From the NCBI GenBank assembly GCA_903842445.1, contig CAIMLT010000097.1, forward strand, positions 1 through 34,713: a DNA stretch of 34,713 nucleotides, read 5' to 3'. The stretch comes from an uncultured bacterium (GTDB lineage Bacteria > Patescibacteriota > Minisyncoccia > Moranbacterales > UBA2206). Below are positions 1 through 34,713 of the stretch, piece after piece (the stretch's first letter is position 1; every line of letters begins with the position of its first letter). Below the pieces are notes generated by a model. It saw only the letters and a program-made list of their open reading frames with translations, made no database searches and was not told the origin of the DNA. Made by a program: the position numbers and the translations under genes.

Positions 1-1814
1 CCTCGCAAAAATTTTAGGGCTGTCTCATCTTTATGACTTTCCGCCAATTTCAAATCCTTGGCAATTTGCAGAAGTTTTATTTTTTTGATTTCTTTTTTTA
101 TTTCTTCTAAAATTCCGGGAAGCTCTTTGGAAAGCTCATCCATCCCAACTTCCTCAAGACTATTGCTAAGACCTAGACGAAATTTCTTACGAAAAAAAAG
201 TTTTTCCGCAAATAATTTCAGTTCACGATCAATTGCTCCCAAAAAAATATCAAAATTAAAGTCAAGCTCCATTCCTTTTTTCAGCATTAAATCCATTAGA
301 CCAAGGCGTGAAAAATAGGCATGGTATTCTTTTTTTTCTTGCATCTCTTTCCAAATTTCCACGGAAACGAGCATAAGGCCAGTAAGCTCTTCAAGCAATA
401 TATCAATTTTTTGACGATCATCCGCGAGGATTTTTTCGTCAGCTTGTTTTTTTTGACTCACTGATATTCTATTCCCAAGCTTAGCCTTTTTTAGCATATC
501 CGTCAATGCGGATTCTGGCACATCCAATTCTTCTGCCATTTTTTTAATCCAGTGATTTTTTTCCACTTCATTTACAAGGCTATCAACTATTCCCAAAAGC
601 GCTTCACTGATATTTTTTTTGCCATCAGCTGTGTTTTTGTTAAACTTCCCAAAAGCTTTATCAAAGAGATACTGCATCGCACTCTTTGCTTTCGAAACAG
701 CTTCATTTAATTTTTCCGGATTATTTTTTGCCACATCCGCCGCATCTTTCCCAAATGGCAACTCGACAATTTGCACTACTATGTTTTTTTCAAGTGCCAG
801 CTTTATGCTTTTTTTGGTCGCCACCTCCCCGGCCTCATCCATATCAAAAAGCATTTTAATATTTTTCGTGTAACGCTTGAGGGTATCGAGCTGTGTTTGA
901 GTCAGCGCTGTTCCAGAAACTGCTACTACATTTCTAATTCCAGCTTGACTTGCCGCAATCACATCCATATTACCTTCAACCAAAAGCACAAAATCTTTTT
1001 GTTTAATTTCAATTTTAGCTTTATCAATACCATAAAGTGCCTTACTTTTATGATAAACCTCGGTTTCCGGAGAGTTAACATATTTAGCTTGCGATTCATC
1101 GCCACCCGGAGAAACACGCGCGCTATATCCCAAAACTTTGCCTGAATAATCACAAATTGGAAAAATGATCCGATCACGGAAGCGGTCATAGTAAGAATTA
1201 GAAGTCGGTGACCAGTGATCAGCATTTGGATTTTTACTGTTCACTGCTCTCTGTTCACTGCTCCCTATCTTTCGAACCAATAGTCCGGTTTTTTCTATTT
1301 CATCTACGGCATACCCACGTTTAGTTAAAAATTCTAAAATATTTCTCCAGCCATTCGGCGCATAACCTAAGCGAAAAATTTTAATTGTTTCCTCAGTTAG
1401 CCCACGCGCTTTTAGATAATTGATAATTTTTTCTTTGCCAGTACCTTTCCAAAGTTGAATTTCATAAAACTTGGTCGCCAATTCTAGAATTTCCAGTGTG
1501 CGATTTTTTTTCTCGATTGTTCCCGACGTCATTTTTTTTAGTTCCACTCCGGCTTTTTCCGCGAGCTGGCGCAGAGCATCACGAAATTCCAATCCTTCTA
1601 TCTCCATGACAAAAGAAAAAATATCCCCCCCTTTTTGACAACCAAAACAATGCCAAATCTGCTTTTCCTCACTCACCATAAAAGACGGGCTTTTCTCATT
1701 ATGAAAAGGACAGAGCGCCCGATAATTGGTCCCTGTCTTGTCTAGACGCAAATATTCGCCTAAAACATCCACAATGTTCAGGCGACTTTTAATCTCTTCG
1801 AGGTCTGTTCCCAT
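1..1814 (-). CDS. dnaG: DNA primase DnaG (C-terminus truncated by window edge)
   Basis: My minus-strand translation from ATG at 1814 is open to the window edge: MGTDLEEIKSRLNIVDVLGEYLRLDKTGTNYRALCPFHNEKSPSF...WHCFGCQKGGDIFSFVMEIEGLEF (zinc finger), then YYDRFRDRIIFPI and the TOPRIM region (LLVEGNMDVIAASQAG, KMLFDMDEAG). Not in the ORF track, presumably because it has no stop inside the window. Confidence 0.95.
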   Translation of the reverse strand, partial: MGTDLEEIKSRLNIVDVLGEYLRLDKTGTNYRALCPFHNEKSPSFMVSEEKQIWHCFGCQKGGDIFSFVMEIEGLEFRDALRQLAEKAGVELKKMTSGTIEKKNRTLEILELATKFYEIQLWKGTGKEKIINYLKARGLTEETIKIFRLGYAPNGWRNILEFLTKRGYAVDEIEKTGLLVRKIGSSEQRAVNSKNPNADHWSPTSNSYYDRFRDRIIFPICDYSGKVLGYSARVSPGGDESQAKYVNSPETEVYHKSKALYGIDKAKIEIKQKDFVLLVEGNMDVIAASQAGIRNVVAVSGTALTQTQLDTLKRYTKNIKMLFDMDEAGEVATKKSIKLALEKNIVVQIVELPFGKDAADVAKNNPEKLNEAVSKAKSAMQYLFDKAFGKFNKNTADGKKNISEALLGIVDSLVNEVEKNHWIKKMAEELDVPESALTDMLKKAKLGNRISVSQKKQADEKILADDRQKIDILLEELTGLMLVSVEIWKEMQEKKEYHAYFSRLGLMDLMLKKGMELDFNFDIFLGAIDRELKLFAEKLFFRKKFRLGLSNSLEEVGMDELSKELPGILEEIKKEIKKIKLLQIAKDLKLAESHKDETALKFLR

Positions 1815-1872
1815 ACGTTCATCCTACTATAAAGTGGGAAAATAAGCAAAAATAAGCTACTTATGTAAAAAA

Positions 1873-2670
1873 CTAATTCAAACGTTTTTTTGCAATTGTT
1901 TTCAGCTCGAGATTAAAATCGATAATCGCCTTGTCAATGGCTGGATCAAAATTTTTGTAAATTTCTTTTTTCTTAACAATCAAGCTGGCTTCCAGAAGCG
2001 AATCATATGTTCCCGCATCAAGCCAAGCGCCTTTGATTTTCTCCACCTTGAGTTCCCCCATTCTCATATAACGCTTATTAATGTCGGTAATTTCAATTTC
2101 TCCACGCACGGATGGTTTTAGACTTTTGGCAATTTCCACTACTTGGTTGTCATAAACATAAAATCCAGTAACGGCAAAATCGCTTTTTGGTTTTTTTGGT
2201 TTTTCTTCAATTGAAATTGCTTGATCATGCGCATTAAATTCAACCACGCCAAAACGTTCCGGATCAGTTACTTTTTTAGCAAATACCAATCCACCTTTTT
2301 CAAACTTCTTAATTTTTGCACTAAGATCATCTTCAAAAATATTGTCACCAAGTGCCATCGCCACATCATCTTTGCCGATAAAAGTTTCTCCAAGAATAAA
2401 AGCGTCAGCGAGACCGCGCGGTATTTTTTGCACGCGAAATTCCAAATGAATTCCGGCGCCTTCAAAAATTGAACCTAAAAGATTAATGAATTGTCCGGAA
2501 TGCTCTGGCGCAACGATAATCAAAATTTCCTTTATTCCAGCTTTAGCTAATACATTCAGCGGATAAAAAATCATCTGCCGATCATAGACTGGAAGAAGTT
2601 GTTTCGAAGTTGTCGCGGTGAGTGGAAAAAGTCTTGTTGCTGTTCCACCAGCGAGGATTATTCCTTTCAT
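1873..2670 (-). CDS. Glucose-1-phosphate thymidylyltransferase-like sugar nucleotidyltransferase
   Basis: MKGIILAGGTATRLFPLTATTSKQLLPVYDRQMIFYPLNVL and EITDINKRY...GAWLDAGTYDSLLEAS are RmlA/RfbA-type motifs. Start moved to the internal Met at 2670, which fits GIILAGG and avoids overlap with the upstream gene. Confidence 0.9.
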   Translation of the reverse strand: MKGIILAGGTATRLFPLTATTSKQLLPVYDRQMIFYPLNVLAKAGIKEILIIVAPEHSGQFINLLGSIFEGAGIHLEFRVQKIPRGLADAFILGETFIGKDDVAMALGDNIFEDDLSAKIKKFEKGGLVFAKKVTDPERFGVVEFNAHDQAISIEEKPKKPKSDFAVTGFYVYDNQVVEIAKSLKPSVRGEIEITDINKRYMRMGELKVEKIKGAWLDAGTYDSLLEASLIVKKKEIYKNFDPAIDKAIIDFNLELKTIAKKRLN

Positions 2671-2674
2671 AAAT

Positions 2675-3370
2675 TTATTTCTTGCAACTTTCAAGGCAAG
2701 CTGCTTTTCCTTCGGTTGGTAATTTTTCGCACATCTGGCAAACGTCGATTGCCGAATTTCCTCCCACCGCCTTTGGCAGATTATTTAACATCTGCGAAAG
2801 ATCATTAAATTGAATATCAGTCGGGAGTTGAAACCTGGAAACATCCACAGTCCATTTTTGACAATTATAGTCAAATTCATTATCCAAGTTAACGTTATTA
2901 TTTTCCACGTCTTGCTTGTCAATCGCGTCGTTTGAAATTTTCTTTTGAGCCTCTTCTGCCAGTTTTTTCACTTCATCCATTTTCATTTTTGTTCCCACTT
3001 TGGAAAGTGCACTCCACTGATAAATCCAAGTTCCATCATTTAGAATATAACTCTTCAACTCTGACCCATTTTTTGAATCCGTTGAAGAAAACTCTTGATA
3101 GAATTTAGTTCCACTTACATAGACCGTGCCACCAATCTTCGCTCCCTCATTGGTGCTTGACCAAGTGCATTGTGTATCAGCGCCTCGAGCCATCAAATCT
3201 TTTAGTGATCCAGAGAAAAGCCCTCCCTCATTTTCATCTTCTTTCTCCTCAACTGGAGTGGCACTATTGGCAGATTTATCTCGATCAACTTTTTCCGATG
3301 CCTCATTGCCACAACCGGCAAGCACAAAAACTAAAAGAATCGCCCCAAAAAAAACAATTTGCTTTTTCAT
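2675..3370 (-). CDS. Predicted lipoprotein of unknown function
   Basis: Signal peptide and lipobox MKKQIVFFGAILLVFVLAGCGNEAS; Cys-containing C-terminus (DVCQMCEKLPTEGKAACLESCKK). Confidence 0.8.
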   Translation of the reverse strand: MKKQIVFFGAILLVFVLAGCGNEASEKVDRDKSANSATPVEEKEDENEGGLFSGSLKDLMARGADTQCTWSSTNEGAKIGGTVYVSGTKFYQEFSSTDSKNGSELKSYILNDGTWIYQWSALSKVGTKMKMDEVKKLAEEAQKKISNDAIDKQDVENNNVNLDNEFDYNCQKWTVDVSRFQLPTDIQFNDLSQMLNNLPKAVGGNSAIDVCQMCEKLPTEGKAACLESCKK

Positions 3371-3461
3371 TTAAATTAAGTTAAAAAAATTATACTTCCA
3401 TTTTAGCACCATTTGGCTATTTTTCAAAATTTTCATCCAAGATTGCTCATCCTTATCAATC

Positions 3462-4709
3462 TTACCTTGAGTGATCACAAATCCTATCTCCATTTATGTC
3501 GATATAACTTCCACAATCCCCGGGAAATTCACAATCCACCCTTCCGATTGGGCAATTAATTGAGGAACTCACTTCTTGGCTGGCAGAATAAGCATCAATA
3601 ACTGCCCGGAAATCCTCCGCTTCCAATAAAGCTCCATTCTTGTTTTTTAATTCATATTTCGAACCAATATCTTTTAATTTCAATTTTGTATCGATATTTC
3701 TGGGCAGACCTAACTTGGCTTGAAATTCACCAAGCGGAACCTTGGTAGTTTCAATGATATATTCCAAAGTATTGCTACCTCGGATATCCGCTGTGTTAAT
3801 TTCACCTTTTCTGTTTATGATATTTGACTCCGGTTTGGTTTTCCAAAATGGAGTATAGGGCGCAATGAAAAGTGGCAAAATAACTAGAACGAAAACTAAA
3901 ATTACAAATAACTTTTTAGAAATTGTCTTGCCAAGTATTTCATAACCCAAGCTACCCTCTGGACAACCGGAAATACACCGCCCGCAACTAATGCAATCAG
4001 CACTTTTGATAGTATCTACCACGGCTATATTAATCCCGGATGGACAATCTTTATCACAAATTTCGCAATTGACACAAGTCTTGGAATTACGTTTAATTTC
4101 CAAAAAGCTTATTTTTTTTAGCAATCCAAAAAATGCACCGAGCGGACAAAAATAGCGACACCATAAATTTTTGGAAAATAAAGCGCCCACCAATACTAAA
4201 GCTAAAATTCCATAACCAAAAACTTTTTCTTCAAACTCAACCCCGAAATGCATCAACGCATTATACGGATCATAGTTGCGAAAAACCAAATCGCCAAGAT
4301 AGAAAGAATAATAAACCACCCCGACAAGCACCAAATATTTCACGAAACGCAAATATTTGTCCAACCCAACCGGCAATTCCCAATCTTTTTTTATTCCTAA
4401 CTTCCTGCCTAATGCACGAAGCCATTCTTGAAGAGCGCCCAGCGGACAAAAATAGCCACAAAAAATTCGACCTAAAAATAAGGAAGTGATAAAAAAGATT
4501 CCAAAAAGCACAAACGAACTGGTGAAAATTCTTTGCAAAAATTCTCCCTTGAAAATAAGCGTGAAAAAACTTTCCACTGCTCCAAAAGGACAGTAGGCAT
4601 CAATCGGAGCTGCTTTCTCGATGCCCAATTTTTGATGAGTCAGCGCCAAGACCAAAACAATCGCCACGATTGTCAATTGCATTAGAAAGCGCCATGATAA
4701 TTTTTTCAT
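3462..4709 (-). CDS. Membrane polyferredoxin (NapH/CcoG-like 4Fe-4S protein)
   Basis: Multiple TM helices, two CxxxxCP-type motifs ([25 protein letters not shown]), two ferredoxin clusters ([28 protein letters not shown]), Cys/Asp-rich tail [31 protein letters not shown]. Confidence 0.88.
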
Positions 4710-5166
4710 AGTTTTTTTTATTTAGGATTAATAATAAAGATCAAAAAAAATTTGTTTTACGATTTCACAACTAGGAACCGCTCTCAAAATATTCAGCCTT
4801 AAACTGCATCAGATGAGATGCACTCTATACCACAGCGTTGTAGTAAAGCAGTCGTTACACCAATAGCAGATACTTTTCCATCCAATTAAGCAAACTGTCA
4901 AATTCAAATTATCAATTATCGAAAAACTAGAAGCCCACCAAGAAACACGATTTGACCTAGTCTTGCATTTTATTATAGAAAAAATTAAAGTCCGTAGGCG
5001 AAAAATGAAATGGCGGGATTTTCTCAAAAAGATTGGTTCGAACTTCCGCATTGCCGACCGCACTTTGGTTTTGGATTTCATTCCGGCCTTCAAAATTGCG
5101 AAAAAATACCATGCCGAGGCGCTTTGCGCCGAGGCTGTTTCTTACGATTTCACAAAAAGTGAAAAT

Positions 5167-5258
5167 TGGCGGAGAGACAGGGATTCGAACCCTGGGTCAC
5201 TTTTAAGGGCGACAACGGTTTTCGAAACCGTCCCATTCGACCACTCTGGCATCTCTCC
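5167..5258 (-). tRNA. tRNA-Ser (anticodon CGA), 3' CCA encoded
   Basis: Minus strand GGAGAGATGCCAGAGTGGTCGAATGGGACGGTTTCGAAAACCGT...GGGTTCGAATCCCTGTCTCTCC-G-CCA; acceptor GGAGAGA/TCTCTCC, anticodon loop TTCGAAA, long variable arm. Confidence 0.95.
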
Positions 5259-5354
5259 AAAAACCCAACACAATCCCAATACTAATCTACCATGCATTTT
5301 GGCTTTTGCGTAGCCAGCCACCATTGGGTTGACATTTCAGATGACTAAAGCTAA

Positions 5355-5849
5355 CTAATTTCTATTACAGCCTCCGCAATTTGAAACAGGATTAAAATCT
5401 CCGCCTGGAGCGATATTTTTCATCATCCCACGCATTGGTCCACGACGAAGCCAAATACTATCCAGCCCGGTCATATCAACAATTAGACCTGTCGCAATGA
5501 TGGCTAGAATGAAACCTAAAATAACATACCAAAAATTTTTTTTGTAGGAAAAATCAAATCGACGAAGCAAAATAATTCCAAAAACTAGGGATAAAATCGC
5601 CAAAAGAGGCACCCAAAGTGGAAAACTTGAAAGTAGTTGTTCCAGGCGATACTGCCCCATTGGCCCATGCGTGCGAAACATAAAACGCATCAAGCTGACC
5701 AAGAAAATAGCGGTGATACTTGAAGCAACTAAGCCGGAAAAAATAAAGATAGAACCAAAAATAAAGTAAAATTTGGAACGCATTTTGATCTGACCACTGT
5801 GAATTTTATCCATAACGACACTCGAGATGTCTACTTCTTGTTTTTGCAT
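5355..5849 (-). CDS. Membrane protein overlapping ECF sigma gene; candidate anti-sigma/sensor partner
   Basis: Hydrophobic helices, short cytoplasmic N-terminus, C-terminus NCGGCNRN; start overlaps the 3' end of the sigma gene (5831-5849). Confidence 0.65.
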   Translation of the reverse strand: MQKQEVDISSVVMDKIHSGQIKMRSKFYFIFGSIFIFSGLVASSITAIFLVSLMRFMFRTHGPMGQYRLEQLLSSFPLWVPLLAILSLVFGIILLRRFDFSYKKNFWYVILGFILAIIATGLIVDMTGLDSIWLRRGPMRGMMKNIAPGGDFNPVSNCGGCNRN

Positions 5850-6397
5850 ATTTTTTGCATTAATAATTTCGCGCGACTAATCCGCGTCGCCACTGTTCCT
5901 TCGGGAATTTTTAGGATATCCCCGATTTCTCCATAAGTTTTTTCTTCAATGTAATACAGCGCTAGTGGTTCTGAATAAAGAATTGGAATTTGTGCTAAGC
6001 ATTTTTCAATTGCTTCGGCAATTTCTTTTTTTGAAAAATCCTTTTCCAAATCTTCCTCACTCTCAAAATCAAAATCCTCTAGCATCGGCAATTCTTTGTG
6101 ATATTTTTTTAGCATATTCAGTGCTTCATTGTGCGCAATGCGATAAATCCAGCTAGAAAATTTTTTCTTTAAATTAAAACCCTTAAGATTTATAAACGCT
6201 TTTATGAAGGCTTCCTGCACAACATCTTTTGCTCTTTGTTCATCTTTTATTAAATTATTGGCATAACGCAAAAGCTTGGCTTGATACCGCTTAATCAAAA
6301 AACCATAAAATTCCTGATCAACTGATCGGACTTTTTCCACAATTTCTTCATCGGTTAAATTTTCAAAAGCTCCGTTTTCGGTTTCTATATTCGGCAT
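5831..6397 (-). CDS. ECF-type RNA polymerase sigma-70 factor
   Basis: Region 2 (KRYQAKLLRYANNLIKDEQRAKDVVQEAFIKAFINL...FSSWIYRIAHNEALNMLKK) and region 4 (YIEEKTYGEIGDILKIPEGTVATRISRAKLLMQK). Start at MPNIETENG (6397) preferred because a TATAAT box sits just upstream. Confidence 0.92.
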   Translation of the reverse strand: MPNIETENGAFENLTDEEIVEKVRSVDQEFYGFLIKRYQAKLLRYANNLIKDEQRAKDVVQEAFIKAFINLKGFNLKKKFSSWIYRIAHNEALNMLKKYHKELPMLEDFDFESEEDLEKDFSKKEIAEAIEKCLAQIPILYSEPLALYYIEEKTYGEIGDILKIPEGTVATRISRAKLLMQKICKNKK

Positions 6398-6419
6398 AAT
6401 AACATTATAGCTTATAAAC

Positions 6420-6453
6420 ATACGAAGCTCCAGATAGATCTAGAGCTTCGTAT
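6420..6453 (-). terminator. Perfect 11-bp inverted repeat between the small secreted protein gene and the sigma gene
   Basis: atacgaagctc ... gagcttcgtat with 12-nt loop; only a weak T-tract (GTTTAT) on the minus strand, so it could be regulatory rather than an intrinsic terminator. Confidence 0.5.
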
Positions 6454-6470
6454 TTCTTACTAAATGCACT

Positions 6471-6857
6471 TTAGCGATTTTGACATCCACCTGTGCATTG
6501 GCCCTGTCCTTTTCCTGCGCAATTTTTCATTCCGAGTCCTAAGTTTGTTCTAATTTTCTTTGCGCCTTCAATATCTCCGCTCTCTGCCAAACGATGAGCT
6601 TTAGCAAATTCAGAAAAATTATCCGCATTAATTAGTTGGGTTACACGACCTTTTCCTTGCATCAAATCCTTCCAAGCCGCGTAGTCATTATTTTCAAAAG
6701 CCTTCTCCATCGCACTGTGCCTCTCTTCGGAGTAATTTGGTCCTTTGACATTTGGATCGCCCTTGTAAGCCTGCGAACTATTTGCGAAAGCAATCGCGCC
6801 TCCCAAAATTACAGCAAGTGCTCCCAGTCCCAATATTGTTTTTTTCGTATTATTCAT
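6471..6857 (-). CDS. Small predicted secreted protein with Cys-rich tail
   Basis: N-terminal signal MNNTKKTILGLGALAVILGGAIAFANSSQA; C-terminus NCAGKGQGQCTGGCQNR. Confidence 0.7.
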   Translation of the reverse strand: MNNTKKTILGLGALAVILGGAIAFANSSQAYKGDPNVKGPNYSEERHSAMEKAFENNDYAAWKDLMQGKGRVTQLINADNFSEFAKAHRLAESGDIEGAKKIRTNLGLGMKNCAGKGQGQCTGGCQNR

Positions 6858-6966
6858 ATAATTGATTTAATTTTTAATTTAATTAAGTGTTTATCGACCT
6901 TATACTATTAATACAACTTGAGATGTGTTTTTCTTTCACTCCTAAGATTTTAGTTACCTGGCTAAT

Positions 6967-8184
6967 CTAGTTTATACCCAAAATTTCTCCCACATAATCG
7001 ACGTCTTTATCCCCACGACCGGAAAGATTGATGATGATGATTTCATCTTTTTTCAACTTTCCCGCCAACTTGATCGCGTGTGCCACGGCGTGCGCGCTTT
7101 CCAAAGCAGGAATTATCCCTTCCGTTTTACTGAGTACCTGGAAAGCTTCTAGTGCTTCTTTGTCATTGGCCGAAACATATTCAACTCGATTTTTATCTTT
7201 GAGATGCGAATGTTGTGGACCAACTCCCGGATAATCTAAGCCTGAGGCAATCGAATGCACTGGAAACGGTTCACCTTTTTCGTCTTGCAAAAGATAGGTG
7301 AACATTCCGTGCAATGTTCCTGGAGTTCCGAGCGTTAGTGTCGCAGCGTGATCACCCGGCTTGAAACTTCTGCCGGCCGGTTCCACGCCAATCATTTTCA
7401 CGTCGTCATCCAAAAATGCGTGAAAGAGTCCCATCGCATTTGATCCGCCACCAACACAAGCGACCAAATAGTCTGGCAATCTATTTTCTTTTTGTAGAAT
7501 CTGCTCACGCGCTTCCTTTCCGATAATCGACTGGAAATCTCGCACCATCATCGGATAGGGATGCGGGCCAACTACCGAACCGATGCCAAAAAAAGTATCC
7601 TTGTATTCTTTCATATACACTCCAAAAGCACTATCCACCGCATCCTTGAGGCATTTTCCTCCGCTTTCCACTGTCACAACCTTAGTTCCCAAAAGTTGCA
7701 TGCGCAGAACATTTTGATGTTGTTTTTTCACATCAATCGCGCCCATATGAATTTCGCACTCCAGCCCCAAAAGCGCCGCTGCTGTTGCCAGTGCCACTCC
7801 GTGTTGTCCCGCTCCCGTTTCCGCCAGAAACTTTTTCTTCCCCATTCTTTTTGCCAAAAGCGCTTGCCCTAATGTGTGATTGATTTTGTGCGCTCCGGTG
7901 TGATTTAGATCTTCACGCTTAATGTAGATTTTAGCTCCACCACATTTTTCCGTCAGATTTTTGGCAAAAAATAGTGACGATGGTCGCCCAACATAATCAG
8001 AGAGAAGCATTTTTAATTCCGCTTGAAACGCTGGATCGTTTTTCGCTTCCGCGTAGGCTTTCGCCACCTCGTCCAATGCGTCTTTCAACTGCGGCGGAAC
8101 AAATTGCCCGCCATATTCGCCAAAAAAGCCTTCGCCATTTGGCAAGTTTAAATAATCATTCTTCTCAACATTTAAGTTTTTCAT
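6967..8184 (-). CDS. trpB: Tryptophan synthase beta chain
   Basis: GEFGGQFVP-like start ([14 protein letters not shown]), PLP lysine motif [41 protein letters not shown]. Confidence 0.97.
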
Positions 8185-8341
8185 ATAATTTCTTCAATAC
8201 GACGTAGCCTTGGCATAGTCGATTTAGATTAATTTAGATTAAAATTAGCACGGCTAATTTGCCGAAATAATCTTTCGCCAATAATACACGCCTGGTTTTC
8301 GAAAATAAATTTTGCTTTGCATAGAAATTAAAAATAAACAC

Positions 8342-8368
8342 AAAAAAACCGCCCTTTGCAGGCGATAA
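8342..8368 (-). terminator. Intrinsic terminator-like hairpin in the trpB leader (candidate attenuator)
   Basis: Minus strand ATCGCC TGCAAAG GGCGGT TTTTTT; 6-bp stem (one U.G) followed by T-tract. Confidence 0.65.
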
Positions 8369-8395
8369 ATAATTTCTAAAAAGATAGCGAAAAAA

Positions 8396-8458
8396 TTACC
8401 GCCTATATAATTGGACGGATAGCCAACTTAGATTTAATTGTGCTAATATTTTTCTCAT
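8396..8458 (-). CDS. Candidate leader peptide MRKILAQLNLSWLSVQLYRR (one Trp)
   Basis: ATG at the predicted transcription start; TAA lies inside a segment complementary to the 5' arm of the downstream terminator. Not in the ORF track (too short). Confidence 0.4.
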   Translation of the reverse strand: MRKILAQLNLSWLSVQLYRR

Positions 8459-8464
8459 ATTGGC

Positions 8465-8493
8465 ATTCTAGCAATGAGTTGCACTTGTGTCAA
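8465..8493 (-). promoter_or_regulatory. Strong sigma70-like promoter abutting the 3' end of tRNA-Ser
   Basis: Minus strand TTGACA-17 nt-TAGAAT; -35 at 8488-8493, -10 at 8465-8470. Confidence 0.75.
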
Positions 8494-8581
8494 TGGCGGA
8501 AGAGGGGGGATTCGAACCCCCGGTACCTTGCGGCACACACGCTTTCCAAGCGTGCCGTTTAAGCCACTCACGCACCCTTCC
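8494..8581 (-). tRNA. tRNA-Ser (anticodon GGA), 3' CCA encoded
   Basis: Minus strand GGAAGGGTGCGTGAGTGGCTTAAACGGCACGCTTGGAAAGCGTG...GGGGGTTCGAATCCCCCCTCTTCC-G-CCA; loop TTGGAAA, long variable arm. Confidence 0.95.
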
Positions 8582-9608
8582 TTGATTTTATTTTCAAATA
8601 TTCATCCAATCTTTTGCTTTGATGCGCATTACTGAAACCTATTTCTTTCCTATACCGCAACACCTCCGATTCTCTGTAGAGAAAAATATTGTCCTTGCTC
8701 CAGCTTCTTTTGGGGTGAAATTCCATATCAGCAAGTGTTTTTTCCACAAAATTCAATAGTGACTTGGATTTATTCGTAAAACATAGCCCGACATTGAAAG
8801 ATTTCCATCTACCATTGCTGTGCTGATGATAGTAAATTCCTCCATCAGTGTCAACCAATCCCCTCAAACAACTTTTAGAATAATTAATATCTTTTTTAAT
8901 CCAATCTGGAACATCAACCTGATTTTTAACCTTACTTCCTTTTTTTATTTTATTTTTTTCTAAAAATTCAACCAGCCTCACTGATGACACAACCAATCTT
9001 ATAACATTCTTACTCACAGGCGAGGATAACGCGTAAATTACTGGCTTAATTCCGAAAAGACTTTTAATCAATTTTTTAACTTTTTTACAATAGTCTTGAC
9101 CGTTTTTTCTATTAAAAGAAATTGTAATTTGAAAAGCGTTATTAACTCCTCCATCTCCTAGAAATATACCCATGAACTCAGCCAGATCTTGAGATTTTCG
9201 AGGAACCAAAATAACTTTTCGTAAATTACAATTTGAATATAGTTCCGGAAATGATCTGCGCTTTTTTTGAGAACTCTTCCCTCCTTTCTTTCTTCCCTCT
9301 GGTGTTCCTGGACCTCCGTATTTTTGAGCAAGTGCGAGTCCACCTTTCTTCGCAGCCTTTTTAATATTCCAATAATCAGAAAGAGCTTGATAGGGATAAT
9401 TCTTAGGATCTATTTTTTTATTAGAAATTTTCAGTAGTTTTTCAAAGGCTATTCCTGACATTGTGTATTTTTCTCTTTTCCAGTCTGCCAATGTCCTCAA
9501 GCTAACGCTTAAATTATCAGCCATTTCTAGCCAACTAACAAAACAAGTATCGTAAACATCGAATAGAAATTTTTTTTGCGTTCCTTTTTTGAATTTTATT
9601 CTAGACAT
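8568..9608 (-). CDS. LAGLIDADG-type homing endonuclease with N-terminal HTH-like region
   Basis: Two degenerate LAGLIDADG motifs: LAEFMGIFLGDGGV and CLRGLVDTDGGIY. Start at MSRIKFK (9608), just after the promoter at 9618-9645. Stop codon TGA (8568-8570) lies inside tRNA-Ser. Confidence 0.85.
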   Translation of the reverse strand: MSRIKFKKGTQKKFLFDVYDTCFVSWLEMADNLSVSLRTLADWKREKYTMSGIAFEKLLKISNKKIDPKNYPYQALSDYWNIKKAAKKGGLALAQKYGGPGTPEGRKKGGKSSQKKRRSFPELYSNCNLRKVILVPRKSQDLAEFMGIFLGDGGVNNAFQITISFNRKNGQDYCKKVKKLIKSLFGIKPVIYALSSPVSKNVIRLVVSSVRLVEFLEKNKIKKGSKVKNQVDVPDWIKKDINYSKSCLRGLVDTDGGIYYHQHSNGRWKSFNVGLCFTNKSKSLLNFVEKTLADMEFHPKRSWSKDNIFLYRESEVLRYRKEIGFSNAHQSKRLDEYLKIKSRKGA

Positions 9609-9617
9609 CTTGTAGTA

Positions 9618-9645
9618 ATTATACCACAAAATTTTACCTATGCAA
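9618..9645 (-). promoter_or_regulatory. Promoter for the homing endonuclease gene
   Basis: Minus strand TTGCAT-16 nt-TATAAT, 9 nt before ATG. Confidence 0.6.
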
Positions 9646-9670
9646 CTATGCTACGCCTCCTAAAAAATAT

Positions 9671-11134
9671 TTACGTAATCTCCCGAATTCCAACCAAGCG
9701 CATTTTTTCTCCACCGGGAATTCTTCCCAAAACCACCACCACCTTATCTCCCGCTTCGATCTTTTTTTCACTTTTCAGCTTGTTCACCATATTTTCAATT
9801 AAACTTTCTTTATCCACGTTTTCGAGAAGATAACTTTCCACTCCCCAAACAAGTGAGAGCTGCATATAGACCTTTTCGCTAATTGTGGCAACATAATTCT
9901 TTTGCATTGGACGAAAATGAGAAATTAGACGCGCTGTGAGACCAGAAACTGTAATGGCCACTATTGCCTTCGCCTTGGAATTTTTAGCTAAGTTATACGC
10001 ACTTTCGATGATGGCGACATAATCCTGATCTTTGTCGTCACTCGGCGTGGCACATTGCAAATCATCAAAACGAGAATCTTCCGTATCAGAAATAATCTGA
10101 CTCATTGTGGCAACCGCCTTTTGCGGAAACTTTCCGTTGGCCGATTCTCCAGACAGCATCACCGCATCAGTATGATCAATGACGGCATTGGATACATCGG
10201 AAACTTCAGCGCGCGTCGGGATCGGATTTTGGATCATCGATTCCAACATTTGCGTTGCCACAATGACAGGTCGCACAGCCTTGATACATTTGGCGATAAT
10301 TTCTTTTTGATAGATCACCACTTTAGTTTCATCCATTTCAATGCCCAGATCTCCGCGTGCCACCATAATCACATCCGTTGCGGAAATTATTTCTTCAATA
10401 TTTTTAATCGCTTCTTTCCTTTCAATCTTTGCAACAATTTGCGGAAGATTATCCTCACGTCCTAAAATTTTCCGCATCTTCTGCCGCGTCTCTTCGATTT
10501 CCTTGCCATTCGACACAAAAGACAGGGCAACAAAATCCACCTCCCGACTCATTGCATAAGCCAAATCCTCTTCATCTTTTTTGGTAACTGCACCAATTTT
10601 CAGTTTTGAATCTGGGACATTCACCCCTTTATGATTTTTAATCACTCCACCATTTATCACTTCAGCTACAAGTGATTTTCCATCTTTTTCGACAACCTTA
10701 AGGCGCTTTAATCCATCCTCAATCAATATACTCTCACCAATATTTATATCATTCACTATTTCCGGCCAGTCAAGTAATATTTTTTTATTAGAAATTTGAT
10801 CATTAGAAATTGTTTGAAAACTAGAAATTGAAAATTGAAAATTAGCATCCACCGACACATCTGAAACCCAAATATATTCTCCGTTTTTAATTTCCACTTC
10901 TTCGCTAACCACCGTTCTTATTCGAGGTCCTTGAAGATCCGCCATAATCGCGATCGGCACACTCAATTCTTTGGAAAGTTCGCGCGCCATTGTGATTACC
11001 TTACCGTTTGATTCATGCGTTCCGTGAGAAAAGTTAATCCGACAAACATTAAGTCCGGATTGAATTAATTCGCGCAAGACTTCCTTTGAGTCTGACGCTG
11101 GACCGATAGTCGCCACAATTTTAGTTTTTTTCAT
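9671..11134 (-). CDS. pyk: Pyruvate kinase
   Basis: KTKIVATIGPAS, NFSHGTHE, ADLQGPRIRT, MVARGDLGIEM, VATQMLESMI..PTRAEVSDVSNAVIDHTDAVMLSGESA. Confidence 0.97.
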   Translation of the reverse strand: MKKTKIVATIGPASDSKEVLRELIQSGLNVCRINFSHGTHESNGKVITMARELSKELSVPIAIMADLQGPRIRTVVSEEVEIKNGEYIWVSDVSVDANFQFSISSFQTISNDQISNKKILLDWPEIVNDINIGESILIEDGLKRLKVVEKDGKSLVAEVINGGVIKNHKGVNVPDSKLKIGAVTKKDEEDLAYAMSREVDFVALSFVSNGKEIEETRQKMRKILGREDNLPQIVAKIERKEAIKNIEEIISATDVIMVARGDLGIEMDETKVVIYQKEIIAKCIKAVRPVIVATQMLESMIQNPIPTRAEVSDVSNAVIDHTDAVMLSGESANGKFPQKAVATMSQIISDTEDSRFDDLQCATPSDDKDQDYVAIIESAYNLAKNSKAKAIVAITVSGLTARLISHFRPMQKNYVATISEKVYMQLSLVWGVESYLLENVDKESLIENMVNKLKSEKKIEAGDKVVVVLGRIPGGEKMRLVGIREIT

Positions 11135-11193
11135 AAAATTGAAAATTTAGCTTTTAATTACAACCTATATATACTCCCATAATGTAACAAAAT

Positions 11194-11216
11194 AAGCAAC
11201 CCATAAAGGGCTGCTT
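11194..11216 (-). terminator. Intrinsic terminator downstream of 11243-11749
   Basis: aagcaaccc ataaa gggctgctt (one mismatch) followed on the minus strand by ATTTTGTT. Confidence 0.6.
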
Positions 11217-11242
11217 GTGGATAAGCTATAACATGAAAGTAG

Positions 11243-11749
11243 TTAGTTTTTGTATAGCTCTTTGACTTGAAATAGGATATACCAACCGATAATAGCACCA
11301 ATTATTCCACCAATAATTCCGTGAACAGAAAGGATGCTTCCGATAAGACCGACAATACTAGCATAAAAAACTAAACGCCAAGCACCCTTTGTTCTTTTGA
11401 ATAGTCCGGACACTGCCATTAATTCCATCACAAGAGCGAAGATAGTAACGACCAACGAAATGATTGATCCAAATCCCCAACTAAAACCATATCCTCCCGT
11501 CATTCCCATCATTGCAAATGGCGCAAGAAGTACAGAAACACCCACCGCAGCAAAGATAATCGGTAATGCCATAATGACCAGAACGATAATTAAGTAAGGA
11601 GAGATTTTAACAATAAATTCCTTAACTTCTCTCGGCAAAGTGAATGGCGCTTTCTTAATCATATATTCATCAAGCAACTTTTCCAATGACTTCAATCCAC
11701 CGTAAAGACCTGAATCGTCATTCTCGTGTTTAATATTTTTCTTGTCCAT
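11243..11749 (-). CDS. Conserved-looking integral membrane protein, unknown function
   Basis: Four hydrophobic segments; no family recognised with confidence. Confidence 0.6.
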   Translation of the reverse strand: MDKKNIKHENDDSGLYGGLKSLEKLLDEYMIKKAPFTLPREVKEFIVKISPYLIIVLVIMALPIIFAAVGVSVLLAPFAMMGMTGGYGFSWGFGSIISLVVTIFALVMELMAVSGLFKRTKGAWRLVFYASIVGLIGSILSVHGIIGGIIGAIIGWYILFQVKELYKN

Positions 11750-11817
11750 ATTTTTTATTATTATCTACTTATGAATTACTTGCCAATATTCTAACACAAC
11801 CCTATATATCCGCAAGC

Positions 11818-12216
11818 TTAGGCGACGCCAGAAAGTTCCCGCAAAATTTCCTCCGGAATTGGATTTTTTTTCGGACTCACTCCAGGATATCGCCACGCAC
11901 TAATTATTTTGTATTTAGTGTTTGGTATCTGGCATTTAGTATTTAAATTTTTTATTACATGTTTCATGCCACATGCTTTATGCCTTTGGTACATCACCCA
12001 AACCTCCTGCTTCCAAACTTCTTTGCCACTGATAGTTTTTGGTAAAACCGGCTTCATCACGGCAATCGTTTTTTCCACAATTCCCTCCTCTTTTCTTTTC
12101 GGACTATTTATGACACTCAGAATTTTTTGCTCGCTCAATCCATAGAACCGCATCTTGAATTTTGCGTGTTCCGTCCAATAGTAGCGGCTGGTGTTTTTCG
12201 GAAGCTTTGTCTGCAT
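11818..12216 (-). CDS. DUF4258-like protein (RelE/BrnT-like fold suspected)
   Basis: YYWTEHAKFKMRFYGLSEQKILSVINSPKRKEEGI...EVWVMYQ...KIISAWRYPGVSPK pattern; interrupted by a repeat-derived insert. Confidence 0.6.
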   Translation of the reverse strand: MQTKLPKNTSRYYWTEHAKFKMRFYGLSEQKILSVINSPKRKEEGIVEKTIAVMKPVLPKTISGKEVWKQEVWVMYQRHKACGMKHVIKNLNTKCQIPNTKYKIISAWRYPGVSPKKNPIPEEILRELSGVA

Positions 12217-12242
12217 TTTTCTGGTATTATACTGCGATTGAG

Positions 12243-12392
12243 TTAGACTTCATTTTTCCATCCGCTCTCAAAAATTGCCCGAAAACCGGCATGGATTTTC
12301 TTGCTTTCGATGATGATGCCCAGATCTTCCGCATAAGAAATGATTCCGATTTTTGCCTTGCCATATATCTTTATTTCTTCGAATTCAGCTTT
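12243..12392 (-). pseudogene. C-terminal fragment of a TrmB-like transcriptional regulator (tentative)
   Basis: Minus-strand frame GKAEFEEIKIYGKAKIGIISYAEDLGIIIESKKIHAGFRAIFESGWKNEV*, different from the neighbouring ORF frame; resembles TrmB-family regulator C-termini (IYGxKVxxISYxExxGxIIExxxI...IFExxW). Confidence 0.45.
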
Positions 12393-12802
12393 TCCGCTTC
12401 CATTTCCCGCTCCTCGACATACTTTTCTGTTTTTTTATAAACAGTTTCAGCATCTTCTCCAGCTTTGGCTAATGTTTTCGCAAATTCAAAAACCTCTTTA
12501 ACTTCTTTCAGCGTTTTGCCGACATCCCAAACGCAATTATTGCCGATCTGCAAACAATGTTGACCAACGTTACGTCTTTCCATTGTGATGCACATGTCAA
12601 TTCCATTGAATATTCCACGGCACTGCGCGCCAATATTGACTCTTTGCATATCAGCCATTTGTGCATCAGTTAGTTTAAGTCTCCCATCTTCTCCCATGAC
12701 TGCTCCGCCCTTCATTAATCGATCGTCAGACTTTTTTCTTCTTTCCTCAAAGTCTTTTATTTGCTCAGCTGTCAATGGTCTTGGCAGTTCATTGATTTCC
12801 AT
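12371..12802 (-). CDS. Hypothetical protein
   Basis: 143-aa ORF, MEINELPRPLTAEQIKDFEERRKKSDD...; no recognised family. Confidence 0.5.
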   Translation of the reverse strand: MEINELPRPLTAEQIKDFEERRKKSDDRLMKGGAVMGEDGRLKLTDAQMADMQRVNIGAQCRGIFNGIDMCITMERRNVGQHCLQIGNNCVWDVGKTLKEVKEVFEFAKTLAKAGEDAETVYKKTEKYVEEREMEAEKLNSKK

Positions 12803-12826
12803 ATTTTTTGTTAAATTATTTGTTAA

Positions 12827-12982
12827 TTAGATTTTCCATAAGAATACCCTAACATAAACCTCTCCAAACAACTCCTCCCTATCTTTCGTGCAAATCGTCA
12901 CAAAATACAGTCCATTCTGGCTGTAATCGTAATTTTCTAGTCTGGCAGATTTGATTGAATACTTGTTTTGATATTTCTGCAT
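12827..12982 (-). pseudogene. N-terminal fragment of a REP-associated tyrosine transposase (RAYT, IS200/Y1-like)
   Basis: My translation: MQKYQNKYSIKSARLENYDYSQNGLYFVTICTKDREELFGEVYVRVFLWKI*; (L)xxYDYSQNGxYFVTICTKDRxxLFGE is the N-terminal signature of the family; the HUH and Tyr catalytic parts are missing. Confidence 0.8.
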
Positions 12983-13004
12983 TTTTTAGACTCCCATGAG
13001 AAAC

Positions 13005-13898
13005 TCAAATATTCATACCTCTTAAAGCTCTTACCCTTTCTTCAATCGGCGGATGCGTCATAAATAATTTAGAAACTTTTGCGCCCTTGAATGGATTGGC
13101 GATAAAAAGATGCGCCGTTGCTCGGTTGGCAGCCTCCAGCGGTTCAGTGTCGCCTGAAATCTTTTCAAGTGCACTCGCTAACCCTTCCGGATAACGCGTG
13201 AGCAAAGCAGCATCGGCATCAGCCAGAAACTCCCTCTTCCTTGAAATTGCCAGCTGCATCAAAACGCCAGCAATCGGAGCAAGAATCGAAAGCACGACTG
13301 CCAGAATTATCATAATTAGGCGCAATTGTCCGCCACCTTCATTGTCGCCTCCTCGGCGACCAAAAAAGGCCCAGTGGCGAAAAAAATCGGCCAAAAGTGT
13401 CACAAACCCAACGAGAATTACAATAACCGTAGAAAGCAAGATGTCTCGATTACCAATGTGCGAGAGCTCGTGAGCAATCACGCCTTCTAGCTCAGTTTTT
13501 TCCAAACGATTGATAATTCCGGTTGTGAGGCAAATCACTCCGTGCGCAGGATCTCTCCCTGTGGCAAAAGCGTTTATTGCAGAGTCCTCAATGACATAAA
13601 TTTTTGGCACAGGAAGCCCCGCTGTGATGCAAAGATTTTCCACTAGATGATAAATTTCTTTATTTTTATCATGATCGATCTCTTTGGCCGAACTCATTGC
13701 CAGTACAATTTTATCACTCCACCAATAAGACCCAAAACTCATCACAACTGAGAAAACAACCGCAACATAAAGAATTGTGTTGTTTCCCATTGCTCCAGCA
13801 AAAATATAGCCGACGCAAATCACAAAAATCAAAAATCCAGTAACATAAAGCCAGGTTAGCCGCGTATTTTTATCCGCTTGATTGTATAATGTTAACAT
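13005..13898 (-). CDS. htpX: Zinc metalloprotease HtpX
   Basis: ATGRDPAHGVICLTTGII, HELSHIGNRD, REFLADADAALLTRYPEGLASALEKI. Confidence 0.95.
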   Translation of the reverse strand: MLTLYNQADKNTRLTWLYVTGFLIFVICVGYIFAGAMGNNTILYVAVVFSVVMSFGSYWWSDKIVLAMSSAKEIDHDKNKEIYHLVENLCITAGLPVPKIYVIEDSAINAFATGRDPAHGVICLTTGIINRLEKTELEGVIAHELSHIGNRDILLSTVIVILVGFVTLLADFFRHWAFFGRRGGDNEGGGQLRLIMIILAVVLSILAPIAGVLMQLAISRKREFLADADAALLTRYPEGLASALEKISGDTEPLEAANRATAHLFIANPFKGAKVSKLFMTHPPIEERVRALRGMNI

Positions 13899-13951
13899 AT
13901 GCCTCAGAATAGATCGTTTATTTCATTTTGCTTACCAAGAACTGCTTGCAC

Positions 13952-14500
13952 TTAAAATTCCACCTTCACATTCCCTTTCTCACTATCCATTGCTTCAAAA
14001 AATTCCCGTTTGGTGAAGTTCAATATACCAGCCAAGAAATTAGTTGGAAAAACTTCAATTTTAGTGTTAAAGTCACGCACATTGCCATTATAGAACCGGC
14101 GTGATGCCATAATTTTATCTTCGGTGTCAGTCAGCTCTCTTTGTAGCTCCAAAAAATTTTGATTAGCTTTAAGATCCGGATAGTTTTCAGAAACCGCAAA
14201 CAGAGTTTTCAGCGTTCCACTCAGGACGTTTTCCGCCTCAGCTTTGTCCATCGCATTTCCTGCTCCCATTGCTCGCGTTCTCGCTTCGGTTACTTTCTCA
14301 AAAACCTCTTTCTCGTGCGCTGCATAGCCTTTCACTGTGCTGATTAAATTCGGAATCAAGTCATAACGTCTTTTGAGTTGAACATCAATATCGCTCCAGG
14401 CCTCATCCACTCTGTTTTTTAATTTAATCAATCCATTATACATTCCCACCAGCCCCAAGGCCAGCACCACCACGATGACTAAAATAATTATTCCAATCAT
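13952..14500 (-). CDS. lemA: LemA family protein
   Basis: YNGLIKLKNRVDEAWSDIDVQLKRRYDLIPNLISTVKGYAAHEKEVFEKVTEAR; adjacent to htpX. Confidence 0.95.
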   Translation of the reverse strand: MIGIIILVIVVVLALGLVGMYNGLIKLKNRVDEAWSDIDVQLKRRYDLIPNLISTVKGYAAHEKEVFEKVTEARTRAMGAGNAMDKAEAENVLSGTLKTLFAVSENYPDLKANQNFLELQRELTDTEDKIMASRRFYNGNVRDFNTKIEVFPTNFLAGILNFTKREFFEAMDSEKGNVKVEF

Positions 14501-14563
14501 ACTTTTATCTTTGTCTCATCCACCCGATCATTCGGATTTTAGAGAATTAAAAATTACCCTAAG

Positions 14564-14591
14564 ATTATAGCATTTTTAGAAAAAAATGCAA
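14564..14591 (-). promoter_or_regulatory. Promoter for lemA-htpX
   Basis: Minus strand TTGCAT-16 nt-TATAAT; faces a TATAAT box (14621-14626, plus) for the divergent gene. Confidence 0.55.
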
Positions 14592-14656
14592 AAAAAAATA
14601 AACTATGCTAAAATTAGAATTATAATGTCCATAAATAATAATGCAACTGAAATCTT

Positions 14657-15109
14657 ATGCCTAACATGCCCAGCTACTATGTAGCACTTCTGCCAATTAC
14701 AGTAGGATTCACAGTTTGGGTGATTAAATTTATTGTTTTCTACGTCAAACACAAATTCAATTGGAAATATGCTGTTGAACATGGCACTACCTATGGTCAT
14801 ATGCCATCCGCGCACACCGGCTTTGTGACTTCGCTCGTAACCTCTGTCGGCTATTATGCAGGAATAAATTCAGGCGCTTTTGCCGTAGCGCTGGCTTTGG
14901 CCATCATTGTGGTTGACGACGCCTTGCGTTTGCGCATTTATATGGGCGATCAAGGTCGCAGACTGAATTTTATCATTGAACAATTAAAAATCAGCAAAAA
15001 GGATTTCCCCCGTCTCAAAGAACGCGTCGGGCACAGGAAAAGCGAGGTAATTGTCGGAGCTATTTTAGGATTTCTACTGACCTATCTTTTGGCGAGTGTT
15101 TTGAAATAA
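14657..15109 (+). CDS. Divergent PAP2 / DUF212 family membrane protein (YuiD-like)
   Basis: TTYGHMPSAHTGFVTSLVTSVG, VVDDALRLRIYMGDQGRRLN, LKERVGHRKSEVIVGAILG. Confidence 0.9.
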   Translation: MPNMPSYYVALLPITVGFTVWVIKFIVFYVKHKFNWKYAVEHGTTYGHMPSAHTGFVTSLVTSVGYYAGINSGAFAVALALAIIVVDDALRLRIYMGDQGRRLNFIIEQLKISKKDFPRLKERVGHRKSEVIVGAILGFLLTYLLASVLK

Positions 15110-15120
15110 GTTTGTCCATT

Positions 15121-15155
15121 AAAAAATCCCTAAAACTTTTATTGCGGGATTTTTT
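15121..15155. terminator. Bidirectional intrinsic terminator between convergent genes
   Basis: Perfect 10-bp inverted repeat aaaaaatccc ... gggatttttt. Confidence 0.85.
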
Positions 15156-15166
15156 GTTTTCACAAT

Positions 15167-16507
15167 TCATCTTTTTTTTAATTCTTCCTCAATCACCACT
15201 CGATCATTCCAAGCGATTCTTTCTTTTCCAATGTCCATCGTTTCTTCCGCACCTTTTCCTGTCACTAAAATAACATCGCCTTTTTTGGATAATTTTAATG
15301 CCTGTGCTATCGCCTCTCGTCTATCCAAAATCCTCCAACAATTTTTATTTTCTATAAACTTTTTGTTTTTCGCCACGCCAGAAAAAACGGCATCAATAAT
15401 TTCTTGCGGATCTTCACCATAGGGATCTTCGTTGGTGACGATCACATAATCTGCATAATGTGAAACGATCTCGCCCATCATCGGACGCTTGCCTCGATCA
15501 CGTTCTCCACAGGAACCAAATACCCAGATTAGGCTTTTTGAAGGTGTCTTTTGCTCATAAATCAAGGAACCCAACTTCTCCATTGAATCCGGTGTCAGTG
15601 CATAATCAATGATGATTTTGAGGCCAAGTTTATTTTCCACCTCATCCATTCGACCTGAAACTTTTGTGATTTTCCCCAGCGCTTTTTTTATCTCTGCTAA
15701 TTTAATCTTTTCAGAATTTCCCACCGAAATTGCCGCCAATGCGTTTTCAACATTAAAAAGCCCGGGTAGATTTATTTTAAATTTAGTCTTATCAACTTCA
15801 AATTCCGAACCATCAATTCCCAGTTTTATATTTTCCGCTGTTATAATTTGCATTTTTTGTTTTTTACTTGCCTGCCGAAGCTTTAGCGTAGGCAGGTTTT
15901 TTGCTTCTTGCTTGCCTGCCGAAGCCTCGGCATAGGCAGGTTTTCTTGTTGTGTATCCATAAAAATTCTTCGCGGAGAAGTTTAGGAATTCTTCCGGTCG
16001 CTCCATATCCAGATTCACAATCGCTGTTTTAATATTTTTAAATAATTGCGACTTTACTCTGCGATATTCATCCATTGTTTTGTGATAATCCAAATGCTCT
16101 CGCGTTACATTGGTTATGACTGCTGTAGCATATTTTATGCCCCAGACGCGATACTGATCCAAGGAATGAGAGGATGTTTCAAGCACAAAATAATCACATT
16201 TCTCCTTGACCGCTGAAGCAATAAATTTTTGCGTTGCAAAGGCTGAAACAGTTGTGAACTTGGTTTTATTAACCCATTCTTCTTCGCCAATTTTAAAATT
16301 AATTGTCGAAATCATTGCCACCTTCCTCCCGGATTCTTCCAGGATTTTGGTGATCATTTGGCAGGTGGTCGTTTTGCCGTTGGTGCCTGTGATGCCGATT
16401 ACTTTGATTTTTCGTGAAGGAAAACCATAAAAAAAATTGGCGAGAATTGCCTTAATTAAGTGATAAATATTTTTTAAACTTTGGGTAAAGAAGGCTTTAA
16501 ATGACAT
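15167..16507 (-). CDS. murE: MurE-like Mur ligase (UDP-MurNAc-tripeptide synthetase family), short N-terminus
   Basis: GITGTNGKTTTCQMI, TSSHSLDQYR, ITNVTREHLDYHKTMDEYRRVKSQLF, VFGSCGERDRGKRPMMG, VTGKGAEETMDIG. Confidence 0.88.
   Translation of the reverse strand: MSFKAFFTQSLKNIYHLIKAILANFFYGFPSRKIKVIGITGTNGKTTTCQMITKILEESGRKVAMISTINFKIGEEEWVNKTKFTTVSAFATQKFIASAVKEKCDYFVLETSSHSLDQYRVWGIKYATAVITNVTREHLDYHKTMDEYRRVKSQLFKNIKTAIVNLDMERPEEFLNFSAKNFYGYTTRKPAYAEASAGKQEAKNLPTLKLRQASKKQKMQIITAENIKLGIDGSEFEVDKTKFKINLPGLFNVENALAAISVGNSEKIKLAEIKKALGKITKVSGRMDEVENKLGLKIIIDYALTPDSMEKLGSLIYEQKTPSKSLIWVFGSCGERDRGKRPMMGEIVSHYADYVIVTNEDPYGEDPQEIIDAVFSGVAKNKKFIENKNCWRILDRREAIAQALKLSKKGDVILVTGKGAEETMDIGKERIAWNDRVVIEEELKKR
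15867..15940. repeat. Two tandem copies of a 30-bp palindromic element inside murE
   Basis: cttgcctgccgaagctttagcgtaggcagg (15867-15896) and cttgcctgccgaagcctcggcataggcagg (15911-15940), start-to-start 44 bp. Confidence 0.9.
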
Positions 16508-16577
16508 GTATTAAATTTAGAATTACTTATACTTTAATATTACCAGTCAATAGTCAATTTACGCAAGAAGTTTTTAT

Positions 16578-17882
16578 TTATTCATAACGCAAAGCATCAA
16601 GCGCGTGCGTTTTAGAAGCTCTCCGCGCTGGCATAATGCCAGTGGCAAAACCGAGAAAAGCGACAAAGGCAATAATAGCAATGACAAAGTAGAATGGAAC
16701 GGAAATAAAACTAACAATGTCTTCACCTCTTTTTTGGGCGAAGTAATTAAAAAGCAGATTCGCTCCTCGCGCCGCTCCATAGCCAAGTCCAAAACCCAAA
16801 ATTCCTCCAGAAAAACTAATGATAGCGGCTTCAAAAATAAACATTTTAAAAACATCCGCTCTTTTGGCGCCGAGGGCTTTTAGAATTCCAACCTCGCGGG
16901 TTCGTTGCAAAAGGGAAACGCTCAAAGTATTGAGCATGCCCATAGCAGAAATTGACATAATAATTGTGCCAAAAACAACCATTACTATTTTAATCACATT
17001 GAAAAAGGCATTAACATCTTGGACGGTATCACTGATACTTTCCGTAGAGAATCCAGATTGTTCAATTCGCGATCTAACAGAGTTCGTATCAGCTTGAATA
17101 TTAACTTCCACCTTGCCGGCTTGTCCACCAATTAAATGAAAATCTTCTTTGAGATGATCATACATCGTAACCGCAAAAAGAGAGTTATTTTTATTACTAT
17201 CATCATTAATTAGTCCAGCTATTTCAATATCCTCTTTTTCTCGATTATTTTCAATATTACTTTTATCAACAATGTCTTCCGAAATAATAACTTCATATTG
17301 AACAGTTTTTCCAATGATATCTGACGGGTTACTAAAACCCATTAGTTGAGCAAGTTTTGGCGTAACAAAAATTTTTTCTTCCGTATCGCCAAAATCAGTT
17401 CTTCCTTCTTTAATCCTTATATTGGCCATTTCCATATAACCCCTAGTATAACCATAAAGGACTGAATCAATCTTAGTATCACTACTATAAAATTTAACCC
17501 CAATATTAACAGCTCGCTCTACGCGCGTCACGCCTTCAATATTTTTAATTTTATCAATTGTTTCATCATTCAGGGTGATTAGATTTTCCAAACTACCATT
17601 ACTTACTTCAATAACATTGGAAGGGTTATTTTTGGTGATTTCACGAATAACCATCTCTTGAATTCCAAAACCCAAAGAAATAAGAAAGGTAATAATGCCA
17701 ATTCCAATCCCGACACCACCAATGGTTAAAAAGGATCGGATTTTATTAGCAGCAATATTCCGATAACTGATAAGTGTTATGACGGAAAATTTCATATGAA
17801 CGCCAATATCCTCTCTCTCCTTTCCAAAAAGATTGAAGATACTATCAAGGATGCTATTTTTTATTTTAGATATTATGTTCAT
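16578..17882 (-). CDS. ABC transporter permease, MacB/FtsX type
   Basis: N-terminal TM followed by periplasmic region and ISAMGMLNTLSVSLLQRTREVGILKALGAKRADVFKMFIFEA plus C-terminal PARRASKTHALDALRYE. Confidence 0.9.
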   Translation of the reverse strand: MNIISKIKNSILDSIFNLFGKEREDIGVHMKFSVITLISYRNIAANKIRSFLTIGGVGIGIGIITFLISLGFGIQEMVIREITKNNPSNVIEVSNGSLENLITLNDETIDKIKNIEGVTRVERAVNIGVKFYSSDTKIDSVLYGYTRGYMEMANIRIKEGRTDFGDTEEKIFVTPKLAQLMGFSNPSDIIGKTVQYEVIISEDIVDKSNIENNREKEDIEIAGLINDDSNKNNSLFAVTMYDHLKEDFHLIGGQAGKVEVNIQADTNSVRSRIEQSGFSTESISDTVQDVNAFFNVIKIVMVVFGTIIMSISAMGMLNTLSVSLLQRTREVGILKALGAKRADVFKMFIFEAAIISFSGGILGFGLGYGAARGANLLFNYFAQKRGEDIVSFISVPFYFVIAIIAFVAFLGFATGIMPARRASKTHALDALRYE

Positions 17883-18597
17883 TTTTTTCTGTAATTACTT
17901 TGCTTCTTTCTTGAACTTCATTGGATATAATTTTTCCGTCTTCCATGTTTATTATTCTTGTTCCAAAACAATATTGACTGGGGTTATGAGTAACCATGAC
18001 AACAGTCAATCCAAACTGCTTATTTATATCCTCAATAAGCTTCATAAGTTCCTCTCCGGCTTTGTGATCAAGGTTCCCCGTTGGCTCATCAGCAATAATT
18101 AGTTGCGGATCAAGAAGAAGCGAGCGAGCAAGAGCAATCCTTTGTTGCTGACCACCGGACAAATCATATGGCCTATGGTTAGCCCATTTGCTCATTCCAA
18201 CTAATTCTATTAGCTTAGCAGCTTTTGGTATTGATTCATGAAAAGACGCTCCGGCAATAACCCCAGGAATAGCTATGTTTTCAATAACAGACAAGGATTT
18301 GATCCAAAAGGCTTGCTGGGGAATAAATCCAACATTTTTATTTCGAAAATGTGCCCGCCAATCTTTAGAATAATTCCAAATATCTTTGCCATCAATTATT
18401 ATTTTTCCTTCTGTCGGTGGCTCAAGACCATAAATTGAATGGAGCAAGGTAGATTTTCCACAGCCAGAAGGACCAATAAGCAAACAAAACTCTCCGCGCA
18501 TTATTTCAAAGTCAATACCAAAAAGAACGGGAATAACGTTTTCACCAACCTTAAAACTCTTCTTGATGTTTTCAACTTTTATTTTTACTTCGCCCAT
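17866..18597 (-). CDS. ABC transporter ATP-binding protein, MacB/LolD type
   Basis: Walker A GPSGCGKST, signature LSGGQQQRIALARSLL, Walker B LIIADEPTGNLD, H-loop VTHNP. Confidence 0.95.
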   Translation of the reverse strand: MGEVKIKVENIKKSFKVGENVIPVLFGIDFEIMRGEFCLLIGPSGCGKSTLLHSIYGLEPPTEGKIIIDGKDIWNYSKDWRAHFRNKNVGFIPQQAFWIKSLSVIENIAIPGVIAGASFHESIPKAAKLIELVGMSKWANHRPYDLSGGQQQRIALARSLLLDPQLIIADEPTGNLDHKAGEELMKLIEDINKQFGLTVVMVTHNPSQYCFGTRIINMEDGKIISNEVQERSKVITEKNEHNI

Positions 18598-21500
18598 AGA
18601 TTAGACATCCATCCAAAACGGGATGAAAAAGTTCCTGTTATTACTTCGGCCGCACTTGCTTTAGCTTTTTCTACAACAACGCTCGTAATCTCTGACTTGC
18701 TCAGGTTACCAACAGAATCATAACTTTCTGCTTCGTAGCTATAGACTTGTCCTGGCTCAGCGGGAATGGTTATGAGATGATATGTATTTAGAGAATCGCT
18801 AGAAGCACTTTGCTCAAGAGTTGAGGTTATGACTCCTTTGGCATATTTTATTTTGACAGTTGTTTCTTCATCTGTTTCTATCTTAATATAGATATTGGCT
18901 TGTGAGTTATTGCCTCGTCCCAGAACTTTTCCGAGTGATCTATTGACAATAATCTTTGGCGGACGGGAGTCTGATTTCGTTGTAATTTTTTGTTCAAGCG
19001 GAGTTACTTCAATTCCGTTTTCATCAATTCCCGTAATTGAAAGGGTATATTCCTTAGCTGGATCAAGACCAGAAATCCTAGCTTCATGCTCAATTAGTTT
19101 TTCTGGCGCAAGGAAAGTGTGCGGAGAGGCTTCGTCACTATTTTTAAAATAAACAAGTGTAGTTGTTGGAACATTGGTTTTATAATTAATAACCACCGTT
19201 GGCAAATCAACATTCTCTTCATTTTGAACAGAAACATCACTAGCAGTTGGTTGCTTTGGAGTAATGAATGAATATTCATCAGAAGAAAAAGTATTTAAAT
19301 CTAAATCAACACAAGTAATTTTGAGGGTGTAAGTGCTGTCCGCCGAAAGACCAGTTATTTTCTGGACATGGCTCGATCCGGCAGAAGCTTCTTCATTAGT
19401 ACCAACTCCATAGGCCAACTTACAAGTAGCACTAACGTTGGTTTTCCAAGAAACAGTCGCGTCCTTAAGAACAATGTCGCTTATGAGTACTTCGGAAATA
19501 GTTGGTGGAGGAAGAGTAGTGAAATTAAGAACTTCTGATGTTCCAATATTGCCATCCGGATCAATATATTTCACGCGATAAAAATGTTTTTTTCCAGCCG
19601 AGAGTCCCTTAATATCAACCGCATGATCGGTCACTGAATCAACTTGACCGTTTGTTTCGCCTAAACTGACAGCCTCTCCGAATTCGACAAAAGAACTAGC
19701 AACCCGATTAGTTGCCCAAGTAAAATTGGCGGCAAATGATTGAACGGTTACTTTCGGCACGCCAACCAAAGATGGAGGAGAAGTAAAGCGTCCAGTTGGA
19801 ATTAGAGAAACTGTGCTAGTAGCAATGGAATAATTATTAGTTTTGTCTTTTGATTTTGCATAATAATAGTAGAGTTTACTTTCAAGGCCGGTATCAACGT
19901 AGGCGCTTCCGGTTGTAGTTGCAACCTCAGCAAAAGTAATATTATCTTCTGAGCGGTAAATTGCATATCCGGCAAAGTTGCCCGGGTCATAACTTGTTGG
20001 CACGCTCCATTTAACAGCTACGCTGTATTCTGCAGCTTCACGATCAGAGGTATCGAAAGCCTGGACATTATTTGGTGGACTAGGTGCTGTTGTTTCTGCG
20101 TAAAAATCTACTTGCGCCGGATTAGCCCAATCAATGTCGGTTGGATTACTTTTGCTTCCGCCTTCGTTAAGAGCAACGACATAAAAAGTATTTTTTCCAT
20201 ACTGAGTGGCATAGGGACCTGGACCAGCGGCTCGAGCAGTCGTTTCAATCGTATTGTGAGCAGTTGGCCAAACGTTAATTGAATAGTAATATTTTAGTTT
20301 AGCAGAGTCGCCAGAAAAAGATTCAGGTAAATCCCATGTGAAAGTGAAACTATTTGTAGCATTATCTGCGCTAGCTGGATCAACTACCAAATTTTCCGGA
20401 GGCGAAGCTGATCCTCCGGAATAATAATAATCTTGAATTAGCGGCGTTGAAGTGTTGCCGGCGTTGTCTACTGAGACTAAATAAAAAGTATTCTTATTTG
20501 GTCTGTAAGGTGGAATCTGGATTGATACGCTTTCCGGATCATTTATTTCTGTCCAAACGTCCTCATCATCACCACCGGTGCGGTAGCGGAATTTAGCTAG
20601 TCCAGAATTAGTGTCAACCGCATCTCCTGCCCAGGTCATGGTGAATAGTGACGCAGAAGCATAACCTGTTGGATTGACTTCGATAGTGCTTGGATTAGTT
20701 GGTGGGGCGCTATCAAATTTATAGGTAAAGGCAGTATAACTTTCATCGGCCGGAATGCCAGCATTATCCATGGCTTGAATTCTTAGATAATAAGTCGAAC
20801 CAGAAACTAATCCCGTTGCTGTATAATTATTTTCTTCCTGAAAAGCAACCGGGTCTCCAGCTATTTCTGTTCCAAAATAGACATAGTAGCCAGCAACTCC
20901 GGAACCGCCTGCATTATCACTAGCTCCGCCAATTTCGCCGATAGTTGGCCATTCAAAATAGGGGGTGCTGTGGTTATACCAAGTATCCGTGGTTAGTGGG
21001 GCGGTTTTAATACTGGCATCATAAGCACTAGTCACAGTTGGATTGCTTGGAGCAGCTAGATCTTGGTAGTAGCTTATTATCAAATCATCCAGACGAGGAG
21101 AAAAAATTTGATCAGAAGAGCTAAAAATAATTCTTATTTGAATATAGTTATTTGGATTAGAATTGATACTAAAAGAATGAGTATTGCCGATAGTGTGATC
21201 ATTGGAAACTGTTACCCAGCCATCCCAGGTTGATCCGTTAGCAGAAGTTCTGGTCTGAATTTCCAATCCAGTATTGGCGGGCAAAATATAGGTTGCACTA
21301 AGGTTGGCAAAGCGGTAGGCTTGGGTGAGATCGATTGGTTCTGAAGTGTAGGTTCCGGTTTTTTGAAAACCAGTTGCTCCGGAAGCAGAACCAACGACGT
21401 AGTTATAGAGTCCATCACCGTAGGTTGTGCCTCCGCCAGCTCCGGTAATGACCCAGTTACGGTTCAAAAGATTTGTTCCGATTCCGCCATAGGTAACTTG

Positions 21501-24500
21501 TCCTGGGACAGTCGCACTCAAAGTTTCCCACGTTGGACTGGGTTGGCTCGTGTCATAGCGATAATAATTAGAAACAGCTAGGTTTCCACCTTGAGTGACA
21601 TAGAGGTAGCCATCTTTTCCATCCATCAATGCGGCGCCGTAACTGACATTGGCAGGAAGCAGATTGAGTGTGGTCCAGGTGGCAGTTGCAAAATCTCCGC
21701 TTATCTTACAATTAACTCTAGTGTTTCCGGCCTGAATTCGATAGATTGTTCCGTCTTTATATATAATTTTACTCCCTTCACTGCTGGTGCAACTGCTTGC
21801 CATGCTCATCGCTAGCCAGCGAGAACCGGCCGATCCTTGAGTATCATAACGCCACCAAGTTGTGGCGCTATTGCCTTGAGTTAAGTAAATATACCGCGAA
21901 CCGTCGTAGGTCATTGATGAACCAGTCCAGACTTGAGCGAGTGGGCGATCGCTGGTGATTTCTGACCAAACATTAGTTGCAATGTTGTATTTGTAAAAAT
22001 AGGGACTTTTGGTGTCTGCTCCGGATCTTCGTGCTCTAATTCCGCTTCCGGGAATATAATAAATAGTATTTTCTGTTCCATCATAAACTATGCTCGCCCC
22101 GTTATAAGCACCCATCGGCAACTTAGAAAGAGAAGTGAATGCTCCACTATCAACGTTGTATTTTCCAAAAGTTGTATCATAACCTCCTCGTCCAAGATAG
22201 ACATTGCCATTACCATCATCAGCCATTAGTGCTCCATTAGCAAAAGGCAAATAGACTGATCCGTCAACATTATGTGGTCCAAAAAAGTCTCGATTTGGTG
22301 TTTCCCAGGTGTTATTTTCTGTGCTGTAGCGATAAAAAGTTGTGTATGTTCCTCCGCGAGTGGTGTAAATGTAACCATCATAGAATTTAAGCGAGGCACC
22401 ATAGGAAATGGTGGCAGGAGCATCAGGGAGAAATGACCACTCACTTGTGTTTATGTCAAATTTCAAAAATTTCATTCGGGTGTTTCCAGCAAGCGCATAA
22501 ATCGTGTGGTCACCGTCAAAAGTTAGCGTGCCTCCTTGATAAAATCCGATTGGGGCTGCTGGCATTGGCGTCCAGGTATTTTGACTTTCACCATAACCGG
22601 CATCATCAGCGATTGAATATTTAGCAAAATAGGGATAGAGATTGCCTTGGACGACGTAGAGATTATTTCTATCATCATAAATTGAATCAGCTCCATAGGA
22701 AGTTCTTTGACCATCTGAAGTGTTGGGGTTACCAAAATCGGCGTTAGCAAGTTGGGTCCATTCCGGTGTACATTCTCCACCTTCACCGTTGCAAGTGTCA
22801 TAGCGGTAAAAAGCATCGTCATTGCCTGGCATCGCATAGATATAGCGATTTCCATCATAAGAGAGGACACTGCCATAATCAAAATTTTTCGGTGCAGAAT
22901 CAATCTCAGTCCAGGTTTTATTGGCAATGTCGTAGCGCCAGAAAGTTGGGGTGGCAACTCCTTTTATGGCATAGATATAGCCAGGAGGTCCTTCTGTTAT
23001 TGCCCCACCATTATTAACAGCTGAAGGAGCAGCGCCCATTTCAAGTGGATTAGAGGCTGAGCTGATCCAAGTGTCTGTTTCAATTTCATAACGCATAAAA
23101 GGTAACAGGTTGTTACCTTGAAAGGTATAGAGGCAATGATTGACGCTCAATTGGTTTTGTCCCACCGCTTTACAACCGCCGATAGCCAATTCACTTCCAA
23201 TATAAGTGTACAGCGGGGAAGCGGAAAGTCGTTTTTGATTCCAAAAACCGGAAACATTACCAAGACGAAGTGATCCGGAAACTGCGCTGTAGGAAATTTT
23301 TCCGCTGTCAAAATCAGCTCCAGCTTCATCGAAATTATCCTCAGAAGTTTTGGCGATTGTTTCGTAGGGAGAGACGCCGTTATATTTATAGATAAATGGC
23401 GACCAAGAATCGGAAACAAGGCCATTTCCATCTTTAGCTTTGATAATCAAATAATAGGTTCCGTAGGTGTGAACCGGATCGGTGTCATAGGTCATTGCTT
23501 CATTGACAGAATAGTAGTTGGCTGTTTGATAGGATCCGGACGTAGTTGGATCAGCCTCGCTGTCTTTACCAAAATAGACATAATAACCTGCAATGCCACT
23601 ACCGTTATCAGTGCCAGCTGACCAGCTGAAATAGGGATGTTCGTGGACATATTCTGTATCAGTAGCAATTGCTTCTCCGGCTTGGCTGGATTTTGCCACG
23701 AGACTAGTTGGGGCAGAAGGATCATTATCGCTTGATGCATAGGAAATGGTATAATCGCTGACAGTCGGAGTGCTCACGCCGTCAGTAGTGGAAAGAGTGA
23801 TGCGCACCCAAGCGTAGCGTTCCAGGGAAAATCCATCATGATCATCAATAGCACCATTGCTGATATTGTGCCAGGAAGAGCAATCTCCGCCATCGTAATT
23901 GGAACATAGTTCATAAGTCACAGCAGTGTTTGTTGGCTTATTTTCCGTGAAAGAAAAAGCGGTCCCACTGGAAACTTGTCCTAAGTCCATCCGTTGACTC
24001 AAGTAGGTGTTAGTTCCAGTAGTAGGAAAGTTAGTGGCAGGCACAGTATAGCTCCACATATCCGCAGAAGCTGAAGGAACGGCAAGACCTTGCCCAATTG
24101 TGGCATAGATCGAACTACCTCCAGCGAATTCAATCGAAGCGCCGTTATATGGCCCACGTCCAAAAGTGAATTTTTGATTATTGGGCAATTTTCTCCAAGC
24201 ATTTCCGGCAATATCATATTCCCAAGTTTCGTCCTTATACATTCCGGCGATAGCATAAATTTTCCCCGTTGTCGAGTTGTAAGTCATATCCGTTCCGTAG
24301 TATTGGGAAAATGGCGTGTTGGCAACATTAGACCATGTTCCGGCAGAAACGGTATATTTTAGAAACGAAGTTTCTCCATCGCCGGGCATCACAAAAAGAT
24401 TGTTTCCATCAGATTCAATCCGCGCTCCGACATAGGTGTAATAGGAAGTAGTGGTTCCAGAGTCAGCAACAGAAATTGGGATGCAACTACCCCAGGTTCC

Positions 24501-26351
24501 TGTGCCATTATTGAAACGATACATGCAATTTCCTGTTGCTCCAGGGGTTGCTCCTCCTCCTCCGCGCATATAGTAGAGGTCATTTCCGACAAAAGCCAAG
24601 CCCGCGCCTTCTCCTGAAAGAGCTGAGGCTGGCTGGGGGCTCATCGCGCTCCAGCCCGTGCCGTTAAAAATATAGATAACCGCGGCATTGTTGTATCTGA
24701 TCGTGTAAAGATTACCGCTGGAATTAACATCGCCCTTCATATCATTATTTAGATTGAAACCTAATGCTGGGGCAGCGGTTATTGTTGCCCAATTATTATT
24801 TGTCACATCATAGCGATATAAGTTGGCGGTGTTATTTCCTTGTAGGGCATAGGCATAGTTTGTTGCTCCGCTTTGGCGATTCCAAAGTAGATCGCCTCCA
24901 GTGCCGATCGGCTGGAGAACAGCAGAAGCATTTTGCACTTGCTTGGGTCCGATCCAGCGCTGACCGGCAATTCCGTCCGGATCAAATTTCCAAAAATCAG
25001 TTGTGCCGTTGGCACGAAAGCCGTAGATGTAATCTTCTCGGGTGTTAAGAGTGAGCGATCCATAATTAACAGCTTGAGGAGCTGGATCAGTCGAAAGAAT
25101 CGACCAAGAATTTCCAATAATATTATATCTGAGAAAATCAACATAACCGGCGGATCGCATAAAGTAGATATTGCCGTTCCAATAAACGCCTCTTTGATCA
25201 CCGTTCATAAGGCAACTTCCTCCAGTGCAACCGGTCGTGGGTGTTGAAGCGATGGTTGAATACCAGCGACGACCGGCAATATCATAACGATAAAAGTTAT
25301 TAGTATTGCCTCCGCGGATGAGGTAGAGGCTACCATTTTGACCGTTAACAATATCGCCACCCGTACTAACGACAAGGGGAACTGGTGGCCGATTTATCCA
25401 ATCTCCTCCGACAATGTCATATTCCCAAAAATCAGTGCTGCCGTTTCCACGGACAACAAAAATACTATTTCCAGCAGATTCAATGGAAGATCCGGTCCAG
25501 GGAGTATCGAGCATATCCTCAAGGCGAGTCCAGGAATTAGCTTCAATGTCATAGCTGTAAAACTTTTGTGAATAACCTCCAAAAGTCGCATAAATTTTTC
25601 CTGAATTGGCGTTATAGGTCAAATCAGCACCGTAGTAAGCCGGCTGAGGCAGGCTAGTTAGATTATCCCAAACGTTTTTTATCGTATCATATCGCCAAAA
25701 AGAATTGCCAGAATAACCACGAAAGATGTAGAGATAATCCCCAATCATAACGGAAGTGTGTCCATAGGCAATCACATCTTCTGGGGGTGTCCAAACTCGC
25801 GCAGTCCAAGTTCCAGATGGGCTAAGCTGAATTGAATCAGTTGAATTATCAGCGGTTACTCCAGAAAATTGTCCCAATGTCCATTCGGCCTTAGTAGTAA
25901 TAGTTCTCGATTGGGGAGCGCCCAAAATTGTTGGTATGGTCCCACAAATAAAGACAATGATACAAAGTACGACAGTCAAGCGAAAAGTAGTTTTTGAGAC
26001 AAAAATGATCAGCTTTCGAAAGACCTTTCTGATTAGCTCATATAAAACAATCCACCTGTGCCTCTCGTGGTATTTTTTCCCCAAGCTGCCCTTGGAAGCG
26101 AGGTCATATTCTTGCAAAAAATCGCCCAGACTTTTTTGGATAATTTGAATCTTTCTTTTTTTTGTCCGTCTTGTTTTCCAGGAAGAAAATAAGAAAGCGC
26201 TCCCCCAAAAGCCAGCATCTTTTTTGGAAGAATGTTTTGAGCGGATATTTTTTTTGTTTTTGATCCGTTTCGGAAAGATCATTTTAGTTTGAACTTTTTT
26301 ATAACAGTCGTTTTTAGGTAGGTTTTTCAAATATTTTTTGCACACAAACAC
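18585..26351 (-). CDS. Giant (2588-aa) membrane-anchored/exported kelch-repeat and FN3-like surface protein
   Basis: Basic N-terminus, hydrophobic segment TTFRLTVVLCIIVFICGTIPTILGA, two long arrays of ...RYDxxxxxWxxLxxxPxxxxxGxxLxYDGxxYIYxxxGN... repeats, then FN3-like repeats (TTAPSPPNNVQAFDTSDRE..., PPSLVGVPKVTVQSFAANFTWATNRVASSFVEFG...). Confidence 0.85.
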   Translation of the reverse strand: MFVCKKYLKNLPKNDCYKKVQTKMIFPKRIKNKKNIRSKHSSKKDAGFWGSAFLFSSWKTRRTKKRKIQIIQKSLGDFLQEYDLASKGSLGKKYHERHRWIVLYELIRKVFRKLIIFVSKTTFRLTVVLCIIVFICGTIPTILGAPQSRTITTKAEWTLGQFSGVTADNSTDSIQLSPSGTWTARVWTPPEDVIAYGHTSVMIGDYLYIFRGYSGNSFWRYDTIKNVWDNLTSLPQPAYYGADLTYNANSGKIYATFGGYSQKFYSYDIEANSWTRLEDMLDTPWTGSSIESAGNSIFVVRGNGSTDFWEYDIVGGDWINRPPVPLVVSTGGDIVNGQNGSLYLIRGGNTNNFYRYDIAGRRWYSTIASTPTTGCTGGSCLMNGDQRGVYWNGNIYFMRSAGYVDFLRYNIIGNSWSILSTDPAPQAVNYGSLTLNTREDYIYGFRANGTTDFWKFDPDGIAGQRWIGPKQVQNASAVLQPIGTGGDLLWNRQSGATNYAYALQGNNTANLYRYDVTNNNWATITAAPALGFNLNNDMKGDVNSSGNLYTIRYNNAAVIYIFNGTGWSAMSPQPASALSGEGAGLAFVGNDLYYMRGGGGATPGATGNCMYRFNNGTGTWGSCIPISVADSGTTTSYYTYVGARIESDGNNLFVMPGDGETSFLKYTVSAGTWSNVANTPFSQYYGTDMTYNSTTGKIYAIAGMYKDETWEYDIAGNAWRKLPNNQKFTFGRGPYNGASIEFAGGSSIYATIGQGLAVPSASADMWSYTVPATNFPTTGTNTYLSQRMDLGQVSSGTAFSFTENKPTNTAVTYELCSNYDGGDCSSWHNISNGAIDDHDGFSLERYAWVRITLSTTDGVSTPTVSDYTISYASSDNDPSAPTSLVAKSSQAGEAIATDTEYVHEHPYFSWSAGTDNGSGIAGYYVYFGKDSEADPTTSGSYQTANYYSVNEAMTYDTDPVHTYGTYYLIIKAKDGNGLVSDSWSPFIYKYNGVSPYETIAKTSEDNFDEAGADFDSGKISYSAVSGSLRLGNVSGFWNQKRLSASPLYTYIGSELAIGGCKAVGQNQLSVNHCLYTFQGNNLLPFMRYEIETDTWISSASNPLEMGAAPSAVNNGGAITEGPPGYIYAIKGVATPTFWRYDIANKTWTEIDSAPKNFDYGSVLSYDGNRYIYAMPGNDDAFYRYDTCNGEGGECTPEWTQLANADFGNPNTSDGQRTSYGADSIYDDRNNLYVVQGNLYPYFAKYSIADDAGYGESQNTWTPMPAAPIGFYQGGTLTFDGDHTIYALAGNTRMKFLKFDINTSEWSFLPDAPATISYGASLKFYDGYIYTTRGGTYTTFYRYSTENNTWETPNRDFFGPHNVDGSVYLPFANGALMADDGNGNVYLGRGGYDTTFGKYNVDSGAFTSLSKLPMGAYNGASIVYDGTENTIYYIPGSGIRARRSGADTKSPYFYKYNIATNVWSEITSDRPLAQVWTGSSMTYDGSRYIYLTQGNSATTWWRYDTQGSAGSRWLAMSMASSCTSSEGSKIIYKDGTIYRIQAGNTRVNCKISGDFATATWTTLNLLPANVSYGAALMDGKDGYLYVTQGGNLAVSNYYRYDTSQPSPTWETLSATVPGQVTYGGIGTNLLNRNWVITGAGGGTTYGDGLYNYVVGSASGATGFQKTGTYTSEPIDLTQAYRFANLSATYILPANTGLEIQTRTSANGSTWDGWVTVSNDHTIGNTHSFSINSNPNNYIQIRIIFSSSDQIFSPRLDDLIISYYQDLAAPSNPTVTSAYDASIKTAPLTTDTWYNHSTPYFEWPTIGEIGGASDNAGGSGVAGYYVYFGTEIAGDPVAFQEENNYTATGLVSGSTYYLRIQAMDNAGIPADESYTAFTYKFDSAPPTNPSTIEVNPTGYASASLFTMTWAGDAVDTNSGLAKFRYRTGGDDEDVWTEINDPESVSIQIPPYRPNKNTFYLVSVDNAGNTSTPLIQDYYYSGGSASPPENLVVDPASADNATNSFTFTWDLPESFSGDSAKLKYYYSINVWPTAHNTIETTARAAGPGPYATQYGKNTFYVVALNEGGSKSNPTDIDWANPAQVDFYAETTAPSPPNNVQAFDTSDREAAEYSVAVKWSVPTSYDPGNFAGYAIYRSEDNITFAEVATTTGSAYVDTGLESKLYYYYAKSKDKTNNYSIATSTVSLIPTGRFTSPPSLVGVPKVTVQSFAANFTWATNRVASSFVEFGEAVSLGETNGQVDSVTDHAVDIKGLSAGKKHFYRVKYIDPDGNIGTSEVLNFTTLPPPTISEVLISDIVLKDATVSWKTNVSATCKLAYGVGTNEEASAGSSHVQKITGLSADSTYTLKITCVDLDLNTFSSDEYSFITPKQPTASDVSVQNEENVDLPTVVINYKTNVPTTTLVYFKNSDEASPHTFLAPEKLIEHEARISGLDPAKEYTLSITGIDENGIEVTPLEQKITTKSDSRPPKIIVNRSLGKVLGRGNNSQANIYIKIETDEETTVKIKYAKGVITSTLEQSASSDSLNTYHLITIPAEPGQVYSYEAESYDSVGNLSKSEITSVVVEKAKASAAEVITGTFSSRFGWMSNLWAK

Positions 26352-26513
26352 GAAAAAATAACTGGATTTTTTTTGCCATTTATTACATATTTATTATAGC
26401 AAAAAAAAGGAAAAAAAATAACCTCAACTAATCAACAATAAAAAAGGCGAAGAAATAAAAAAATCTACAATTTCCAGCTTATTTAAAGATTCAAGTAATA
26501 AAACAAACAAAAA

Positions 26514-26544
26514 AGCAAACCCGGATCTGCCCCTGCGGTTTGCT
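26514..26544 (-). terminator. Intrinsic terminator between response regulator and giant gene
   Basis: agcaaacc ... ggtttgct perfect 8-bp inverted repeat; followed on the minus strand by TTTTTTG, with TTTTTT also preceding it. Confidence 0.75.
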
Positions 26545-26570
26545 AAAAAACAAAGAAGTGTTTTATGAAA

Positions 26571-26957
26571 TTATTTATTGATAATTTCTTTAACTCGATC
26601 GACAATCTGCGCCATCTTCCATTCTGCTTTGAGCATATATTCCTGAATGCCCAATTTTTGCGCCTCATCAATTTTTTGCATATCGCTGATGTTGGTAAGC
26701 AAAACGACTGGAACATTATTCCCCCACTCATCATGCCTTAATTTTTCCAACATCTGAAGACCATCCATTTTGGGCATAGCAATGTCCAGAAGAATTACTA
26801 ACGGATGGCTCTCAAGAGCCATTCTTAGACCCTCTTCACCATCCTTAGCGAGTACAACAGAAAATCCACAGGTAAGAAATTTGTCACTTAAAATCTCTCG
26901 CATATCCTCCTCATCATCGACAATGAGAATTTTTTTTTGATTACCACTGTTTGTCAT
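26571..26957 (-). CDS. CheY-like response regulator (receiver domain only)
   Basis: KKILIVDDEEDMREIL, VILLDIAMPKMDGLQML, PVVLLTNISD; no output domain. Confidence 0.92.
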   Translation of the reverse strand: MTNSGNQKKILIVDDEEDMREILSDKFLTCGFSVVLAKDGEEGLRMALESHPLVILLDIAMPKMDGLQMLEKLRHDEWGNNVPVVLLTNISDMQKIDEAQKLGIQEYMLKAEWKMAQIVDRVKEIINK

Positions 26958-26973
26958 ATTGGTATATTTAAAA

Positions 26974-28968
26974 TTAAATTAATTTTCTAGTACCTTCTTT
27001 TTTAGGCATTCCAACTTCGGGCAGAGTAATCGTGAATGTCGTGCCTTTATTTTCAGCTGAATCGAAAAAAATTGTTCCGCTCAAATTTTCAACAATCGTT
27101 TTTATGATATATAATCCCAAGCCGGTTCCTTCTGCATCTTTTTCCTTGGCATTATCCGCTCGAAAAAATCTGGTAAAAATTTCGGCTTTTTGTTTTTCAG
27201 TGATGCCAATTCCTTGATCTGCCACTTTAATTATTATGTTGGGAGATTTTTTAATTACCTCCAGGAAAACTTTTCCGTCCCGCTTGGAATATTTAATGGC
27301 ATTGGCCAAAAGGTTTTGAAAAATCATTGCCAGTAATTGCGGATCTCCTTTAAAAATAATCGCTTTATCAGAAAACTTCTTTTCCAGCGAGATATTCTGA
27401 ATCAAACTGAGCGGCTTAATATCTTCCAAGATATCTTCGGCTAATTTAACCAAATCAACCTCTTTTTCATCAATGGAAAATGTGCCCATTTCCAAACGCG
27501 TTGTGTTAAGAAGCGCACGCACCAAATCAACCATTCTTTTCGTAGCATGACTGATTTTTTCCAAATATGTTTTTTGTTTTTCTGAAAAGCCTTCCCGATC
27601 TTCCGAGAGCGCCTCACTGTGCCAACTGATAATTGAAAGCGGGGTGCGCAATTGATGAGATGCCAGCGAAACGAACTCTGTCTTGGCTTTATCGATTTCA
27701 TTTTCTCTGGTAATATCTCGAAAAACTAAGATTGCTCCCAATATCTCATCACTGCAAATCACAGGGGAAGCAGTGATAAAAACAGGGATTTTGCTTACCG
27801 CATGAACACAATAATATTTTCCAGATATTTTTCTTTTTTCAAAAAGTGCTTTCTGCAATGGTCGCTCACCCTTAAGTAGTTTCTTTCCAAATTCATCTTC
27901 CACATTATATATTTCATCCGTTCGCTTGCCCAGCATATTCTCGCTTAACTTACCAAGAATATTCTCCGCCTGCTTGTTTGCCATAATAACCTTCCCCTCT
28001 TTATCAATTGCTATCATGCCTTCGCCAACACTATCCAAAAAAGCTTCTTCTTTGGCTTTTTCTTCCAGTGCTCTTTTGGCAATTTCCGCCAATTCTTTCG
28101 TTTTATAGTCAACTCTTTTTTCCATTTGAGTGTAGAGAATTTCCAAATCAAGCGCCATCTGATTAAACGTTTTGGCAATCAAGCCAAATTCATCGTCCCT
28201 GTTTAGGTTTATTCTGGTTTTCAAATTACCGCCAAATTCACTGATTGATTTGGTTATTTTGGAAATCGGACGCAGAATATATTGGAGGTAAAAAAACAAA
28301 AAGAGGGGGAAAAGAATAAAAATAGTTCCCAAAATTTCAAGAAGTGCTTTTCTCATTTCCTTTTCATAACTGATAATTTCTTCTCCTGGAATATCTACAC
28401 CAACAATCGCAATAACCGCACCATTCTTATCAATAATCGGAGCATAGCCGGACAACCAGCAACCCCACTTATCGCAACTGATTTTTTTATCGGTCGTTAC
28501 TACATTATTAAAAACATTTGCCATTTCAGGAAAAGCGGAAATCTCATATTCCTCCTCAAAAAAAGCTCCTTGCTCATTTTCTTCTATGCTCCCATTGCCA
28601 TTCTTATCTTCCGCGTCAGAAGCACTGACAATAAATTTTAAAATATTTTTATAGACCGTTTTTTTCATAAGATAAACGTCGTCAATTCCTGGATTGGCAG
28701 TTTTAATTTTTTTGAGCGTTTGTCTAATCTCTCGATAGCTGTCGCCGGTTGTGTCAACTTCAGTTTGAACTGACGAAAGCTTTTCCGAATCAATCACTGC
28801 CGCAGTGGAAGATGCAATGGCGAGGAGTTTTGTCTCCGAAACTTGACGGATAAGCGACTGGCGAATATTGTAGGTCAAAATTCCAAGCGTAGTTAAAATA
28901 ATAATAACAAGAAGCTCCAAGGTAAGGATTAGTTTTGTCTTAAAGCTAATAATTTTTATTTTTTTCAT
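26974..28968 (-). CDS. Membrane sensor histidine kinase (extracytoplasmic sensor, HAMP, PAS, HisKA, HATPase)
   Basis: HAMP ILRPISKITKSISEFGG, PAS FLDSVGEGMIAIDKEGKVIMANKQAENILG, H-box ASHQLRTPLSIISWHSEAL, N-box NLLANAIKYS, G-box VADQGIGI and GTGLGLYIIKTIVE. Confidence 0.95.
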   Translation of the reverse strand: MKKIKIISFKTKLILTLELLVIIILTTLGILTYNIRQSLIRQVSETKLLAIASSTAAVIDSEKLSSVQTEVDTTGDSYREIRQTLKKIKTANPGIDDVYLMKKTVYKNILKFIVSASDAEDKNGNGSIEENEQGAFFEEEYEISAFPEMANVFNNVVTTDKKISCDKWGCWLSGYAPIIDKNGAVIAIVGVDIPGEEIISYEKEMRKALLEILGTIFILFPLFLFFYLQYILRPISKITKSISEFGGNLKTRINLNRDDEFGLIAKTFNQMALDLEILYTQMEKRVDYKTKELAEIAKRALEEKAKEEAFLDSVGEGMIAIDKEGKVIMANKQAENILGKLSENMLGKRTDEIYNVEDEFGKKLLKGERPLQKALFEKRKISGKYYCVHAVSKIPVFITASPVICSDEILGAILVFRDITRENEIDKAKTEFVSLASHQLRTPLSIISWHSEALSEDREGFSEKQKTYLEKISHATKRMVDLVRALLNTTRLEMGTFSIDEKEVDLVKLAEDILEDIKPLSLIQNISLEKKFSDKAIIFKGDPQLLAMIFQNLLANAIKYSKRDGKVFLEVIKKSPNIIIKVADQGIGITEKQKAEIFTRFFRADNAKEKDAEGTGLGLYIIKTIVENLSGTIFFDSAENKGTTFTITLPEVGMPKKEGTRKLI

Positions 28969-29068
28969 AAATCAATAGCCCATAAAAGAGCTGCCTATTT
29001 TAGAAATTATTCAATTCATTGTCCGAAGCAAAAGCAACATTTAACGAATCGAAAAAACTAAAAAACCA

Positions 29069-30007
29069 TCAGTTATTTCCCCCGCCGATAATGAGCACGT
29101 CCGCCTCCGGCATTGACTCGCCATCCGGAAAGCTTGTGGACACATCACCACCGAGAACTCCAGCAAGATTTGCGACAAGTTCCGCCTTATCACCAACCAA
29201 ATCAATTATTGTTGTTTTTTGATAATCCCCCTTAGCATTCGCCTTGATCACAATATCAAGATTAACATTAACTGAAGATAGCTGCTCAGCCAGCTTTGCC
29301 GAAACACCTTTATTTTTCGTACCGTTATAGATGGCGATGCGAACCTTTTTCTCTTCTTTCGGCTCTTGCACATCAGTTTCTGCTAAAACTTTCTCTGCAT
29401 TATTTCCAGTTGGAACATTTGCCACAGCAACCTGATTAAATGCTGTTTCTTTTTTGGCTTCTGGTTGGGCTTCAGCCACTTCGTCATCGCTATTTTCCAA
29501 AAAGAGAACGACGTCAATAACTTTTCCGCTAGAAGGACGATAGACAATGGCTTTTTTCGCCTCCGAATAAATCACCATTTGATCATCCTCTTGAGCATCG
29601 GAAAAAAAAGATTGATGACTGATTTTTTCCACATCATTCACCGCCGCCACAATCGGACTTTCTCCACTGGGCAATTCCATTGATTTACTAATAACATCTA
29701 CAATCGCTTGATCTTTGTTTTTTTCTGACAAAAGTGGAATTTTTAATGCTTCTTTATATTTATTGCTATAATAATGCGTGAAATAACCAAGGAATAGGCT
29801 GACCATAACCAAGGATGGAATGACTAACAAGGTTACCCAATTTCTCTTTTTAGCTGTTACCACGACGGTCTTTATTTTTTTTTCCGCACCAAACTTTGCT
29901 TTTTTAGATTCTTTTTTTGGTATTTTTCTTTTTCTAGAAAAAAGTTTCATGATACTTTTTTCCCTAGACAAAATTTCGTCTGCTTCGACTTCGATTTCCA
30001 TAGCCAT
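29069..30007 (-). CDS. Membrane protein with C-terminal LytR_C-like domain (paralog 1)
   Basis: TM NWVTLLVIPSLVMVSLFLGYF; C-terminal VRIAIYNGTKNKGVSAKLAEQLSS...TIIDLVGDKAELVANLAGVLGG. Confidence 0.75.
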   Translation of the reverse strand: MAMEIEVEADEILSREKSIMKLFSRKRKIPKKESKKAKFGAEKKIKTVVVTAKKRNWVTLLVIPSLVMVSLFLGYFTHYYSNKYKEALKIPLLSEKNKDQAIVDVISKSMELPSGESPIVAAVNDVEKISHQSFFSDAQEDDQMVIYSEAKKAIVYRPSSGKVIDVVLFLENSDDEVAEAQPEAKKETAFNQVAVANVPTGNNAEKVLAETDVQEPKEEKKVRIAIYNGTKNKGVSAKLAEQLSSVNVNLDIVIKANAKGDYQKTTIIDLVGDKAELVANLAGVLGGDVSTSFPDGESMPEADVLIIGGGNN

Positions 30008-30022
30008 TACATATTAAGCTTT

Positions 30023-30901
30023 TTATTTTTCTCCGCCAATCACCAAAATATCCCCCGCCGGTTTTATCTCCCCTTCTGGCAGGACTCCGGCTTCTCCACC
30101 AATTGTCTCAATGATTTTCCGCACTAGTTCGGAATTATTCCCGAAAAGATCAATGATAATCGTTTCAGGATAATTTCCAACAGCGTTTCCGACTTTGACA
30201 ATTTCCACTTCTGGCATTTCAGATAAAATCCTTGCCCCCAATTCAGCCGCTAAACCTTTAGCTTTTGTGCCATTATAAACGATAATCTTTTTTGACTGAA
30301 ATGATTCGTCCGCAGTGGCTGGTCTTATGTCAGTTTCAACTTTTTCTTGAACAGATTCATTTTCTGTGATTTTTTCAACTTGAGCTGATTGTGCGATAGT
30401 ATTTTGTTTTTCTGGTTCCGGTTCTGCTACTTCATTTTCCGACTTTGCGCTTAGCGAGGTTACCTCAATAACTTTATTTGTCTCCGGACGATATAATACA
30501 GCTTTCTTTTTTTTGGAATAAATAAGCACCTTGTCACCATTTTGTGCGCTAGAAAAAAAGATTTGCCCTTTTAATTTTTCCGTATCCTTTACCTCGGCAA
30601 TCGTTGGATCTTCGTCAGTCGGCAAATCAACAAATTTCCCGATTTTTTCCGTCAATGCTTTTGTTTCCGATTGAGCGCCAACCGAACTGTTCTTTAAAAC
30701 TTTTTTATATTGAAAATAGAAATAACCACCAAAACCAATCGCTCCGATAAAAAATACAAAAAGCATCAATCCAAAAATCAGCTTAACGCTAAATTTTTTT
30801 TTTGGTTCTTCCGTTTTTTTCTCAATCTTTTTTTCCATCAATTGTTCTGTCTTTCTCTCCTCTACTTTTATTTTTTTTGATCTTGGCATATTTTTAAACA
30901 A
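30023..30901 (-). CDS. Membrane protein with C-terminal LytR_C-like domain (paralog 2)
   Basis: TM LIFGLMLFVFFIGAIGFGGYFYF; C-terminal IIVYNGTKAKGLAAELGARILSE...TIIIDLFGNNSELVRKIIETIGG; same layout as 29069-30007. Confidence 0.75.
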   Translation of the reverse strand: MFKNMPRSKKIKVEERKTEQLMEKKIEKKTEEPKKKFSVKLIFGLMLFVFFIGAIGFGGYFYFQYKKVLKNSSVGAQSETKALTEKIGKFVDLPTDEDPTIAEVKDTEKLKGQIFFSSAQNGDKVLIYSKKKKAVLYRPETNKVIEVTSLSAKSENEVAEPEPEKQNTIAQSAQVEKITENESVQEKVETDIRPATADESFQSKKIIVYNGTKAKGLAAELGARILSEMPEVEIVKVGNAVGNYPETIIIDLFGNNSELVRKIIETIGGEAGVLPEGEIKPAGDILVIGGEK

Positions 30902-30950
30902 ACTCTATCTCAAATTTATTTGACAAACATAAAAACAGATAAAGAAAAAA

Positions 30951-31889
30951 TTAATACTCCGAGATGTATTTATAGACCTTCCTGGAAATCTCATGCATAT
31001 TTTTTTCCGCCTCAATCTGATTTTTATCCTTCACCATTACAGTCAAAATATACGGTCGATTATTGGCATAAACAATGCCGGAATCAGCATAGCTATTAAC
31101 ATCATAGAGCACCCCGATTTTATGACTAAATCTTACTTCCGGAGAAATTACGCTGGCCAAATATTGACTTGCTGAAGATTTGGCCATTATTTCAATTATT
31201 TTTTCTGAATTTTCTGGATTCAAATAAGTTGAATAAAACAAAGACCGCCAAAAAATCGAATACTTTTTGGCGCTGATTTGTTCATTATTTTTATAATCAT
31301 ATTCAATACCTAAGTGATTGAGGATATCATCAAGATCGATTGTTTGCAATTTTTCAGAAAGCATATTGCGCGCCGTATTGTCAGAATTGATCAGCATTTC
31401 ATTCAACAATTCTTCTACGGTAATTTTTTTTCCGGTCGGATTTTTATATACATCGCCAAATTCAGAATTTTTGTTAGTTTCTTTCAATGTAAGCTCATCG
31501 CTAAGTTGCAAATTACCATCTTCAATTTTTTTCATCACAGCAAATGCAATTGGAATTTTCATGAGACTCGCCGGCCAAATTTTCTGATCTTTATTTACTG
31601 AGATATTGGCACCGGTCGGCAAAAATTCAAAATAAATTGAAATATTTTGATCTTTTCCGATTTCGTTTAATTGATCTCGCAAAGACTGAATATTGACAAT
31701 TAAATCTTTTTGATCATAGAAACTTCTTTCCGGACTTAGAAGTTGATAGTCCCTTCTAAATTTAGCCCGCACTTCCTCACTACTATCCAAAAAAAGGTTA
31801 AAAAGCGTTAAGCTATTAGTTAAAAGCAAAAAAAGGACTACAACAATCCAGGTCTTTTTATTCAGTTCAAGAATATTTTTTTTCTGCAT
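30951..31889 (-). CDS. Class A beta-lactamase-like / D,D-peptidase-like serine hydrolase, N-terminal membrane anchor
   Basis: SxxK motif PASLMKIPIAF, SDN motif INSDNTARNML, KxG motif SHKIGVLYD. Start at the second Met (31889) because the track start (31931) falls in the -35 box. Confidence 0.8.
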   Translation of the reverse strand: MQKKNILELNKKTWIVVVLFLLLTNSLTLFNLFLDSSEEVRAKFRRDYQLLSPERSFYDQKDLIVNIQSLRDQLNEIGKDQNISIYFEFLPTGANISVNKDQKIWPASLMKIPIAFAVMKKIEDGNLQLSDELTLKETNKNSEFGDVYKNPTGKKITVEELLNEMLINSDNTARNMLSEKLQTIDLDDILNHLGIEYDYKNNEQISAKKYSIFWRSLFYSTYLNPENSEKIIEIMAKSSASQYLASVISPEVRFSHKIGVLYDVNSYADSGIVYANNRPYILTVMVKDKNQIEAEKNMHEISRKVYKYISEY

Positions 31890-31902
31890 AGCGCGTATTT
31901 TT

Positions 31903-31931
31903 ACTATACCAAAAAAATGATTAAAACTCAA
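31903..31931 (-). promoter_or_regulatory. Promoter for the serine hydrolase gene
   Basis: Minus strand TTGAGT-17 nt-TATAGT, 13 nt before ATG at 31889. Confidence 0.55.
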
Positions 31932-31952
31932 GAGAAAAAAATCAAATCAAAA

Positions 31953-31983
31953 ACAGGCGTCTGCGCCGCTAGCAGAAACCTGT
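31953..31983 (-). terminator. Intrinsic terminator downstream of the S74 fibre gene
   Basis: acagg-cgt-ctgc gccgcta gcag-aaa-cctgt hairpin followed on the minus strand by TTTTTGATTTGATTTTTTTC. Confidence 0.7.
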
Positions 31984-32030
31984 TCTTTTCAAATTATTTA
32001 TTTAACAATACTGACAATTTTTTAATTTGC

Positions 32031-34712
32031 TCAATCATTCGCTGAGACAATTTCAGCATCATTTTTTGCTTCTGTGCTAACAACGGGCACCTCAAGATTG
32101 GATGAAGCCTCATTTTCAGATGGAACAATGGTTTGTTGTACCGAAACTGTTTCAATCAATAATGGGGTCTCTTCGGTTTCTGCTTTTGGCGTAACTAGTT
32201 CGCTAGATGCTTCAGTTTTCACTTCAATCACACGTTCATTATCCACTTTCGCCTGAGTTGTTTTGGCATCTTTTACACTAATTGCTTGCCAAGCAAAAGG
32301 AATTTCCCAATCATTAAGGCTACTGATTTTTATTTCAAAACCTTTAGTTGAAACATTCGTGATGAGATACTTCACGTCTGAGGCTAAAATCAGATCTTCA
32401 GTTGCACTGCGCAATTCTTCGTCTTTGATATTTTGAACTGAAAGATTGGCATTAATAATTGGCACATCAGCATATTCTTTTTCGAAGATCACCTCAACTT
32501 TTTTTTCTCCCTTATTAATGATCGCGTAACCAGCCGAATCTTGATTAAATTGAACTTGTCCGGCAAATTCAACGTTATTTCTGAAAATAACCTTATCCAC
32601 AAAGTCTGCTAACACTCTAAAAATTGTTGGCCCCTGAAATTCAGCCGAGCCATTTACGATCAATCCGCCATCCACGTTCAAGCTTTTGACTATATCCGCT
32701 GATTTTGTCAAATCAGCTACTGCAATTTGCAAATTAGCGATTTGTTGCCCAAAACTTTCAACCTCCACTGAATTGCTTGACACATCATTTTGTGCGCTTG
32801 CAACCTCAGCTTGAATAATTCGCAAACCTTCGATGTTTTCCGCTTTGATGTTTTTGGCAATCAAGGTATCCGTTATAATCAAAGAACTATTTGCTTCATT
32901 GGTTGTGTCAATATTTCTCGCTAAAATGTCGCTGGCCGCGTCTAACTTTTCATTAACCAATATTTGCAAATTTTCAATATCCGTCGTATTTTGATCGACT
33001 ATTTGCCTGATGTCGTCAATTTTAATTTCTTGAACCTTAATCGCTTCAATCAAAAGTCCAACCGTTTCGCCATAATTAATTCCGTAATAGCCATCCGAAT
33101 TTTGGAAAACCAATTCCGGAACAATATCTTTCACCTCTTGAGCAATCATACCCATCATTCTTTTTGGACTATTTGGATCTTTCCAGTTGTAGGTTACACC
33201 ACGCAACGCCAGCACTTTTTCAAGAGGACTTTCAATTGTAATAATGTCTTTTTTAAAACGAATGTCAGATGTCGCCGTTGTAAGTGTTCCATCAGCCATG
33301 CGATTAACAGCTCCAGTATAGGCGCCAGAGCCAATTGCAGAAAAACGCGCATTACCAACCACATCCAACGCTAAGGCTGGTGCAGTTGTTCCAATGCCAA
33401 TATTGCCAGCAAAAGATGAAACGCCGGTTGTTGTTGAATAAATTCCAAAATCCCAGCCAGTTCCAACAAAAAGCGCTCTTTCCGATCCGGTCCCGGCAGT
33501 TAAATTATCAATTTTAATGCCATTTTCAATAACACCCGAAGCTGCGGTGCTACCAACTAGCCGAAGAGCATTCCATGTTCCACCAGTAGCTCCTCCAGCT
33601 GTAATGTCTGATCTGATTGATGAAGATTCAATGGCCGCGGCACCTCCAATATAATTTACCTGCAATGCACTCGTTCCAGCAGTTATCACTCCATATCCAG
33701 CATTGCTAATTGTCATCATATCAGCGGTTGGAGCGGCAGTCGCAGCCACTTGAAATTGTCCAACTGGAGTAGTTGTTCCGATACCGATGCTTCCAGCAAA
33801 ATAGGACTTGTTGACATCCGCTGAATATACCGCCCAAGTTCCCGTCGCCGTTGGCACCGCTCCAATCACCAAAGCAGAATTATGCGTCGCACCGCTTGGG
33901 GAAAGAATATTCAAACCATAGTTAGCAGCTCCGGTTGAACTCATTGTTCCAATTTTAATACCGTAATTGTTTGACAGCGCTGCTGATCCTGTTGTGCCTC
34001 CCAGGTTTATGCCATAGTTTGATGCGCTCGCAACAGAAGTGATAATTCCGGTATTAATTTGATAATTTCCGGTGGTTCCTCCTGTTAATGTTCCAATGTT
34101 TATGCCATAAGCATTAGCAGAAACTCCACCAATTGCTCCAATCGAAACGCCGGTATTCGTAGAGGCACCCGTTGATCCGGAAAAAGGACCAATTGCCACA
34201 CCCGTGTTAACCGCTACAGCTGTTCCGGTAAAGCTAGTTATGTTAACACCGGTATTGGCAGCTCCATCAGTCATTGCGGCCACACTCAATCCGATATTAG
34301 CAGCGGTTCCAGTAGTCGCTTTGAATAGTCCGGCAATATTGGTTGAAAGTGTTCCGGCATGCGTATTGGCTACTTGCAACCCATAGGTTGTTTGGGTAGT
34401 TGTTGCATTAGTTCCGGTCGTCGCAACATTTAAAACTGTTTGGGTATTAGATCCAGCTGCACTTGAGTTTGATGTAAGATAAACAAAGTTTCCTGTTGTC
34501 ATTGAGTTTGTTGTAGCCAAAATTCCATTACCCGTTGTGATAACATTATCCACGATATGCAAACGAGTGGCAGTTGGCGCATTCGTGCCAATGCCCAAAG
34601 ATCCTCCACTCGCTCCACCCAAGAGAGTCATCAGATCAACATAAGCTCCTCCAGCCACACTACTTTGAAAATCTAATCCACCAGTGAGCGATGCTGTTTG
34701 AATTGGTCTCAC
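32031..34712 (-). CDS. Tail-fibre/adhesin-like protein with Peptidase_S74 chaperone domain (N-terminus off window)
   Basis: Repeated GIGTxxP... and NTGVxIGxxxG / YGINxGxxxG motifs, then SDIRFKKDIITIESPLEKVLALRGVTYNWKDPNSPKRMMGMIAQEVKDIVPELV...YGINYGETVGLLIEAIKVQ (S74 domain), then a long C-terminal extension. Confidence 0.85.
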   Translation of the reverse strand: MRPIQTASLTGGLDFQSSVAGGAYVDLMTLLGGASGGSLGIGTNAPTATRLHIVDNVITTGNGILATTNSMTTGNFVYLTSNSSAAGSNTQTVLNVATTGTNATTTQTTYGLQVANTHAGTLSTNIAGLFKATTGTAANIGLSVAAMTDGAANTGVNITSFTGTAVAVNTGVAIGPFSGSTGASTNTGVSIGAIGGVSANAYGINIGTLTGGTTGNYQINTGIITSVASASNYGINLGGTTGSAALSNNYGIKIGTMSSTGAANYGLNILSPSGATHNSALVIGAVPTATGTWAVYSADVNKSYFAGSIGIGTTTPVGQFQVAATAAPTADMMTISNAGYGVITAGTSALQVNYIGGAAAIESSSIRSDITAGGATGGTWNALRLVGSTAASGVIENGIKIDNLTAGTGSERALFVGTGWDFGIYSTTTGVSSFAGNIGIGTTAPALALDVVGNARFSAIGSGAYTGAVNRMADGTLTTATSDIRFKKDIITIESPLEKVLALRGVTYNWKDPNSPKRMMGMIAQEVKDIVPELVFQNSDGYYGINYGETVGLLIEAIKVQEIKIDDIRQIVDQNTTDIENLQILVNEKLDAASDILARNIDTTNEANSSLIITDTLIAKNIKAENIEGLRIIQAEVASAQNDVSSNSVEVESFGQQIANLQIAVADLTKSADIVKSLNVDGGLIVNGSAEFQGPTIFRVLADFVDKVIFRNNVEFAGQVQFNQDSAGYAIINKGEKKVEVIFEKEYADVPIINANLSVQNIKDEELRSATEDLILASDVKYLITNVSTKGFEIKISSLNDWEIPFAWQAISVKDAKTTQAKVDNERVIEVKTEASSELVTPKAETEETPLLIETVSVQQTIVPSENEASSNLEVPVVSTEAKNDAEIVSAND

Positions 34713-34713
34713 A

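Follow-up and report, generated by a model that had tools for sequence, protein, structure and literature searches.

The attenuator of the E. coli trpL type, known from Proteobacteria, shares with the locus described here a short open reading frame (ORF) with Trp codons, segments that can pair as 1:2, 2:3, and 3:4, an intrinsic terminator, and a stop codon near segment 2. This locus lies in a window of 34,713 nucleotides (contig CAIMLT010000097.1) from an uncultured bacterium of the phylum Patescibacteriota, order Moranbacterales. It departs from the E. coli type in that its leader would control a lone trpB and not a biosynthetic operon, has its start codon at the predicted 5' end of the RNA, bears one Trp codon and very short stems, gives no Rfam match, and belongs to a different phylum. 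In the Alphaproteobacterium Sinorhizobium meliloti, the trpL (peTrpL) attenuator RNA starts with the ATG of the leader ORF (PMC7298713); this Trp leader is leaderless, as is that predicted in the window, and controls trpE(G). The RNA of Corynebacterium glutamicum ilvL starts one base from the leader start codon, and Corynebacterium trp operons are preceded by leaders with double or triple UGG (PMC11857589, PMC1262725), these ilvBNC and trp attenuators differing from the window in belonging to Actinobacteria and in serving full operons. Given the precedents of S. meliloti trpL and C. glutamicum ilvL, a leaderless leader would be a shared feature and would introduce no new principle. Another point of comparison is the trpRBA salvage operon of Chlamydia trachomatis, in which TrpA is kept, with TrpR and YtgR as its described controls (PMC7755916). 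C. trachomatis resembles the window lineage in its reduced genome, partial Trp pathway, and Trp-responsive control, with TrpR beside trpB also found in three relatives of the window, and differs from the window genome, which lacks TrpA and carries a putative leader-peptide attenuator.

The open-access literature, with most subscription papers and preprints outside this scope, yielded nothing that joins Patescibacteria or the candidate phyla radiation (CPR) with leader-peptide attenuation, and no work on CPR trpB with indole. Classical ribosome-mediated Trp attenuation is itself known, and that it is unreported in the phylum Patescibacteria is likely rather than proven. Gene regulation in these bacteria has been little studied, and the common picture of them is one of minimal cells fed by a host. 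An attenuator in this phylum would imply that translation can work coupled to transcription there, on RNA that seems to be leaderless, and the system is small enough to be tested in a laboratory bacterium.

The trpB leader of the window and its congener

We consider it highly probable, on the sequence comparisons below, that a stand-alone trpB gene in the window is under a ribosome-mediated transcription attenuator that senses Trp. The features of the locus are as follows:

8494-8581, minus strand: tRNA-Ser(GGA), upstream of the leader on the same strand
8488..8493, minus strand: -35 box TTGACA of the leader promoter, abutting the tRNA-Ser CCA; kept in the congener G006
8465..8470, minus strand: -10 box TAGAAT, after a 17-nt spacer and 6 nt ahead of the leader ATG
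8396..8458, minus strand: leader peptide ORF MRKILAQLNLSWLSVQLYRR and stop, 20 codons, ATG at 8458; predicted to be leaderless
8423..8425, minus strand: putative regulatory Trp codon (codon 12), the only Trp codon in the window leader
8414..8418, minus strand: segment 1, CCGUC, able to pair with GGCGG of segment 2, weakly so in the window
8396..8405, minus strand: segment 2, UAGGCGGUAA, with the leader stop codon inside; 2:3 pairing p = 0.005
8359..8368, minus strand: segment 3, UUAUCGCCUG, common to antiterminator and terminator
8341..8366, minus strand: intrinsic terminator AUCGCC-loop-GGCGGU plus U tract (segments 3:4), -8.8 kcal/mol; kept in G006
8254..8322, minus strand: second small ORF (ORF2), MQSKIYFRKPGVYYWRKIISAN and stop, between terminator and trpB, on the read-through RNA; no evident Shine-Dalgarno
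6967..8184, minus strand: trpB, stand-alone tryptophan synthase beta subunit of 405 aa, the downstream gene under the leader; TIGR00263 score 575.5 bits (cut-off 392.45)

An earlier note on this DNA had proposed the promoter TTGACA-17-TAGAAT next to the tRNA CCA, the ATG, and a 20-codon ORF with one Trp codon, all of which we recovered base for base. The promoter scores 11/12 and is one of two such matches in 4.5 kb, and transcription is predicted to start at or next to the A of the leader ATG. The proposed pairing of segments 2 and 3 also held, with TAGGCGGTAA (8396-8405) and TTATCGCCTG (8359-8368) forming a candidate antiterminator of 10 bp that is better than in shuffled sequences (p = 0.005), and the terminator overlapping segment 3 was found where expected, its stem at 8348-8366 followed by a T run. 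The claim that trpB is an orphan was likewise confirmed: neither TrpA nor TrpC (indole-3-glycerol-phosphate synthase, IGPS) was found in the window genome (979 kb, 97% complete). The suggested 1:2 pairing of CCGUC with GGCGG fared less well, as this stem did not exceed shuffles in the window (p = 0.29) and gained support across the family with one locus per clade (p = 0.0015), where it was still weaker than the 2:3 pairing. Against an attenuator in the window speak the single Trp codon, the Leu-rich peptide, and the 1:2 stem at chance level, and the window evidence taken alone is suggestive only. The single Trp codon, already listed as a weak point, stands as such in the window, but the congener and 17 of the 18 other leaders are tandem.

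The only genome of the genus with a close TrpB was this congener, G006, whose TrpB is 93% identical to that of the window and whose upstream region can be aligned with the window along the whole leader. Its promoter, TTGACA-17-TAAACT, lies at the same distance from the ATG, and its leader, MKILPVKVNLSWWSAHYCRR and stop, keeps the frame and the length of 20 codons and has tandem Trp codons. The two leader ORFs differ by 18 substitutions and no indels, a 2-nt indel lies just past the stop, and no difference is seen in AGGCGGTAA, TTATCGCCTG, or the terminator stem. Conservation in relatives, which the earlier note had named as the check on its reading, was thus found in the leader frame, the stop, the Trp codon, and the alternative pairing.

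The same comparison bears on a different reading, in which the hairpin is only the terminator of tRNA-Ser, the ORF and promoter-like sequence are coincidental, and trpB has a downstream promoter of its own. The tRNA-Ser gene does lie directly upstream on the same strand, and the hairpin, as the sole terminator in the gap between tRNA-Ser and trpB, could serve both transcripts; yet in G006 an 84-aa ORF intervenes, the tRNA-Ser lies some 440 nt upstream, and promoter, leader, and terminator remain with trpB, so the terminator belongs to trpB and not to the tRNA. Moreover, a leader is present without a tRNA in three further upstream regions (L020, L025, L047), and a plain terminator would not keep Trp codons, frame, and alternative pairing. 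On the G006 synteny, we reject the tRNA terminator as the sole explanation and regard it as very improbable.

Two further features were seen near these loci. In the window, an ORF resembling a LAGLIDADG endonuclease (PF14528; 8568-9629, minus strand) overlaps the tRNA-Ser gene by 14 bases at its 3' end; in G006, a SAM (S-box) riboswitch above the Rfam gathering score lies downstream of trpB (L002:3287-3398).

Recurrence of the Trp leader in Patescibacteria

Further trpB genes of the window TrpB clade were collected by searching the order, the class, and the phylum with TrpB, and their upstream regions were read for leaders. This gave 18 more Trp leaders before related Patescibacteria trpB genes, 17 of them with Trp-Trp, which differ in sequence and are alike in geometry:

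G094: MSNVPFRTSFIAWWTAS
G040: MSKYNILNVSTWQVVQSFERVLCFRKI
G683: MRLTLMQISFNWWTTSLWR
G883: MQSTRMQISFNWWTTSLWR
G879: MKNRIINQNWWTTSLWR
G881: MKMISCYQHWWTTSLWR
G891: MKQQITQLALMTFCWWTGRYRWRE
G749: MQIIKYNIIFWWTAQNHRVV
G764: MRHLISNSSIWWTAQKLWVD
G486: MINYKICIVKFNISWWTRSHW
G913: MTNFFKYINWWTKSLW
G648: MKTNTQITNSWWNSLK
G867: MKLNTQLTTAWWNSLK
G863: MTSSYTHTSFWWTGRYLWQCG
G865: MKSINTYASSWWTSRYLWQCG
G864: MITSYTRTSCWWIGRYPWQCG
G808: MHNNKSLAISFVNATFTWWA
G023, before a more distant TrpB-like gene: MTNYIINGLTQKNIWWARTFPRAGWRF

In an automatic count, a Trp-Trp ORF with a terminator was present at 16 of the 26 loci of the window TrpB group, where dinucleotide shuffles predict 0.02, and at 2 of 23 among other TrpBs; these counts are not independent, since common descent and transfer along with trpB connect the leaders, and the window and G040, each with a single Trp codon, stand outside the 16. 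In a TrpB scan of genome contigs, generic TrpBs from a wide range of phyla made up most of the matches, and the only useful Patescibacteria locus was L047, which is the G913 locus.

The alternative pairing was far stronger than expected by chance. Across 19 leaders, the segment after the Trp codon paired with the 5' arm of the terminator (2:3) better than in shuffles with a combined p = 3e-15, or 3e-11 with one leader per clade, values that take the clades as independent, which is only roughly true given the gene tree and gene transfer, and that depend on terminators fixed by eye with some room for choice. The first Trp codon lies 16-22 nt ahead of segment 2 in 16 of the 19 leaders. The stems themselves are wholly unlike between clades (AGGCGG/CCGCCT, TTTGAACGA/TCGTTCAAA, GTGAAGCG/CGCTTTAC, and AGGGAG/CTCCCT), and the same geometry with unrelated stems amounts, at the level of sequence, to compensatory change across the family. 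At G808, the four-segment structure was not found, and a short GGGCTTAGCCC hairpin begins on the Trp codons themselves. Taken together with these comparisons, the window sequence points to an attenuator far beyond chance.

From these parts we infer how the element would work. The RNA would start on the leader ATG or no more than a few bases from it, and a ribosome would load at its 5' end while the RNA is being made. With Trp-tRNA plentiful, the ribosome would reach the stop in segment 2 and mask that segment, and the 3:4 terminator would form; with Trp-tRNA scarce, it would wait at codon 12 and cover segment 1, 2:3 pairing would follow, and transcription would read through into ORF2 and trpB, whose product would then make Trp out of serine and, probably, scavenged indole. 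In a masking model with equilibrium folding, in which the RNA is hidden up to 12 nt past the Trp codon start or up to 12 nt past the stop, masking at Trp led to the antiterminator and masking at the stop to the terminator in 13 of the 19 leaders, the window included (0.65 antiterminator at Trp vs 0.94 terminator at the stop). The other six (G913, G879, G891, G749, G486, and G863) did not switch in this simple model. Equilibrium folding without ribosome loading predicted read-through and not termination, and regulation would therefore depend on efficient leaderless initiation.

The sequences ahead of the leaders are consistent with such initiation. The -10 box is separated from the ATG by 6 nt in the window and by 6-10 nt in 11 relatives: the best promoter match falls 6-10 nt ahead of the ATG in the window, G006, G094, G683, G749, G648, G808, G883, G863, G865, and G864, and a second, equal-scoring match does so in G040. 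By eye, G867 has a TAGAAT 7 nt ahead of its ATG. Such spacings leave no room for a Shine-Dalgarno sequence, and with so close a -10 box these leaders look leaderless or nearly so. The exceptions are G879, G881, and G891, whose leader start codon overlaps or directly follows the last bases of a TrpR-family gene (PF01371, E about 1e-20), and G913 and G486, which have no clear promoter. Three proposals of the earlier note, drawn from the window, thus gain from the wider sample: the 1:2/2:3/3:4 geometry recurs with Trp-Trp leaders and unrelated stems in other lineages, the freeing of segment 2 by stalling at Trp is reproduced by the masking calculation for the window and most relatives, and the leaderless start is favored by the promoter spacings.

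A scan of the window genome for the leaderless pattern gave 11 matches against 1 in the reversed control, most of the others opening ORFs of few codons, and does not show that leaderless genes are common in this genome. Elsewhere in the window genome, two leaderless-looking short ORFs, MKNVKTNNQPNLKISEL and MFNLTKTTQKNYTLFIISVLIIIKAGFGFREMYRG (L158, C78:1128-1165, and L151, C9:3596-3633), are each followed by a terminator-like hairpin and are possible further attenuators. Paired small ORFs were also seen: G023 (L006, reverse complement) has two tandem Trp-containing leader ORFs with a hairpin after each, and G826 (L125, reverse complement) has two Trp-Trp ORFs, MKSLQNHYKTSSWWCL and MKHNIFFLIRYHFIWWGQPLKLNLLSNQLLI.

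A second small reading frame before trpB

ORF2 of G006, MQSRIYFRKPGVYYWRKIMLVF and stop, is nearly the same as that of the window over its first 18 codons. ORFs with W[RQ] (Trp-Arg or Trp-Gln) occupy the place of ORF2 at 11 of 24 loci against 0.5 expected, the motif having been picked after the data were seen and the G530 instance being doubtful. The second small ORF was noted in the window, L002:1398, L113, L112, L116, L142, L144, L020, L025, L145, and L005. A profile built without the window family gave the window ORF rank 8 among 3769 small ORFs, while the best ranks with other families left out ran from 2nd to 555th. The profiles also brought up, unprompted, MKRKFLFRNRAQEFWRSILYLSNF in G013, where it follows a T-box-like leader and precedes a TrpB-like gene; E was about 1e-7 with most profiles. 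In these data, loci whose leader ends in LWR or YLWQ have no ORF2, and most others have one.

These properties lend something to the view that stalling at Trp codons acts mainly via RNA stability, Rho, or translation and not via intrinsic termination, ORF2 being the main control point. ORF2 is conserved, contains Trp, mostly ends 11-34 nt ahead of the trpB coding sequence, and occurs without a preceding attenuator in G896 and after T-box-like leaders in G910 and G013. However, the U-tract terminators and the 2:3 pairings are strongly non-random, and a conserved fold joining ORF2 with the start of trpB was looked for and not found, and we give this view little chance of being right. Alongside the attenuator, which remains our preferred reading, ORF2, with its Tyr/Phe-rich start and TGG CGN nearer the end, is kept under attenuator, T-box, or neither; it might, tentatively, be a second Trp-dependent control layer acting by Trp-codon or nascent-peptide stalling, or else a trpB-specific micropeptide. 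No regulator of such a type is known to us from earlier descriptions, and ORF2 poses a new testable question.

The trpB gene and other putative Trp controls at related genes

No match to TrpA or TrpC over the cut-off was obtained in any leader-bearing genome tested. Because the window genome is without both, its TrpB, which contains no Trp residue, probably salvages indole. In the TrpB tree, the window gene clusters with genes of another class and apart from the trpB of a genus mate (G004), whose product is 52% identical to the window TrpB; trpB has therefore moved between lineages, and its leader apparently with it.

Other putative Trp controls were found at related genes. The trpB genes of G204 and G530, in which trpA is kept, have T-box leaders (Rfam E about 1e-9, below the gathering score), and a T-box takes the place of the attenuator at L106:1080-1266, L118:929-1128, L145, and L005 (two by Rfam, two by a motif seen by eye). 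A TrpR-family gene (PF01371) ends at the leader ATG in L136, L138, and L137, making TrpR, attenuator, and trpB one unit, and the trpB of G707 has neither leader nor T-box and, by eye, a divergent TrpR-like gene upstream. Since related trpB genes have T-boxes and three have TrpR upstream of the leader, control by Trp supply is, judged from these upstream regions, the rule for these genes. A leader switch on one salvage enzyme, surviving gene transfer and giving way to a T-box in some lineages, would imply a fluctuating Trp supply. That the window region is itself a riboswitch that binds a protein or a metabolite (such as a T-box, TRAP, or the 'trpB motif' of Firmicutes, a riboswitch candidate described in PMC11109978) and not a ribosome-read leader can be dismissed as extremely improbable in spite of the T-boxes of G204 and G530, as Rfam covariance models at 7900-9000 gave no relevant match up to E = 10, save one chance-level match on the opposite strand, and the conserved elements are a Trp-codon reading frame and alternative helices.

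Several single loci carry features of their own. The trpB promoter region of G707 (L114, reverse complement) contains the palindrome CATGCTAT-CACA-ATAGCATG, and the trpB of G648 (L116) has an in-frame TAA near its start, which marks a pseudogene or an assembly error. In the Woesearchaeota locus L026, a possible ORF2 ranked 98 and fell short of significance. On this Woesearchaeota contig (L026:2911-5354), trpB stands beside a gene resembling an archaeal tryptophanyl-tRNA synthetase, and its TrpB branches inside the Patescibacteria attenuator clade.
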